A stretch of 64,000 nucleotides of DNA from an uncultured Fidelibacterota bacterium (GTDB lineage Bacteria; Fidelibacterota; Marinisomatia; Marinisomatales; TCS55). Below the pieces are notes generated by a model. The model worked only from the letters and a program-made list of their open reading frames with translations. It was not told the DNA's origin and did not search any database. The position numbers and the translations under genes were made by a program. Below, in pieces: positions 1 through 64,000 of this stretch. The stretch spans positions 1 to 64,000 of the forward strand of contig CAJXWT010000002.1 in NCBI GenBank assembly GCA_913062595.1, written 5' to 3'. Position 1 is the stretch's first letter; each line of letters starts with the position of its first letter.

Positions 1-215
1 TAATCTTGTATAATAATTTCATCAGGATGTTTTGCATCAAAAATTCTAATCTCGCTAATAAAACATAATTCTTCACTAATAGACCAGGTCCGATTAAAAA
101 ATATTCCAGATCCTCTTTCACCTACATCTAGTCCAAACCCAGTATAATTGAGTGAAGATAAAGATTGAGATGATAAACTGCTAATTAGAATCAAATAATA
201 GATGATTTTTTTCAA
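1..215 (-). CDS. Secreted protein of unknown function, N-terminal part only (runs off the left edge)
   Basis: A minus-strand frame opens with TTG at 215-213, overlapping the TGA stop of the ferredoxin gene before it (TTGA), and stays open to the edge (71 codons). An AAGGA-like ribosome site lies about 8 bases upstream. The protein begins LKKIIYYLILISSLSSQ, a convincing signal peptide, followed by a Gly- and Phe-rich stretch (NYTGFGLDVGERGSG) that could be the first strand of an outer-membrane or periplasmic protein. I do not recognise the family. Its C-terminus lies outside the window. The TTG start is the weakest point, but no ATG lies near the overlap. Confidence 0.6.
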   Translation of the reverse strand, partial: MKKIIYYLILISSLSSQSLSSLNYTGFGLDVGERGSGIFFNRTWSISEELCFISEIRIFDAKHPDEIIIQD

Positions 216-577
216 CTTGTAATCCTTCTTAGTGTTTTTAGGTCATCCCATGTTTTTTTGTTCGCAACTAGCCTTTCCAAAGGTACATCATTTAATATTG
301 TTGCGTTGAAAATATCATCAACATCATTCAATGTCACATTCGTATACCAAATTTCATCCGGGTAAACTACAACTGTAGCACCAAATTCACATGCATCTAA
401 ACAACCACTTTTATTTGCGCGAACTACACCCTTTAATCCATGCTGGTTGATCAATTCAACAAAACGCATGCGGATATCGAATCCGCCACAGCGTGCGCAA
501 CTTCCTTTTGGGGTATTCTCCGGCCGTTCATTAACGCAAACAAATATGTGCTTTTTATATTTTACACCAGTATTCAA
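212..577 (-). CDS. Thioredoxin-fold [2Fe-2S] ferredoxin
   Basis: This 121-aa cytoplasmic protein carries the ligand pattern of the thioredoxin-like 2Fe-2S ferredoxins (NuoE C-terminal-like): C14 and C27 separated by 12 residues, then C59 and C63 in an SGCLDACEFG context; C30 is an extra cysteine. These proteins bind one [2Fe-2S] cluster and carry electrons, often for oxidoreductases whose partner is not known. The start is TTG at 577-575, overlapping the stop of the upstream dehydrogenase gene (TTGA), so translation is probably coupled. Its closeness to the dehydrogenase suggests, but does not prove, a shared redox job. The family call is firm and the electron partner is unknown. Confidence 0.85.
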   Translation of the reverse strand: MNTGVKYKKHIFVCVNERPENTPKGSCARCGGFDIRMRFVELINQHGLKGVVRANKSGCLDACEFGATVVVYPDEIWYTNVTLNDVDDIFNATILNDVPLERLVANKKTWDDLKTLRRITS

Positions 578-1596
578 GGGATCAATACCACTTTCCCAAA
601 CTGATTACTATTTTCCAGATGTGTATGAGCATCTGCTATTTTTTTCATTGAAAATATTTCGTCGACTATTGGTTTAATTTTAGCAGTTGCGATAAGTTCA
701 ATTACCGCATCTAACGCTTGAACGTTTCCCATTGTTGAGCCTAAAATGGATTGTTGTTTGAAAAAAATATAGCGTAGATCAATAGATACTTTAGGTCCTG
801 TGGTAGCACCGCAGGTAACCACCCTACCATGCTTACCAAGTATTTTCATCGTTATATCCCATGTATCAGCACCCGAATGTTCAAAAACCACATCAACACC
901 GCATCCATTTGTAAAATCTTTAACTGCACCCGAGATATCATCTTCATAATGGTTTAAACTGATATCAGCACCTAGGTCACTTGCTTGTTTACATTTAGCT
1001 GTTGATCCACCGGTCGCGATAACCTTACATCCAATTGCTTTTGCTATTTGTAAACCAAATGAGCCAACGCCTGAACTGGATCCCCATACTAGAACAGTAT
1101 CACTTTCTTTCACCTGAGCACGATTGATCAACATTTGATAAGCTGTTTGCCCAGCAAGCGGGAACGATGCAGCTGATTCAAAATCAATATTGTCCGGTTT
1201 TTTTCTCAGATTTCTTTGGTTCACTGCAATAAACTCGCAATTTGTTCCATCCGTACTTTCTCCAAAAATCCCCATAGATGAACACTCATTTTCGCGACCA
1301 TCATTACAGACTTCACATTCTCCGCAGAATAATAGTGGGTTTATAACAACTGCATCGCCAACCGTAAAATCGCTTACGCCCCGCCCTACTTTTTTGATTA
1401 TTCCAGCAGCATCACTGCCTAAAATCATTGGTAAAGAAATCCCGGGAATACCGCGGCGAACCCAAATATCAAGATGATTTAATGCGGCTGCTTTTATTTG
1501 TACAAGTGCTTGATCAGGTTTAATTACAGGATCAGATATTTCTTCCCACACCAACACATCAGTACCACCGTGCTCATGAATTCGAACTGCCTTCAT
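574..1596 (-). CDS. Zinc-type medium-chain dehydrogenase/reductase (alcohol dehydrogenase family)
   Basis: A 340-aa MDR protein with an N-terminal GroES-like domain and a Rossmann domain (WGSSSGVGSFGLQIAK, about residues 170-185) for NAD(P)H. The structural zinc lobe is complete: C91, C94, C97 and C105. The usual catalytic-zinc ligands are not evident: the Cys position reads N40-H41 and the GHE region reads GSDAAG (D62). It therefore resembles the quinone-oxidoreductase or enoyl-reductase-like MDR branch more than a classical alcohol dehydrogenase. The gene leads a short operon with the ferredoxin (4-base overlap). Start ATG at 1596 is followed by the typical MKAVRIHEHG opening. The substrate cannot be told from sequence. 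Confidence 0.85.
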   Translation of the reverse strand: MKAVRIHEHGGTDVLVWEEISDPVIKPDQALVQIKAAALNHLDIWVRRGIPGISLPMILGSDAAGIIKKVGRGVSDFTVGDAVVINPLLFCGECEVCNDGRENECSSMGIFGESTDGTNCEFIAVNQRNLRKKPDNIDFESAASFPLAGQTAYQMLINRAQVKESDTVLVWGSSSGVGSFGLQIAKAIGCKVIATGGSTAKCKQASDLGADISLNHYEDDISGAVKDFTNGCGVDVVFEHSGADTWDITMKILGKHGRVVTCGATTGPKVSIDLRYIFFKQQSILGSTMGNVQALDAVIELIATAKIKPIVDEIFSMKKIADAHTHLENSNQFGKVVLIP

Positions 1597-1630
1597 CTAT
1601 TCTCTCCGTTTACTTTCGTTTAGAAATAAT

Positions 1631-2068
1631 TCAATTCTGCAATGTTGAAAAATACCTATAGTCTAGACTGAATTTCCCAGGTCCAATCAATATTAGTACT
1701 AATGTTACTGCAAAATACATAATGGCTAGTTCCGGAATTTCACCATCAATTACATGGTTCATTGAGGCTACAAACATTGTGAACATTAACAAAATTGATG
1801 CTGGGCGGGTAAAAAGTCCAAAAACAATTAGTAATGCACAAACTGATTCGGAAAATGCAGCCATAAAACCAAAAAACGTGCTCAAGAATTCGAAACCAAT
1901 AATATCAGTTAACGCATGACCTATACGATCCCATTTTTCTGGACCAGCTGTAATTTTCCCCCAACCGTGATTAAATACCATCATTAAGCCGCCAATAATC
2001 CTCAATAGCAGTAACCCTTGTGAATGATAATTACTATTTGGAATCAAGTATGATAAATACCTTCTCAT
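1631..2068 (-). CDS. DoxX family membrane protein
   Basis: This 145-aa protein has four predicted membrane helices and the DoxX-type opening GLLLLRIIGGLMMVFNHGWGKI, with a conserved FGLFTRPAS turn in the middle. DoxX proteins sit in the inner membrane; they are linked to quinone or thiosulfate redox chemistry in some archaea and to oxidative-stress complexes in bacteria, but most members have no proven reaction. It starts two bases after the stop of a 58-aa membrane protein and is followed 34 bases later by the dehydrogenase gene, so these genes may form one redox-flavoured unit. Family call firm, role open. Confidence 0.8.
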   Translation of the reverse strand: MRRYLSYLIPNSNYHSQGLLLLRIIGGLMMVFNHGWGKITAGPEKWDRIGHALTDIIGFEFLSTFFGFMAAFSESVCALLIVFGLFTRPASILLMFTMFVASMNHVIDGEIPELAIMYFAVTLVLILIGPGKFSLDYRYFSTLQN

Positions 2069-2070
2069 TA

Positions 2071-2247
2071 CTAATTATTATCCCTATTAATATCTTCATA
2101 TTCAGCATCTTGTATATCCATATTTTGATACGAATCCTGCAGTTTTTCCCTAGCATCCTTATCTGATCGGTTAATTTTAACGCGAGACAAAAACCGTATG
2201 AGTTGGATTACTAGATAAATTAATGTTGCACTAATTATGATGCGCAT
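2071..2247 (-). CDS. Small membrane protein, 58 aa (DUF4834-like)
   Basis: The frame ATG 2247 to TAG 2071 codes for MRIIISATLIYLVIQLIRFL, one membrane helix, followed by a basic turn (SRVKINRSDK) and an acidic tail containing IQDAEYEDI. That tail is like the QDADFEEV-type ending of DUF4834 proteins found in Bacteroidota and relatives. The stop lies two bases before the doxX-like start, and the upstream kinase stop is five bases before its ATG, which fits a real gene in a tight operon. Function unknown. The length is below the cut-off of many gene finders. Confidence 0.7.
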   Translation of the reverse strand: MRIIISATLIYLVIQLIRFLSRVKINRSDKDAREKLQDSYQNMDIQDAEYEDINRDNN

Positions 2248-2252
2248 TATAT

Positions 2253-2894
2253 CTAGGTACTAGCGGTAGGGTTGAAGAATTTCGTCCCTGTAACAGGTTG
2301 TCTAATATAATCAATGACCAAATCTAGGTCAGCGGAATTGTTAACGAAATCAATATGATTAGTATTAATGATTACTAGCGGTGTTTCATTGTACCGGAAA
2401 AAATACTCCGTATAAATTTCATTTAACGCATTGATGTAATCGTAAGAGATATTTGCTTCAAACTCCCTACCACGTTTAGCAATATTTTTCATTAAGGTAC
2501 TAGTATCGGCTTGCAGATATATTATTAAATCAGGGTTTATCACATTGCGTTCCAACATATTTGCAATAATATCATATAGGTTCATTTCTTTTTCATCGAG
2601 ATTCAAAGATGCGAACAAGCGGTCCTTAATAAACATGTAATCTGAAATTAACAGGTTGTGAAACATGTCCACTTGCCGTAATTCTTGTTGCTGTTGATAG
2701 CGCTGCAGTAGGAAAAATAACTGTGTCTGAAATGCAAATCTCCCTGGGTCATCATAAAATTTGAATAAAAAAGGATTCTCCTCAAATTTTTCAAGTACCA
2801 GTTTTGCACCCAATCTGTCCGAAAGTAATTTTGCTAAACTGGTTTTTCCAACCCCAATAGCGCCTTCAATCGCAACATAATTCAAGTTTCTCAT
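2253..2894 (-). CDS. Deoxynucleoside kinase
   Basis: A 213-aa P-loop kinase of the deoxyadenosine/deoxyguanosine kinase (dNK) family, which phosphorylates salvaged deoxynucleosides in the cytoplasm. The Walker A motif is GAIGVGKTS (residues 10-18) and the lid arginines lie in AKRGREFEANISYDYI, with the family's LQADTSTLMKNI segment just before. Length fits the family. Its start overlaps the folK stop by four bases, a common arrangement in Bacteroidota and relatives. Which deoxynucleoside is preferred cannot be read from sequence. Confidence 0.9.
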   Translation of the reverse strand: MRNLNYVAIEGAIGVGKTSLAKLLSDRLGAKLVLEKFEENPFLFKFYDDPGRFAFQTQLFFLLQRYQQQQELRQVDMFHNLLISDYMFIKDRLFASLNLDEKEMNLYDIIANMLERNVINPDLIIYLQADTSTLMKNIAKRGREFEANISYDYINALNEIYTEYFFRYNETPLVIINTNHIDFVNNSADLDLVIDYIRQPVTGTKFFNPTAST

Positions 2895-3397
2895 GCGTTT
2901 TTTTCCATAACATGTTTAACCACTTGACTCTGATCCAGACATAAATTAAGTAACTCAGATATAGTTTTTCCAATTTTTTCTATTTTGTAATCTGGCATTA
3001 ATTCACAAAACGGTACCAGAACAAATTTTCGATAGACTATGTCTGGATGGGGGATAATTAATTCTTCTGTTTCAATATAGGAATCACCATAGCACAAAAT
3101 ATCAATATCAATAATACGCGGTTGGTTTTTCTCTCTTTCTTTTGGACGACCTAAAAGTAATTCTGTATGTTGTACAGCGTCCAATAATTGAAATGCCGAA
3201 AATTCTGTATTACATGAAATAACAGTGTTTAAAAATTTGGGCTGATTTGTTTCATATAAGGGTTCAGACTCATAAAAGGATGCACTACTAATATCACTGA
3301 TGTCATTATAAATTCCTAAAGAGGAAATTGCTGCTGCTAAATTTGATTCACGATCACCTAGATTTGACCCAAGACCTAGCACTGCTAATTCAGGCAT
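2891..3397 (-). CDS. folK: 6-hydroxymethyl-7,8-dihydropterin pyrophosphokinase (HPPK)
   Basis: FolK transfers pyrophosphate from ATP to 6-hydroxymethyl-dihydropterin in folate synthesis. The 168-aa protein has the LGLGSNLGDRESNL opening, the PRIIDIDILCYGD metal-binding segment (the two Asp residues that hold magnesium) and the IPHPDIVYRKFVLVPFCEL ending, all diagnostic. It overlaps folB by eight bases upstream and the kinase gene by four bases downstream, so folB-folK-dNK is one transcript. Length is normal and nothing is missing. Confidence 0.95.
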   Translation of the reverse strand: MPELAVLGLGSNLGDRESNLAAAISSLGIYNDISDISSASFYESEPLYETNQPKFLNTVISCNTEFSAFQLLDAVQHTELLLGRPKEREKNQPRIIDIDILCYGDSYIETEELIIPHPDIVYRKFVLVPFCELMPDYKIEKIGKTISELLNLCLDQSQVVKHVMEKNA

Positions 3398-3758
3398 AAT
3401 CAGATTTTTTCCGCTTTAATTCAACCTCTACTGTATCAATTACGCCACTTACCGGTGCATTTGGTTTACGAACGCGAACTATCACAGCATCTATATCGTA
3501 TTTATTAATCACAGATCGCGATATATCTTCAGCCAGTGCTTCTAAAAGAAAATATCTTTTTGACTCCACACAATTATTAACCGTTTTATATACCGCCTCA
3601 TAGTCAACTGTATCAAGTAGGTCATCGGAAAGACCTGGTTTTTTAAGTGATGTTGATAACTCAAGATCAACTTCAAATTTTCCTCCAAGCTCTTTTTCCG
3701 ATTCGTTTACACCATGGTAACCATAAAAGAGCATATTCTTTAATCGTATGACGTCCAT
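3390..3758 (-). CDS. folB: Dihydroneopterin aldolase
   Basis: FolB cleaves 7,8-dihydroneopterin to 6-hydroxymethyl-dihydropterin and glycolaldehyde, the step just before FolK. The 122-aa protein shows MLFYGYHGVNESEKELGG near the start, then the EALAEDIS segment holding the active-site Glu, and a late VRVRKPNAP motif with the catalytic-loop Lys. It is the first gene after the groL terminator, and its leader carries a small perfect hairpin at 3776-3793. Start ATG at 3758. The order folB-folK matches the order of the two reactions. Confidence 0.93.
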   Translation of the reverse strand: MDVIRLKNMLFYGYHGVNESEKELGGKFEVDLELSTSLKKPGLSDDLLDTVDYEAVYKTVNNCVESKRYFLLEALAEDISRSVINKYDIDAVIVRVRKPNAPVSGVIDTVEVELKRKKSDYA

Positions 3759-3775
3759 AGGGTTTTGAATTTACT

Positions 3776-3793
3776 CTAGCGATTTCTCGCTAG
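3776..3793 (-). other. Hairpin with GAAA tetraloop in the folB leader
   Basis: On the minus strand the sequence reads CTAGCGA, GAAA, TCGCTAG: a perfect 7-bp stem closed by a GNRA-type loop, 17 bases upstream of the folB ATG. The tetraloop only makes sense for minus-strand RNA. No T-tract follows, so it is not a normal terminator. It could stabilise the 5' end of the folB message or be part of an operator. Confidence 0.5.
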
Positions 3794-3808
3794 TCAATTA
3801 ATGAAAAA

Positions 3809-3836
3809 GAAAAGCCTCCCGGGAGGGAGGCTTTTC
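3809..3836 (-). terminator. Rho-independent terminator of groS-groL
   Basis: A perfect 12-bp GC-rich stem (GAAAAGCCTCCC with GGGAGGCTTTTC, loop of four) starts 28 bases after the groL stop. Read on the minus strand the stem is followed by TTTTTCATT, a short T-tract. It separates the chaperonin operon from folB. Confidence 0.92.
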
Positions 3837-3864
3837 ATTGTATAATCCGTAGAGCAATTCTCAA

Positions 3865-5502
<1,638 letters not shown>

Positions 5503-5513
5503 TTAATTCCTCC

Positions 5514-5804
5514 TTAAAGGATAGCGAGAATATCACTCTCGCGCATAATTAGATATTCAGTTCCTTCAAAGGCGAACTCAGTACCACTATATTTACCATA
5601 TAGTATTTTATCCCCCTTCTTGAGATTCATTGCAATTTCACTGCCGGCATCACTGATTTTTCCAGGGCCGACCGCAACAACAGTTCCCTGCTGTGGCTTT
5701 TCTTGGGCTGTATCAGGAAGAATGATGCCCCCTGTGGACACTTCTTCAGCTGGTGCCGCTTCTACCACAACACGATCTGCAAGAGGCTTAAGTTTAAGAG
5801 CCAT
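5514..5804 (-). CDS. groS: Co-chaperonin GroES (Hsp10)
   Basis: This 96-aa protein is the lid of the GroEL cage. It opens [11 protein letters not shown], holds the mobile loop about residues 20-33 ([14 protein letters not shown]) that docks into GroEL, and ends with the family's [13 protein letters not shown]. Start ATG at 5804. It is first in the groS-groL operon, with a 117-base leader between the CIRCE operator and the start codon. Confidence 0.97.
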
Positions 5805-5921
5805 TTCGCTTTCTCCTATTTTAGTTTTCTATTAACTTTAATTATCTATTGCTATTTAATACTATCTGCTAATTTTGCAGCGCGGAATTTATAATCTACA
5901 ATCATAAAAATACAACAACTA

Positions 5922-5948
5922 TTAGCACTCTATTGATAAGAGTGCTAA
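5922..5948 (-). promoter_or_regulatory. CIRCE operator (HrcA binding site) upstream of groS
   Basis: The sequence matches the consensus exactly: TTAGCACTC, nine bases, GAGTGCTAA. CIRCE is the site of the heat-shock repressor HrcA, which leaves when GroEL becomes busy with unfolded protein. It sits 13 bases after the dut stop and about 117 bases before groS. hrcA itself is not in this window. A weak -10-like TATAAA lies at 5893-5888 on the minus strand, but I cannot place the promoter with confidence. Confidence 0.95.
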
Positions 5949-5960
5949 TAAAGAAATTAT

Positions 5961-6398
5961 CTATTTTCCAGTACTACCAAACCCACCCTCGCCACGACCA
6001 GTTTCTGTAAGTTCTGAAACTAGTTCAAAATGAATTGGGCTACCATCCATCGCAACCAATTGAAACAATCTTTGGCCTGGTTCAACGGTATAAGGTTTGT
6101 CCTTGATATTATCAACTGCAGCCATGATTTCACCACGATATCCTCCATCAATCAAACCAACCGAATTGCACTGTCGTAAGGGCGTCTTAGAAATACTGGA
6201 TCGTGGCATCAAAAAGTAGGGTTTTCCATCAGTATTTTCACAAGCAATATACGATTTAATTATTGCCGTCTCTCCTGGCTCAATCGTTAAATTATCAATT
6301 ATGAATAAATCAAGACCTGCATCACCGTCATGGAAATGACCATGATTTTCATATAAATCACGAGCATGACCTGATAATGGCTGAATTTTGAGGTGCAA
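5961..6398 (-). CDS. dut: dUTP pyrophosphatase
   Basis: Dut hydrolyses dUTP to dUMP, keeping uracil out of DNA and feeding thymidylate synthesis. The 145-aa trimeric-type enzyme has motif 1 in HDGDAGLDLF, motif 2 in MPRSSISKTPL, motif 3 in GLIDGGYRG, motif 4 in GQRLFQLV, and the C-terminal motif 5 as GEGGFGSTG. The start is TTG at 6398-6396; no ATG fits upstream because the DUF423 gene ends six bases before. The C-terminus is complete. Confidence 0.95.
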   Translation of the reverse strand: MHLKIQPLSGHARDLYENHGHFHDGDAGLDLFIIDNLTIEPGETAIIKSYIACENTDGKPYFLMPRSSISKTPLRQCNSVGLIDGGYRGEIMAAVDNIKDKPYTVEPGQRLFQLVAMDGSPIHFELVSELTETGRGEGGFGSTGK

Positions 6399-6404
6399 AA
6401 AGTA

Positions 6405-6770
6405 TTAACCTGTCAAAAGATTCCAGGCTAATAAGGACCAGCCCAAGATAAACGCAGCACCGCCAATTGGAGTGATTGGCCCTAACCAGCGTATATCGGT
6501 TAGAACCAATAAATATAGTGATCCCGAAAAAAAAGCAATTCCAATAACAAAAAACATTGCAGGTAAACCAAGTAGATCTTTAGAAATATGGAAACCCAAT
6601 ATGCCGATTATCATTAAACCAATTGCGTGGTAACCTTGGTACTGTACAGCTTTTTCATAAGTTTTCAGATCATCAGGGGTTATTTTATCCTTCAACCCAT
6701 GCGCCCCAAACGCACCTGCTATAACTGCCAAAGCCATAATAATGGATCCAAGAATCAGCCAGCTCTTCAT
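6405..6770 (-). CDS. DUF423 family membrane protein
   Basis: A 121-aa inner-membrane protein with four predicted helices and the DUF423 pattern FGAHGLK near residues 21-27 followed by KAVQYQGYHAIGLM and, near the end, TPIGGAAFILGW. The family is widespread (YgdD-like) without an assigned reaction. Its start overlaps the MscS gene stop by four bases (ATGA). Nothing unusual is seen. Confidence 0.85.
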   Translation of the reverse strand: MKSWLILGSIIMALAVIAGAFGAHGLKDKITPDDLKTYEKAVQYQGYHAIGLMIIGILGFHISKDLLGLPAMFFVIGIAFFSGSLYLLVLTDIRWLGPITPIGGAAFILGWSLLAWNLLTG

Positions 6771-7819
6771 TCTTGAGAATTTTGATGAATCAAGGTACGA
6801 ATTGGGAAAGGAATATCAATACCTTCTTCATTGTAGCGTTTATGAAGCCGCCTTACAAATGTATCAATAATGTTATGTTGGTCACCATATTTCTCCGCTT
6901 TGAAATAAACCTTCAAGTTTATGCTTGATTCCCCAAACTCATAGAACCGTACTACAGGCTCTTCATCCGTATTACAACCCTCAACATCTTTCGCAACATC
7001 TATCGCAACATTTTTCGTTACACTAGCTACATGTTCGAGATCACTATTGTAGGATACCCCAACAGGAATACGTACTGAAAAAGATGAATCCCCAGAATCA
7101 TAGTTTTTGATAATTGCTGTAGATAATTTTGAATTGGGGATATTGATGACATTGTTTGTGCGTTCCAGCATCGTAGTATTGCGCCAGGTAATATCACTGA
7201 TATAACCCCTTTCTCCAGAATCGAGTTCTGCAAAATCACCAGGTTTTACTTTACCACTCAGCAATATATGTAGACCGCTAAATACATCGCTAAGTGTATC
7301 CTTCAATGCCAAAGCTATCGCTAACCCACCAACTCCTAGCGCCGTTAGGATTGGCGTAATGGCAATATTCAGCGAATCAAGTATTATCATGAGCCCGATG
7401 CCCCATACAATTATATAGACAAAATTTGTAAACATAGTGGTTGACGGAAAACCCCGCCCCTGTTTTTCCGCCCATAAATTGAATAGACCTACTAGCAATT
7501 TGCTAATAGTCACCGTTACAGATAAAAACAGAATAATTACAATAATTGTTGCAAGGTATTCTTTATAGGAAGAAAATGGCTCCGATAATTTGATGCTATC
7601 AATAGCAATCCTTGCAGCCGCAAGAAAAAACCAGAGAATAATATGCGGTTCGATCGAATTAAGAATAATATCATCACCGCGCCATTTTGTTTTATCAGCT
7701 AATTTTGACAAGCGGCTATGAACAAACCGCTTTATTAGCCATCCTAAAATAATCCCTAGGACTAATATTAATATAGGATGACCCCAAACGAACATTTGAT
7801 CTAGAATTTTATCTACCAT
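6767..7819 (-). CDS. Small-conductance mechanosensitive channel (MscS family)
   Basis: This 350-aa protein has about four N-terminal membrane helices, then the pore-lining helix and beta domain of MscS: ITPILTALGVGGLAIALALKDT is the pore helix signature, followed by GDFAELDSGERGYISDITWRNT. A C-terminal alpha/beta domain ends around residue 345 (EEGIDIPFPIRT, the family's usual closing motif). MscS channels open under membrane tension and release solutes on osmotic downshock. It is longer than E. coli MscS (286 aa) because of extra N-terminal helices. Start ATG at 7819. Confidence 0.9.
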   Translation of the reverse strand: MVDKILDQMFVWGHPILILVLGIILGWLIKRFVHSRLSKLADKTKWRGDDIILNSIEPHIILWFFLAAARIAIDSIKLSEPFSSYKEYLATIIVIILFLSVTVTISKLLVGLFNLWAEKQGRGFPSTTMFTNFVYIIVWGIGLMIILDSLNIAITPILTALGVGGLAIALALKDTLSDVFSGLHILLSGKVKPGDFAELDSGERGYISDITWRNTTMLERTNNVINIPNSKLSTAIIKNYDSGDSSFSVRIPVGVSYNSDLEHVASVTKNVAIDVAKDVEGCNTDEEPVVRFYEFGESSINLKVYFKAEKYGDQHNIIDTFVRRLHKRYNEEGIDIPFPIRTLIHQNSQE

Positions 7820-7847
7820 TGGTGCATTAAATTACACTTATTCATGC

Positions 7848-9461
7848 TTAACCTGCACTGGAATATGGACCAATAATGACTTGCTTTGATCTTCCGGGGA
7901 ACAGGATGTCCTCATTAGGAACGCCTGGCGCGGACCAGGTTCGTTTTAAAACGAGCAAACCTTGATCATAGATATTCAAGGACTGCAAATCAAAATACTC
8001 ACCCCAATTCCATTCAATACCATGCTTACTATTGTTTTTGTAGGTACACTCATACCTTGGATTACCATTGCTATGCACATTTGATTTTGTTCGAATTCCA
8101 AGAGCTGGAGTTGTTATCTCAGCACCTGTCTCGGCCCAAACTTTCTCTTGAATGATTTCGTTTCCACGATAGGATAGAATGCGTCTAAAACGACCATTTT
8201 CATAATATTCAAAAATTGCCACAGGCAGACCATCAAAGAAATATCCTTCTTTCATTGTTGATCCAGAGGGGCTAAAAACTCGCATCAAACCTTGTAACTT
8301 TCCGGAAGAGAACATTGCTGTACTTGATAATTGTTCAGTGGTATACCATCGTAATACAAGTCCATGCAAGTTACCCTTTAGGTATGCACCTTCTTCTTCA
8401 ATGTTACCTTCAGAATCCAAAAATTTATAAGAACCTGATCGCAGACCATTGGCAAATGTAATCTCTGATTCAGTCATACCATCACGATAAAAGGATGTCA
8501 TTTTTCCATGTAATTTATTATTTATATAAGTAATTATTTTGCGAGGTTGCCTACCATCATAGTAAATGGTTGCTAAACCGAATAATTGCCCAGTATCATA
8601 TATCTTAATGGAATCCTTTTGACCCTTTTTATTGAACCATTTCCATTTATCATTTTTTAATCCGTTATTATAGTACCCCGTAACAGCTGGGTTACCATTA
8701 GCGTGCCAAATCTTATATTCTCCATTATATTGATTGTTATCGTATACAATAAGCGAGTCCAATCCTTTTTGGTCGCTAAACCAATTCCACTCACCATCTT
8801 TTTTATCATTTTTATACTGACCTATAATCTTCTTTTTACCCAGTTTATCGTAGATCTTAAAAGGTCCATTCTTCAACCCGTTTTCATACGTTAATTCTCT
8901 AGTTTTAATTCTATTTTTCCACCATATCCAATGGCCATGCGGTATATCATTACGGTATTCTCCAACGGAGACTTTCCTTCCTTTTTCATCTAATTCTTTA
9001 TAATACCCATATTTCTTATTTTCAACATATTCCATCAGTTTATGAGGCTTCCCATTGACAAAATAATCTATATATTCTCCATGCAACATTCCCTTGCGAA
9101 ACGTCCTAATTGAATCAGGTAGACCATCTTTTCCCCACCAAGTCCATTTATCAGATAACTCCCCATTTAAATATCTACCTTTTGCTGACTTGACACCCGT
9201 TGGGTGCCAAGAAAAATATTTTCCATTCGCTTGTTTGTTCATTATCTCCTGCTGGTAATGCTGCATACCGTTACGATAATATTGTATCAATTTTACCGTA
9301 ATCGAATCTGGCCCAAGGCCACTCGAAATCACTTTGTATTCACGAGCAAATTTTGGCTTACCATTATTATATATTTCTAGAGTTTGGATTGGTGGCGTAC
9401 AACCAGTATTTATCAAAACAAAGCAACCAATAATAATGACTACAAATAATCGGAAACCCAT
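7848..9461 (-). CDS. Lipoprotein with many MORN-type repeats (YwqK-like)
   Basis: About 537 aa. The N-terminus MGFRLFVVIIIGCFVLINTGC is a lipoprotein signal with Cys after INTG, so the protein is exported and lipid-anchored. The rest is a long series of about 23-residue units of the form G-x-Y-x-x-(D/N)-G-K/L-x-x-G-x-(W/Y), at least a dozen copies (for example KNDKKDGEWNWF and NNGLKNDKWKWF), the YwqK/MORN antitoxin-like fold. MORN units bind membranes or proteins; the bacterial role is unknown. I took ATG 9461 because it overlaps the comM stop as TAATG; an in-frame ATG at 9473 is also possible. Confidence 0.8.
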   Translation of the reverse strand: MGFRLFVVIIIGCFVLINTGCTPPIQTLEIYNNGKPKFAREYKVISSGLGPDSITVKLIQYYRNGMQHYQQEIMNKQANGKYFSWHPTGVKSAKGRYLNGELSDKWTWWGKDGLPDSIRTFRKGMLHGEYIDYFVNGKPHKLMEYVENKKYGYYKELDEKGRKVSVGEYRNDIPHGHWIWWKNRIKTRELTYENGLKNGPFKIYDKLGKKKIIGQYKNDKKDGEWNWFSDQKGLDSLIVYDNNQYNGEYKIWHANGNPAVTGYYNNGLKNDKWKWFNKKGQKDSIKIYDTGQLFGLATIYYDGRQPRKIITYINNKLHGKMTSFYRDGMTESEITFANGLRSGSYKFLDSEGNIEEEGAYLKGNLHGLVLRWYTTEQLSSTAMFSSGKLQGLMRVFSPSGSTMKEGYFFDGLPVAIFEYYENGRFRRILSYRGNEIIQEKVWAETGAEITTPALGIRTKSNVHSNGNPRYECTYKNNSKHGIEWNWGEYFDLQSLNIYDQGLLVLKRTWSAPGVPNEDILFPGRSKQVIIGPYSSAG

Positions 9462-11003
9462 TATGCTAACCATAGCTTACGATCCAGGCTACGGTAGTGA
9501 ATTGCTTCGCTAATATGGGTTGTACGAATTGACTCTTCACCTTCAAGATCAGCAATTGTTCTTGAAACTTTCAATATTCGATCATACGCACGGGCAGAAA
9601 GACCCAAATTTTCCATAGCATTTTTTAATAATTCTGATTGTTTTGATCCCAGTGTACAATAATTCTTCAACTCGTTTGATTCCATTTGGGCATTACAAAA
9701 AACCGTCGGCATTTCCTCAAAACGATCCAATTGTCTTTGTCTTGCTAACTGTACCCTAGATTTTATTACATCAGATTTCTCACCGTTTGTTTTACTAGAT
9801 AGTTCTGTAAATGGTACAGCGGGTACTTCAATATGTATATCAATTCGATCCATCAAGGGGCCAGATATTCTATTCATATATTTCTGAATTATTTGTGGTG
9901 TGCAAGTGCATTCATTATGGCTATCTGTAGCGTAACCACATGGACAAAGATTCATTGCTGCTAGCAACAAAAACCTTGCGGGATAACTCAGGCTAATTGA
10001 AGCCCTAGAAATAGTAACATCACCATTCTCAAGCGGCTGTCGCATCACTTCAAGGACATTCTTTTTAAACTCCGGCAATTCATCAAGAAACAATACACCA
10101 TTGTGAGATAAGCTTACTTCCCCAGGTTTTGGGACAGTCCCACCGCCAATTAAACCAGCATCACTTATTGTATGATGTGGTGACCTGAAAGGTCTAGTCG
10201 CAACCAAACCCTGTGTCGCAGGTAGAAGTCCTGCAACGGAATGTATTTTCGTAGTCTCAAGTGCTTCGTCTAGAATTAAATCGGGTAAAATAGTAGGTAA
10301 TCGTTTGGCCAAAATAGTTTTACCACTCCCAGGTGGCCCTACCATGATAACATTATGTCCACCTCCAGCTGCAACTTCTAATGCGCGTTTTACCTGACCC
10401 TGGCCTTTTACATCCGAAAAATCTATGGAATAACGCATGATCCTTTGAAAATTTTTTCTTTTATCAGCCCGCACTGCTTTAATTGATTTATCTTCGTTTA
10501 ATATGCCAACAACATCCGCAAAGTGAGTTTGCACCCGCTGTTTTTATTCCATCTACAACACTTGCATCCTTTACATTCTGTGTTGGCAAAATAATACCTT
10601 TAACTTTTGAATCTCATGCACAAATAGCAATGGGTAGAGCGCCCTTTATCGGTCGCAAAGTCCCATCTAGCGCCAATTCACCTAATAAAAGAATGTTTTC
10701 AAGATAATCTGGTTTCACTTCACCAGTTGCTGCCAGTATTCCTATAGCTATAGGTAGATCAAAGGCACTCCCCTCTTTCCGTATATCAGCCGGGGCTAAA
10801 TTGATTGTTACATGTTTCAACGGAAATTTATAACCACTGTTTTTGATAGCTGCTGTAACCCGTTTTTTACTCCCTTTTACAGCACATTCTGGCAGCCCAA
10901 CAGTTAGAAATCTGGGTAGTTGGGAGCCAGTGAGGTGGGCTTCTACTTCAACAATATATGTATCAATACCAAGTACAGCGCTACTAAGAGCTTTTGCAAA
11001 CAT
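9461..11003 (-). pseudogene. comM: comM/yifB-type Mg-chelatase-like AAA+ ATPase, broken by a stop codon and a frameshift
   Basis: Read whole, this is a YifB/ComM protein, the helicase that aids branch migration in natural transformation. The N-terminal Lon-like domain (from MFAKALSSAVLGID) ends at an in-frame TGA at 10616-10614. The same frame continues with DSKVKGIILPTQNVKDASVV, then one extra T in the minus-strand TTT at 10522-10520 shifts it. The next frame carries on as ADVVGILNEDKS and the AAA+ part: GPPGSGKT, GVLFLDELPEF and a Cys-rich loop CPCGYATDSHNECTC. Total length is 1543 nt, that is 514 codons plus one base, matching an intact gene of about 513 aa. The TGA probably replaces CGA. 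Real decay or sequence error cannot be told apart here. Confidence 0.9.
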
Positions 11004-11195
11004 TCACGAACAGGTAATAAATCCCTTGGCAATCAATACAGGGATTACAATATATAGTAGTGAATCGCGAATCAGATAAAATAGAATAAACGCTACAAGG
11101 ACTATGAAGCCTTTCTTCTTTAGTAGCTTTAAATAGCCACCCTCTTTACGAATTTCACCCCAATCAAGAATGAACTTCGGTTTTAATATTTTCAT
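11004..11195 (-). CDS. Small membrane protein, 63 aa
   Basis: The protein is [20 protein letters not shown] followed by a basic stretch (KLLKKKG) and one or two membrane helices (about residues 29-42 and 44-57). No family is recognised. It overlaps the secreted protein gene upstream by four bases (ATGA) and its stop directly abuts the comM start, so it lies in the same transcript as the broken comM. Tight packing on both sides supports it as a real gene. Confidence 0.55.
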
Positions 11196-11668
11196 TCACC
11201 CTCAAACTTAATTTTACCAAATTTCAAATTCTCGTATTTTTCCCAGATAGTTTCACCAGAAGCTTGCTGAAAGCGGAAGGCAAATACTAGCGCATCCATA
11301 AATGAATTATTCTGAAATTCTTTGTGACTGTAATACTCATCAACCCAACCGATAAATTCCAATATATCAGTTTTATCGAGTTGATCAAAAATACCAAAAA
11401 CGGTTTCTGCTTTGTTATCATAGTACCATTGGGTTATTTCACTATATCCAACCTGTTTTTTTAGTGCATCATATGTTTCATAAACTTGTGTTAAATATGA
11501 GAATAAATATATTTCCTTTTCCTTTTGGTCAAGTGTCGTCCAATATACGGCAATCAGATTGCGCTCTGTTTCCTCAGTTTCTTGTGCGAGTGCTAATGTA
11601 GCTGGATATAATAATAATGAAATAAAACAAGTACAGGTAATAATAGAGATTTTGATTTTATTATTCAT
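11192..11668 (-). CDS. Secreted protein of unknown function, 158 aa
   Basis: An N-terminal signal peptide ([20 protein letters not shown], cut near ALAQ at residues 27-29) precedes a mature, acidic and aromatic, mostly helical domain ([39 protein letters not shown]). I do not recognise the family. It is the first gene of the three-gene group with the 63-aa membrane protein and comM. The 86 bases in front, up to ispG, hold no clear terminator. Confidence 0.6.
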
Positions 11669-11754
11669 GAAACTTTGTCTGGATTTAAACCATTGAACAT
11701 ACGATAAAAGCTACCAATTCCGAAAACTCGTTTTACTGAGAATTTTGTTATTTT

Positions 11755-13680
11755 TCATTCCTCTAATTCAACCCAATCACCACTTTCTTTTATTAAGTTG
11801 ATTAGTGCATCTACAGCTTTTTCAATAGGAATATTTCTTTCGATAACTTCGTAACCCTTGTATAAAGATATTTGACCTACACCTGTTCCAACATAACCAT
11901 AATCAGCATCTGCCATTTCTCCCGGACCATTTACGATACAGCCCATAACACCTATTTTTACACCTTTAAGGTGGTTAGTCCTTGATCTAATTTTTCCGGT
12001 TATTTCCTGCAAATTAAATAATGTCCGGCCACAAGAAGGACATGAAATATATTCTGTTTTTGAAATACGCGTCCGGGTAGCTTGTAATATTCCAAAACAA
12101 GTCTGTGTAATCAAATCGACAGGTATATCTGCTGTTAACCAAATACCATCACCAAACCCATCTATTAACAATGATCCTAAATCCGTTGCAGTAAATATTT
12201 GAAATTCATCTTTTACGCTGGCATTATAATCTCTACGAATGACAATGGGTACATCCCAATTAGCATTAATTATTTCAAAGAAAGCTCGACGCTGTTCAGC
12301 AATCCCATGCTCATTAGCGGTGTCAATTACCAACACAATTGACTGTTTATTCTTTAACGTATATAGTTCTGGCCTGAAGCAATCTGACAGTGATATACTA
12401 ACAAAATTAATTGTACCCCCTGTACCTTTATATTTTAAGTAATGATCCAATGAAAATAATGGCAGAGTCTGGTCCTTTTTTTGCCAAGAATTTTCGTTCT
12501 GGATTACACTAATCATTCCCGGCAATTCAAAACTCAGGTGTCCTTTTCCAACATAAACGAAATCCGCTGCTTGTTCACTTATTGACCATTTATCAAGGCT
12601 TTCAGAATAAATGTATCCTGCCTTAATTAAATCTTCTGGTATTAATTTATCGACAGCAGATAAATCGATTATTACCCGCGGTACATTATTGCCACCTATG
12701 TTCCCTGTCGAGATTGTGGATCTTCTGGTATAATCATAGGGTCGAAAAGGAGGATTTTTGATAGACCTTATTTCAGAATGACTGTTGCGTGTGCTGTATC
12801 TTTGCACTAGTTGTTGAGCTACTGGGATTTCCAACTCAGGATCCTCGGTCAAGGATACACGGATTGTATCGCCAATACCATCTTCCAATAAACTTCCAAT
12901 ACCCACAGCAGATTTAATACGGCCGTCTTCTCCTTCACCCGCTTCTGTAACGCCAAGGTGTAACGGATAATTCATCCCCTCTCGTTTCATCATGGCAACT
13001 GTCAAGCGATATGCTTGTACCATGACCTGGGTATTACTGGCTTTCATCGATAATATCAGATCATGATAATCGAATTCTTCACAAATACGGATAAATTCCA
13101 TAGCAGATTCAACCATGCCTAGTGGTGTATCGCCATACCGACTTAAAATTCTATCCGATAATGATCCATGGTTTGTACCAATACGCAATGCGGTACCATT
13201 TTCTTTGCACACCTTAACCAGAGGTATAAATCTTTCTCTTATTCTATCAAGTTCCTGTTCGTATGATGCATCTGTGTATTCGATAAAATCAAACTTTTTT
13301 CGATCAGCGTAATTCCCAGGATTAATGCGTACCTTTTCAACTATAGTGGCAGCAATAAGTGCTGCGTTAGGCGTAAAATGTATATCGGCAACTATTGGTG
13401 TTTTATAACCACAATTTCGAATTTCTTCTTTTATTGTATTTAAGTTTTCAGCTTCCCGCTTGCTGGGAGCGGTGATCCGGACTAATTCTGATCCTGCTTC
13501 AATCATCCGTAAAGACTGATCTACCGTTGCTCGCGTATCCATTGTATCTGTAGTTGTCATTGATTGGATTCGTATTGGATTATTTCCTCCAATACCTAGA
13601 GAGCCAACCATTACTTCTCTGGATGGAAAACGTACGTATTTGGTCAGGCTTTCACAAAACGAATCAGGTCGAATTTCCAT
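11755..13680 (-). CDS. ispG: 4-hydroxy-3-methylbut-2-enyl diphosphate synthase (long form)
   Basis: IspG converts methylerythritol cyclodiphosphate to HMBPP in the MEP isoprenoid pathway with a [4Fe-4S] cluster. The 641-aa protein is the three-domain form: a TIM barrel (about 1-290; GGNNPIRIQSMTTTDTMD, then KVRINPGNYAD), an inserted A* domain (about 300-530), and the cluster domain with C547, C550 (CPSC) and C581 in GCIVNGPGEMADADYGYVG, followed by conserved acidic residues. The long form is known from Bacteroidota/Chlorobiota, Chlamydiae and plants, which helps place the organism. Its ATG overlaps the preceding TPR gene stop by one base. Confidence 0.95.
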   Translation of the reverse strand: MEIRPDSFCESLTKYVRFPSREVMVGSLGIGGNNPIRIQSMTTTDTMDTRATVDQSLRMIEAGSELVRITAPSKREAENLNTIKEEIRNCGYKTPIVADIHFTPNAALIAATIVEKVRINPGNYADRKKFDFIEYTDASYEQELDRIRERFIPLVKVCKENGTALRIGTNHGSLSDRILSRYGDTPLGMVESAMEFIRICEEFDYHDLILSMKASNTQVMVQAYRLTVAMMKREGMNYPLHLGVTEAGEGEDGRIKSAVGIGSLLEDGIGDTIRVSLTEDPELEIPVAQQLVQRYSTRNSHSEIRSIKNPPFRPYDYTRRSTISTGNIGGNNVPRVIIDLSAVDKLIPEDLIKAGYIYSESLDKWSISEQAADFVYVGKGHLSFELPGMISVIQNENSWQKKDQTLPLFSLDHYLKYKGTGGTINFVSISLSDCFRPELYTLKNKQSIVLVIDTANEHGIAEQRRAFFEIINANWDVPIVIRRDYNASVKDEFQIFTATDLGSLLIDGFGDGIWLTADIPVDLITQTCFGILQATRTRISKTEYISCPSCGRTLFNLQEITGKIRSRTNHLKGVKIGVMGCIVNGPGEMADADYGYVGTGVGQISLYKGYEVIERNIPIEKAVDALINLIKESGDWVELEE

Positions 13681-14807
13681 TAATCAATCCCCTGCCTAAC
13701 ATAGGGCGTACCTAGGTATTGTTCTGCATTTTCCATTGCATAAGTAAAATTATCAAGGCGAATACAATCCCGATACAACTTTACAGCTGTTTTTCGATCT
13801 CCTAATATATCGTAGATCTTGCCATTCAATAATAATGCGTTGCCCAGCACAACATCTAATTCAGCGCCATAGTTATTTATAGCAATATCCAAAGCACTCA
13901 TGGCCAATGGATAATCTCCATTCAAATAATAATATAATGCCCACTCGTATTTCCGGTAAGCAAGATACCAATCCTTGTGAATATCTGTCAGACCTGCAAA
14001 CATTGTATCTAGTTGTAGTAATGACTGATAACCATCTGTTAATAGTCCATTGTTAAGCAGGCTTTCTGTATAAAGTACACGGTAATAATAACGTTTGGGA
14101 AAATATGTCACCAAATCGTGACTGAACAGCAGTGCAAATTTTGGCTTGGGATCTATCCATAGATGCATAAATACCAGTGTTCCTTTGGCTTCGATCCAGG
14201 ACCATTCACCATTTTCAGCAGCATTTAAGATCTTTTTTTCGCCAGCAATAGTAGAAGGGTTTAAATCAAACATACCTGCAGCCCATCGAACAAGAAAATT
14301 TGACATTCCCGCATAATATTCAACAATTCCAAGTGGTAACTGTGTATCAGTTATCTCAGGGTGTTTTTGCGCAACATCCAATATCTGTGTGAAACCCCTG
14401 TATCCCCATATCAACGTCTTTAACCACTCTTTTTGCCCCAAATATACCCTTGCTTTCAAACCTATAGATGACCCGAGATACAATTTATAATTTGGATCAT
14501 CTGGAAATCGTTCCACCAAATCGTTATAGACGGGAATAATTATTTCGATATCCTCATTTAGCATGTACCAAGTAACATCCAATGGATCATGCGCTTGACT
14601 ATGGAGCCATCGGGCCGCAACCCAGGTAAGATGTACGGTAGGGTTTTCTGGGAAATCCACACGAGCGTTGTTAAGAATTGTTATCGCTCGACCAGTATCA
14701 TAATTATAAAATGCTCGAACGGCTTTCCAAACAACATCATCTCCGGGATATTTCGCGGTAAGCGACGTAACTATGAGCAGAAATATGCTAAAATAAGGAT
14801 ATTTCAT
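13680..14807 (-). CDS. Exported TPR-like protein, 375 aa
   Basis: A short signal peptide (MKYPYFSIFLLIVTSLTAKYPGDD) leads into a helical repeat protein. Tetratricopeptide-like pairs are seen around residues 30-60 (YNYDTGRAITILNNARVDFP), 290-320 (LNGDYPLAMSALDIAINNYG) and 330-355 (GKIYDILGDRKTAVKLYRDC). TPR proteins act as scaffolds; here the place is the periplasm. The middle part (WGYRGFTQILDVAQKHPE, then LGIVEYYAG) is distinctive but not known to me. It is coupled to ispG downstream by a one-base overlap. Confidence 0.7.
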   Translation of the reverse strand: MKYPYFSIFLLIVTSLTAKYPGDDVVWKAVRAFYNYDTGRAITILNNARVDFPENPTVHLTWVAARWLHSQAHDPLDVTWYMLNEDIEIIIPVYNDLVERFPDDPNYKLYLGSSIGLKARVYLGQKEWLKTLIWGYRGFTQILDVAQKHPEITDTQLPLGIVEYYAGMSNFLVRWAAGMFDLNPSTIAGEKKILNAAENGEWSWIEAKGTLVFMHLWIDPKPKFALLFSHDLVTYFPKRYYYRVLYTESLLNNGLLTDGYQSLLQLDTMFAGLTDIHKDWYLAYRKYEWALYYYLNGDYPLAMSALDIAINNYGAELDVVLGNALLLNGKIYDILGDRKTAVKLYRDCIRLDNFTYAMENAEQYLGTPYVRQGID

Positions 14808-14862
14808 ATCAGGAAAATAAGAACGTAAGATCTAAGGGTAACAGTCGAGATTGAGGCGGTTT

Positions 14863-16668
14863 CTAAGAACCCAGGCGTTTAGACAATATTAACCAGCCTT
14901 TTGCATCATTAGCATCTGGGTTTATTTGTAAACTTCGATTCCACGCAGCCTTCGCTAGCTGATGCTCATTCATCTTCCAATAGGTAACCCCCATACCAGT
15001 ATAGGCGCTGGAATCATTGGGTCGTAGTTCCAGAACTTCTTGATATGCGACCAAGGATTGCTTATGCATACCTTTTTCTTGATAGTATTTACCCAATGTC
15101 CTGAATGCACCAGGTAACCAGGCATAAGAATTCGAATTTACACTTAATGCTTTCTCAAAAGATGTCCTGCCCAGGCTTGGTTCACCCAATCGATTATATT
15201 CAACAGCTAAGATATAATATGCTTGGGGTAACAGATTTCTTACAATTGGGTGCTGGCTTTGATAATGCAGGAGATCTTCCCATACAGATGCAGCCAATCC
15301 CCATTCCTGGGCATTATAATAACTCAGACCCTGCATGTAACGTGCATCCAAGTCCTGAGGATTTAAATAAACAACATCTCCAAAGCCCAGTGCTGCATAA
15401 ACGTATTTACCCATATTATAGTATAGGTTGCCTAATCCTAAATGCGATTCCTTATGTTTTGGATCCATCCTAATGGATTGCTGGAAAGCTGCTTTGGCAA
15501 GGTCAATTTCACCCAAATCATTATAAGCGACAGCCTGCAAAAAGATAAATCCATTTTGATCAGGATATTTCTCAGCAGCTTTTTCTGCCATTGCAATGGC
15601 ATCATTAAATAGTCCGTCATTTATTTTTTCATGTATTAGGGTAAATTGCTGCGCTGGTCCTTCTGGTGCCTTAGCAGCAGTTCGAACCAATACCTGCCGA
15701 CTCATTTCCACTGCTGGTGAATCTTTTTGATGTACAGCCATTGCGTCTAAAGTGGCCTTGTGATTGACATCCAGATCTAATGCCTCCTCATAGGATTGTT
15801 GTGCTTTTTGAAAATCGCCCAATTTTTCATACAGTGACCCCAGAAAATAATGGGCATCTGGATTATGATAGTGGCGAGCAACTTGCCGCAGATATACGTC
15901 CTTTGCTTTACTCCAATTACCATTTACCTCATAATGTAGACCCAACTGCCTTTGCATCCTAAGATCGTCAGGTGCGCTATCAGCAGCTTGTTCAAAATCA
16001 GCTGTCGTATAGACTGGCCGTGATTCTAATTTAGATAAATGCTTTTCCTGACGCGGTATTAAATATTTCATGGCTCGCCCCATCCTGCGACGACTATCAG
16101 AAAGATCATTATTTAAATCATATAACTCACCAGCTAACTTCATTGCGCTGAGTGTTGGTTTTTTAGCTTTAACTACTGCTTTTTTCTTAGATGAGCCTTT
16201 TTTTAATACTCCAGTTATTCTGGATATATATGAATTGGTAGTTTTTGATGGAGCGATCTTATGCGCCTTTTTAAAGTCATCTAGCGCACCACGGTAATTT
16301 TTCGATTTGTACCGTTTTTTACCCCGGTCTACATATTTTTTAACCTGGGCCTTTTTACTAGCTGAACTCTTTTTACCTTTCCCTTTTTTTGAGGTTTTCT
16401 TTTTACCTTTTGCTCCTTTTGAGCTTTTCTTTTTACTGCTGCTTTTCCTTTTCCCTGACGATTTCTTCTTAGCAGATTTCTTACTTGTAGATCGTTGGGC
16501 GTACAATTCAGATGTATGTACAGGTAAAATACTAGTAAATAGTAATAATATTACCAGCCGGACTATCCATTTGGTATGTGAATGGCGCATGTGAACTTGT
16601 AGTAATTTACGAAAAGGCATTATTACTATGTCAGTGAAATAATTTTTCGTTCTTCCCGGGCTCTTCAC
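14863..16668 (-). CDS. Exported TPR protein with a Lys/Ser-rich basic N-terminal region
   Basis: 601 aa. After a hydrophobic export segment (IVRLVILLLFTSILPVHT, about residues 35-52) comes a stretch of roughly 60 residues made almost only of Lys, Ser and Gly (about 58-115; for example KKKSSGKRKSSSKKKSSKG). Then a first TPR (GKKRYKSKNYRGALDDFKKA), a linker and about ten more TPR units to the C-terminus. The basic segment could bind nucleic acid or an anionic polymer. Start GTG at 16668 overlaps the rimO stop (GTGA) but gives a long n-region; ATG at 16620 or 16590 are alternatives. Confidence 0.75.
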   Translation of the reverse strand: MKSPGRTKNYFTDIVIMPFRKLLQVHMRHSHTKWIVRLVILLLFTSILPVHTSELYAQRSTSKKSAKKKSSGKRKSSSKKKSSKGAKGKKKTSKKGKGKKSSASKKAQVKKYVDRGKKRYKSKNYRGALDDFKKAHKIAPSKTTNSYISRITGVLKKGSSKKKAVVKAKKPTLSAMKLAGELYDLNNDLSDSRRRMGRAMKYLIPRQEKHLSKLESRPVYTTADFEQAADSAPDDLRMQRQLGLHYEVNGNWSKAKDVYLRQVARHYHNPDAHYFLGSLYEKLGDFQKAQQSYEEALDLDVNHKATLDAMAVHQKDSPAVEMSRQVLVRTAAKAPEGPAQQFTLIHEKINDGLFNDAIAMAEKAAEKYPDQNGFIFLQAVAYNDLGEIDLAKAAFQQSIRMDPKHKESHLGLGNLYYNMGKYVYAALGFGDVVYLNPQDLDARYMQGLSYYNAQEWGLAASVWEDLLHYQSQHPIVRNLLPQAYYILAVEYNRLGEPSLGRTSFEKALSVNSNSYAWLPGAFRTLGKYYQEKGMHKQSLVAYQEVLELRPNDSSAYTGMGVTYWKMNEHQLAKAAWNRSLQINPDANDAKGWLILSKRLGS

Positions 16669-17957
16669 ACACTTCCAATCAATTCATATTCGTTGAAATC
16701 GTCAATTTTAACATTATAAAAGACACCTTTATTTACCTTCCCATTCACCCGGACAATATTATCTATTTCAGGCGAATCAAACTCAGTTCTTCCCACTGCA
16801 ACATTTTCACCAACCTCGTCAATTATTACTTTTTGTATTTGACCAACCATAGCACTGTTTTTCTCATAATTAATATTATTTTGAATGTCCATTATTACAG
16901 CTTTTCGTTCATCTTTTAATTCTCTTGAAATATTATCTTCCAAATCTGCAGCAATAGTACCTTCTTCTTCCGAATAAGTAAACACACCTAAGTGATCAAA
17001 CTTTATTTCCGCTACAAAATCAGTTAAATCCTTAAAATCCTCTTCGCTTTCACCTGGGTAACCAACAATCAGAGTTGTCCGAATCCTTATCTCAGGAATT
17101 GCAACCTTCAATTTCTGAATTCTTTCGCGAATACCATCCTGATTGAGACCTCTTCGCATCGATTTTAATAATGTATCCGAAGCATGCTGTATCGGCATAT
17201 CAATGTACCGACAAACTCGATTCGATACTGCCAGCGCATCGATTATTCGCTGACTGAGGTGCGCCGGATGTGCATAATGAATCCTAATCCAATCAGGAGC
17301 ATTGTCCATTTGATCCATCGCATAGATCAAATCGCTTAAGTATACCTTTTTTGATAGATCCCAACCATAAGTAGTCGTATCCTGCGCAATTATCATTATT
17401 TCTTTTACTCCATTGTCAACCAAGCGACTAGTTTCATCCAGAATCTCTGGTAACATACGACTCTTCTGCAACCCGCGCATTATAGGTATGCTGCAAAAAG
17501 AACAACCATTATCACAGCCCTCCGCAATTTTTAAATAACTATAGTGTGATGGGGTCAGAAGTGAGCGATAAAAAAGAGGGTCATCTCTACTATATTCCTT
17601 CCCAGTCAGAAATGATGCAATTTGCTTATGGTCATTAGTACCGAAGAATCGATCTACTTCAGGGATCTCTTCCTTTAACTCTACAGGATATCTTTCTGAG
17701 AGGCAACCCATTACCACCAGTTGTTTGACAATGCCAGATTTTTTTAGTTCAGCTGCCTGAAGTATTGTATCCACTGATTCTTCACGTGCGATATCAAGAA
17801 AACCGCAAGTGTTGACAATAATTGTATCCGCTTCATCGGGTTCATCAATTACATCATATTGACTATGTTTAAGGCCACCCAGCAGAATTTCAGAATCGAC
17901 CAAGTTTTTTGCGCATCCTAGACTAATAAGATGCAATTTCTGTTTTTCTTCAATCAT
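16665..17957 (-). CDS. rimO: Ribosomal protein S12 methylthiotransferase RimO
   Basis: RimO adds a methylthio group to an Asp of ribosomal protein S12 using two [4Fe-4S] clusters and SAM. In this 430-aa protein the N-terminal UPF0004 domain has C15, C51 and C85, the radical SAM motif is C148, C152, C155 (CDNGCSFC), and a C-terminal TRAM domain (about 365-430) binds the substrate. The LISLGCAKNLVDSE opening and the sequence around PIMRGLQKSRM separate RimO from the related MiaB. It overlaps ftsY by eight bases. Confidence 0.95.
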   Translation of the reverse strand: MIEEKQKLHLISLGCAKNLVDSEILLGGLKHSQYDVIDEPDEADTIIVNTCGFLDIAREESVDTILQAAELKKSGIVKQLVVMGCLSERYPVELKEEIPEVDRFFGTNDHKQIASFLTGKEYSRDDPLFYRSLLTPSHYSYLKIAEGCDNGCSFCSIPIMRGLQKSRMLPEILDETSRLVDNGVKEIMIIAQDTTTYGWDLSKKVYLSDLIYAMDQMDNAPDWIRIHYAHPAHLSQRIIDALAVSNRVCRYIDMPIQHASDTLLKSMRRGLNQDGIRERIQKLKVAIPEIRIRTTLIVGYPGESEEDFKDLTDFVAEIKFDHLGVFTYSEEEGTIAADLEDNISRELKDERKAVIMDIQNNINYEKNSAMVGQIQKVIIDEVGENVAVGRTEFDSPEIDNIVRVNGKVNKGVFYNVKIDDFNEYELIGSV

Positions 17958-18831
17958 CGCTCATACCAATAACGGAATTTACATAATGTTCTTGATCAAA
18001 TATTTCAAAGTCTCCAATGTCCTCACCGATCCCCAAAAATTCTACGGGGATATTTAAATCTCTGTTCAATGAGAAGACAATACCGCCTTTAGCTGTTCCA
18101 TCCATTTTTGTTAAGATTGCAGCATCAATATCGATATAATTTGAAAATTCCTTGGCTTGAAAAAGTGAATTCTGCCCTAGGTTAGCATCAATAGTAATCA
18201 TTGTTTTCACAGAATAGTCTTTAAACTTTTCCAAAATGGTACGTTTCATTTTGACTAATTCTGTCATTAGGTTTTTATGTGTATGTAGCCTTCCTGCCGT
18301 ATCAACAACCACAATATTAGAATCATCATTTTGAGCAGCTTTTATTCCATCGTAAATAACGGCTGACGGATCCTTAGCAGATTGGCTGCTTACCAAACGA
18401 ACACCAATTCTATTTGACCAAATCTTTAATTGCTCTAAAGCCGCTGCCCTATATGTATCTGCTCCAACTAATATAACACTTCTTCCCATTGACTTGTAAT
18501 AATGTGCTAATTTTGCTGCTGTTGTTGTCTTGCCTGTACCATTAACACCCACTATCAGAACCACATAGGGATTATCTGGTAATTCATGAATTTCTTCCGG
18601 TAAAATTGAGAACATATGATTTCTTACTGCTTTAATAAAATTTTTTGTTGCGTTTTTTTCCACGACTTTAATAATACCAGAAGTTGTATAAATTCCAAGA
18701 TCTGCTGTAATTAATGTTTCTTCCAGCATTTCTAGCGTTTCTGGCGTGACCCGTTGTTTTAATAAAGTATTAAACGCACCAGCTATACCATTACGCGTTT
18801 TTGATAACGCTTGGAATAACTTAGTTACCAT
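17950..18831 (-). CDS. ftsY: Signal recognition particle receptor FtsY
   Basis: FtsY is the membrane-docking GTPase that receives SRP-bound ribosomes. The 293-aa protein is the short form, without the acidic A domain: a helical N domain (about 1-85) then the G domain with G1 GVNGTGKTTTAAKL, the DTYRAAALEQL box, G3 DTAGR and G4 TKMDGTAKGG. It begins one base after pgsA's stop and overlaps rimO at its end. All GTPase motifs are intact. Confidence 0.96.
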   Translation of the reverse strand: MVTKLFQALSKTRNGIAGAFNTLLKQRVTPETLEMLEETLITADLGIYTTSGIIKVVEKNATKNFIKAVRNHMFSILPEEIHELPDNPYVVLIVGVNGTGKTTTAAKLAHYYKSMGRSVILVGADTYRAAALEQLKIWSNRIGVRLVSSQSAKDPSAVIYDGIKAAQNDDSNIVVVDTAGRLHTHKNLMTELVKMKRTILEKFKDYSVKTMITIDANLGQNSLFQAKEFSNYIDIDAAILTKMDGTAKGGIVFSLNRDLNIPVEFLGIGEDIGDFEIFDQEHYVNSVIGMSDD

Positions 18832-19413
18832 TTACGACTGTTGAAGTGATTTGAATTCTTTGATAAATTTTTTATAGTACCTTATCCAACTAATAATCAG
18901 CAAATATGACGCTATCGCTAGAGTCAATAATGGAAGATAAGGAACACCCTGGATATGAAAAATATGTAAGAACACACCGAGAGTTGTAATTCCAGCACCC
19001 CATTTGCCCCACCAATTTGAATGTAGTACAAAATGCGTGTGGTTCAATAAGTAAATCGCAGGCAGCGCTATAGACACGTACCTAACTAAGTAAAAAGTAA
19101 AGAACCAGATTGGGAATCGTCCTTCATAGACCATGAAGGACGTTATTGCTAGTATGAGAATGAAATCTGCAATGGGGTCAAGCCATTGTCCAAAATGAGT
19201 CACACCATGTGATTTCCTTGCTACCCAGCCATCTAATACATCCGATAAAATGGCTATTACAATTAACCAGAAAGTAAGGTAAAGTTTTTCCGGGTCTCTT
19301 AGTGTGAAAATAATTGGAATCGCCAGCAATGCACGAACGAGACTGATGAAATTTGCCAGTGTTAAGATCCGTGATGGATCTGTTATACGTGATTGTTGAT
19401 TATCGTTGTTCAC
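18832..19413 (-). CDS. pgsA: CDP-diacylglycerol--glycerol-3-phosphate 3-phosphatidyltransferase family protein
   Basis: The 193-aa inner-membrane protein has the CDP-alcohol phosphatidyltransferase signature: DGWVAR, then G eight residues later, then DPIAD with the two metal-binding Asp. PgsA makes phosphatidylglycerophosphate, the precursor of phosphatidylglycerol. About five to six membrane helices are predicted. Its first 14 bases overlap the ABC protein gene. Other CDP-alcohol transferases share the motif, so the exact alcohol is inferred from the length and the usual opening LANFISLVRALLAIPI. Confidence 0.85.
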   Translation of the reverse strand: MNNDNQQSRITDPSRILTLANFISLVRALLAIPIIFTLRDPEKLYLTFWLIVIAILSDVLDGWVARKSHGVTHFGQWLDPIADFILILAITSFMVYEGRFPIWFFTFYLVRYVSIALPAIYLLNHTHFVLHSNWWGKWGAGITTLGVFLHIFHIQGVPYLPLLTLAIASYLLIISWIRYYKKFIKEFKSLQQS

Positions 19414-20716
19414 GAACTAAATCAGGATTTTGCATTATACTTTTTGATTCTAATTCCAAGACTTTATCACATATACTGTGGATAAATTGTTCATCATGCG
19501 AAATAATAATACAATGTTTTTTGTTTAATATTTTATTGATAAAGCCAGCTAAAGTTTGTTTTTGCCGCCAACCTAGACCAAATGTAGGTTCATCAAGGAT
19601 GATTAGATCATAATTACTAGACCCTAATAGAATTATCATCGATAAGCGTAAAGCAGTCCATTGTACGTCAATGGCCGGCTGATTCTCAATTAACCGCCAA
19701 TTAATTTGATACTCATTCATCATATTCAATGTTTGGTTAACCATCAATGGGTTTAATTTCCCAAAATGCTGCAAATCAAGTAGGAATTCGCCAAGTGTAA
19801 AAGTCCCCAGCATCTTTTCTGGAAATTGATTTAAATATCCTATCGTGGGTGATCTTCCATTGATATTTAACTGAAATTCGCCCGAATAATCAGGAAGTAT
19901 ACCACTGATGATTCCGGCAATTGTGGTTTTACCTGAACCATTAGCACCAATGATTCCGAAACAGCGTGTTTCTAAACTTTCAATACTTAAATCATTAAAG
20001 ATTATTCTTTTATGATCATAAAAATATGTTAAATGATCGGCTATCAGATTTAGCTTGCCGGCAGGATGATTGGTGTGCTGATATTTTGGTATTGAGATGT
20101 TTTGGTCTATTTCAGTGAATGAATTCAGTGTTAGCTCCCATGCCGTATCGCCAAATTTTAAATCTGAAATATCCGATGTGAACCATAAAATAATACTACC
20201 TGTTTCTTTAATATATTTACCTAAACGCTGCACCTGGGTTTTCTTTGCCTTACTGTTTAAAAATGACAGCCCATCATCTATTACAATTAAGTCAGGCTTT
20301 ACGCTCAAGGCAGTCGCTAGGTTTAGTAATTCCTTCTCACCACCACTTAGAGTAACCGGGTGCCTTGTTCCATCATCAATGAAATTCAACTCATCTTTTA
20401 TTCCATCAACTAAAGATGTAATCTTATTGGGATCAGAAAATATACATTCAGCCGAAAAAGCTATTTCTCCATCAAGGGTCGAACTTACAATTTGATTTTC
20501 TGGATTTTGAAAAAGTGGAATCGTATGCGTTGGTTTTTCATGAATTTTCAAATCAAAGTTGCCTGCTGCTGTATCCATGCCACATAATTTTCGGAAAAAT
20601 CTTGATTTTCCTACGCCACTCTCACCAATAATCAAATGTAACCCTGATGAAAAACTGGCTTCATAGTCCTGTGAGAATTTTGGAAACTGAATATGAAACT
20701 TTAAATTATTAGTCAC
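19400..20716 (-). CDS. Two-domain ABC ATPase, ECF-like, with one degenerate ATP site
   Basis: 438 aa with two ATPase domains in tandem. Domain 1 (about 1-215) has Walker A GESGVGKS (31-38), an ECF-style Q-loop FQNPENQ, and signature LSGGE (123-127), but its Walker B reads LIVIDD, with Asp148 where the catalytic Glu belongs, and its H-loop His is missing (WFTSD). Domain 2 (about 220-438) has Walker A GANGSGKT (257-264), Walker B LIILDEP and H-loop SHDEQ, but no LSGGQ (QWTALRLSM). No ECF membrane or substrate-binding subunit gene is nearby, so the transported solute is unknown. It overlaps both neighbours. Confidence 0.85.
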   Translation of the reverse strand: MTNNLKFHIQFPKFSQDYEASFSSGLHLIIGESGVGKSRFFRKLCGMDTAAGNFDLKIHEKPTHTIPLFQNPENQIVSSTLDGEIAFSAECIFSDPNKITSLVDGIKDELNFIDDGTRHPVTLSGGEKELLNLATALSVKPDLIVIDDGLSFLNSKAKKTQVQRLGKYIKETGSIILWFTSDISDLKFGDTAWELTLNSFTEIDQNISIPKYQHTNHPAGKLNLIADHLTYFYDHKRIIFNDLSIESLETRCFGIIGANGSGKTTIAGIISGILPDYSGEFQLNINGRSPTIGYLNQFPEKMLGTFTLGEFLLDLQHFGKLNPLMVNQTLNMMNEYQINWRLIENQPAIDVQWTALRLSMIILLGSSNYDLIILDEPTFGLGWRQKQTLAGFINKILNKKHCIIISHDEQFIHSICDKVLELESKSIMQNPDLVREQR

Positions 20717-21992
20717 GAATAATCCCTCTAACTACGCGAGTTGCGGCGCCGACATTCCTGTGAATCACATCTGTTGCTGCAAAGCTAGCCGGTATTATTT
20801 TTGAGTCATCACTCAACAAAATATTAATTTTATCAAATAATTCTTCGCCATTCTCAATAGACCAGCCACCGCCGGATTTTATCAACTCTTCTGCTTCGTG
20901 AAAATTTTTATATTTTGGACCAAACAATATTGGCAGTCGTGCTATTGCTGGTTCCATAACATTATGAATTCCAGTGGAGAAACCACCTCCAACATATGCT
21001 ATAATCCCGTCCCAATATAGGTGCGATAATACACCAACAACATCCACTACAATTACCTTAGGGTCATCCTTATCATAAGGTGTTTGTTTGCTAAATATAC
21101 TAACCTTAAACCCCAATTCCTCAAATCGCTGTACTGAAGCATCAATTACAGAAGGAATTGGTTCATGGGGCACCCAAAGTATAGATAAGCTTTCATAGTC
21201 ATTCAACAGCCGCAATACACTTTCATAAATAATTCTTTCGTCTTCATCATGTATACTGGCAAATATAATTCTCTTTTTTCGACTCAATACTGATTTGGTA
21301 TGTTCCGTTGTAAATTTATCCGCTGTGCTCTTTACGTGATCATATCTGGGATTCCCAAACACTCGCACGGTCGTATTACTTGAATTTTCAAGCATCAATT
21401 GTAAATGATTGTGATCAGTTTTAGTAATGGTATAGATTGAGTGGAAATTCTTATAAACATGATGATAAAAGTTTCGTACCACTGGCAGTAGTTTTGCTGT
21501 CCCTTTCTTAAACCTTGCTGCAAACAATACTGTAGGAATTCCGAGTTCTTTTGCTGCCCAAATAAGATTAGGCCAAATATCATAAGCGGCAAAAATTAGT
21601 TTTTCAGGTCTAACTAAACGCAATGCTGATTTAACAGTCCAGTAAAAATCAAGGGGCAGGTAGATTTTGCAATCTATAGATTCATCATTTACGTGTTGGT
21701 AACCCGATGGTGAAAAAAAGCTGACAATCAGTTTCGCATGGGGTTCAACCTCTTTTAATCCTAGCAGAACCGGTTTTGTCTGTAGGAACTCACCGTGGGA
21801 TGATGCATGAAACCAGTAAATTATTTCATCTCCATTCAGCTCATTTAGGTAATTTTTTAATACCTTTCTAGTTTGAAAACGTCCGAATAAACCATCCCTT
21901 AATTTTTTGTTAAAACATAAACCAATTGCTCCAATAACGACCACTATTGGTATCAATATAATTTTATATACAAAAAACCAGAAATATTTCAT
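20709..21992 (-). CDS. waaA: 3-deoxy-D-manno-octulosonic acid (Kdo) transferase
   Basis: WaaA (KdtA) joins Kdo sugars to lipid A on the inner face of the cytoplasmic membrane. The protein starts with a membrane anchor (MKYFWFFVYKIILIPIVVVI) then a GT-B fold: WFHASSHGEFLQTKPVL in the first half, and a nucleotide-sugar half with YVGGGFSTGIHNVMEPA and FGPKYKNFHEAEELI, the family's strongest motifs. The start at 21992 overlaps the upstream stop as TGATG and gives 427 aa; a longer frame to 22052 would intrude into that gene. It shows that the cell makes LPS. Confidence 0.93.
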   Translation of the reverse strand: MKYFWFFVYKIILIPIVVVIGAIGLCFNKKLRDGLFGRFQTRKVLKNYLNELNGDEIIYWFHASSHGEFLQTKPVLLGLKEVEPHAKLIVSFFSPSGYQHVNDESIDCKIYLPLDFYWTVKSALRLVRPEKLIFAAYDIWPNLIWAAKELGIPTVLFAARFKKGTAKLLPVVRNFYHHVYKNFHSIYTITKTDHNHLQLMLENSSNTTVRVFGNPRYDHVKSTADKFTTEHTKSVLSRKKRIIFASIHDEDERIIYESVLRLLNDYESLSILWVPHEPIPSVIDASVQRFEELGFKVSIFSKQTPYDKDDPKVIVVDVVGVLSHLYWDGIIAYVGGGFSTGIHNVMEPAIARLPILFGPKYKNFHEAEELIKSGGGWSIENGEELFDKINILLSDDSKIIPASFAATDVIHRNVGAATRVVRGIIRD

Positions 21993-23014
21993 CAGGCCAG
22001 CACCTTTTGAACGGCACGCCTGACATCCGAAGTGGATATTTCTGTCATACAATATTGCTGTGAACGATAGCAGGGACGCTTTCCGTTTTGACTACAAGGT
22101 CTGCACCAAAGATCTTTTTCAATGGCTACCGATGTTTCCAGCATTATACCGCCTCCCATCTGAAGATTTGTTGGCCCCATGATCATTGTAACTGGTACGC
22201 CAAGTGCTTCGGAAGCATGGACCATACCTGTATCACCGCCGATTGTCATTTCTCCTAAGGAAATAATAGCTAGGGATTTCCTTAAATCTAATTTCCCATG
22301 CAGATCAAGAACCTGTTTGCTCTTATCATTAGCTATTGCACTGCAAATTCCGTCATTCATGCCGCCAATCATTACAATACTTAATCCTAGCTTATTTACT
22401 ATCAAATTAACTAACTCATTATAACGGTCAACAAGCCAAGTCTTCTCCGGCCAGTTAGCACCAGGTACTAATGTTATGTAGGATCCCGTCAAGCCTTCTT
22501 TCTCTAAAAACAATTTTATTTCACTCTGCTCGTTCTTTTGGATAACCAGCTTAGTTTTCGGGACTAGATAATCATTATCCAATAATTCTTCTAAACATTG
22601 GTGGTAGAGCCATCTTTGGGAAAATTCATCAGGAAAATGATTTTTCTTGAGTTCAATAAGTTTAAATCGTTTCCAACGCGGCTTTTTATATATAACCTTC
22701 TTAGCAGTTTTGAATTGGCGGCAAATAATCTGAGATCTAATAACGTTGTGTAAATCGATAATCAAATCATAATCCTTAGCTGCTAACATTTTGCCGATTT
22801 CTTTAAGTTCTTGATATTTCATTCCACGCGGTATATGTACTATTCGATTGATATCAGGATGATCTAACAGCAGTTCTGAATAATCATCTAATGTAATTAT
22901 ATCAATCCGTGTTTGTGGATAACGATCACGCAATGACTTTAATGGTGAGGTTAGTTGTACGATATCACCTATGGAACTAAATCTTAGGACCAGAATGGCC
23001 CTCGGGTCTTTCAT
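21992..23014 (-). CDS. Glycosyltransferase family 9 (ADP-heptose:LPS heptosyltransferase type)
   Basis: The 340-aa protein opens with ILVLRFSSIGDIVQLTSPLK, the GT9 signature, and holds the C-terminal ADP-heptose site VPGANWPEKTW, then GGDTGMVHASEALGVP. GT9 enzymes add heptoses to the inner core of LPS. Directly upstream of waaA with a one-base overlap, which supports an LPS-core role. Whether it is WaaC- or WaaF-like cannot be fixed from sequence by eye. A Cys cluster near the end (CRPCSQNGKRPCYRSQQYC) is common in some GT9 proteins. Confidence 0.9.
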   Translation of the reverse strand: MKDPRAILVLRFSSIGDIVQLTSPLKSLRDRYPQTRIDIITLDDYSELLLDHPDINRIVHIPRGMKYQELKEIGKMLAAKDYDLIIDLHNVIRSQIICRQFKTAKKVIYKKPRWKRFKLIELKKNHFPDEFSQRWLYHQCLEELLDNDYLVPKTKLVIQKNEQSEIKLFLEKEGLTGSYITLVPGANWPEKTWLVDRYNELVNLIVNKLGLSIVMIGGMNDGICSAIANDKSKQVLDLHGKLDLRKSLAIISLGEMTIGGDTGMVHASEALGVPVTMIMGPTNLQMGGGIMLETSVAIEKDLWCRPCSQNGKRPCYRSQQYCMTEISTSDVRRAVQKVLA

Positions 23015-23015
23015 G

Positions 23016-24005
23016 TTAAGAATTTCGGTGGGAATTGAAAATTACAAGATCCGCTAAGGATTGTTTGTAAGGAGAGTCTGGATATTCACCTAGAATATCT
23101 ATGGCTTGACTGCTGAATTCATCAATTTTTTGATTAGCATATTCAAAACCGCCTGACGCATTAACCAGTTCAGTCAATTCATTAATATCTTTTTTTGATT
23201 TTCTTTTAAGATTTAAAATCTTTTTAACTTGTCTTGATTCAGATTTGGTTAGCGTAGAATACGAATGAATAAGTGGCAGAGTAATCATATTTTTTTTTAC
23301 GTCAGCGCCGAAATTCTTACCTGTTTTTGATTCAACACCAAGCATATCAAATAAATCATCTTTAATTTGGAAGGCCATACCCAGTTTTTCACCGAAAATG
23401 CGCATTCTATTGCGATCTTTATCCGTTTTTGTCGACGTAATAGCTCCAAGTTCACAAGAAGTCGAAATGAGACTGGCAGTCTTTTTATAGATCATATCAT
23501 AATACACTTTTTCTGTCATTGATCTGGTAAGACTTTTTTCAATTTGCAGGATCTCACCGGAACTTAATTTTTCGGCTGTTTCAGATATGAGCGCCAGTGC
23601 TTCAAAATCTTTGATACCAACTAGATTTATGAGTGCTTTACTAAAAATAAAATCACCCATTAGAACAGCAACCTTGTTTTTCCATACCCTATTGATTGAT
23701 GGAAAACCACGACGAGTTGTCGCCTCATCAATAACATCATCATGAACCAATGTTGCAATATGAAGTAATTCAATCATTGCAGCAGCCCGGTAGCTATTGA
23801 GGCCCGGCTTACCGCAAGTCCGAGCCGCAAGAATCGTTAGTATTGGTCTAATATGCTTACCTTTGTGCCGTAATATATATTTTCCTATTGTATTCACAAG
23901 ACGCACCTCAGATTTGAGAGCATCGCGAAATTCCGTCTCAAACAGTTTTATATCTTCGAATATAGGGGCAGTGATTTCTTTCAGCGTTTTTAAATCATTA
24001 ACCAT
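23016..24005 (-). CDS. Long-chain polyprenyl diphosphate synthase
   Basis: The 329-aa all-helical enzyme condenses isopentenyl diphosphate units onto an allylic primer, giving the side chain of quinones. The first Asp-rich motif is HDDVIDEATTRRG with the following Arg pair, and the second is KDDLFDMLG; the GKHIRPIL basic site is near residue 50. Small residues ahead of the first motif (LLHIATLVHDD) point to a long-chain (octaprenyl-like) product. It lies one base in front of the heptosyltransferase gene and after tatC. Confidence 0.92.
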   Translation of the reverse strand: MVNDLKTLKEITAPIFEDIKLFETEFRDALKSEVRLVNTIGKYILRHKGKHIRPILTILAARTCGKPGLNSYRAAAMIELLHIATLVHDDVIDEATTRRGFPSINRVWKNKVAVLMGDFIFSKALINLVGIKDFEALALISETAEKLSSGEILQIEKSLTRSMTEKVYYDMIYKKTASLISTSCELGAITSTKTDKDRNRMRIFGEKLGMAFQIKDDLFDMLGVESKTGKNFGADVKKNMITLPLIHSYSTLTKSESRQVKKILNLKRKSKKDINELTELVNASGGFEYANQKIDEFSSQAIDILGEYPDSPYKQSLADLVIFNSHRNS

Positions 24006-24030
24006 ATTAAATATTACGCCTATTGGTACG

Positions 24031-24756
24031 CTATTTACTACGGTTTACCATCCAGGAAACACCAATGCTAATTTCATACAGAAAAGCCAGTGGAATTGAT
24101 ATAAAAACAAGACTGATTGGGTCTGGAGGTGTTATAAAGGCTGATAATACAAGTATAACTACGATGGCGTGGCGGCGGTAATGACGCATAAATGCAGGTG
24201 TTAGCAACCCTATTGCACTTAGTATGAATACCACTATTGGTAGTTCAAATATTACCCCGCTACCAAGCAATAACATTGCGATAAAACTGAAATAATAATT
24301 AATAGAAAAATTATTTTTTACCTCCATCATTCCCATTGAGGTGAAAAATTCCAGAGAATATGGTATTAAAACATAATAAGCGAATACTATCCCTGCTAGA
24401 AATGCCATATAACTGAAAAAGACAAGCGGAACCATCACCTTTTTCTCGTCCTTGTACAGACCTGGGCCGATAAATTTTGCTATTTGATACGTCAACACCG
24501 GTATTGCCACAACGATACCGCCAAGCAAAGCCACGCCCCACTTGATCATGAACATACCCTGTACCTTTAACACTTGCAAGTCAGGCGGGTTAGATAAATT
24601 ACGAATAGGTGCAATCAGGGATTGCAATATATCATCAATAAAAAGAAAACAAAATGAACCGCCAAATAAAATAGCAATTATGCTTTTAATCAACCGCCAG
24701 CGCAATTCCTCTAAATGTTCAAGGAATGACATCTGACTGGTAACGTTATCACTCAT
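24031..24756 (-). CDS. tatC: Twin-arginine translocase subunit TatC
   Basis: TatC is the signal-peptide receptor of the Tat system, which exports folded proteins. The 241-aa protein has six predicted helices and the family's SFLEHLEELRWRLIKSI N-terminus (Glu in HLEELR contacts the twin arginines), and a later FELPIVVFILSAIGLLTP. tatA/tatB are not in the window. Start overlaps meaB's stop by four bases (ATGA). Confidence 0.95.
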   Translation of the reverse strand: MSDNVTSQMSFLEHLEELRWRLIKSIIAILFGGSFCFLFIDDILQSLIAPIRNLSNPPDLQVLKVQGMFMIKWGVALLGGIVVAIPVLTYQIAKFIGPGLYKDEKKVMVPLVFFSYMAFLAGIVFAYYVLIPYSLEFFTSMGMMEVKNNFSINYYFSFIAMLLLGSGVIFELPIVVFILSAIGLLTPAFMRHYRRHAIVVILVLSAFITPPDPISLVFISIPLAFLYEISIGVSWMVNRSK

Positions 24757-25694
24757 GACTTAAAACTTTTTAATATATCATTTGCGATACTATAGGGTGA
24801 TTCCGTGATCGTATCTAGCGATATTGTTGCATCCTCTAATTTTCTAATCCTATCTTCCGTCCAAAATTCACTCAACAGCTGTTCCTTTACCAACTTTTTT
24901 ACTCGATTTCGATATCGTTCTTTCTTTTTCTGTTCCAGTAGACCGCAACGATCAAGTTTGCCAAGCTGATCAAAAACACCATCGAATAATTTATCCATTC
25001 CCCTTCCGTCGCTGGCAACTGTAGTGAAAACAGGTGCATCAGGTTTGCTGTCATTACCCATAGCATTGATCATGGAACTTAATGTGTCTGCTAGTCGATC
25101 TGCTCCTTCACGATCAGATTTATTGATAACAAAAAGATCCGCTATCTCGATTAATCCAGCTTTCATCAGTTGTACCTCATCACCCGATTCTGGGACTAGG
25201 ACCAGAATCGTTAGATCTGCAGCTTTTGCTACATCATATTCACCTTGACCAACACCAACTGTTTCAAAAATTATAACATCTTTCCCGCTTGCTGCTAATA
25301 TATCACCAGCTTCCTGAGCTTTGCGCGCTAATCCCCCAAGCTCCCCGTGTGTACCCATGCTTCGGATAAAGACACTTTTGTCATTATTATAATGATTCAT
25401 TCTTACCCGATCACCAAGTAATGCGCCACCGCTGAATGGACTTGTTGGGTCAATAGCGATTACTCCAATAGTTTGTTTCTTATTAAGAAAACGTTTTATA
25501 AACTCATTTGTAATTGTGCTCTTGCCAGCTCCTGGAGGACCTGTGACGCCCAATCGAATTGCAGCTTGTGCTTGGTCGTATAATTCTATAAACCCTTGAT
25601 CCTGTACATGATCATCATTTTCAATACGGGTAATGACACGAGAAAGAATGCGATGATCATTGGCCTTTATTCCCTGGATCGTAACTTTTTCCAT
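24753..25694 (-). CDS. meaB: MeaB-type GTPase (methylmalonyl-CoA mutase chaperone)
   Basis: MeaB is a G3E-family P-loop GTPase that guards and loads the B12 cofactor of methylmalonyl-CoA mutase. The 313-aa protein has Walker A GPPGAGKST, the switch region DPTSPFSGGALLGDRVRM, ETVGVGQGE and the base-recognition NKSD motif. It suggests a methylmalonyl-CoA (propionate) pathway elsewhere in the genome; no mutase gene lies here. Length normal, coupled to tatC. Confidence 0.93.
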   Translation of the reverse strand: MEKVTIQGIKANDHRILSRVITRIENDDHVQDQGFIELYDQAQAAIRLGVTGPPGAGKSTITNEFIKRFLNKKQTIGVIAIDPTSPFSGGALLGDRVRMNHYNNDKSVFIRSMGTHGELGGLARKAQEAGDILAASGKDVIIFETVGVGQGEYDVAKAADLTILVLVPESGDEVQLMKAGLIEIADLFVINKSDREGADRLADTLSSMINAMGNDSKPDAPVFTTVASDGRGMDKLFDGVFDQLGKLDRCGLLEQKKKERYRNRVKKLVKEQLLSEFWTEDRIRKLEDATISLDTITESPYSIANDILKSFKS

Positions 25695-25725
25695 TAGATT
25701 TTAAAGCCTTTTAATAAGGCAGGAT

Positions 25726-26406
25726 TTATGAAAAAGTTTTGGTAAACTGATTGAAATTATAGATTGTTAGCTTGCGACCTTCACGAGTCACCAGACCTTT
25801 TTCCTCCAGCAATTTGAAGGTACGGGATACTGTTTCTCTTGAGGTTCCAGCCATATTTGCAATGTCTTGTTGATATGGTAGATTTTTAATTTTTACACTT
25901 CCTTGTTTAATAGTACCAAGCTCCTCCGCTAACCGGATTAAGGTAATACCGATGCGTTGTTCTACATCACTTAAGGATAAACTCTCTATTTGCTGATCGC
26001 TCTTCCGGATTCTCTGAGTTAGTTCCTCTAACAAGCTAATTGAAATTTTTGGGTATTGCTGAAGTATATCTAGAAAATCATTTCTAGCTAAAGTCAACAC
26101 TTCCGATGCTTCTAACGCAACAACATTCGCAGATCTGCCGGCGCCATCTAATAAAGACATTTCACCAAAAAAATCAGATTCCCCTAACATGGCAAGGATT
26201 ACCTCCCGCCCAGCATCACTAAGTCTGGTAATTTTTACGCTCCCTTCAGCAATGACAAAGAACGTCTGGCCTAAATCATCTTCCAGCAATATCATCTGGC
26301 CTTTCGTATAGGCCCGCCGTATCATTCTTTCAGCAATTTTATTCAAATCTGATGGTGACAATTCTGAAAAAATTGGCACAGATTGCAACAAGGATAATTT
26401 ATCCAT
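25726..26406 (-). CDS. Crp/Fnr family transcription regulator
   Basis: The 226-aa protein has a cyclic-nucleotide-binding beta roll (about 15-125; GESDFFGEMSLLDGAGRSANV contains the phosphate-binding cassette shape with Glu and Arg as in cAMP binders), a dimer helix and a C-terminal winged helix (GTSRETVSRTFKLLEEKGLV, recognition helix). No N-terminal Fnr cysteines are present, so it is not an oxygen-sensing Fnr. It faces rpsT across a 155-base gap and is followed 31 bases later by meaB. Confidence 0.9.
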   Translation of the reverse strand: MDKLSLLQSVPIFSELSPSDLNKIAERMIRRAYTKGQMILLEDDLGQTFFVIAEGSVKITRLSDAGREVILAMLGESDFFGEMSLLDGAGRSANVVALEASEVLTLARNDFLDILQQYPKISISLLEELTQRIRKSDQQIESLSLSDVEQRIGITLIRLAEELGTIKQGSVKIKNLPYQQDIANMAGTSRETVSRTFKLLEEKGLVTREGRKLTIYNFNQFTKTFS

Positions 26407-26561
26407 ATAATAAAATACGTTTTCTTAAGATTAATTCAAAATTGTCCATGAACTAAACTTGATCGGCTATAATAAAAAATAATTACTACTAATCCTTATT
26501 GATTCCTTTCCTGATTAGGAATAAATTCTCGGCCTTGTTTTCAACCAATAAATAATTACAT
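26407..26561. promoter_or_regulatory. Divergent intergenic region between the Crp/Fnr gene and rpsT
   Basis: The only divergent gap in the first 41 kb. It is AT-rich and must hold promoters for both sides. A TATAAT hexamer lies at 26468-26473 on the plus strand, but no good -35 is at the right distance. An inverted repeat ATTCCT/AGGAAT (26502-26507 and 26517-26522) lies in the rpsT leader and could be an operator or a leader hairpin. None of this is certain. Confidence 0.35.
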
Positions 26562-26819
26562 ATGGATAGACACCCTCAACAATTAAAGCGAGAAAGACAG
26601 GACAAAAAACGTCGTGCAAGTAATATCGCTCAAATGTCTAAATTGAAGACAGCCATAAAAAAGGCTACTTCAGCTACTGATCATGAAAAAGCTGAAGTTG
26701 ATTATCGTGCAGCTGTAAAGAAAATTGATAAAGCCGCCAGCAAAGGTTTAATAAAAAAGAATACTGCGGCACGTCGCAAATCACTCATTACCCGCCACCT
26801 TAATTCATTGACGAAATAG
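26562..26819 (+). CDS. rpsT: 30S ribosomal protein S20
   Basis: The 85-aa basic protein binds the 5' domain of 16S rRNA. It has the family pattern: many Lys/Arg, RRASNIAQMSKLKTAIKKA early, and the ending KGLIKKNTAARRKSLITRHLN. It stands alone on the plus strand, as rpsT often does. No clear terminator is seen in the 62 bases before the convergent guaB. Confidence 0.95.
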   Translation: MDRHPQQLKRERQDKKRRASNIAQMSKLKTAIKKATSATDHEKAEVDYRAAVKKIDKAASKGLIKKNTAARRKSLITRHLNSLTK

Positions 26820-26881
26820 ACACCGCTTCCTCTTAATATATAATTTGTACTATTTAAAGAACGGTTTATTGCAAAAGGTTT

Positions 26882-28351
26882 TCACTCATCAGAAATCTGA
26901 TAGTTTGGCGCTTCCTTAATGATCTTAACTTCATGCGGATGGCCTTCCTTTACACCCGCACTAGTGATTTGAATAAATTTACTTTTCTTGTGAAAGTCTG
27001 GAATGGTCTCAACACCACAATATCCCATTGATGCCCTTAAACCACCAATAAGTTGATGAATTGAGTTACGTACTGAGCCACGGTATGGCACCATGCCTTC
27101 AATACCTTCGGGTACCAACTTTGTAGCTTCAGCACCTTCTTGGAAATATCGGTCGCCACTTCCTTCTTTCATCGCCCCAAGAGAACCCATTCCACGATAA
27201 GATTTATATTGCCTGCCTTCAAATAAAATAGTTTCCCCTGGGCTTTCATCCATACCTGCAAGGAGGTTACCAAGCATTATGGCACTGGCTCCCGCAGCCA
27301 ATGATTTAGCAATATCACCGCTGTAGCGAATGCCACCATCGGCAATTATTGGTATACCATCCTTGTTTGCTTCTTCTGCACAATCCAATATGCTGGATAA
27401 TTGGGGCACACCTACACCAGCAACTACACGAGTAGTGCAACTAGCTCCGGAACCAATCCCCACTTTTGGACAATCAACTCCAGCATCAATCAAAGATCTT
27501 GTACCTTCCCTCGTCGCGATATTCCCTGCAATCAAAGCCATTGAACCTATATTAGATTTCAATTTTTCAATTAATTTTAATACACCTGCTGAATGCCCGT
27601 GAGCAGTATCGATAACCAATACATCAAGGCCGGAATTTTTCAAGGCCTGCGCCCGTTCAGTTGCTTCATCATTCACACCTATAGCTGCTGCAACCCGTAA
27701 GCGTCCATTATTGTCTTTACAAGCATGTGGAAATTGCTTTTTTTTCTGTATATCCTTCACAGTAATTAATCCGGCCAATGATCCATCTTCATCAACAACT
27801 AATAATTTTTCGATACGGTGTCTTTGTAATATGTCCTTCGCTTTTTCCAATGTGGTACCGACTGGTACGGTAACAAGGTTATCCGTTGTCATACGATCCT
27901 TGACAGTAAGATCTAAGTCAGTTTCAAAGCGGATATCCCTATTAGTTATAATCCCAATCAACTTTCCTTCTTCGACAACAGGTAATCCACTAATATGATA
28001 ATGACCCATCATTTCTTTTGCTTCTCGAATGGTTTTTTCCGGTGTCAGGATTAGCGGATTCATTATCATACCGCTTTCTGATCTTTTAACTTTGTCCACT
28101 ATACCTACTTGATCTGATACAGAAAGATTTTTATGAATGACGCCCATACCTCCCTCTCTTGCCAGGGCTATGGCCATTTCACTTTCGGTCACAGTATCCA
28201 TTGCAGCGCTTAGCAACGGAATATTCATCGAGATATCCTTGGTAAGGTTGGTCGATAGAATTACATCCTGGGGTAGAATATTGGATGCCTGAGGTACAAG
28301 TAATACATCATCAAAGGTATATTTATATGCAAATGGTATTTTATTGGGCAT
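26882..28351 (-). CDS. guaB: Inosine-5'-monophosphate dehydrogenase
   Basis: GuaB oxidises IMP to XMP with NAD+, the committing step to GMP. The 489-aa protein has the TFDDVLLVPQ opening, two CBS domains inserted at about 95-210, the catalytic loop GSGASCTTRVVAGVG (nucleophilic Cys), then IADGGIRYSGDIAKSLAAGA and the flap YRGMGSLGAM. I chose ATG 28351, just past the hutH stop; a GTG at 28381 would add ten residues inside hutH. Confidence 0.96.
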   Translation of the reverse strand: MPNKIPFAYKYTFDDVLLVPQASNILPQDVILSTNLTKDISMNIPLLSAAMDTVTESEMAIALAREGGMGVIHKNLSVSDQVGIVDKVKRSESGMIMNPLILTPEKTIREAKEMMGHYHISGLPVVEEGKLIGIITNRDIRFETDLDLTVKDRMTTDNLVTVPVGTTLEKAKDILQRHRIEKLLVVDEDGSLAGLITVKDIQKKKQFPHACKDNNGRLRVAAAIGVNDEATERAQALKNSGLDVLVIDTAHGHSAGVLKLIEKLKSNIGSMALIAGNIATREGTRSLIDAGVDCPKVGIGSGASCTTRVVAGVGVPQLSSILDCAEEANKDGIPIIADGGIRYSGDIAKSLAAGASAIMLGNLLAGMDESPGETILFEGRQYKSYRGMGSLGAMKEGSGDRYFQEGAEATKLVPEGIEGMVPYRGSVRNSIHQLIGGLRASMGYCGVETIPDFHKKSKFIQITSAGVKEGHPHEVKIIKEAPNYQISDE

Positions 28352-28352
28352 A

Positions 28353-29879
28353 TTAATTGAGCTCGTATTTTTTATTGACACAAGAGAGTATCCGCTTGGT
28401 TTTTATGAGTTCGTTAACAACTTTTATATCCGTATGTAGTGGCCTATCACCCTTGGAAAAATGAACATGTTTTTTCAATAGTTTAATAACTGGCTGCGTA
28501 CCACTAGCCATTTTCAATGGTGCATGAAATAGTACATTTATTGTCGCCGAAGTAAGTAGTTCAATAGCCAATATATTTCTAACATTATCGATCACCCGTA
28601 AACATTTTCGCCCGGCCCATGGAGCCATACTAACAAAATCCTCTTGTCCTCCAGATGTTGAGATCGTATCAACACTAGCAGGATGGGCATATACTTTATT
28701 TTCTGATACCAAACTAGCCGCAGTTATATGGGCAGTCATGAATCCCGATTCAAGTCCTGGATTCGATGCAACGAATGGCGGAACTCGATCCCCAATTCCT
28801 TTCATGATATAATGAAGTCTTCGTTCAGAAATCGAACCTAATTCTGCTATGGCTATAGTCAAATTATCCATCGCTTGAGCAATCGATTCTGCATGAAAAT
28901 GTCCAGAATACATTATTTGAGTATTTGGCATTATTAATGGATTATCGCTTACACTATTTGCTTCATTCTGTACGATTTCTTTCGCACCGTTATAGTTATC
29001 CCTGCTTATACCGTGTACATGAGGGATACAACGAAAACTATACGGATCCTGTACACGATCGCAATCTTTATGTGACAAAACGATTTCACTGTCACGCAGA
29101 AGATTCCAAACATTGGCCGCAACTAATCTCTGACCGGGATGCTGCTTTAATTTATGAATCGATGACTTAAACACACTGCGTGATGATAGCGATGCTTCTA
29201 CTGAAATGGCCCCAACCAAATCTGCTATTTTTAACAAGCTTTCAGCTTCTAGGCAGGCATTTATTCCGATTGCAGTGGATACTTGTGTACCATTAATCAA
29301 ACTTATTCCTTCTTTTGGGCTTAGTACTAGAGGTTCTAAAGCCACTTCCTTCATTGCCAACATTGCCGGCATAATACGATCCTGAAAATGAACCAATCCT
29401 TCCCCAATTAAAGGAAGGGCCATGTGAGCCAATGGTGCTAGGTCACCGCTAGCCCCGACTGATCCTTGTCTAGGGATTACGGGTAAAATATCATGGTTCA
29501 ATAAATGTCTCACCAGGCTAACTAATTCCAATCGTACGCCGCTAACACCTTTAGCCCATGTTAATAATTTCAAAAATAAAATTAACCTGGTAATACCAAG
29601 TTCAAATGGTTTCCCTACACCCGTTGCGTGCGATCTAACCAAATTAAGTTGTAATTTCTGACGATCATCAGCGTCAATTGTTACCTTACTTAAATCGCCA
29701 AAGCCAGTTGTTACACCATAGATTTTTTTACCTTTTTTTAATAATTGCGTTAAGATGCTATGGGATGCACGTATGGCCTTTCTAGAATCTGCGTTTAGTC
29801 GAACTCTAACGGGTCCTTCCAAGCAGGGCAAAAAATATCGTATTGAACGGGATTCTCCCGAAATAGATAGGGCCGACAT
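28353..29879 (-). CDS. hutH: Histidine ammonia-lyase family enzyme
   Basis: The 508-aa protein belongs to the MIO-containing ammonia-lyases. The Ala143-Ser144-Gly145 triad that cyclises to MIO lies in GSVGASGDLAPLAHMAL, the Tyr loop in YGVTTGFGDL, and the selectivity position reads SHATGVG, with Ser-His as in histidine lyases rather than the Phe of phenylalanine lyases. HutH removes ammonia from histidine to give urocanate. No hutU, hutI or hutG is nearby, so a complete degradation operon is not present here. Start ATG 29879 is the first plausible one. Confidence 0.88.
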   Translation of the reverse strand: MSALSISGESRSIRYFLPCLEGPVRVRLNADSRKAIRASHSILTQLLKKGKKIYGVTTGFGDLSKVTIDADDRQKLQLNLVRSHATGVGKPFELGITRLILFLKLLTWAKGVSGVRLELVSLVRHLLNHDILPVIPRQGSVGASGDLAPLAHMALPLIGEGLVHFQDRIMPAMLAMKEVALEPLVLSPKEGISLINGTQVSTAIGINACLEAESLLKIADLVGAISVEASLSSRSVFKSSIHKLKQHPGQRLVAANVWNLLRDSEIVLSHKDCDRVQDPYSFRCIPHVHGISRDNYNGAKEIVQNEANSVSDNPLIMPNTQIMYSGHFHAESIAQAMDNLTIAIAELGSISERRLHYIMKGIGDRVPPFVASNPGLESGFMTAHITAASLVSENKVYAHPASVDTISTSGGQEDFVSMAPWAGRKCLRVIDNVRNILAIELLTSATINVLFHAPLKMASGTQPVIKLLKKHVHFSKGDRPLHTDIKVVNELIKTKRILSCVNKKYELN

Positions 29880-29926
29880 AGAGCAATTTAACTGTGCGAT
29901 CCAATGCCAATCAACCGGAAGCCATA

Positions 29927-32737
29927 TTATATTATAATTTCATTGAGATTTGAAAATAGATCCATTCTAACAGGGATGGAATCACTGAAAGATGTACCAT
30001 AACGTTTTTTGACAACTCGTTCATCCATAACAAAAAATGCACCAACGTCCTGACTTGTTCGAATTAATCGCCCAAATCCTTGACGAAATTTTATAACACT
30101 TTCAGGTACGTTGAACTCAAGGAAAGGGTTCTTATCAAGACTTTGCAGCAAGTTACTGTAAGCCTTGATAATAGGTTCACTGGGTACACCGAACGGCAGT
30201 TTTGCTAATATGAGAATTTCCAATAATTCGCCAGGTAAATCAATTCCTTCCCAAAACGCATTGGTACCCAAAAGGATTCCATTTCTGGTTCGATGCATAC
30301 CCTGGATAATAGCATGCCGCGAAGAGCCCCGTAATTGGGCGAATATGGGCAAATCTCTACTGCCTGGCTTTTTGCGTAATTCTTGATAAACATTATTTAA
30401 AGCATATTTTGAAGTAAACAATGCTAATATCCTTTTATTATGTTTCTTATGTAGATTATATATTAGGCTTGCTTGTAATACTGGATCCTGCCCATTACCA
30501 CCAGCATATTGAAAATATTTGACTTGGTCCTCATAATGAAATGGACTTGGGAATACACCTGAAAAAACCTTTTCAATTTCTACACTGTTAAGTCCAGTCC
30601 TAGAAAAAAAATAATCAAAGGACTCATCCACGCGCAAAGTTGCAGAAGTTAATATACAATGGTCAACATGGCTGAAAAATGCATCAACTAGGTTCTTTGA
30701 TATATCTATGGGTGATCCATACATAATAAGCTCAAACTCTCCATTATTTCGAAAAACACCCTCCTGCCAATAAACCCAATTTGGATCCTGTTCTTGTGTT
30801 AACAGATTTAATAAAGTCAAAATGGTATTTAAACTTTCAATAAAACTGTCTATCTGTACCATTATTTCAGAAAATTCCTCAGCATTATCGCTGAAAGCCC
30901 GCAGTTCCGAACTCATTTTGTTAAGCTTAATTATTAATGCATTGATATCACTTATCAGGACATTGATCTCTTTGTGGAAAACACCATATTCCTCCATCAG
31001 GTCATAAATAATGTATTTTTCAGAATATTTTGCAGAGGGATCAAAACGGTTGCTTACATTAAACTCTAACTCTTGGAAGAGGGTATCCACTACTGTCTTA
31101 CATCCCGAGGTCAGCTTAATTAAATCATCTACAATTCCTGAGAGAGTCTCTACTTTTTGCAGAACGTGGTTTAATTGACCTTTCCACCGTGCAGACGATT
31201 GCCCCTCAGGATTTACACTATCAATAACAGCCTTTATTGGATAAGCACTAATAGACTTTTCCATTTGCTTATAGGCTGTATCCACTAGATTATGAGCCTC
31301 ATCTATAATCACTGTATCATGCTCGGGTAAGATTCCGGGAGATTGTATTTCGGCAAACAGTAATGCATGATTGACAATAATTAGATCCGTAACCTGGGCA
31401 ATACGTCGAATTTTACCAAAATAACACCCATTATTTTTTCCGCAGATTACTGTCGAACAAAACCCAGGCTCGCTTTGAATAAGAGAGGCTACCTTCAGCG
31501 GCCTGCTATTCCAGAACCCAGCGCACTCAGACAAGTCTCCTGCCCTTGTATAGCGTATCCAAATAATTACAGGAAGTAAACTTTCAATATCTTTAGATGA
31601 CAGAATTTTCTTTTTTTCAGCTATCAACCAATTCAAACGTGTCTTACAGAGGTAATTTGTACGGCCTTTTAGTAATGTCGCTTTAATAGGTACTTCCAGC
31701 GCTCTAGCGAGGATCGGTAGATCCTTATGGAATAGTTGATCTTGCAAATTCTTTGTGTGACAGGATATAACTACAGATTTATTATGCTTACTTTCCATAG
31801 AATGCTTTATCGCAGGAAATAAATATGCCAGCGATTTACCAAGACCCGCTCCTGCTTCAAGCACACCAATCCCCTTTGGATATGACATGATCTTTAAAAT
31901 CTCAGCACAATAACCTATTTGACTGGGTCGTTCTTCATAATTTTCTAAAATCTCTGCAACGACCCCCGTAGGTGAAAAAACATTAGTTGTATCATATGTA
32001 CTAATATCATTCTCGCCATCATGTTCATAAACGTTATCAAAAATTGGTTTTTCAATTATTGATTCCAATAGTCCCGATCTAAGATCGCCTGATTGTTTCA
32101 ATTCATTTGCTAGGTTTACATATAGTTGCATATTGGGGGCATTACACGAACGTATTAGCTCCAGTAATTTTGAAATGGTTTCCAGCGGATAACTGGCTGC
32201 TTCCTTAATCAACCGCTGAAAAATAATGCCACAATTTTCCGTATCTTTCTCAGCGCGGTGCGACCCTGCTGATGATAATCCAAAATATTCTGATATTGAA
32301 CCCAAATCGTATACTGGATGGAAAAACAAAAACGTACGTGAAAGCTGCAGGGTATCATACAACGGATTATTTTTTTTTGGTTTGCTAAATCTTGCGCACA
32401 ATGCATCCAAAAAACTTTTATCAAAGGAAATATTATGCGCCACTAAGGGTAAATCGGTTAAAAATTCAAGAAACTCACTAATAATATCTGATTCTATTGG
32501 CTTATCCCTGACCATATCGTCTGCTATACCGGTGATATCCGTGATAAAAGGATCTATTGTCCGCCCAGGGTTTATTAATGTCACAAATCGATCAACCGGG
32601 TTACCATCAACAAATTTGATGGCCGCAATTTCAATAATGCGGTCATCTTTGGGACTTAATCCCGTTGTCTCAAAGTCAAATGCAATATAATCAGAAAGGC
32701 CTAGGCAGCGTAATAGCTGGGGTATTTCCATAGGCAT
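29927..32737 (-). CDS. dinG: DinG-family helicase fused to a DNA polymerase III epsilon-type exonuclease
   Basis: 936 aa. Residues about 15-175 form a DEDDh exonuclease (FDFETTGLS, then HNISFDKSFLD, and SHRAEKDTE for the last acidic residues). Residues about 250-930 are an XPD/DinG superfamily 2 helicase: Walker A GAGLGKSLAYL, an iron-sulfur cluster region with Cys in CKTRLNW, CAGFW and CSTVICGKNNGC, DEAH box IDEAHNL, and motif VI RQGFGRLIR. This exonuclease-helicase fusion is also common in Bacillota. It likely clears structures from DNA during repair. It abuts the flavoprotein gene with no gap. Confidence 0.92.
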   Translation of the reverse strand: MPMEIPQLLRCLGLSDYIAFDFETTGLSPKDDRIIEIAAIKFVDGNPVDRFVTLINPGRTIDPFITDITGIADDMVRDKPIESDIISEFLEFLTDLPLVAHNISFDKSFLDALCARFSKPKKNNPLYDTLQLSRTFLFFHPVYDLGSISEYFGLSSAGSHRAEKDTENCGIIFQRLIKEAASYPLETISKLLELIRSCNAPNMQLYVNLANELKQSGDLRSGLLESIIEKPIFDNVYEHDGENDISTYDTTNVFSPTGVVAEILENYEERPSQIGYCAEILKIMSYPKGIGVLEAGAGLGKSLAYLFPAIKHSMESKHNKSVVISCHTKNLQDQLFHKDLPILARALEVPIKATLLKGRTNYLCKTRLNWLIAEKKKILSSKDIESLLPVIIWIRYTRAGDLSECAGFWNSRPLKVASLIQSEPGFCSTVICGKNNGCYFGKIRRIAQVTDLIIVNHALLFAEIQSPGILPEHDTVIIDEAHNLVDTAYKQMEKSISAYPIKAVIDSVNPEGQSSARWKGQLNHVLQKVETLSGIVDDLIKLTSGCKTVVDTLFQELEFNVSNRFDPSAKYSEKYIIYDLMEEYGVFHKEINVLISDINALIIKLNKMSSELRAFSDNAEEFSEIMVQIDSFIESLNTILTLLNLLTQEQDPNWVYWQEGVFRNNGEFELIMYGSPIDISKNLVDAFFSHVDHCILTSATLRVDESFDYFFSRTGLNSVEIEKVFSGVFPSPFHYEDQVKYFQYAGGNGQDPVLQASLIYNLHKKHNKRILALFTSKYALNNVYQELRKKPGSRDLPIFAQLRGSSRHAIIQGMHRTRNGILLGTNAFWEGIDLPGELLEILILAKLPFGVPSEPIIKAYSNLLQSLDKNPFLEFNVPESVIKFRQGFGRLIRTSQDVGAFFVMDERVVKKRYGTSFSDSIPVRMDLFSNLNEIII

Positions 32738-33967
32738 TTATGAAAAAAATATTTTAAAATAAAATGCGGGATTAGCCAAATCAGTGCGGGGGATCTCATT
32801 CGCCAGCATACCGCCGATGATATTTTTAAGTTCATCATTTCGAGCTGCTCGATTAATGATAAAGTTTAACAGGAATTTCGATCTGGCTAGTTTTTGCAAT
32901 TTTGTACTTACACGTAATTCAGGGCCAATTTCGCCCCACAAATTTTTGTCATATTCAGATAAATTATTTTCGCTTAAATCGTTTTCGTCGATGGCTTTGC
33001 ATGCAGTAATTATTGCATGTTTCGCTGATACCATAGCATTACCAATACCCTCCCCTGTAAATGGATCAATCAGACCCGCAGCGTCTCCCAGCAACATGAA
33101 ACCATTACCATGGTTTTTTCGATGTATACTTCCCATAGGTAGATTCCAACCTTTCGGTTTTTCAATTGGTTTCGCATACGCAAAACGATCTTTGAAATAT
33201 TCCAGTTGCGTGACAACATCCAGCAGTTCAATAAGGTTTTTCTTCTGTTCTTTAATGTTTTTTTTTGATAATCCCAAGCCAATATTTGCTTTTCCTGCGC
33301 CTGCAGGAAATAACCAGAAATAGCCAGGGTTTATTTCTTCCAGGTAATGCAATTCAATCTGATCAGTTAAACCCTTTACCCCCTCGTAATAACATCGAAT
33401 TGCTAAAGCAGTGTGTTCCATTTCCATTTTATATAAATTTAATTTTTGGGCCACAATTGAATTATACCCATCAGCACCCAGGACGACTGTTGCTGCAATA
33501 TCTTCCGGATTACCATCCTTGTTTGTTCCTTGTAGACCTACCACAGTGTTATCCTCGATGAGTAAGTCTTTAACGGTAAAACCTTCCTTTACTTCTGTAA
33601 TTTTTCGTGCCTTTTTAAACAGAAAATAATCAAATATTTCTCTGGGAATTACATACCCTTCTTTAATATGGTCAGTGTTAAAGGATTTTGTTAAATCAAT
33701 ATCAAAAATTTTATTTGCAGGACTACCAAATGTAATCCGACGAATAGAGGCACCTTTAAGTGTTTTTACTTCACTAATTAGATCCAGGTCTTTAAGGATA
33801 TCAACGACTTTACCCGAGAGTGCATCACCGCAAATTTTATCTCTTGGCCAAATTGATTTATCAACGATAAGCGTGTTCAGCCCCAGTCGATTGGCATACA
33901 ACGCAGCTGTAGCACCTGCAGGGCCTCCGCCCACAATTACTACATCATATCCCTGTTGTTTTCCCAT
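32738..33967 (-). CDS. Geranylgeranyl-reductase-like FAD-dependent oxidoreductase
   Basis: The 409-aa flavoprotein has the FAD dinucleotide fold [17 protein letters not shown] (about 12-28), the [11 protein letters not shown] loop typical of the geranylgeranyl reductase family, and the second FAD motif [19 protein letters not shown] (about 295-313). Family members saturate isoprenoid chains of lipids or quinones, or act as halogenase-like oxidases. With a long-chain polyprenyl synthase 9 kb away, a quinone or isoprenoid substrate is plausible but not shown. Confidence 0.85.
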
Positions 33968-34018
33968 TAATTAATTATCCGAAAAATATTATTTGGAAGG
34001 AATGCAATTAATAGGGCT

Positions 34019-34810
34019 CTAATCGTAATCCACACCAAATGTTGGATAAACAATATTAAAACGAAAATAATGGTAAAGGCGCAGCAAAAAGAAAAGTGCC
34101 CACAATGGAATTAAAAACCACGGAAATCGAACTGCTAAAAATACGGCTGGTATAAATACACCATAGATCCTAGCGCGCTGTAGGTGCCTAATATGGGCTG
34201 GCATGATTAGCGCTACTATTAGGAAAGGTAAATATACGGTAGAAACCGTACTTGCCACAGGATCATCAAAATGGAACCCAATAACGGTTCCAACGATGGT
34301 CAAAGCAGTAGAACCAACTAAATTCCGGATTCTTGAAATTGAACCTGCGATTGATTTTGATTTGTCATCTTGTTCCATAAATTCAATCGAGAATACAAGC
34401 CATACGGCTATATAAAATAATAAATATGGCACATAATTCTTAATCGACTCCATCGAAAATTTGGGACCAATTGAACCTAATAGTAGTGCAATGGATCCCA
34501 TAACAATAAAATATAACAACGACCTAAGATTATTGATTTGTTTAGGGGTCGCAGGATGGCGAACTGATAAAATAGTCCAGACAGTGACCAAAATGATAAC
34601 GGAAAAAATAAATATCGATCCAGAATTCCAATCCCAGAAAATATATCTATTCTCTTGCCCTTTTAAAATGCTAAATCCGCTAATGGCCATGCACCACATA
34701 CCAAACCAATGCAATGGCTGCCAGCTCATGAAGTTATCCAAGCTCTTAGACCAATTGGATAATTTGCCATATAAATCGCTTTCGGGTTTAATTAGACGGG
34801 ATACAAGCAC
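34019..34810 (-). CDS. Multi-pass membrane protein of unknown function, 263 aa
   Basis: About seven to eight hydrophobic helices spread over the length (for example SGSIFIFSVIILVTVWTIL, LLYFIVMGSIALLLGSIG and YVPYLLFYIAVWLVFSIEF), with an N-terminal soluble stretch of about 30 residues. No family recognised. Aromatic-rich C-terminal end (FFLLRLYHYFRFNIVYPTFG) probably cytoplasmic or at the membrane face. It follows the NSS transporter gene by 12 bases and so is likely co-transcribed with it. Confidence 0.65.
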   Translation of the reverse strand: MLVSRLIKPESDLYGKLSNWSKSLDNFMSWQPLHWFGMWCMAISGFSILKGQENRYIFWDWNSGSIFIFSVIILVTVWTILSVRHPATPKQINNLRSLLYFIVMGSIALLLGSIGPKFSMESIKNYVPYLLFYIAVWLVFSIEFMEQDDKSKSIAGSISRIRNLVGSTALTIVGTVIGFHFDDPVASTVSTVYLPFLIVALIMPAHIRHLQRARIYGVFIPAVFLAVRFPWFLIPLWALFFLLRLYHYFRFNIVYPTFGVDYD

Positions 34811-34822
34811 AGCAAGGTATAT

Positions 34823-36199
34823 TCAACCGATAATCGGGAACCCTAATAGTTTATCAAAAATCTCATTTAAAATAATAAAACCAACCACCAAGGCTCCGAT
34901 ACTCAACAAAATAGTAACTAATTGACTCGATATTTTAGTGGAATTCATTCCAGTATGTAATTCTTTAACAAATTCATTCACACTCCAGCGTTTAATAATA
35001 AATATCGCCATTAACATACCCCCAATAGGTAGCATATATTTGGAAGATAGATAGTCCATAAAATCGAAGAAAGACATACCCAAAAACCAAGTAATATTTA
35101 GATTGCCACCAAGTGATAAAGAACAAAATATCCCTACAACAGTGATAATGCCACCGAACAAAATAGTTGAGCGGATCCTGGTCCAGCCTTTTTGATCAAT
35201 AAAATAGGCTGTAACAACCTCAAGGATTGAAATTGCTGATGTAAGTGCCGCCATAAAAAGTATAACGAAGAACAAAGTCCCCCAAATTTGGCCACCTGGC
35301 AGCTGTGGAAAAACTGAAGGTAGAACAACGAATATGAGTCCCGCACCTTCCGCAGGATCAGCACCCAAGGCGAAAACTGTTGAAAAAATTGCTACGCCTG
35401 CAAGCAAAGCTATAATTGTATCCAAACCGATCACCCAAAGCGCTGAATTCAATAAATTTTCATTTCTTTTCAGATAACTTCCGTACGTTATCATAGTGCC
35501 CATACCAAGACTCAGTGTAAAAAATGAATGCCCCAAAGCCAGCACAACAGCTGAAGCAGATAGATCTTCAAACTTTGGTTTAAATAAAAATGTTAGGCTG
35601 GTCATTCCATTAGGCAAAGTTAATCCACGGATCGCAAGAATCACAAGTATGACGATTATCGTTGGCATCATAATCTTCGACCATTTTTCGATACCACCTT
35701 TCACACCATTAACAATTACATAAATACAAATCATCATAAATAATAATTGCCAAAATAGCGGCGCCCACGTACTAGTAATAAATGAATTAAATAAAGCGCT
35801 TGCAGCTTCAGGATTACCTGTTAATTGAGAAAAATCACCTTTGAGCGACAAAAATGAATAATTCATTATCCAACCACCCACAACACCATAGAACGATAGA
35901 ATGACGAAGGCTGACCCAACGCCCAAAAATCCGACCCATTTCCATAAGGATCCTGGGGCGATCGCCAAATAGGCTCCTACAGGACTCAATTGTGTTTTTC
36001 TACCTAAAGCAAATTCACCTATTACAATTGATAGCCCAACAACCAGGATGCAGATGAGATAAATTAGGGTGAATGCTGCTCCACCATTTTGTCCTGCCAT
36101 ATGCGGGTATTTCCATATGTTCCCGATTCCCACCGCCGATCCTGAGGCAGCTAAAATAAATCCTAGTCTTGATCCCCAATGTTCCCTCGCTTGATTCAT
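34823..36199 (-). CDS. Sodium-dependent transporter of the NSS (SNF) family
   Basis: The 458-aa protein has the NSS opening WGSRLGFILAASGSAVGIGN with the unwound helix 1 that binds sodium and substrate, then IWKYPHMAGQNGGAAF, and about 11-12 helices. LeuT-type transporters of this family bring amino acids or related amines in with sodium, fitting a marine cell. Helix 6 region (GHSFFTLSLGMGTMITYGSY) is intact. ATGA overlap with the DUF5683 gene upstream. Substrate unknown. Confidence 0.93.
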   Translation of the reverse strand: MNQAREHWGSRLGFILAASGSAVGIGNIWKYPHMAGQNGGAAFTLIYLICILVVGLSIVIGEFALGRKTQLSPVGAYLAIAPGSLWKWVGFLGVGSAFVILSFYGVVGGWIMNYSFLSLKGDFSQLTGNPEAASALFNSFITSTWAPLFWQLLFMMICIYVIVNGVKGGIEKWSKIMMPTIIVILVILAIRGLTLPNGMTSLTFLFKPKFEDLSASAVVLALGHSFFTLSLGMGTMITYGSYLKRNENLLNSALWVIGLDTIIALLAGVAIFSTVFALGADPAEGAGLIFVVLPSVFPQLPGGQIWGTLFFVILFMAALTSAISILEVVTAYFIDQKGWTRIRSTILFGGIITVVGIFCSLSLGGNLNITWFLGMSFFDFMDYLSSKYMLPIGGMLMAIFIIKRWSVNEFVKELHTGMNSTKISSQLVTILLSIGALVVGFIILNEIFDKLLGFPIIG

Positions 36200-36663
36200 C
36201 GGTCCTCTTTCTTTTTTTCAACGGGATTTTGATTATTACCTAATTCTTCAGCCATAACGTCCTCAAATGGATGCAAATGTGCGTCTACAATTGCATCTAT
36301 TAACCCATAAATATAGATAAATCCAATCCACCATACATATTTGTTTCGTTTTTCTAAGTAACGATGCTTAGGCAACGGATATTTATTGTCATTATCAGCA
36401 TCATAACTGCTGTATAATTTCGAATTGTTATGCCAATTTACGATTGCTAAAACTTCTCCAGCCAAAATCAGACCTGCCTTAAAATTTTTACCATTATATA
36501 GCTGACCTCCTCCTGGAAACGCTAGGGCAGATAATGCAGCTTTTTTAGGCGATTTAATTGCAGTGGATGTGTCTGGTTGCGCTTCTCCCTGCAGAAGTGA
36601 GAAACTGAAACATATGACAAATAATTTCCGAGGAAAAATTACTGTCAAACTGTTGCTATACAT
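36196..36663 (-). CDS. DUF5683-like membrane protein
   Basis: 155 aa with an N-terminal export signal, then the DUF5683 core KSPKKAALSALAFPGGGQLYNGKNFKAG, a helix pair, and a DAHLHPFE motif near the end. DUF5683 proteins are common in Bacteroidota and relatives, probably inner-membrane or periplasmic, of unknown role. Its start overlaps the RidA gene by 19 bases. Confidence 0.75.
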   Translation of the reverse strand: MYSNSLTVIFPRKLFVICFSFSLLQGEAQPDTSTAIKSPKKAALSALAFPGGGQLYNGKNFKAGLILAGEVLAIVNWHNNSKLYSSYDADNDNKYPLPKHRYLEKRNKYVWWIGFIYIYGLIDAIVDAHLHPFEDVMAEELGNNQNPVEKKKEDR

Positions 36664-37028
36664 TCAATTTCGACATCAGTACCTGCAGGTAAAGCAGAAA
36701 CCGCCACGAGGGATCGGGCCGGCGCATTACTTTCCTTAATAAATTCACTAAATACCTTATTGACCGCAGCGTAATTAGACATATCAGTAAGAAAGACGGT
36801 AAACTTAGTCACTCTAGAGAAATTTGTACCTGCCTCTTCCAATATACTATTCAAATTTTTCATGACCTGTCTTACACGATCCTTGAAACTACCTTCAATT
36901 AAATTACCAGTAGCTGGATCGATCGCAACCTGTCCAGCTGTGAAAACAAAACCGTTTGTAACAATTCCCTGATTATAGGCACCAATTGGTAGCGGTGCTT
37001 TTTTGGTATGGATTATTTTACGTTTCAC
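36645..37028 (-). CDS. RidA family reactive imine/enamine deaminase
   Basis: The 127-aa YjgF/YER057c/UK114 protein hydrolyses 2-aminoacrylate and other enamines released by PLP enzymes. It carries PIGAYNQGIVTNGFVFTAGQ, GSFKDRVRQVMKNLNSIL and the closing PARSLVAVSALPAGTDVEIE with the catalytic Arg. Trimer-forming and cytoplasmic. It lies eight bases after the PPC-domain gene. Call is firm. Confidence 0.93.
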   Translation of the reverse strand: MKRKIIHTKKAPLPIGAYNQGIVTNGFVFTAGQVAIDPATGNLIEGSFKDRVRQVMKNLNSILEEAGTNFSRVTKFTVFLTDMSNYAAVNKVFSEFIKESNAPARSLVAVSALPAGTDVEIECIATV

Positions 37029-37036
37029 ATATTATC

Positions 37037-37462
37037 CTATTTACTTAAGGCCATGCAAGCCAGACCTATTTCCGTGTTAAATACTCTTTTCCCGGAAGTA
37101 TTAATATTCCTTAAAATAAATTCGCCTACGACTGCAACTTTTGCTTCAAATAAATGCCCGCCTTTCACTGTTAGATCATGATCACTGATATTTATGTGTG
37201 AATGAATAAATGTTTCCTCATCCTTTAATTGAATGTTAGCCTGGTATGATGCCAATTCCCAGGTATCATCGAGCTTATGTATAATATATTCTTGGTTTTT
37301 TAGATCGTAGGCTCCTAGCTCAATTTCTTTGATGGCACCTATACCAGAAATTTGACCGTTTATAATCTGATGATCTTTACAAAATTGAGTCAAACTAGCC
37401 ATTATACTTTCACCTTGCTCTAAATAAATAATATATGTATCACCATCTTTTTCGTGTTGCAT
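37037..37462 (-). CDS. PPC (DUF296) domain protein
   Basis: The 141-aa protein is a stand-alone PPC/DUF296 domain: GISGIGAI-type turn (GQISGIGAIKEIELGAYD) and the metal-binding pattern HSHINISDHDLTVKGGHL with its His residues, then VGEFILR. In plants the domain works with AT-hooks; bacterial stand-alone forms are trimeric metal proteins whose role is unknown. Between alaS (two-base gap) and ridA. Confidence 0.85.
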   Translation of the reverse strand: MQHEKDGDTYIIYLEQGESIMASLTQFCKDHQIINGQISGIGAIKEIELGAYDLKNQEYIIHKLDDTWELASYQANIQLKDEETFIHSHINISDHDLTVKGGHLFEAKVAVVGEFILRNINTSGKRVFNTEIGLACMALSK

Positions 37463-37464
37463 TA

Positions 37465-40062
37465 TTACCTTTTGACCTTTTTTAATTCTGCTTTAATCAA
37501 ATCAATGCTCTTTTTCATGGCTACCTTGAAAGATTTACTATTTTTCCCTCCCGCAGTTGACAAATGAGGTTTACCGCCGCCACCGCCATCCATTTCATTG
37601 CCAATAATTTTTGCCAAATATCCCGCTTTGATTCCCTTCTTTATTAGATCATTGGTTACAACGATTACTGCACACGGTTTCTCTCCAGCATCAGTTCCCA
37701 AAACACCTATACCACTTGGTAGCGCATTCAAAAGCACATCACCCATTTCTTTTAATTCTTCAATAGAGTCAGCGTTGACAATGGCAGTGACAACATTATG
37801 GTCAGCCACCATCGTACCTTTTTCCAAGATTGTTTTTGGATTAAATGCTTTCGATGTTTCCTTTTTCCGTTTTAATATTTTTTCCAGTTCTTTTTTCTGG
37901 TTAATAAGATGATCCACCCTTGTACTTATATCATCAGCTTTAGTACCTAATATGGCTTGCAGCTCTTGGATAATATTTGCATGGTTCTGTACATAGGATA
38001 CAGCTTTTGGTCCAGCAACCGCTACCAGCCTTCTAATACCTGCTGCCAGACTTGATTCCTCAATGATTTTAAATAATCCTATATCGCCAGTACGTTCAAC
38101 GTGTGTACCACCACATAATTCCTTTGAAAACTCACTTATAGCGATCATACGCACTTTATCACCGTATTTTTCTCCAAAAAGTGCTTCAGCACCTTCAGAC
38201 TGGGCAACATCAAAATCCTTGATGGATACATTGAGAACAATATTCTTTTGTATTTCCTGATTAACAATTCTTTCTATTTCCACTATTTCATCAGCTGATA
38301 TTTTTTCCGAATGGGTCAGGTCAAATCGTAAATAATCGGGGTGAACCAATGACCCTGCCTGATGAACATGTTCACCTAGTATATTTTTCAGCGCTGCATG
38401 CAAAAGATGTGTCGCGGTATGATTTTTTCTGATTTTCTGTCTGCGTTCAATATCAACCTGACAATAAACTGCATCGGATAGCAAATTAATATCGAAGGAA
38501 CCTGCACAATAATGATGAATCTCCGTTCCATCCATTTGCGTATCCAGTACGGTTAAATTATCGTTGCCAATCAATATAGAGCCCGTATCACCAATTTGTC
38601 CACCTGCCTCACCATAAAATGGTGTCTGGTCCAATACCAAAATGGTATGTTCTTCCGTTTTTGCATATTTACATACTTTGGAAGTGGATTCCGTTGTTTC
38701 ATAGCCAAGAAAACTTGAATTCCCGTTCTCAGTAACCGAAACCCAATTCAAAACTTGAGTAACTTGTTTGAATTTTCCAGAAGCCTTTGCCCGATCGCGC
38801 TGTTTATTCATATTTACATGAAAGCCTTCTTCGTCCACATTTAATCTTCTTTCCCGGGCCATGAGTTGGGTCAGATCAAGGGGAAAGCCATAGGTATCAT
38901 ATAGCTTAAATGCTTCTTCTCCTGGAATCGTATCACCAGCATGTGTTTCCATATATTTTTCGAAATGTAAGAGGCCACGTTCCAGCGTATTGCTGAAAGA
39001 TGATTCTTCTGCTTTAATTACTTTTTCTATATGTGATTTTTTCTCGATCAGCTCAGGAAAGCTATCTCCCATGATTTCTATAACACAATCAACTAGTTGG
39101 TATAAAAACGGATCTTGTTTACCCAGCAGGCGGCCAAACCGAGCGGCTCGGCGGAGTATACGCCGCAATACATAACCACGTCCCTCATTGGCAGGCATAG
39201 CACCATCAGCAATGGCGAAACTTAGCATTCGTACATGGTCAGCTATAACATGGTGCGATACTATATCCTTACTGTATTTCGAACCTGCTATTTTTTCTAT
39301 TCCCTTAATTATCGGTTGAAAAAGATCCGTCTCATAATTAGACGATTTATTTTGCAACACGGTAACAATTCTTTCCAAACCAGCCCCGGTATCCACGTGT
39401 TTTTCAGGTAAATCAATTAAACTGCCATCACCCTGTCGGTCGTATTGAATAAATACCAGGTTCCACAATTCCCAATATTCATCAGTGTTATTTACACCAC
39501 CAGGGCCTTGATCTTCAATTACATTACCTACATAATAATGGATTTCTGAACAGGGACCACAGGGTCCTGTATCACCCATTTCCCAAAAATTATGCTCTTT
39601 TCCAAACCGTAGCACCCTTTCGGCTGCGATATCAGTCTCCTGCAGCCAGAGTTCGTGAGCCTCATCATCGTCTTCGTACACCGTGGCCCAAAGTCTTGAT
39701 TTGTCAAGTCCCCATAAATCGGTGAATAATTCCCAAGACCACGTAATCGCCTCTTTTTTATAATAATCCCCGAAAGACCAGTTACCCAACATCTCAAAAA
39801 ATGTATGATGATATACGTCAGCACCCACTTCTTCCAGATCATTATGTTTACCACTGACCCGGATACATTTTTGTGTGTTAACCGCCCGTGGATATTCTGG
39901 TTTATCGGTACCCATGAAAATGGGCTTAAACTGATTCATCCCAGCATTCGTGAAAAGTAATGTTGGATCATCCACTGGTACCACTGGAGAACTGCGTATA
40001 AAACGGTGATCCTTATCCTGGAAGAATTTTATAAAATCAGCTCTTATTTGTTTTGCATCCAT
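37465..40062 (-). CDS. alaS: Alanyl-tRNA synthetase
   Basis: Charges tRNA-Ala. With ATG 40062 the protein is 865 aa (MDAKQIRADFIKFFQDKDHR): class II catalytic domain (PVVPVDDPTLLFTNAGMNQFKPIF, then GDTGPCGPCSEIHY), tRNA-recognition domain, editing domain with HTATHLLHAAL and CGGTHVERTGDIG zinc ligands, and a C-Ala domain ending in GGGGGKPHLSTAGGK. A frame open to 40092 would overlap the upstream gene, so the inner ATG is preferred. Full length and intact. Confidence 0.97.
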   Translation of the reverse strand: MDAKQIRADFIKFFQDKDHRFIRSSPVVPVDDPTLLFTNAGMNQFKPIFMGTDKPEYPRAVNTQKCIRVSGKHNDLEEVGADVYHHTFFEMLGNWSFGDYYKKEAITWSWELFTDLWGLDKSRLWATVYEDDDEAHELWLQETDIAAERVLRFGKEHNFWEMGDTGPCGPCSEIHYYVGNVIEDQGPGGVNNTDEYWELWNLVFIQYDRQGDGSLIDLPEKHVDTGAGLERIVTVLQNKSSNYETDLFQPIIKGIEKIAGSKYSKDIVSHHVIADHVRMLSFAIADGAMPANEGRGYVLRRILRRAARFGRLLGKQDPFLYQLVDCVIEIMGDSFPELIEKKSHIEKVIKAEESSFSNTLERGLLHFEKYMETHAGDTIPGEEAFKLYDTYGFPLDLTQLMARERRLNVDEEGFHVNMNKQRDRAKASGKFKQVTQVLNWVSVTENGNSSFLGYETTESTSKVCKYAKTEEHTILVLDQTPFYGEAGGQIGDTGSILIGNDNLTVLDTQMDGTEIHHYCAGSFDINLLSDAVYCQVDIERRQKIRKNHTATHLLHAALKNILGEHVHQAGSLVHPDYLRFDLTHSEKISADEIVEIERIVNQEIQKNIVLNVSIKDFDVAQSEGAEALFGEKYGDKVRMIAISEFSKELCGGTHVERTGDIGLFKIIEESSLAAGIRRLVAVAGPKAVSYVQNHANIIQELQAILGTKADDISTRVDHLINQKKELEKILKRKKETSKAFNPKTILEKGTMVADHNVVTAIVNADSIEELKEMGDVLLNALPSGIGVLGTDAGEKPCAVIVVTNDLIKKGIKAGYLAKIIGNEMDGGGGGKPHLSTAGGKNSKSFKVAMKKSIDLIKAELKKVKR

Positions 40063-40069
40063 TAGCCAA

Positions 40070-41680
40070 TCAGAAAGTAAAACTGGTTTCAATCGTTGTT
40101 ATATTGATCGTTTCATCCGGCCCGTCTACCCTGCCGTCACCATTTAAATCTCTGTAGGTCCGCTGAAAAGTATAATTCAGAACCATACCCGATCCGAGGC
40201 CGATGCCGACCCGGTACCCCATTACCGTGCTTTCAGATGGCTCAAATTTAAATGGGTTCGGCACATTTTGTTGCTGGTAAAACCAGCGCGCAGATTTGAT
40301 TTTACTGATGGGCTTCGATAAACTTATAGAAGCCAAAAAGTTCTTATTCTTGTTTTCTTCATATTCACCCAGGTCACTATTCCAAATCTCTCCAGTAAGG
40401 TCCTGGTATGCAGCACCTGCCCTTAATAAACTTCCAAGCTTGAGACTCAGACTGGCAAAATAGCCATTCTGTCGTCCATAACGACCTAACCGCTGTTCCT
40501 TAGTACGAACCTGCATTCCGAGACTATCAACGTTGGAAAATGTTGCTCGTTCGATCTGGTATGAACGATTCCAATAACCAAATTCAAACTGCCCCTTGGG
40601 AATCATCCTGTATTCCAAATTGAGTTGGGCGGGTCCAAAAATAGTTAATACACCAAGCGGGACCAAACCGGTACCAAGAGCTAGATTTCCATTACCCTTT
40701 TTTGGATGGACAGTCTCACCTAACATTTTGGCCGCTTGCGCATAAAGTTTTACCGATAATTTTTCCTGGGTAAGCACCGGATAACCGATATCCAGTGCAA
40801 TGGCACCTATTGGATCTGAGTCCTTATTGACATTCAGGGGATCAGGCGCCAAATCAATGCTGCCATCAGGCAATGAATCATAATAAGATTCATTACTAAA
40901 ATCGACACCAACTGTATTGCCTAAATCGTCCCACCATGCATGAATATCATTAATATCACCGGCATCCAAATAACCATCACCATCGCGGTCTAATTCATCG
41001 GGGTTCGAGTCGGCCAGTCCATCACCATCCGAATCTATCGCATAGCTTGAGTTTATTGGAAAAGCATCTACAATATCAGGAACTCCATCGTTATCACCAT
41101 CCCGTAGGCCAAGGTACTGATTACGATCAATAACAAATGATAATGCTACTGGCAATGAACTTATTAATGGAGATTTTATTCGTAACCCCGTTACACCAAT
41201 ATTTTCCTTAAAGTCGTTAATGAACCCTTCGAATGTACCAAATTTTGTTTTTACTTTATAATCCAGCCCGACTTTTCGCACTTGCGGATACTGGATAGCA
41301 TTTGAATAGGCATTTACCAATATACCATAGCCCATATCCACACGATCTAGAGATCCAACCTTGCAATACAATGGATCTTGTTTCAATCCGTAGCGGATAT
41401 AATAAATTTTATCAATAATTGTATTTTTTGTCGCTTCTGGATTAGAAAAATCCCATTCATCTTTATGAATATTACCATCTTGGTCAAAATAAAACACAAG
41501 ATCAAGGGCCACAGCAAATTTCCATACTGGCACAACGGGCCTTAGCGCAATCTGATTCCACATTTTACCATCGATAGTTACTGTTCCGAAAGCACCTTGC
41601 ATGGAACGACCTTCTTGGGCACGAGAAGAAGAAGTAATCAGAAACAGGAGTAAAATGGCAGTGGAACGAAAAATTATCAT
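40070..41680 (-). CDS. Predicted outer-membrane beta-barrel protein with internal calcium-binding (TSP3-like) repeats
   Basis: 536 aa from ATG 41680, which has an AAGGAT ribosome site eight bases upstream and a clean signal peptide (MIIFRSTAILLLFLITSSS, cut near SRAQ). Beta-strand-like segments fill both halves and the protein ends in TSFTF, as many outer-membrane barrels do. In the middle (about 193-240) are Asp-rich units like those of thrombospondin type 3: DGDNDGVPDIVD, DSDGDGLADS, DRDGDGYLD; a further DLNGDGRVDGPDE lies near the end. Function unknown; calcium would stiffen a surface loop or plug. Confidence 0.65.
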   Translation of the reverse strand: MIIFRSTAILLLFLITSSSRAQEGRSMQGAFGTVTIDGKMWNQIALRPVVPVWKFAVALDLVFYFDQDGNIHKDEWDFSNPEATKNTIIDKIYYIRYGLKQDPLYCKVGSLDRVDMGYGILVNAYSNAIQYPQVRKVGLDYKVKTKFGTFEGFINDFKENIGVTGLRIKSPLISSLPVALSFVIDRNQYLGLRDGDNDGVPDIVDAFPINSSYAIDSDGDGLADSNPDELDRDGDGYLDAGDINDIHAWWDDLGNTVGVDFSNESYYDSLPDGSIDLAPDPLNVNKDSDPIGAIALDIGYPVLTQEKLSVKLYAQAAKMLGETVHPKKGNGNLALGTGLVPLGVLTIFGPAQLNLEYRMIPKGQFEFGYWNRSYQIERATFSNVDSLGMQVRTKEQRLGRYGRQNGYFASLSLKLGSLLRAGAAYQDLTGEIWNSDLGEYEENKNKNFLASISLSKPISKIKSARWFYQQQNVPNPFKFEPSESTVMGYRVGIGLGSGMVLNYTFQRTYRDLNGDGRVDGPDETINITTIETSFTF

Positions 41681-41754
41681 TGATAATCCTTCGGTAAAAT
41701 TACCGTTTGCCCCCTCCCTATTCAACGCTTAATTCAGTAAGTTTCAAGGAAATA

Positions 41755-42060
41755 ATGGCAGCAATTAATAACACGGAAGATCTTTTGGCCTTATCCAGAG
41801 ATGAGATTAAGGATTACATTCTATCCTTACAGGAACTTATCCATCAAAAGATGAATTCAGGTCTTACGATTGATGATATCTTAGATGAAGAAGATCCTTT
41901 TGAAATAGTCGAACCTCTATTGCAAAGAGAAGAATACCCAATATTTGTGCTCAGTATTATCAATAAAATTCAATCTGATACGGTCATAACTACCCTACTT
42001 GATTCTATTGAAAAGGGGATAAAAAAATGGAATGATCAGAAATTATCTGATCAAGGATAA
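41755..42060 (+). CDS. Small cytoplasmic protein of unknown function, 101 aa
   Basis: Starts at ATG 41755 behind an AAGGA site. It has no export signal and looks all-helical and acidic in the middle (TIDDILDEEDPFEIVEP), ending NDQKLSDQG. No family recognised. It is transcribed away from the outer-membrane barrel gene across a 74-base gap, which must hold both promoters, and ends inside the 3' end of the convergent LVIVD-repeat gene (18-base overlap). Confidence 0.6.
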   Translation: MAAINNTEDLLALSRDEIKDYILSLQELIHQKMNSGLTIDDILDEEDPFEIVEPLLQREEYPIFVLSIINKIQSDTVITTLLDSIEKGIKKWNDQKLSDQG

Positions 42061-42067
42061 TTTCTGA
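42036..42067. terminator. Inverted repeat over two convergent gene ends, probable terminator
   Basis: A perfect 12-bp stem (TCAGAAATTATC with GATAATTTCTGA, loop of eight) covers the stop codons of both the plus-strand 101-aa gene and the minus-strand LVIVD-repeat gene. In the minus direction seven T follow within about ten bases of the stem. In the plus direction no T-tract follows. The repeat also forces both proteins' last residues to be partly mirror-coded. Confidence 0.55.
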
Positions 42068-44517
42068 CTCAGAACCTTGCCTTCGGCTCGTAAAATTATA
42101 AAATATATACCCGAGCCAACCGCCGCACCTAGATCATTGGTACCATTCCAGCTTACATTGTGTCTGCCTGCAGCAAAATCATTATTTAGTAATTGACGAA
42201 TCTGACGACCTTTAATATCCACTATTTTCAGATCTACCGGGGAATATTTCGCAAGACTGAAGGCAATATTCGTTATTGGATTAAATGGGTTAGGGTAATT
42301 TGGATATAATTGTACCTGATCAGGCAAATTAATTATCCCTGAATCAGTATTCACATTTGGCGGCATATCCTGATTTAAAACCAGAATAATATCATCAACA
42401 AACCACCCTTGGCCCTCATCTGTTGAATTTGATGTCATCAATAATCTGATGTAAAGTTCACTTTCATTAATAAAGGAATCTAAATTGACGAATCGCTCTA
42501 CTATTTCTTGATCATTATATGTGTGAATAGTTAATAAGGTAGACCAACCAGTAGTATTCCCTCTTTTAATTTGAAGGTATCCATAATCACCTGGATACAG
42601 TATTTCGCCTGAATTAAATTTAATATAAGCCTGATTAAAATGAGTTAAATCAAGAGGCTCTATTAGATAACAAGGATTATATGCATTTGGTGAATAAAGG
42701 CCACTTGGGCTATCATTTATAGCCCATTTTATATCATGGTTAACATATTGCCGACCCCAATCTCCCAGTTCCCAACGATCCAATTCTTCTTCATTTTCAA
42801 AATCACCTAGTACATAACTATCCGAAATAATAAAATGTTTTAGTTCTGATTCGGACTGGTTTGACTGACTGGAAGCATCTGTCGCTACTGTCCAATATGA
42901 TATTTCTGTGCCAGGTGAAATATTTTCGTACGATAAAACACCTTCGTATATTACTCCAACCTCTTGATCGTAGGATTCTGTACAAATAACAGATTGAATG
43001 GCGCCATTACTAGCCTGCCAAAAAAGTTCCACCATGCTAATACCGATGTTATCGGATGCAATCGAGACAACTTCGTATGATCCAGAGGGATAGAACTGGT
43101 CAGCCAAGTCTGTAATTAATTCGATTTCAGGTAGTACATTATCCGTACCAATATTAAAAGTAAATGAGGCATATGGTGACCCGTATGGTTTGGTCACACG
43201 CTGACCTGTCATCGTATTAAAAGCAACATAGTAATGCAATGTACCGTTTTGACCAGTTGGTGTAATACTTCCGATATAGCTGTTCCCGGACATAGTCAAT
43301 GTGATTGAATCAGTTATAGTCCCATTGAGTCCCCAGTAGAGCATAAGGGTTGAATAGTTAACACTGTACTCAGAACTTTCATTTATAGTGGCTGATAATG
43401 TGATGGGGTCAACATTATTTTCAGTATCTGGCAATTTCTCAAATTCGATTTCACCCATATAGGGGTAACTCATGATGAAAAATCCGTTACCACTGTAATC
43501 AGTTGAGTAAATTAATCCATTTTCCGTGAACGGATACACTCCCCAATTACCACTGTATAGTCCCTGTTGACCGGGGTACCAATCATAATAGCCTAATTCA
43601 GTAGGATTATAGGGGTCAGATATATCTACTATACGGGTGCCATATACGTAATAGGATACGTACAACAGGTCATCTTTTATTTCCACATTGTGTGCAGATT
43701 TATTTTGAACATCCGGCTCATCCGGATACCAGGTGGCAACCATGTTAATATTATTGAAATCCTGTATATCAAAAATATAGACATAGCCTCCATTTTCTTC
43801 ATCTGAAGTAACTGCGTACCTAGAGTCATCAGTAACCCATACGTCATGGGTGCCATAATTACTGTAGTTATGCTCTACCATATTAGTCGGGTTTGACTTA
43901 TCAGAAACATCAATTATAAAAAGACTTCCATTATAAATATCACAAGCATAAGCGGTATCATTTTTTACAAAAATATCATGGATATATGTCTCTTCCCATC
44001 TACCAACTTCTGTTGGATTCTCAGGATCAGATAATTCCAGAATAATAATGCCTTGCCAAGAATTTGTTTGTGTTGAAGATCCGGCGCTACCAACCAAGTA
44101 TGCATACCCATCGGCTATAAACATGTTATGTGCCGTAGCAGTAGAGGAAGTATAGGATCCAACTTTATAGGGATTAAAGGGATCTTCCAAGCTTATGATA
44201 TCCATTCCCCCTCCACTTTCATTTACAACATAACAATAATATTCATGCGTTTTCAGGTCTCTCCAGGTGGAAATGGTACCTGGTATGAAGCCAACCTCGG
44301 TGGGGTCATGGGGGTTTGTAGACACATCAAATATATATGTGCCTGTTCTATGGCCAACTAATGCAAACTCATGGCCATCCGGTGCCGTATAGCCCCAAAC
44401 ATCATTACAATTACCTAGATCAAGATGGGCAATTGGGCGAATATTATCGATCTCAACCTGCTGGGCTGCAAGGTATGTGGTGAAAATGATTAGATTGAGG
44501 ATGTATTTATTGAACAT
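42043..44517 (-). CDS. Exported LVIVD-repeat (choice-of-anchor B) protein with type IX-like C-terminal domain
   Basis: 824 aa. Signal peptide MFNKYILNLIIFTTYLAAQ; I chose this ATG over one at 44547. Residues about 25-370 are LVIVD-like repeats of a propeller (for example GTYIFDVSTNPHDPTEVG and TRIVDISDPYNPTELG), the choice-of-anchor B pattern. Ig-like and jelly-roll parts follow. The last 85 residues hold YPNYPNPFNPITNIAFSL and KIVDIKGRQIRQLL, the FlgD-like sorting domain that directs proteins through type IX secretion in Bacteroidota. Likely on the cell surface. Role unknown. Confidence 0.82.
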   Translation of the reverse strand: MFNKYILNLIIFTTYLAAQQVEIDNIRPIAHLDLGNCNDVWGYTAPDGHEFALVGHRTGTYIFDVSTNPHDPTEVGFIPGTISTWRDLKTHEYYCYVVNESGGGMDIISLEDPFNPYKVGSYTSSTATAHNMFIADGYAYLVGSAGSSTQTNSWQGIIILELSDPENPTEVGRWEETYIHDIFVKNDTAYACDIYNGSLFIIDVSDKSNPTNMVEHNYSNYGTHDVWVTDDSRYAVTSDEENGGYVYIFDIQDFNNINMVATWYPDEPDVQNKSAHNVEIKDDLLYVSYYVYGTRIVDISDPYNPTELGYYDWYPGQQGLYSGNWGVYPFTENGLIYSTDYSGNGFFIMSYPYMGEIEFEKLPDTENNVDPITLSATINESSEYSVNYSTLMLYWGLNGTITDSITLTMSGNSYIGSITPTGQNGTLHYYVAFNTMTGQRVTKPYGSPYASFTFNIGTDNVLPEIELITDLADQFYPSGSYEVVSIASDNIGISMVELFWQASNGAIQSVICTESYDQEVGVIYEGVLSYENISPGTEISYWTVATDASSQSNQSESELKHFIISDSYVLGDFENEEELDRWELGDWGRQYVNHDIKWAINDSPSGLYSPNAYNPCYLIEPLDLTHFNQAYIKFNSGEILYPGDYGYLQIKRGNTTGWSTLLTIHTYNDQEIVERFVNLDSFINESELYIRLLMTSNSTDEGQGWFVDDIILVLNQDMPPNVNTDSGIINLPDQVQLYPNYPNPFNPITNIAFSLAKYSPVDLKIVDIKGRQIRQLLNNDFAAGRHNVSWNGTNDLGAAVGSGIYFIILRAEGKVLSQKLSLIR

Positions 44518-44572
44518 TGTAGATTTTATCCGCACTTTGAAGGGCAAAAATTTACATAAACTTATCTACCAT

Positions 44573-45193
44573 ATGAATTCATTAAAGTTTCCAATTATCT
44601 GTTTATTGTTTTGTTGCCAAACCATGGCAAAAGATATCAATATCACTGATCTACAAGTAGAGGTAAAAAAAAATGGGATTTTCTTAAAGATCCACTCTGA
44701 CAAACCAATTCCGGAAAATACGGTAACGGGCTGGTTCTCTGACAATGGCTGGTTCTACGCGACAATTATGAACGCCTACATTGATACAAATTTGGTAGAA
44801 CGAATCAAATATCCGGCACCGGTACAAAACATTATCGTGCATAATTCAGCAGAATCTGTTCAGATATCACTGGCTGTCCCAATTATTGAAACACATGAAT
44901 TCCTGTGGTCTGGTAATCCACGCGAACTTTTGGTTTCACTTCGTTTTCCGCTGGATTCCCTGAAACCAGTATTCGCTGATGCCAAACCAATTGGTAAGCC
45001 TAATGTAAACCTGGAATCTGAATTGAATTATTCCAGAATTAGGAATGCTGCTTTGCTGATCGGTGTATCATTATCTGTAGCAGGCGTTGTGGCTAGTGAC
45101 GGACAAGAGGCCTTGGGCTGGGAACTACCGACTGGCTTGGGATTACTAATTGTAACTTATATTTACGACCGCTACATTCAAATTGATGAGTAA
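44573..45193 (+). CDS. Exported protein of unknown function, 206 aa
   Basis: From ATG 44573 the protein begins with a signal peptide (MNSLKFPIICLLFCCQTMA), then a beta-rich domain of about 120 residues (ITDLQVEVKKNGIFLKIHSD; GYWFSD-like turns; NPRELLVSLRFPL) that by eye recalls AMIN-type periplasmic domains, then a hydrophobic helix (NAALLIGVSLSVAGVVAS) near residue 165. It is first in a four-gene plus-strand cassette and overlaps the next small gene by one base (TAATG). AMIN similarity is a guess. Confidence 0.6.
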   Translation: MNSLKFPIICLLFCCQTMAKDINITDLQVEVKKNGIFLKIHSDKPIPENTVTGWFSDNGWFYATIMNAYIDTNLVERIKYPAPVQNIIVHNSAESVQISLAVPIIETHEFLWSGNPRELLVSLRFPLDSLKPVFADAKPIGKPNVNLESELNYSRIRNAALLIGVSLSVAGVVASDGQEALGWELPTGLGLLIVTYIYDRYIQIDE

Positions 45194-45318
45194 TGGGGGA
45201 GCTTTTACCTTACTATGCTCTATTTTATGTATTGGGGCTGTTATTGATGGCTCTTTTTGTAAGGCTATATTGGAGTAAGAAAAAATATGACGATACCAAA
45301 AGAAATTTTAAGGAATAA
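45193..45318 (+). CDS. Small membrane protein, 41 aa
   Basis: The frame ATG 45193 to TAA 45318 reads MGELLPYYALFYVLGLLLMA then LFVRLYWSKKKYDDTKRN: one membrane helix followed by a basic tail. The ATG overlaps the stop of the 206-aa protein gene as TAATG, the same coupling seen elsewhere in the window. Its end overlaps the next gene's start by 32 bases. No family recognised. Confidence 0.5.
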   Translation: MGELLPYYALFYVLGLLLMALFVRLYWSKKKYDDTKRNFKE

Positions 45319-45673
45319 TAATAACCTTACAACGCTTGTTTTCATAATTTTGATCGTCCTTCAAAGTTGCACATCAAAGCCTGAAGTAAAACCACAAGAA
45401 CCAGCCCACCCGATAAATACGATTGAAACACTCCGCCAGAATCATGAATCAAAAATTTTAACGAATGATGAATATTACTTGTATATGACCTATGCAATTT
45501 TTTCACAAGAATCCTTACCAGGAAACTATAAGGGAATCGTTGGCCCTAGAGATGGCACGCCAGTGATAATGGAAGTTCAACGCGCTTATTATTCCCTGCA
45601 GCCTGAGACCCAGGATATTATTCGGCAGTGGATAAGACCACTTCCCCAGAAACCAACAAAGAGGAAACCATGA
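45287..45673 (+). CDS. Small lipoprotein, 128 aa
   Basis: The protein has a hydrophobic segment ending LIVLQSC (LTTLVFIILIVLQSC), a lipoprotein box, then a Pro/Lys/Glu-rich linker and a C-terminal domain with YYLYMTYAIFSQESLPGNY and QRAYYSLQPETQDIIRQW. No family recognised. Start ATG 45287, with GGAG about eleven bases upstream. Coupled to the metalloprotease gene by ATGA; the two may work together at the envelope. Confidence 0.65.
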   Translation: MTIPKEILRNNNNLTTLVFIILIVLQSCTSKPEVKPQEPAHPINTIETLRQNHESKILTNDEYYLYMTYAIFSQESLPGNYKGIVGPRDGTPVIMEVQRAYYSLQPETQDIIRQWIRPLPQKPTKRKP

Positions 45674-47436
45674 AAAAAATACGTTATTTAGTTATTTTGT
45701 TATCAAGTATAACCTTAGCGAAGATACCAGGCAATATGGATCAATCTGTTGAAATAGTTATTCAATCATTTTCAGGAAATGGGCAAGTGAGATGTTTGAC
45801 GCCGCATTTATTTAATGTAGCACTATACGGCAATCAGCTAGATGACAACCAGAAATCAAGGTTACGAAATGTTGGATTTCGATTTGACAGGCCGATCGTT
45901 CATCGTTCAATGGAAGATCGCGCTGAGGGCGTAGGGCTAGACCAGACACTTGATAATGGTTATTTCCGTTTTCACTATACTATTACTGGCACCCATGCTA
46001 TTGCTAATGCGGATACAAATGGTAATAATATACCGGATTATATTGACCAGATGGTGACAGTATTTCAGTTTGTCACCAACATGCAATTAGATAGTCTTGG
46101 TTATGCAGAACCGCCCAGCGATAGCTGGTATCCTGCTAATTCAGACAATGGTGGTTCGAATCATTATGATATATACATTAGAAACCTTGAATCCAACATG
46201 TATGGATATGTTATGCCAGAAGCTTTTGCAAATGCTACTGGGTTTGGAAACAACGAGAATACACCAGTTACGGAATTAAATGCCCTCAATTCTTTTATGG
46301 CTATGCGCAACAATTATACTGGCTTCCCTGGCACAGAGGAAGAAAGTATAAAAGTTACGGCTGCACATGAATATCATCATGCAGTACAATCTGGCTATGA
46401 TGGCTATGAGGCACAATGGTTAATGGAAGCAACAGCTGTAGAAATGGAGGAACAAGTTTATGACGAAATCAATGATTGTTATCAATATCTACTGTCCTGG
46501 TTTGCAGAACCACACAAAGCACTAGATGATCAAAGTGATCACTGGTATGGATCATTTATTTTCCCGCAATATATCTTTGAACACTTTGGCGGGAGTTCAA
46601 CACTTAGAAAAATCTGGGAAAAAAGCATATCTAATGATAGTTATTATGGAGATTTCAGCCACAGGGCAATTTCTTTAGCTTTATCCAGTGAAGGATCATC
46701 GTTTTCCGATGCTCTGAATAAAATGGTCATAGCAAACAGGATTATGTCTTCGAGCCCTAATGCTGGATTATTTTCCTATGACGAAGCAGATACATATCCC
46801 GTAAGTGGACCAGCAACATTTCAAACTGTCACATATAGTGCAGGTACTAACCAGTCAGTTACAAGTACCAATCTTAACCGCTTTGCGAGCCAATATACAC
46901 AGATTAATACGAGTGATCCTGTTCTGGCAAACCTGACAAATAATTCAGGTCCAGCCACAGATCTTAATATGCATGCTATAATTGCATATGCAGATAATTC
47001 CTGGACTGTTTATTCCGGTAATTCAATTAATGTTGATCCAACAGGATCAAGCAGTCTATACCTAGCTGTAGTCAGTCAGGATACGAGTGCAAACAACTGG
47101 GACTACCAAATAGATATTACTGATGGTGAACTAGCAGTAGATAATAATGTTGTGCCTGTCTTTATATCGGTATCGCAAAATTACCCAAACCCTTTTAATC
47201 CATCTACATCCTTTGATATACAAATCCCCTTTAAACAGCAGATTAGGATTAAGGTAATGTCAGTTACAGGTAAACGTATCGCTGAAATAGCGAACCAAAC
47301 TTTACCCGCTGGTAATTGGACTTATCGTTGGGATGGCATATCTAATTCAGGTAAGCCCGCTCCATCAGGTCAGTATTTTATTGTGATTGAAGGTGATAAT
47401 TTTCAGCGCTGGCTGAAAGCAACATTATTAAAATAA
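45670..47436 (+). CDS. Exported MXAN_6640-type metalloprotease with type IX-like C-terminal domain
   Basis: 588 aa from ATG 45670 (ATGA overlap with the lipoprotein gene). Signal peptide MKKIRYLVILLSSITLA. The catalytic zinc site is AAHEYHHAVQ (HExxH, H233 to H237) followed by a candidate third ligand E253 in LMEATAVE. This motif and the upstream DIYI and YGYVMPE regions match the MXAN_6640 family of putative secreted metalloproteases. The last 80 residues have NYPNPFNPSTSFDI and end WLKATLLK, the sorting domain. The substrate is unknown. Confidence 0.85.
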   Translation: MKKIRYLVILLSSITLAKIPGNMDQSVEIVIQSFSGNGQVRCLTPHLFNVALYGNQLDDNQKSRLRNVGFRFDRPIVHRSMEDRAEGVGLDQTLDNGYFRFHYTITGTHAIANADTNGNNIPDYIDQMVTVFQFVTNMQLDSLGYAEPPSDSWYPANSDNGGSNHYDIYIRNLESNMYGYVMPEAFANATGFGNNENTPVTELNALNSFMAMRNNYTGFPGTEEESIKVTAAHEYHHAVQSGYDGYEAQWLMEATAVEMEEQVYDEINDCYQYLLSWFAEPHKALDDQSDHWYGSFIFPQYIFEHFGGSSTLRKIWEKSISNDSYYGDFSHRAISLALSSEGSSFSDALNKMVIANRIMSSSPNAGLFSYDEADTYPVSGPATFQTVTYSAGTNQSVTSTNLNRFASQYTQINTSDPVLANLTNNSGPATDLNMHAIIAYADNSWTVYSGNSINVDPTGSSSLYLAVVSQDTSANNWDYQIDITDGELAVDNNVVPVFISVSQNYPNPFNPSTSFDIQIPFKQQIRIKVMSVTGKRIAEIANQTLPAGNWTYRWDGISNSGKPAPSGQYFIVIEGDNFQRWLKATLLK

Positions 47437-47437
47437 T

Positions 47438-48400
47438 TTAATCTAATAACAACATAGTAAGATCTTCTAAATGGGTTTCATAGGCTTCTACTGATTTGTC
47501 AAAACGAAGCTCATATTCTTCTTTTTTTTCAGGATTATTACGAAGATAAACCCGGCCGCCTTTTTCCTTTTCTGCAATTTTATCAATGACTACAAAAAAT
47601 TTATCTAATTGATCAAGTTTCCGGTTAAGTCTGTCAACTTTGTTTAAACGGATTCCTATTATTTCGATATAATTACCACTTTCAGCTACAGCATTAACTA
47701 CTTCTGAAGTGAGGTCAACAATCTTTGGTTGTAATTCCATCCTTCGATCGAATAATCCTTGTGAAATAAAAAGCCAATCATCCTTTTGTTTTGTAATGAA
47801 AACCAATTCTATATCCCTTCTTTCCAGTGCCTTTCCTATTTTTGAGAGTGATTCTTCATAAGACAGCTTCCTTTCAATAATTGCATTATCAAGAGTAATG
47901 AACTGTTGTCTAAATGTTTTTTCTTTACCTGGGATTTTTGATTCAATTTCCAGTCGTCTACTTTTTTGCACGCGGATGATTAGTTTTTTTTCCGTCTTTG
48001 CGTTAGATAAAATATTCTTATGGGCAGCTGCCATGATATCCAGGTTGGCATCAACAAATTCATAAAACTTAAAATCATTCTGTAGTGACTTGTTTAGTAA
48101 TGGCCTTAGTATCTTTTTAGTGGCCTTTAATTCTTTTGCTTTATCCTGCACCCATTCTCGATGATTGCGTACCTGTGACTCCATAGCATATATATCACCA
48201 AATTCTCTTGAACTCGTGGGTAAATATTTACCCACTTTTTGAGCTACTTTAGAAGATGCAACTTTGGAAGGGATACTGCCTAATAAATCGCTTAAAGGGT
48301 TCGAGCCTGAACAGCTTATGTGAAAAAACAAAAGTCCCAGCAAAAGGGACTTTTTAAAATGGAAATTCAATCTTTGGACCAGCAATTCAGTCAGAAACAT
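47438..48400 (-). CDS. Lipoprotein with long helical region, about 320 aa
   Basis: After a hydrophobic segment with lipobox (LLGLLFFHISC) the mature protein is rich in Lys, Glu and Leu and looks all-alpha, partly coiled-coil (for example QKSRRLEIESKIPGKEKTFR and RLNKVDRLNRKLDQLDKF). No family recognised. The start is uncertain: ATG 48400 and TTG 48370 both give a lipoprotein; a longer frame to 48472 would run deep into the glutaredoxin gene. It is the last gene of the long minus-strand run and ends two bases from the convergent metalloprotease gene. Confidence 0.6.
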   Translation of the reverse strand: MFLTELLVQRLNFHFKKSLLLGLLFFHISCSGSNPLSDLLGSIPSKVASSKVAQKVGKYLPTSSREFGDIYAMESQVRNHREWVQDKAKELKATKKILRPLLNKSLQNDFKFYEFVDANLDIMAAAHKNILSNAKTEKKLIIRVQKSRRLEIESKIPGKEKTFRQQFITLDNAIIERKLSYEESLSKIGKALERRDIELVFITKQKDDWLFISQGLFDRRMELQPKIVDLTSEVVNAVAESGNYIEIIGIRLNKVDRLNRKLDQLDKFFVVIDKIAEKEKGGRVYLRNNPEKKEEYELRFDKSVEAYETHLEDLTMLLLD

Positions 48401-48644
48401 CCAGTAAGCCATCCAGATCCCCTGATTGGTGTAAGGCAAATAAATCGTCAAATCCACCGATCGAATTTTCATTTATTAATATTTGCGGTACGGTGTGACC
48501 ACCTGTGAGATCATATAAGTCATCCCTGGTCATTCCAAGTTCGTCAATATTTAACTCTTCATATGACACGCCCTTATTATTTAGCAATATTTTGGCATTG
48601 CGACAGTACGGACACCAATTGGTCATATATATTTTTACACTCAT
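48387..48644 (-). CDS. Glutaredoxin (GrxC type)
   Basis: The 85-aa protein starts MSVKIYMTNWCPYCRNAKIL with the dithiol CPYC site (C11, C14), then the cis-Pro loop HTVPQIL and GGFDDL for glutathione binding. It reduces disulfides in the cytoplasm. ATG 48644 overlaps the C25 peptidase stop by four bases. No export signal is present, so it stands out in a run of exported proteins. Confidence 0.92.
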   Translation of the reverse strand: MSVKIYMTNWCPYCRNAKILLNNKGVSYEELNIDELGMTRDDLYDLTGGHTVPQILINENSIGGFDDLFALHQSGDLDGLLDVSD

Positions 48645-51600
48645 TTGATCAATAATACCTTTTGAATTTGGTTGAAATTTAATGCTTCCATGATCACAAA
48701 ATATGTCCCGGAAGCGACAGGTTGTCCGAATCTGTTCGTGCCACTCCATTGAAGAGCATAGGTTCCGGCATTCTTTTGTTCGTGGAGTAATACGTTCACT
48801 TCCCTCCCCAGAATATCATAAACGGTCATTCTTACATCTGAAGCCGTTGGCAATTGATAACGTATGGTTGTTACGGGGTTGAATGGGTTCGGATAGGCTG
48901 GCATTAATTGAAAACCTGTAGGCAGATGTTCATCTTCCGTTCCCAAAGGTGCCACGTAGTTAGCCGGTGCTTCTGTTGTGAAACGAATGGCTCGTTCATG
49001 GGCAAGTTCTGCTGCACCGGGAGCGTATTCATTGTTAAAAACATACTGAATACCTTCATTTTTGGTGTGGTCTTCTATGCCCACTGTAGCATAATTCTTA
49101 TCCGCGTCAATATCAGCGATCTCTAAATAGTGGAATTCGATCACACCATCCCCGGATTCTGTTGGCATGGCAGTTTGGTCGTATAAATGGATAGCGAATG
49201 TTTCTTCTGTTACTTCATCAAATCCATTTAAAGCTCGGGACCATTCAATGATAAAACGGCCATTTTCTTCATCATTTTTTGTATAAACACGAATAGAGTC
49301 TTCATTGATCACTTCCAAGTCATCCCAGAATGGTGCCAGGATTGCTTTGGGTCCCAATGCCATTGGAATAGTATAGTTATAAAAATAATCAATATCGCAT
49401 AATTCAAACGAAACCCAGCCGTTGGAGCTGATGGTCATTTCATCATAGGTTCTACCGAAATACTGGAATTCAAAAGGGAGCTCGACATTCACGTGATCAT
49501 CATCATCGAGTTTGTATTCAGTGCCGCCGCTGCCGTTATAACCTGGATCCAACTCTACCCAGTCAAATAAAGGCATTTGAGTGTAATTAGCGTCAGTGTT
49601 ATCATAGGCCCAATAGCCATACCATGTATTAGAGATTGGGTCTTCTGTCGTTTGCGAGGCAATATTTATCACATGGTCACCCTCATAAATTGTAACAGTA
49701 TCTTGATAGATAAGGACGTTCAAAGTAAGATCACTTCCAATTGAGGCATCATCTATACTTCCAGTATGATCATCTAATTCAATTGCATTAGATGAAAATG
49801 ATTCAATATCGAATATCGTAGAACTATCTATATATGAAAAACTTATAGAATCACTTATACCATCTATGACACAGTTTAGATGTTCGAAAAGTCCGGAAGA
49901 ATAATTATGATATGTTAGTTCAGGAATAAAATTAGAATTTGGTTCTAGATCATCTGGACCAATATTTACTTCTATTTGAGGTTTTATGACAGGAATAAAT
50001 AATGTATAATCAGCAAAATCAGTATTTATATACAATGAAATATAATCGAAATCTTTGGATATTGATCTTATAGTAAATGGTGATGCAGGAATCACAACTT
50101 CATTATTATCAGATTCAGGAATGACTATATCAGCATTTATAACCTGACAATGACTATTCATATCATTACTTATATCAGCATTTGATGTATTCAAAGAAGT
50201 ATGCCCTGAATTTTTGAAGATTGGATATACATCAACTGTTTCACCCGTTTCTAGCACACCATTTCCATTAACGTCATTTTGTAGTTCATACCCAATAAGC
50301 ATCAATTCAATATCAAGTGATTCGGTTGCGATTTCTTCATGGTATTGTGTATAGCCATTTTTATTTATATAGATACCAACAGTAGAAATACCAAACAATG
50401 ACACTTGTGTATGGAAGTAACCTAAATGATCAGATACACCTTTTGCTAATAAACTATCATCAGCCATGATCGAAACAACTGCGTTTACAATCGGTTCTTC
50501 ATTCAGATCTTTTACACCAATTGTAATATCTCCATCATGTCTATAGAAGGTATTTGTTGACACTGAAAATTCATGAGGTTCATTCAGATAGATGGAAACG
50601 GAAGGATCCCCCAAAATGTTATATACGTGAAAATAGAATTCCTGGACTTCTTCCGGTCCGTCGAGGTTTGGGAATTCGCGAGTTAGACCTAATAATCCTG
50701 CATTGAGTGCTGGTCCTAATTCCACAATACCATCATCCAGCATGGCATCAAACATATAGGCGTTAATAACATTGTTATACTTTGTGCTGGTATGCAGATC
50801 AGATGGACCCACGATAGCTACTCCCCCTTTAGGATTTGAAGGTGTTCCGGCCCGGGTCAACGCTTCGCCTAAACACGGATCTACATTGTTGGCAAAATCG
50901 TTGGAGTTACACACAAAACTGGTGAAGACCGGCGTCATCCAACCATTGTTAAGCCCAGCCACATCACTGACATGAAATTCAGGATAATGCCAGCCGTTGG
51001 CGTCGCCCCAGCCGCGGTAATTCACGATGCCGACACCGCTGTTAATATAATTCTGGATCAGTGATGCACCTTGCTGTGTGGGTGGATAAAAAACGGTGTC
51101 CACGGATGTATAGCCTTCATCAAGCAACAGATCACGAACCCAATAGGATGTCCATTTCGGTGTAATGGGAATGGGAACAGTATTACTATAGTTTCCGGCT
51201 ACTACAAGTGCCTTGCCCAACCAATCAGGATTTGTTGCTAAAGGCTGCCGGTGATAATTGATGGTCTTGCGGATCATAACCACCAATTCAGAAACTGAAT
51301 CCACGGAAAAACGGCCGATAAACACGTCCGGGAAAAAATCATCGCCCAGCAAATGGGTGTACTTTTGATCGGTAACGTCATTCTCAGGGCCGTAATAAAA
51401 AGACGGCATTGCTGCTACACCATCCACATCACCAATTAATAGTACATATTCTAACATTGGGTCAGCCATTAATGTTGCTGCGATGGCATCTTTAATCTCA
51501 GCTGCAGTGGCCCCTATTTCACCGAGAGTTTTTACGAAAACGTCGAAACCCTGTGATTTTTTAAATGAAACAAGCTCATCCAGGTGGTTTACCATATTAT

Positions 51601-51799
51601 CAGGTGTAATGATCAAGTAAGATCCGCGCTGGGGGTTTAGTTGGCTCAAGGGTATATTGTATGTTTCAGAAATAAGATGCCGATACGCCATGGGGATCGG
51701 TCCACTTAAGATATCCGCACGATCTTTACACCGAAATGAACCTTCGTTAGCAAATAGAAGGGGCATTGATAATAAAATTACAGTTTTAATAAAACGCAT
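48641..51799 (-). CDS. Exported C25 (gingipain-type) peptidase-like protein with type IX-like C-terminal domain
   Basis: 1052 aa, signal peptide MRFIKTVILLSMPLLFANEG. The C25 domain is residues about 55-390: SYLIITPDNM, then YVLLIGDVDG, GDDFFPDVFIGRFS, VNYRGWGDANGW and PVFTSFVCNSNDF, ending HVYNILGDPSVSIY. The catalytic Cys is C297, but the Gly-His-Gly of gingipains reads Gly-Trp264-Gly here. Carboxypeptidase-regulatory-like domain follows (about 400-480), then Ig-like repeats, a 240-aa module (about 715-945) repeated in the right-edge protein, and the YPNPFNPVTTIRYQL sorting domain. Overlaps the M14 gene by 22 bases. Confidence 0.87.
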   Translation of the reverse strand: MRFIKTVILLSMPLLFANEGSFRCKDRADILSGPIPMAYRHLISETYNIPLSQLNPQRGSYLIITPDNMVNHLDELVSFKKSQGFDVFVKTLGEIGATAAEIKDAIAATLMADPMLEYVLLIGDVDGVAAMPSFYYGPENDVTDQKYTHLLGDDFFPDVFIGRFSVDSVSELVVMIRKTINYHRQPLATNPDWLGKALVVAGNYSNTVPIPITPKWTSYWVRDLLLDEGYTSVDTVFYPPTQQGASLIQNYINSGVGIVNYRGWGDANGWHYPEFHVSDVAGLNNGWMTPVFTSFVCNSNDFANNVDPCLGEALTRAGTPSNPKGGVAIVGPSDLHTSTKYNNVINAYMFDAMLDDGIVELGPALNAGLLGLTREFPNLDGPEEVQEFYFHVYNILGDPSVSIYLNEPHEFSVSTNTFYRHDGDITIGVKDLNEEPIVNAVVSIMADDSLLAKGVSDHLGYFHTQVSLFGISTVGIYINKNGYTQYHEEIATESLDIELMLIGYELQNDVNGNGVLETGETVDVYPIFKNSGHTSLNTSNADISNDMNSHCQVINADIVIPESDNNEVVIPASPFTIRSISKDFDYISLYINTDFADYTLFIPVIKPQIEVNIGPDDLEPNSNFIPELTYHNYSSGLFEHLNCVIDGISDSISFSYIDSSTIFDIESFSSNAIELDDHTGSIDDASIGSDLTLNVLIYQDTVTIYEGDHVINIASQTTEDPISNTWYGYWAYDNTDANYTQMPLFDWVELDPGYNGSGGTEYKLDDDDHVNVELPFEFQYFGRTYDEMTISSNGWVSFELCDIDYFYNYTIPMALGPKAILAPFWDDLEVINEDSIRVYTKNDEENGRFIIEWSRALNGFDEVTEETFAIHLYDQTAMPTESGDGVIEFHYLEIADIDADKNYATVGIEDHTKNEGIQYVFNNEYAPGAAELAHERAIRFTTEAPANYVAPLGTEDEHLPTGFQLMPAYPNPFNPVTTIRYQLPTASDVRMTVYDILGREVNVLLHEQKNAGTYALQWSGTNRFGQPVASGTYFVIMEALNFNQIQKVLLIK

Positions 51800-54126
51800 T
51801 TTCTTATGAATGTTCGTTGCTCTGATATAATCTTAACAAAATACACACCGGAACTGGTTGTGCCATCAATATTATCCAGCAAATTATATCGCCATGGTTG
51901 TCGCTGTCGATATTGCGGCTGAATTTTTTCAAAGTATACTTCCTGGCCGAGTAGATTGTATACCAGGATAGTTACTGGTTGACTGTTATTGATTAGATCT
52001 ATGCTGATCATGCCCGTTGATGGATTTGGATAAATATTAGTTACTGAAACGCCTTCAGATTTTTGTCCTATGCCTGGCCCCTCTGTTACGGTACCTAATG
52101 TGAAATCATTTCCAGCATATAACTCCATAGAATTTATATTACATCCCCTATAATTAATGGTTTCATCTCTATTCACTTCGAGTTTTACTTTAATATTGTT
52201 AAATCCATTTGTATCCGCAATCATCAACCTATGCCGTATGGGTTCTGACCAATGGTGGCCTGACAACGACATTTCAGCGATGGTATTATCTGTCGAATCC
52301 ATTAGGATAATGCTGAGCGAATCATGATCCCATTCAAATTCCCACTGATGATTGATCCGCAGTGCGACTACGTTCATTTCTTGAGGGAATACATATAGAT
52401 CCGTTTCCAGGGTAAATATAGAATCCAAGGAGTCGGCATTTGCGTAAAATAATCCGTCCTGGGTGCGAATCGAGTTATCAAATACCCAAGGCCCTATAAT
52501 TGTGCTAAATGAAGAACTATCAACAACGGTTGCACCATAGATATATTGTATCCATGATGGCTGGGGCATATTTACGTCCAGTTCCAGGTCTCCAGCAACG
52601 GTAATAGTACGCCGCCACGGAATGAGGTAATCCCAGTAAATCGTGAATTCCCACTCTCCCTCTGGAATTGTTAGACTGTGAATGTGGTTAAAATCCATTT
52701 CTATAGTGTCAGAAATGCCTTCATTAGCAATAACTAAAAATGGATTTTCATCCAAAACGACTGGAGACTGAAAGGAAGCAATGGTTATATCAACATTATG
52801 TAAGGGAAGCGGGACCAGCGTTACGTTTTGCGTCGAAGGTGAACTGGCGTTAGCAGTAACGAGGAAATTCAAGGGGTAATAACCAGATTTTTCGTACCTA
52901 ACCGAATAGGTGCCTGGTTCCACGATTCGGCGGTAACGGCCAAATTCATCGCTCTTGCGGGGTTTCTGAACACCACCATGTAGTTCATCGATTGTAATTA
53001 TAGCATCTTTAAGGGGCATTCCAGTGCCACCATCAGTAACTATACCTGTGATCTGGGATGCATCTGTATTATATCCAATTGAACGGTCCATGAGGAAAAG
53101 CATCGCTGGCATCAAACGATCAATAGTATCCTCAATCAAAGCGCTGTCCGGCTGCAAATTCGATGTACCGCATTCAATTAGATACTGAAAACAACCAGTA
53201 GCGTGGTAAAACCAGTCATGTGCTTTTCCATTTCTACTTTGCCCATATAAAGATTGATAAGTATCCGTGCTATTTTCTTTGAGAATAAGTTCTGCAATTT
53301 GATCTCCGATGCCCTTAATAGTAGTATTGTCTGGCGTCTTTTTATCCCCATCCCAACGCCATGAATTATAAACTTTTTCTGATAAACTTCCTGATCGAGA
53401 ACTATGCCAAGCAATCGAAAAAACATAATCATTTTCCAGGGCCAAGTCTCGCACAGCCCTTATTTCAGATTCAGACCAGGGTGTTGTCCCCCGATAATAA
53501 TCATAATGCGCAGCATAATCACTGGGGTCAGGTTCCATGAACGTATCACCAAAAACCCAATTAAAATCAAAATTCCGGTTTAAATCAACGCCATCAATGT
53601 CCTCACCAATGGCTGGATTGTAATCAAAATAATTATTTGGCCATGGCCCTTCCGGCGAAAAATCATTTTTATTCTTCCTGAAGCTCACATCAAGTCCATC
53701 ATGAACAACATCCAATCCCTCTGGATTAAGGGTCGGAATTATCCAGGTTTCAAGATTCTGTTTTATTATGGCCATATGCTGTACTTCTGCTGGGGGCGGA
53801 TCAAGCATTTCAGTGATCAGTTTTAATACGGCCTCAACGCCCAGAATTTCCTCAGCATGTAATTGACCGATAAATAATACCCGTGGTTCATCTTCCTTAA
53901 TTTCAGCATTATCTGATATCTTCACCGCAAAAATGGGTAACTGTTCTTGGCTACTATACCCTATAGTATCAACCCGGTATATTGAATTAAAATCAGATAT
54001 CTGGTTGAGGGAATCAAGAAATTCCCGGATTTCGGGAAATGTATGATAGCGTGAATCCAATGCCTGCGCATCAAGTAAAACAATACAAGTGCACATGAAT
54101 ACTACTGTTTTACCTAGAGCTTTCAT
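51778..54126 (-). CDS. Exported M14 zinc carboxypeptidase with type IX-like C-terminal domain
   Basis: 782 aa with signal peptide (KTVVFMCTCIVLLDAQA). The M14 catalytic site is complete: zinc ligands H90, E93 (QLHAEE) and H241 (IAWHSS), substrate Arg184 in DLNRNF, and catalytic Glu318 in LIECG. A regulatory-like beta domain follows (about 350-430), then beta-rich parts and a C-terminal sorting domain (IYPNPSTGMISIDL, VYNLLGQEVYFEKI). It would remove C-terminal residues from peptides at the surface; M14-fold enzymes that cut poly-gamma-glutamate are also known. It comes 21 bases after the 1009-aa gene. Confidence 0.9.
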   Translation of the reverse strand: MKALGKTVVFMCTCIVLLDAQALDSRYHTFPEIREFLDSLNQISDFNSIYRVDTIGYSSQEQLPIFAVKISDNAEIKEDEPRVLFIGQLHAEEILGVEAVLKLITEMLDPPPAEVQHMAIIKQNLETWIIPTLNPEGLDVVHDGLDVSFRKNKNDFSPEGPWPNNYFDYNPAIGEDIDGVDLNRNFDFNWVFGDTFMEPDPSDYAAHYDYYRGTTPWSESEIRAVRDLALENDYVFSIAWHSSRSGSLSEKVYNSWRWDGDKKTPDNTTIKGIGDQIAELILKENSTDTYQSLYGQSRNGKAHDWFYHATGCFQYLIECGTSNLQPDSALIEDTIDRLMPAMLFLMDRSIGYNTDASQITGIVTDGGTGMPLKDAIITIDELHGGVQKPRKSDEFGRYRRIVEPGTYSVRYEKSGYYPLNFLVTANASSPSTQNVTLVPLPLHNVDITIASFQSPVVLDENPFLVIANEGISDTIEMDFNHIHSLTIPEGEWEFTIYWDYLIPWRRTITVAGDLELDVNMPQPSWIQYIYGATVVDSSSFSTIIGPWVFDNSIRTQDGLFYANADSLDSIFTLETDLYVFPQEMNVVALRINHQWEFEWDHDSLSIILMDSTDNTIAEMSLSGHHWSEPIRHRLMIADTNGFNNIKVKLEVNRDETINYRGCNINSMELYAGNDFTLGTVTEGPGIGQKSEGVSVTNIYPNPSTGMISIDLINNSQPVTILVYNLLGQEVYFEKIQPQYRQRQPWRYNLLDNIDGTTSSGVYFVKIISEQRTFIRKCVLLKL

Positions 54127-54147
54127 GATGAGCCAGCAGCAGTAAGA

Positions 54148-57100
54148 TTACTTTATGTAGGTAATTTTTCTAATTGATTTGAATTCACCTGCAGTCACAT
54201 TTATCAAATAAAGGCCACTTGATACATCCTGCTGCAACAGATCTTTTCCATTCCAAGTAAATGAATGGACGCCTTGACTAAGAGGCAAAAGTTTTTCTTG
54301 ATAAACAATCTGTCCCAGCATATTGAAAATAGCAATATCTACTGGCTGCAATGATGGGATAGCAATATCTATCTTTACTGTTCCATTGAACGGATTTGGA
54401 TAAGCATTCCCTATATAATATTGGTCGGGCATTAGGGATGATGGATCAGCAGTCATTGCATCAGCTACCTGAATCGCCTGACCATAGAGGTTAACCAGAT
54501 CAGCCTTTCCCGAACTGCGCATATCCTCCCAGTGCACAAACCATTTATTATCTATTTCACTTCCATCGGTGTACAGAAGTGAAATCTGTGGTTTCTTTTG
54601 ATCATGGTATTCTTGACATAGAATAACACCCGCTGTAGAATATTTTAGGCCATCTGCATAATGCACAACCTGCGCATAAATATCTAGGCCACCGGCCAAT
54701 ACTGGATCTTCATTCTCAAATCCTCTCTCATCTTCCCAAACAATAAGGTAATAGCCTTCATTTACCCGTCTGACTGCTGGTGACTGCTGGTATAGATCAT
54801 TATCACAAATAAAAATATTATCACCATAAAGACTATTATTGGACAAGTCTAGAAACTGACCAACGATATCTAGATCGTTTCCATTTTGAAAATCCTCCCA
54901 TACTACAAAGGCCGTCTGACTCAGTTCATCTACAGCAAGTTCTAAGTTGATTTGGTCATTCTCTGCAGTTGTCAAAAGTAATCCACCTGTCCACTGCAAC
55001 GATCCATCCCAGTGAATTATATTCGCCTTTATATTTTTATTAAAATTATAAAATTCCTCCCAAGCTACAAGTATTCCATCAGCAGAGCCACTGATACTGC
55101 CACTGAGTTTTTCCGGGTCCCCTGTTGATGATAGCGTATAACCATCACTAGGCCAGCTATCTGCTATTTGACCGGCCAGGGTAAATTTCTGATATTTAAG
55201 AGAGCCAGCACCCCAAATATCGTCCACCCATACTATTATGAAATCCCCATCAGGTGTTGAATAAATGCCCTCAACATAATTATCCACCCAAAAACCATCT
55301 ATTAAGGTCACACCAGCAGAATCAAATTGAGGTAGACCATCCAAATCGTAACGTTGATAGAACAGATCAAAATCTATTTCATCGCGGATCTCTGACCAAA
55401 CAACACCGATTCCATCTGGCGTCTCAAATAAATGGACCTTTCGCTGGTCAGCAGGACCTTGATAAACTATCTGACCACCACTGGGCCATTGCATCTGATA
55501 TTCAAGATCAAACTTGTTAATACGAACTAACTTTGCTCCACTTGAGGCATCAAAAGCAGCTGTAAAAAGAAAATCATGTGCTAATAATGTTACCGGTTCA
55601 TTTTCCAACTGAAATGTATAACTGTCAAATTCAGTTAACATTAAGCCATTTTGTAATCCCGGGTCTGGGCCGCTACCATCAAGAGTTCTGCCAAAAACTT
55701 TTTTTCCATCCCGAGCATCAATCCAAGTTAGGATAACATCATCACCTGAATACATGGGTTTAGTGTATTCTATATCACCATCCAGTCCGGGCATAGCTAT
55801 TAGACCATTTGTATCAAAATTCGCTGTTGAGCCATCAGTTTTCTGTACTTTCAGATCAATACTGCCATTTCCCTGATCCGAGAATACCACGAACGCACCA
55901 TTACCATCATCAACTAACACATTAGGCATAGATTGATAACCGGTCGCATCAGAAATGAATAACGCGTCATCCAAAAGTAACGTGCCATCCGACTCTATCT
56001 TCTGATACATGATATCCACATTAGGGAATGTACCACGCTCCCAATAGACGAAAACTTCTCCTGAGGATCCTGCTGAAAACCGGGCATGGTGGTCATCACC
56101 ACTTGGGTCTAACTGTACACCATTGTCATCCCAAACTATGCCACCGCTATCTGTAATTCGCTGAAAGAAATGATTGCCTTCCGTGGGATCTGATCTATAA
56201 TCGATCCACTGGATGAAAATATCCCCTAAACTATTCCGCTTAACCCTGGGGCTTACTTTCGGAGAATCATAATTACACAGTTGAACTGCGTCAGTAAATA
56301 ATAACCCGTTACTAGTCAAAATATTGTAGAAAATATCGGTGTTTTCTGTGCCGGATTGCCAAATAATAAATGAAGTGTCGTTCGTCATATATGTTGTTCT
56401 AGGTGCTGTCTCGAGATCAGCAGTGGCGGCGACCGCTAAACCATCATCAGTAAAGATTTTATCCATATCCATGTTCAGTTTTTGGCAGTAAATATCATTT
56501 CCAGATCCACTGCGTGTATCAGACCAGATAATCGTGGCTTCGTTATTACCAGCATATTCAAGACTTTTGGCGCCTTGAGTACCATTCATTTCAATAATGG
56601 CTATCCCACTGGCCGGAGCAATAACCTGGTGATCCGAAGAAACATGGGTTCCATAAATATCATCATCGAGGAAATTTCGTTTATCCTGCCAGGCCACATA
56701 GACTCCACCCAAGCTGTCCGTACACATGTTAATACTTAAATGCCTACCATCTATCCGTGCCAGTGCCACTCCATCATTATCCATAAGTCGATTTCCTTCA
56801 TTATCAACATGCTGAATGAAAATGTCACCTTCTTCATCAAACCGATAGTCTACCCAGGCAATGAATGCACCACCATTACCATCGGTAATTGCAACAGGAT
56901 CCTCTTGCCGGCCGGGCAAATTAGTAACATCGCTACCCCCCGTGCCCCACAATAAGGACCCAGAGGAATCTACTTTTTGAGCAAATACATTTCGGCTGCC
57001 GTAGCGTGTATCTGACCAAACGAAAATTATACTTCCGGGCTCACCAGGACACACCGTCCGCTGCCATTCAATGTGGACCCCTTGTCGAATTGGAAGGCCA

Positions 57101-57177
57101 TTGGAATCCCAAGACATATCTTGCGCTTTTAAAATAGTAATAATCATAAGGGCTAGATAAATTTTTCTCATCTTCAT
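54148..57177 (-). CDS. Exported protein with about 15 WxDxR repeats and type IX-like C-terminal domain
   Basis: 1009 aa. Signal peptide [17 protein letters not shown]. Nearly the whole mature chain is built from about 15 units of 50-60 residues with the core hydrophobic-x-W-x-D-x-R-x-G, then D-I/L-x-x-Q-x-x-D-x-x-G (for example [20 protein letters not shown] and [20 protein letters not shown]), which suggests one or two beta-propellers. It ends with [16 protein letters not shown] and [13 protein letters not shown], the sorting domain. Not a known enzyme; probably a surface binding or adhesion protein. Starts three bases after the LVIVD lipoprotein gene. Confidence 0.8.
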
Positions 57178-57180
57178 TCC

Positions 57181-58176
57181 TTATTCATCAATTTCAAATA
57201 TTTGTAATCCTTCGCGCGTGGCAGCAAAAAGATAACCACCTGAAAATTCTGCATGGTAGACATAACCAATATCATGAATTCCCCTGGCACTGATGGTTGT
57301 ATTACCATCAGGTTCATAGAGGGCAAGTCCATTACTGGCACATGACAATGCCAATTGATTGTTATTCACAGCTATGTGTGTAACAAATAGATCGTTTGCA
57401 AACTGAATTTTCCCTTCTGATTGAGCAGAAAAACCAGTCGCCATTCTAAAGGCACCGGCATCTTCACAAGCTACATAAAATTCACCACCATTAAGCATTG
57501 TGATCGCCCTTGCATTTCCTTCTAGATCAATGTGGTAACTACTGGTAATGATCCCGTTTTCAAGATGAAATGCTTCAATGCCAAGCTGATCTAGCGTTAA
57601 CACGATCTCATTTTCATACATATCAATCCCATTGGGGTTGCCGACACTGGCTATTTCATCTCCAGCTGTATTGAACCAGAGCCCAAAACTAGAGTCATAT
57701 TCAAAGGTACTGATTTTCAAACCATCGTCATTATCAGCTGCATACATTGTGAACGAATTAATGCTATTTGTAACCACCCGGAATTCCTTGGTCTGTTCGC
57801 TGGAGAACTGCCCTTGCACAGACGCTGTGTTACCACTGGATAAATCGATATGTAAGGGACGCTCGTTACTCTCTAAAGCAAACAATTGTTTAATAGAGGA
57901 TACATATGAGACCTGTGTGATCTCCTTGTTTACACCTAATTCTGCAAGTGATTTTTTCCACACTAAGTTTGGTGCTGTTATAATACCTATATCCCACAAC
58001 TGTACACCTCCCTGCCCAGCAGCAACAAAAACAGAATCGCCAGATATGTATACATCGCGACAATAACCTTCGGTTTCAATATGTACGACCTCATTTAGCT
58101 TCCACAAATTCTCTGAATTGGGTTCAATACAGCTGAAAATTGTAGAAACAATTAATAGATTTAAGTAGTGTTTCAT
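57181..58176 (-). CDS. LVIVD-repeat lipoprotein, about 331 aa
   Basis: Starts at ATG 58176: MKHYLNLLIVSTIFSC with a lipobox Cys at 16, then EPNSENLWKL and a propeller of LVIVD-like units (GVQLWDIGIITAPNLVW, GIEAFHLENGIITSSYHI, GLQIFEIDE). LVIVD proteins are non-enzymatic propellers at the bacterial surface or in the periplasm. It follows the outer-membrane barrel gene by seven bases and is likely part of the same transcript as pgsBCW. A frame open to 58242 would enter the barrel gene. Confidence 0.75.
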   Translation of the reverse strand: MKHYLNLLIVSTIFSCIEPNSENLWKLNEVVHIETEGYCRDVYISGDSVFVAAGQGGVQLWDIGIITAPNLVWKKSLAELGVNKEITQVSYVSSIKQLFALESNERPLHIDLSSGNTASVQGQFSSEQTKEFRVVTNSINSFTMYAADNDDGLKISTFEYDSSFGLWFNTAGDEIASVGNPNGIDMYENEIVLTLDQLGIEAFHLENGIITSSYHIDLEGNARAITMLNGGEFYVACEDAGAFRMATGFSAQSEGKIQFANDLFVTHIAVNNNQLALSCASNGLALYEPDGNTTISARGIHDIGYVYHAEFSGGYLFAATREGLQIFEIDE

Positions 58177-58183
58177 TCTAATA

Positions 58184-59224
58184 TTAATAACGGTCATAGA
58201 GCATCTTCCACTCAATAGAAATCCAGGCATGTATCTGGTCAAATGATTTTAATTCAGAGACCCAGTCATAATTAGAATCAGTAAATCTATTTCGAAATCG
58301 GATCGTGCAACTTATCATCAGATTTTCTTTCACATTCTTTTCGCCCCAAATGTCAAATTTAGTTTCCCTGTGGCTTCGACCACTATGAAGGGGATCACCA
58401 ATATCCTCTACTTCATACTGGCGAAAATCAGTCCTAAGTGAAAAGCCCACTACTTCAAAACCAAGCATCCCCTGATCATAACTCAACGGAAGATATAATT
58501 CCGTATGCCTATAGGACCGGTCCAGATCACTTGATTTGGCACCCTTACCAAAAGTAATATTATCAGCAATTCCATATACTCCTTCCAGCGAAATCGTACC
58601 AAAGTCACGAAATTTTTTGCTTACCTTTAAAGTTGTCGTGACAATATCAGAATCAAACTCTGTAAAGGACCGATCGTAATATCGCTGTGTATAGCTAACG
58701 GATCCAGTAACCCATAGTCGCAATTTTATCGGATGAGATAATAATAGACGTTGCTCACGGTCCGTAAAACTACAGGCAAATAATTGATTAACAGTAATAT
58801 CTAAATCTTTGTAGTGGCGCATGTAATAGTTATCCAAATGTCTGAGCATATATTCTAATCGCCGGTATGCACCCCAATGGTAGGACACCTTTACATATCC
58901 GCTCCAATACTGGCGATGTTTATATTGGATATAGTTGGAAAGATTGCTTTTAGAAAAAAATTGAATTTGCTTTTCCCTATCACCTAGTTGAATCTTCTTA
59001 AGACCGCTCAAGGAAAAACGAACATAATGGGAATCAAATGTCTTAGTACCGCCCAAAATAGTTTGATTCAACGCAGCATCATCCTTCTCAATAGGAGATA
59101 ATCGCAGTACATTATTGTCATAGCCGTTTGTAAAACCTAGTGTCCATTTCACTGGTGATCTTAAATAGTCGGACCAACTCTGGCCCCAGAGGATGGATAA
59201 CAAAATGATGATTATGAATCTCAT
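58184..59224 (-). CDS. Predicted outer-membrane beta-barrel protein next to poly-gamma-glutamate genes, 346 aa
   Basis: Signal peptide MRFIIIILLSILWGQSWS. The rest alternates polar and hydrophobic residues with many aromatic ends (for example WTLGFTNGYDNN, VTGSVSYTQRYYDRSF and TTTLKVSKKFRDFGTISLEG), the pattern of a barrel of perhaps 14-18 strands. The C-terminus is AWISIEWKMLYDRY, aromatic-ending. No family recognised. It overlaps the duplicated periplasmic protein gene by four bases (ATGA). Placed after pgsBCW, it is a candidate for the outer-membrane exit of the polymer (inference). Confidence 0.65.
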   Translation of the reverse strand: MRFIIIILLSILWGQSWSDYLRSPVKWTLGFTNGYDNNVLRLSPIEKDDAALNQTILGGTKTFDSHYVRFSLSGLKKIQLGDREKQIQFFSKSNLSNYIQYKHRQYWSGYVKVSYHWGAYRRLEYMLRHLDNYYMRHYKDLDITVNQLFACSFTDREQRLLLSHPIKLRLWVTGSVSYTQRYYDRSFTEFDSDIVTTTLKVSKKFRDFGTISLEGVYGIADNITFGKGAKSSDLDRSYRHTELYLPLSYDQGMLGFEVVGFSLRTDFRQYEVEDIGDPLHSGRSHRETKFDIWGEKNVKENLMISCTIRFRNRFTDSNYDWVSELKSFDQIHAWISIEWKMLYDRY

Positions 59225-60096
59225 TTGTATTCTTGGAAGCGGGTTAAAACACTTCTTTCCTTTTCGACAAGCTCAACTGAAACAACTTGTTCCCCGGCAG
59301 ATATTATTACCTCACATGTTCGCCATTTACCTGGTACTTTATCGGGCTGGTCTTTAACCGTTGAATCTGAGGACCTTTCTGTGGACATGTGATACGTTCC
59401 CAAAACCTTCCTTCCACTTTTTACGCGGATACGAAAACTTTCTTCCGCACCCATTTCTGAATCAAACAATAGACGGGATAAAATGCGCAGGGTTTTGGGT
59501 CCATCTATATTCAATTGCAATGGTCGGCCATGGATTAATTCATAATAGGATATATTCTTCCCTGATACTACAACTGTCCGGTTAGCTTGAAAAACCATGG
59601 GCTGAAGTTCATGCATATTGTTGGGTGATGTTTTAAATCCTTTTTTAATAACGCGTAATAATACAGGGTATTTCTGGTCTGCATTAGCAGACATGGTAAG
59701 AGTATGATCTCCATCCTTGATATTAATGAAATAATTTCCAGAATAGGTGTAATAATGGCTGGGGTGCTGTACCGACCGGATGCTTTTCTGTAATTTATAG
59801 CGATGATTGATTTTTATAGGTTCTTCGCCATCGACCACCAATTGATATGAAAATGGTTGACTTTTTTTAGACTTTTCGGGGGATGGATAGCGGGTGATTA
59901 GTTCGATTCGAGCAGGTCCATTTACTTGATATATGAGAGGATCCTCTCGCATGATAGTATACATTCTACGCTTGTCGGCAATTTTCAATATTTCTTTTTC
60001 TTCACCACCGATGGTTGGTTTGAGGAGTTCAGCAGAAAGGGCCGAATATCCTGTAAATAATAAAAATAGGATTCTAGATAACACTGTCTGGTTCAT
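59221..60096 (-). CDS. Exported protein with a duplicated beta-sandwich unit, 291 aa
   Basis: Signal peptide about 1-22 (LSRILFLLFTGYSALSAE). The mature chain is two copies of a unit of about 100 residues: unit 1 about 45-150 and unit 2 about 184-286. Matching parts are LIYQVNGPARIELITR and LQLNIDGPKTLRILSR, then FSYQLVVDGEEPIK and FRIRVKSGRKVLG, then GDHTLTMSAN and GEQVVSVELV. No family recognised. It overlaps pgsW by 23 bases and the barrel gene by four, so production is tied to both. Probably periplasmic. Confidence 0.7.
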   Translation of the reverse strand: MNQTVLSRILFLLFTGYSALSAELLKPTIGGEEKEILKIADKRRMYTIMREDPLIYQVNGPARIELITRYPSPEKSKKSQPFSYQLVVDGEEPIKINHRYKLQKSIRSVQHPSHYYTYSGNYFINIKDGDHTLTMSANADQKYPVLLRVIKKGFKTSPNNMHELQPMVFQANRTVVVSGKNISYYELIHGRPLQLNIDGPKTLRILSRLLFDSEMGAEESFRIRVKSGRKVLGTYHMSTERSSDSTVKDQPDKVPGKWRTCEVIISAGEQVVSVELVEKERSVLTRFQEYK

Positions 60097-61204
60097 GATC
60101 CATCATTCGTTGTTTAATTTGCTGATGGCTCCTCCAGCCTACTCCAAAGACCATACCAGAGACCAGTAAAAAGCTCAACATGGTTACCGTAAGGCTATAT
60201 TTTTCTACGGCATAAAGGGATCCTTTACCAATCTCCGGTAATGGAATTGGTGCGAAGGCCATTCCTAATTCTTCCGTTAAATTTTGGATATTCAATACAT
60301 GGATAAGTGGAATATTCCGTTTGATGAACTTGACCACTGCCCCATCGATTCCACCACTACGAGAAATTGCTTCAATATCCTTTCTATAGACAATACCTGG
60401 CGGCAATAATCGTAAATTAAAACTAGTACCTAAACTGGCCACACCACCACCTACATTCACAACTGATTTATAATTTCGATAACCAAAATGATCCATTCGT
60501 TTTTGGATATTATCTTTAAGTCCATCACCTGTGATTAAAGGTAAACCATGTTCTGAAATGTTGTTTCTTATCAACTCTCGACCTTTGGGACTCAATAAAC
60601 GACCTTGGTCATTACGGCCACCAATTGAAGCAGCAATGGATCGGATTGAAATAAGACCTTCATCGAACAATAGCTTCTCCATGTCCAACCAGGTCATGTC
60701 CGGATCATTGGCTCCCCATTGCGAAGCACCAATGGAGGTAATCACAATTGGATGAATGTCCAGGGCATCACAAGCAATGAGCATGGCCATATTGGCACCT
60801 GGCATGGAACCTGTCAACATGACCGCAATAGTATCACCGCTAGTCAATCCAGCTTTGGTTAATAGTTCAACCATAGCAGCTGAAAAATTTGGATCTAAGG
60901 TGGTGAGTTTTGCGTCCAGGTCGCCTTCGTCCGTAGTTATCAAGCTGAATTGGGTTCCTACCAAGGCTGTTTCATTGGGATCATTTTCAATATCCACAAA
61001 CACACCTTTCTCCATACGAATGTCTTTTAGCATAGCCATGGCTTGTTTCATTTGTATTGCTGCTTTAACCTTCATGTCATAAGTACTGGAAATGATCACT
61101 TCCCTGGAGAAAAATGCTACGGCAAACGCAACAATCGAAACAAGTGCCATGATAATGAGAATCGAAGTTTTTTGTATGACCGGAATGAAAGGCTTATCAT
61201 ACAT
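60074..61204 (-). CDS. pgsW: Poly-gamma-glutamate system protein PgsW
   Basis: 376 aa with an N-terminal membrane helix (TSILIIMALVSIVAFAVAFF) and a second near the C-terminus (SLTVTMLSFLLVSGMVFGVG), so a large middle domain (about 35-335) sits outside the cytoplasm. That middle region (TIAVMLTGSMPGANMAMLIA, TSIGASQWGANDPDMTWLD, NVGGGVASLGTSFNLRLLPPG) matches the proteins annotated PgsW beside pgsBC. It replaces CapA/PgsAA of Bacillus; its reaction is not known. Eight-base overlap with pgsC. Confidence 0.85.
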   Translation of the reverse strand: MYDKPFIPVIQKTSILIIMALVSIVAFAVAFFSREVIISSTYDMKVKAAIQMKQAMAMLKDIRMEKGVFVDIENDPNETALVGTQFSLITTDEGDLDAKLTTLDPNFSAAMVELLTKAGLTSGDTIAVMLTGSMPGANMAMLIACDALDIHPIVITSIGASQWGANDPDMTWLDMEKLLFDEGLISIRSIAASIGGRNDQGRLLSPKGRELIRNNISEHGLPLITGDGLKDNIQKRMDHFGYRNYKSVVNVGGGVASLGTSFNLRLLPPGIVYRKDIEAISRSGGIDGAVVKFIKRNIPLIHVLNIQNLTEELGMAFAPIPLPEIGKGSLYAVEKYSLTVTMLSFLLVSGMVFGVGWRSHQQIKQRMMDHEPDSVI

Positions 61205-61640
61205 CTAACTGTCCTCCTGATAAAAGCATGACCAACAGCTTAACTAAAACTGCTGTAATGATCACAACTGAAATAGTTCTCGTCACTCCCTGACGATCCA
61301 TCCAACTGGCAATAAGTCCGGGAATAATATTACCAATCACCGCATAGGAAAATGTGTCCACAGGCGAAAAGAATAGATTGCGGGAAATAAACCCCACCAT
61401 AAATCCCAGCAATAGTGTCAGAACTAAACGGCGCTTACCATAAATAAACATGAAATTGCTTAAGAGTTTGACAATTCCAATAACAATGATCGCTGCAATA
61501 AACGTCATTAAGACCTGGTCTGGCTGATGTAAATGCAGTGCGATGTAGCCAGGCACAATGACACCCCCGGCTGTTACACCTAGTGCCTCAGAAAGAATAA
61601 GACTAAATGCAATTCCAAGTCCTAGAGTGATCTCAACCAT
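61197..61640 (-). CDS. pgsC: Poly-gamma-glutamate synthesis protein PgsC (CapC)
   Basis: The 147-aa inner-membrane protein has about four to five helices and the CapC opening LGLGIAFSLILSEALGVTAGG followed by VPGYIALHL, and FMVGFISRNLFFSP later. With PgsB it forms the membrane synthase of poly-gamma-glutamate. Both ends overlap the neighbouring pgs genes by eight bases, giving coupled production in near-equal amounts. Confidence 0.92.
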   Translation of the reverse strand: MVEITLGLGIAFSLILSEALGVTAGGVIVPGYIALHLHQPDQVLMTFIAAIIVIGIVKLLSNFMFIYGKRRLVLTLLLGFMVGFISRNLFFSPVDTFSYAVIGNIIPGLIASWMDRQGVTRTISVVIITAVLVKLLVMLLSGGQLDV

Positions 61641-62814
61641 CCGCCTTGAACTCCATAAGTTTTTCGATCAAATCTTGACCAAATCCAACCTGGTTCCCGA
61701 TGGCGAACAGAAGTGAATCCGCTGGCAGTTTTTTAAACAAATCTATAGAAGATCCCATTGGTTTGGTGTCTTGTAAAATATCCGTATGTGTTTGGGGTGA
61801 ATGATATTTAATGTGTTTCACCATAGCATCCACTTTCTGCCCCCGTATGATGCTCCGATCTGGTTTGATATCTTCATAGATTAATTGCAGCAATTGCCGT
61901 GTTCGGCTACGCCGATCCTCACGACAATTAAGATAAATGCAGGTATATCCTTCCAAAGGATAGCGGCGCTCCACGAAATTCCAGATCTGTAATGTAGAGA
62001 CTGGATCATTGGCTGCCATGGAATTGACAAACAAAATCGGACCATTACCAAAATCGAGTTTATTCACTACCAGAGCACCAAGATCCGGCTTAACCTTTTT
62101 CATGCCGGCAAGTGCAATTTCTGTCTTTACGCCTACTGCATTGCAAACGTCTAGAGCCACGGCCACATTTTGGGGATGTTCCAGATAGAAAAAATCAGCC
62201 AAATCTTCTTCACTAATTCTCTGTTCATCAGCAATACGTAACTCGGATTTGCGGTATTCAGCAACAGGCGCAATAGTATTTACCATGGCATTTTCTCCCA
62301 AAACCACTTTTCCATTATAGGGTACAGAATTGCCCAATGATTTTCTTACATCATCAAGTGTTGGCCCCATTTCTTCCAAATGATCAGGTCGAGCGTTTGT
62401 AATAACGCCAATGTGGGATTTTATCATTTGCTGTTCTGAAATCCATTGATATTCAGGCTGTACCGCCATGCATTCCATCACGACAGCATCCGGTTTTTCC
62501 TTGGCAAAAAAACGCATCAACCTGATCTGTTCTCCTATTGAAGCTGAACGCAGTCTATGGATGATCCTGTCTTTACCTTCCGCATCTATAATCCGCGGTG
62601 CTGTACCCGTCGTTTTGGCAAAGGTCCGTAAGCCACCAGCCCTCAAACCAGCAGCAATGAGCCGCGTAACACTGGATTTTCCACGCGTACCATTCACATG
62701 GATCCGCAATGGAATTGCACCAATTATACGTCTATGGTTAGATGCCTCAACATAGCCAACAATCAGTAGGATCAGAACTACCGTTCCAAGTAGGACAAGG
62801 GGCGATATGATCAT
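61633..62814 (-). CDS. pgsB: Poly-gamma-glutamate synthase PgsB (CapB)
   Basis: PgsB is a Mur-ligase-like amide ligase that activates and joins glutamates through their gamma-carboxyl groups. The 393-aa protein has an N-terminal membrane helix (VLLGTVVLILLIVGYV) and the P-loop VNGTRGKSS (residues 40-48), then AVQPEYQ and TNARPDHLEEMG, both typical of CapB. It is the first of the pgs genes and starts six bases after the exported dockerin-repeat protein's stop. All key motifs are intact. Confidence 0.95.
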   Translation of the reverse strand: MIISPLVLLGTVVLILLIVGYVEASNHRRIIGAIPLRIHVNGTRGKSSVTRLIAAGLRAGGLRTFAKTTGTAPRIIDAEGKDRIIHRLRSASIGEQIRLMRFFAKEKPDAVVMECMAVQPEYQWISEQQMIKSHIGVITNARPDHLEEMGPTLDDVRKSLGNSVPYNGKVVLGENAMVNTIAPVAEYRKSELRIADEQRISEEDLADFFYLEHPQNVAVALDVCNAVGVKTEIALAGMKKVKPDLGALVVNKLDFGNGPILFVNSMAANDPVSTLQIWNFVERRYPLEGYTCIYLNCREDRRSRTRQLLQLIYEDIKPDRSIIRGQKVDAMVKHIKYHSPQTHTDILQDTKPMGSSIDLFKKLPADSLLFAIGNQVGFGQDLIEKLMEFKADG

Positions 62815-62820
62815 GGGAAG

Positions 62821-64000
62821 TTAAAATCCCATTATTTCCCGGACAATACTGATCATGTCCAGAAAATTGATGATTTCATCCGCATTCACATCAGCAAGGT
62901 ACGGGTTTAAACTTCCCGTATTACCCGCCTGAACGAAATCAACAAGGGTCAGTACATCAATGATATTTAAAAATCCATCCTGATTTATATCACCACGTTG
63001 GAGAATATTGGAACCACGCGTTGTAAAGAGTATAGCGGTTGAATCTTGAAGTGGCATAGCAGCCACGGGATAATCATTATTGAAAGTATATTCAAGACCT
63101 ACAGTTTCCGTATGGTCTTCCAATCCTACAGAACAATAATTCCCATGGACCTGTCCCCAGCCAAAATTACCAGTTGATGTATTATTGAAATCCGCAAATT
63201 GGATTAAGATTTCACCATCGCCTGTAGGCGTAAAATAATGCTGTGCATCGTACAGAATTACCTGAAAAGTTTCTAGGCTATTATTATCAAACGTTCTTAA
63301 ACGAGACCATTCAATTATGAATTGATTGTTTTCTTCATCATACCATTTATAAACGCGCCCTCCACTAGAAGTAGTCATAAGGTCATCCCAAAATACAGCT
63401 ATCATTGGTGAAGGACCACCTGGTCCTGGTAAGTGATAATTTCTGAACGACTGCATAGATGTACTGCCCATTGAAACCCAACCGTTACTGGATACGCTAA
63501 TTTGATCATAATCAATTCCATAAAACTTGAATGTGAAGGGCAGGCTGACCGTGGTAACATCATCCTGATTATCTCCATAATCGCTTAGTGGAAGTTGTGT
63601 ACCTGGACCGTTATAAAGAGGATCAATCTCAATCCAATTAAAATATGGTGCATTTGAGTACAGGATATCGCCGCTATCATAAGCGTAGTACCCATACGCG
63701 TCGGGTCCCAGGGGATCATTCACATCCTTAATACCGATTTGAAAAGGAATACTTAAACTGGTTGACAATCCAGTGGTTGATTCCAGATCAATTAATAGAT
63801 CCACCCTTGTCCCGGGAATGACATCTTCAGCTGCTGAAACTTCAAAACGATCCGTATTATTGGTAGACATACCATCCGCTAATATCACTGGCCAATAACC
63901 TTGATCATCTAATATTTCTATCCCAGAAAAATTTGAATAAAGCCTTCCTACCACACTAGTAGCTATTACAGACCCATTATTAAGCAATTCAATTTCTAAT
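62821..64000 (-). CDS. Exported protein, C-terminal part, with dockerin-like ending (runs off the right edge)
   Basis: The frame is open to the edge (393 codons here), reading LEIELLNNGSVIATSVVG at the edge, so the N-terminus is missing. Residues about 95-320 of the visible part are a module (YGYYAYDSGD, DPLYNGPG, SSNGWVSMGS, AVFWDDL, IIEWSRL, GLEDHTE) that matches the one before the sorting domain of the C25 protein at 48.6-51.8 kb. The end is two dockerin-type calcium loops (DINQDGFLNIID and DVNADEIINFLD) in place of a type IX-like domain. It is probably another large C25-like or surface protein. Confidence 0.75.
   Translation of the reverse strand, partial: LEIELLNNGSVIATSVVGRLYSNFSGIEILDDQGYWPVILADGMSTNNTDRFEVSAAEDVIPGTRVDLLIDLESTTGLSTSLSIPFQIGIKDVNDPLGPDAYGYYAYDSGDILYSNAPYFNWIEIDPLYNGPGTQLPLSDYGDNQDDVTTVSLPFTFKFYGIDYDQISVSSNGWVSMGSTSMQSFRNYHLPGPGGPSPMIAVFWDDLMTTSSGGRVYKWYDEENNQFIIEWSRLRTFDNNSLETFQVILYDAQHYFTPTGDGEILIQFADFNNTSTGNFGWGQVHGNYCSVGLEDHTETVGLEYTFNNDYPVAAMPLQDSTAILFTTRGSNILQRGDINQDGFLNIIDVLTLVDFVQAGNTGSLNPYLADVNADEIINFLDMISIVREIMGF

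Follow-up and report, generated by a model that had tools for sequence, protein, structure and literature searches.

The pgs locus lies within a run of ten co-directional genes

The window, by which we mean the whole 64,000-nucleotide stretch of contig CAJXWT010000002.1 analysed here, carries on its minus strand the genes pgsB and pgsC for poly-gamma-glutamate (PGA) synthesis, followed by pgsW, by two genes coding for proteins of 291 and 346 residues (hereafter P291 and P346) and by a gene coding for a lipoprotein (Table 1). From pgsB to P346 consecutive genes overlap by 8, 8, 23 and 4 bases, and 7 bases separate P346 from the lipoprotein gene, exactly as given in a preliminary description of this DNA that was confined to these six genes. 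The co-directional run is wider, comprising ten genes from 48641 to ~66420 of the contig, past the end of the window, and includes genes coding for T9SS-exported proteins, among them C25-peptidase-like proteins lacking the catalytic histidine. In all counts given below, the source phylum is Ca. Neomarinimicrobiota, and the genome data are MAG-based.

Table 1. Genes of the co-directional run, with the evidence for each assignment.
Gene or product	Position (strand)	Description	Evidence
pgsB	61633..62814 (-)	poly-gamma-glutamate synthase, amide ligase, P-loop GTRGKSS	TIGR04012, Mur_ligase_M PF08245
pgsC	61197..61640 (-)	membrane subunit	TIGR04011, PF14102 E 1e-30
pgsW	60074..61204 (-)	TIGR04332 protein with N- and C-terminal hydrophobic segments	TIGR04332, hydropathy
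P291	59221..60096 (-)	291 aa, exported, signal peptide, two duplicated jelly-roll domains; proposed periplasmic adaptor	AF2, half-versus-half homology, adjacency, charge
P346	58184..59224 (-)	346 aa, predicted 14-strand outer-membrane beta-barrel, C-terminal aromatic; proposed exit channel	AF2, Foldseek, strand-facing analysis, adjacency
Lipoprotein	57181..58176 (-)	probable LVIVD-type beta-propeller repeats; sixth gene of the module	lipobox STIFSC, homologues after P346, PF08309 in homologues
T9SS-sorted secreted protein	54148..57177 (-)	1009 aa, 3 bases after the lipoprotein gene	Por_Secre_tail, kept position
T9SS-sorted M14 zinc carboxypeptidase	51778..54126 (-)		PF00246 115 bits, Por_Secre_tail, kept position
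C25-peptidase-like protein	48641..51799 (-)	NYRGW replacing the catalytic-His motif	PF01364 204 bits
Second C25-like protein, 3' part	62821..64000 (-), to ~66420 of the contig	1199 aa, NYRGY motif, dockerin C-terminus, end 6 bases before pgsB	

PgsB and PgsC are synthase equivalogs and PgsW stands in the place of PgsA

The assignments proposed beforehand for the first three genes were borne out by NCBIfam profiles, each protein scoring above the cut-off of its family. PgsB reached 410 bits with TIGR04012 (E = 8e-123; equivalog cut-off 222.7), PgsC 123.1 bits with TIGR04011 (equivalog cut-off 96.45) and PgsW 296.9 bits with TIGR04332 (gamma_Glu_sys; cut-off 100). PgsW had zero matches in Pfam, and comparison of its profile with PDB sequences returned chance matches only. 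Its hydropathy peaks at residues 5-40 and 336-357, and its central domain is probably periplasmic.

As in the PgsBCA(E)/CapBCA(E)(D) systems of Bacillus, which has a single membrane, the PgsB and PgsC equivalogs open the operon, whereas here PgsW is found instead of PgsA and two extra envelope genes are present, which would serve the second membrane. A classical PgsA/CapA protein (PF09587) was not detected in the source genome by a search that was positive in 7 of 14 control genomes; the locus is thus not a classical PgsBCA system, in which a PF09587 protein is encoded with pgsBC.

P291 and P346 accompany pgsBCW across the FCB group

P291 was present in 26 of the 61 relatives searched and, in the loci fetched from them, lay between pgsW and P346 except at contig ends. 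Among 245 genomes of the phylum, PgsC was found above its cut-off in 98, PgsW in 100, P291 in 94 (one spurious weak match left out) and P346 in 97. P291 directly followed PgsW at 92 places, and the exceptions to the PgsW/P291/P346 adjacency were mostly contig ends or divergent loci. Three loci with distant pgsBCW (L139, L140 and L141) lack both P291 and P346, and one genome (G047) carries one canonical and one divergent pgs locus. For both P291 and P346, presence and absence shared with PgsW gave a Fisher P of ~1e-58, which is not a strict probability since the genomes are related. Distance matrices of the five proteins were correlated as well (0.85-0.94), yet we rejected these correlations as proof of contact because the partial values, 0.16 to 0.40 for the pairs P291-P346, P291-PgsW and P346-PgsW, indicate that they reflect mostly shared inheritance.

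Beyond the phylum, scanning 84,980 species with an alignment of PgsW led to 205 confirmed loci, the best 80 of which were analysed. Judged by the titles of their records, these 80 belong to Bacteroidales and other Bacteroidota, Ignavibacteria/Melioribacter/Chlorobi, Cloacimonadota, KSB1, Electryonea, TA06 and Neomarinimicrobiota, and no title among them names Leptospira, Fusobacterium or Francisella; the module is FCB-wide and not specific to the source lineage. Among these best 80 of 205 loci, P291 was the next gene after PgsW in 71 of the 73 that were testable, that is, with enough contig remaining, and P346 came next in 56 of 62. Order was kept, with spacings below 350 bases, in 52 of the 54 loci in which all five genes are complete, and the 23-base overlap between pgsW and P291 recurs in 17 of these 54. 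Of 34 whole genomes from outside the phylum, 32 encode P291 and 33 encode P346; both occur once per genome, apart from an isolated second P291 copy in Electryonea, and with few exceptions both sit at the pgs locus. Flavobacteriia loci keep P291 and have no P346 homologue. The preliminary description had recognized that a predominance of the two families away from pgsBC would make the association a matter of chance; they occur instead almost only beside pgsBCW, and their functional linkage to the pgs genes is nearly certain.

The lipoprotein gene is a conserved, although not universal, sixth gene of the module, with a homologue directly after P346 in 42 of the 53 testable loci among the best 80 of 205 in the wide scan. 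It had been described as an LVIVD lipoprotein. The window copy itself scores 11.2 bits with PF08309 (LVIVD), below the Pfam cut-off of 20.2, but homologues occupying the same slot pass it, with 84, 76 and 20.3 bits.

P346 is predicted to be an outer-membrane barrel and P291 a basic two-domain periplasmic protein

In profile searches, neither P291 nor P346 had a match in Pfam, NCBIfam, PHROGs or the PDB sequences, and both are sequence families without a database description. The N-terminus of P346 looks cleavable, and that of P291 reads as a signal peptide.

AlphaFold2 modelling of P346 with the family alignment yielded 14 strands with a mean pLDDT of 81.6, and the barrel that had been predicted from the sequence thus stands in structure modelling. 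Among PDB folds, Foldseek places the 14-strand porins CymA and OmpG closest to it, followed by larger barrels including AlgE. TM-scores with CymA and OmpG rise to 0.54 (query) and 0.65 (target), and identity in the structural alignments is 9-12%; P346 shares their 14-strand outer-membrane barrel fold, but its profile matches none of the PDB sequences. The strands are amphipathic, successive residues pointing in turn to a hydrophobic face, with 62% hydrophobic residues, and to a polar one, with 28%, and the chain ends with a tyrosine, as expected from a predicted outer-membrane beta-barrel. Conservation is concentrated inside: of the positions conserved at 90% or more in the phylum set, 26 face the lumen (polar) and 3 face the lipid. 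The net charge of the lumen lies between +4 and +15 in 24 of 24 members of the phylum set and between 0 and +15 FCB-wide, the value of 0 being found in some Ignavibacteria. Whole-protein charge, with a median of -2.5 outside the phylum, is not conserved and was dropped as evidence. Given this and the lumen net charge of 0 in some Ignavibacteria, anion selectivity is not established family-wide, and the modelled lumen charge is at most suggestive.

The duplication reported earlier within P291 was substantiated, as its two halves align as profiles with an hhalign probability of 94% (E about 1e-7 to 2e-8) and fold into two beta domains in the AlphaFold2 model (pLDDT 87). Foldseek relates these domains to jelly rolls and carbohydrate-binding modules (CBM). 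The whole-chain match to tandem CBMs has TM-scores of just 0.2-0.4 and was used to assign the class of the domains alone, and not as a sign that P291 binds sugars. The window copy has a net charge of +12, and just one of the 42 proteins of the window is more basic per residue; the net charge of P291 is positive throughout, both in the 25 members of the phylum set (+7 to +23) and in the 21 FCB-wide members (+3 to +32). A basic, duplicated periplasmic protein encoded beside a polyanion synthase would fit a polymer-handling adaptor.

A proposed route for PGA across two membranes

We consider it likely that the locus directs the synthesis and export of PGA, or of a closely related gamma-glutamyl polymer, in a diderm cell, with P291 and P346 as the conduit. 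PgsB, PgsC and PgsW would polymerise glutamate and carry the chain across the inner membrane, the two basic jelly-roll domains of P291 would receive and guide the polyanion in the periplasm, and the charged lumen of the P346 barrel would provide its exit at the outer membrane. P291 is probably the periplasmic adaptor, and P346 the outer-membrane exit, of a diderm PGA apparatus, in keeping with the roles suggested in the preliminary description; we infer the outward direction of transport, the polymer carried and that the parts touch one another. The probable propeller lipoprotein and the T9SS-exported C25-like proteins could act as assembly, anchoring or retention factors where the polymer leaves the cell or on the cell surface.

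Very probably, the cargo is PGA. On the basis of DAPI staining, PGA is reported to surround a species of Cloacimonadota (PMC13082233), a group in which our wide scan found the PgsW/P291/P346 module; reports on PGA in Cloacimonadota deal with capBCA only (PMC13082233; PMC8542988). The Francisella capBCA locus, which is broadly similar, has not been tied to capsule formation (PMC4688374), and PgsBC homology hence does not guarantee the polymer. P291 and P346 could then still form the exit for a related gamma-linked polymer or a glutamate-decorated conjugate rather than for homopolymeric PGA, which would suit the lack of classical PgsA in TIGR04332-type loci, PF09587 being absent from the source genome, and the MurI-like gene that adjoins pgsB, as read from the sequence, in one divergent locus. 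With PgsB and PgsC both above equivalog cut-offs, and with the stained Cloacimonadota, we regard such a cargo as unlikely.

It also seems rather improbable that the polymer leaves the cell elsewhere, with P346 acting as a diffusion porin or as a surface anchor that holds the finished polymer and P291 as a binding protein of the surface or the periplasm. The nearest folds of P346, CymA and OmpG, are indeed passive channels, the domains of P291 look like carbohydrate-binding modules and other jelly rolls, and Flavobacteriia do without P346; nevertheless, P291 and P346 are linked to the synthase almost obligately across many phyla, which exceeds what an accessory porin would need, and the conserved part of the locus appears to hold no other outer-membrane exit. 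General clustering of envelope genes, in which P291 and P346 would serve another envelope process such as the T9SS, might be invoked because T9SS cargo is encoded in the same cluster. This explanation is largely refuted and hardly credible, as P291 and P346 track the presence and absence of PgsW within one phylum while C25 proteins are present in 29 of 29 genomes tested.

In alginate (AlgK/AlgE), cellulose (BcsC) and PNAG (PgaA) export, a periplasmic adaptor and an outer-membrane barrel stand beside an inner-membrane synthase. The PGA export route proposed here follows the same adaptor, barrel and synthase logic, and AlgE is among the Foldseek matches of P346. It differs in that the conserved module contains no TPR protein and has duplicated jelly rolls as the adaptor, in that P346 has 14 strands against 16-18, and in that a gamma-peptide and not a polysaccharide would be carried; no homology of P291 or P346 to AlgK/AlgE, BcsC or PgaA was detected in Pfam, NCBIfam or the PDB sequences. 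The annotation 'poly-gamma-glutamate system protein' is also used for capBCA of Francisella and for TIGR04332 loci of other diderms (PMC5362203), for which the texts found mention no P291 or P346 partner, Francisella being compared by description only. In the literature found, PGA of diderms is treated solely through inner-membrane cap/pgs genes, and the open-licence part contained no description of PgsW or of a PGA barrel, although a prior description elsewhere is possible. P291 and P346 provide a concrete candidate exit that can be deleted, in many uncultured and some named lineages, and make PGA export in diderms testable. If the proposed route is correct, the synthase-adaptor-barrel logic of polysaccharide export would extend to a gamma-linked polypeptide, and the two genes would mark cells coated with PGA in oceans, sediments and digesters, settings in which the polymer has been proposed to aid aggregation and syntrophy (PMC13082233).

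Flanking T9SS-exported and C25-like proteins

Two of the three C25 proteins of the source genome flank the pgs locus. A C25-like protein was found in 26 of the 32 loci with full 7-kb flanks compared to ~5% expected from chance proximity. In 53 of 53 alignable pgs-linked proteins, the column of the catalytic histidine holds Y, W, E or F (NYRG followed by that residue) while the cysteine is kept, and these proteins thus do not have the His-Cys dyad of an active C25 peptidase. By comparison, 17 of 21 other C25 proteins have the catalytic histidine, and three of the four without it are also near a pgs locus. Identity with the T9SS sortase PorU (NF033707) was rejected, as four pgs-linked proteins scored 22.9 to 111.2 bits against a cut-off of 420. 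Judging from these residues, the linked proteins look like inactivated peptidases, which we would guess serve in binding or anchoring. Protein and polymer secretion might even be wired together in an FCB polymer-surface machine, in which PGA delivered by the P291/P346 conduit would be captured or capped by the T9SS-exported, His-less C25-like proteins; we put this forward tentatively and doubt it more than we believe it. Downstream of the lipoprotein gene, the position of the 1009-residue T9SS protein is conserved in Neomarinimicrobiota only, and the M14 carboxypeptidase encoded next to it is a candidate polymer-processing enzyme.

Proteins linked to the pgs locus

In the pgs-linked C25-peptidase-like proteins, which include both window copies and those of loci L059-L138 from FCB phyla, the catalytic His is absent and the Cys is retained. 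The motif NYRG[YWEF] occupies the catalytic-His site, and these proteins probably constitute a separate inactivated subfamily. The M14 enzyme could serve to trim the polymer or release it.

Coordinates of genes accompanying the pgs locus
Protein	Position	Relation
C25-peptidase-like protein	48641-51799	pgs-linked
C25-peptidase-like protein	62821-64000, running on to about 66420 of the contig	pgs-linked
M14 zinc carboxypeptidase, T9SS-sorted	51778-54126	same gene run as pgs locus

Variants in other genomes

Flavobacteriia loci (L132:9006-10551, L134, L137) retain pgsBCW-P291 and carry, in the P346 slot, a small lipoprotein and a different exported protein of ~285-300 aa, possibly a substitution of the barrel. 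In Bacteroidales (L063:11323-13704, L072, L068), the genes that come after the module encode a conserved multi-spanning membrane protein of ~370 aa and a lipoprotein of ~290-418 aa; the L063 copies of both gave no match to NCBIfam. One streamlined family (G173-G175; L143:3288-4673) has a longer PgsW (461 aa) directly followed by P346, P291 being undetected there.

Divergent pgsBCW genes without P291 or P346 (L139, L140, L141) neighbour aspartoacylase/M14-like, N-formylglutamate-amidohydrolase-like or MurI-like genes, named by sequence reading rather than profiles. These loci perhaps represent a second, different PGA pathway within the same phylum.
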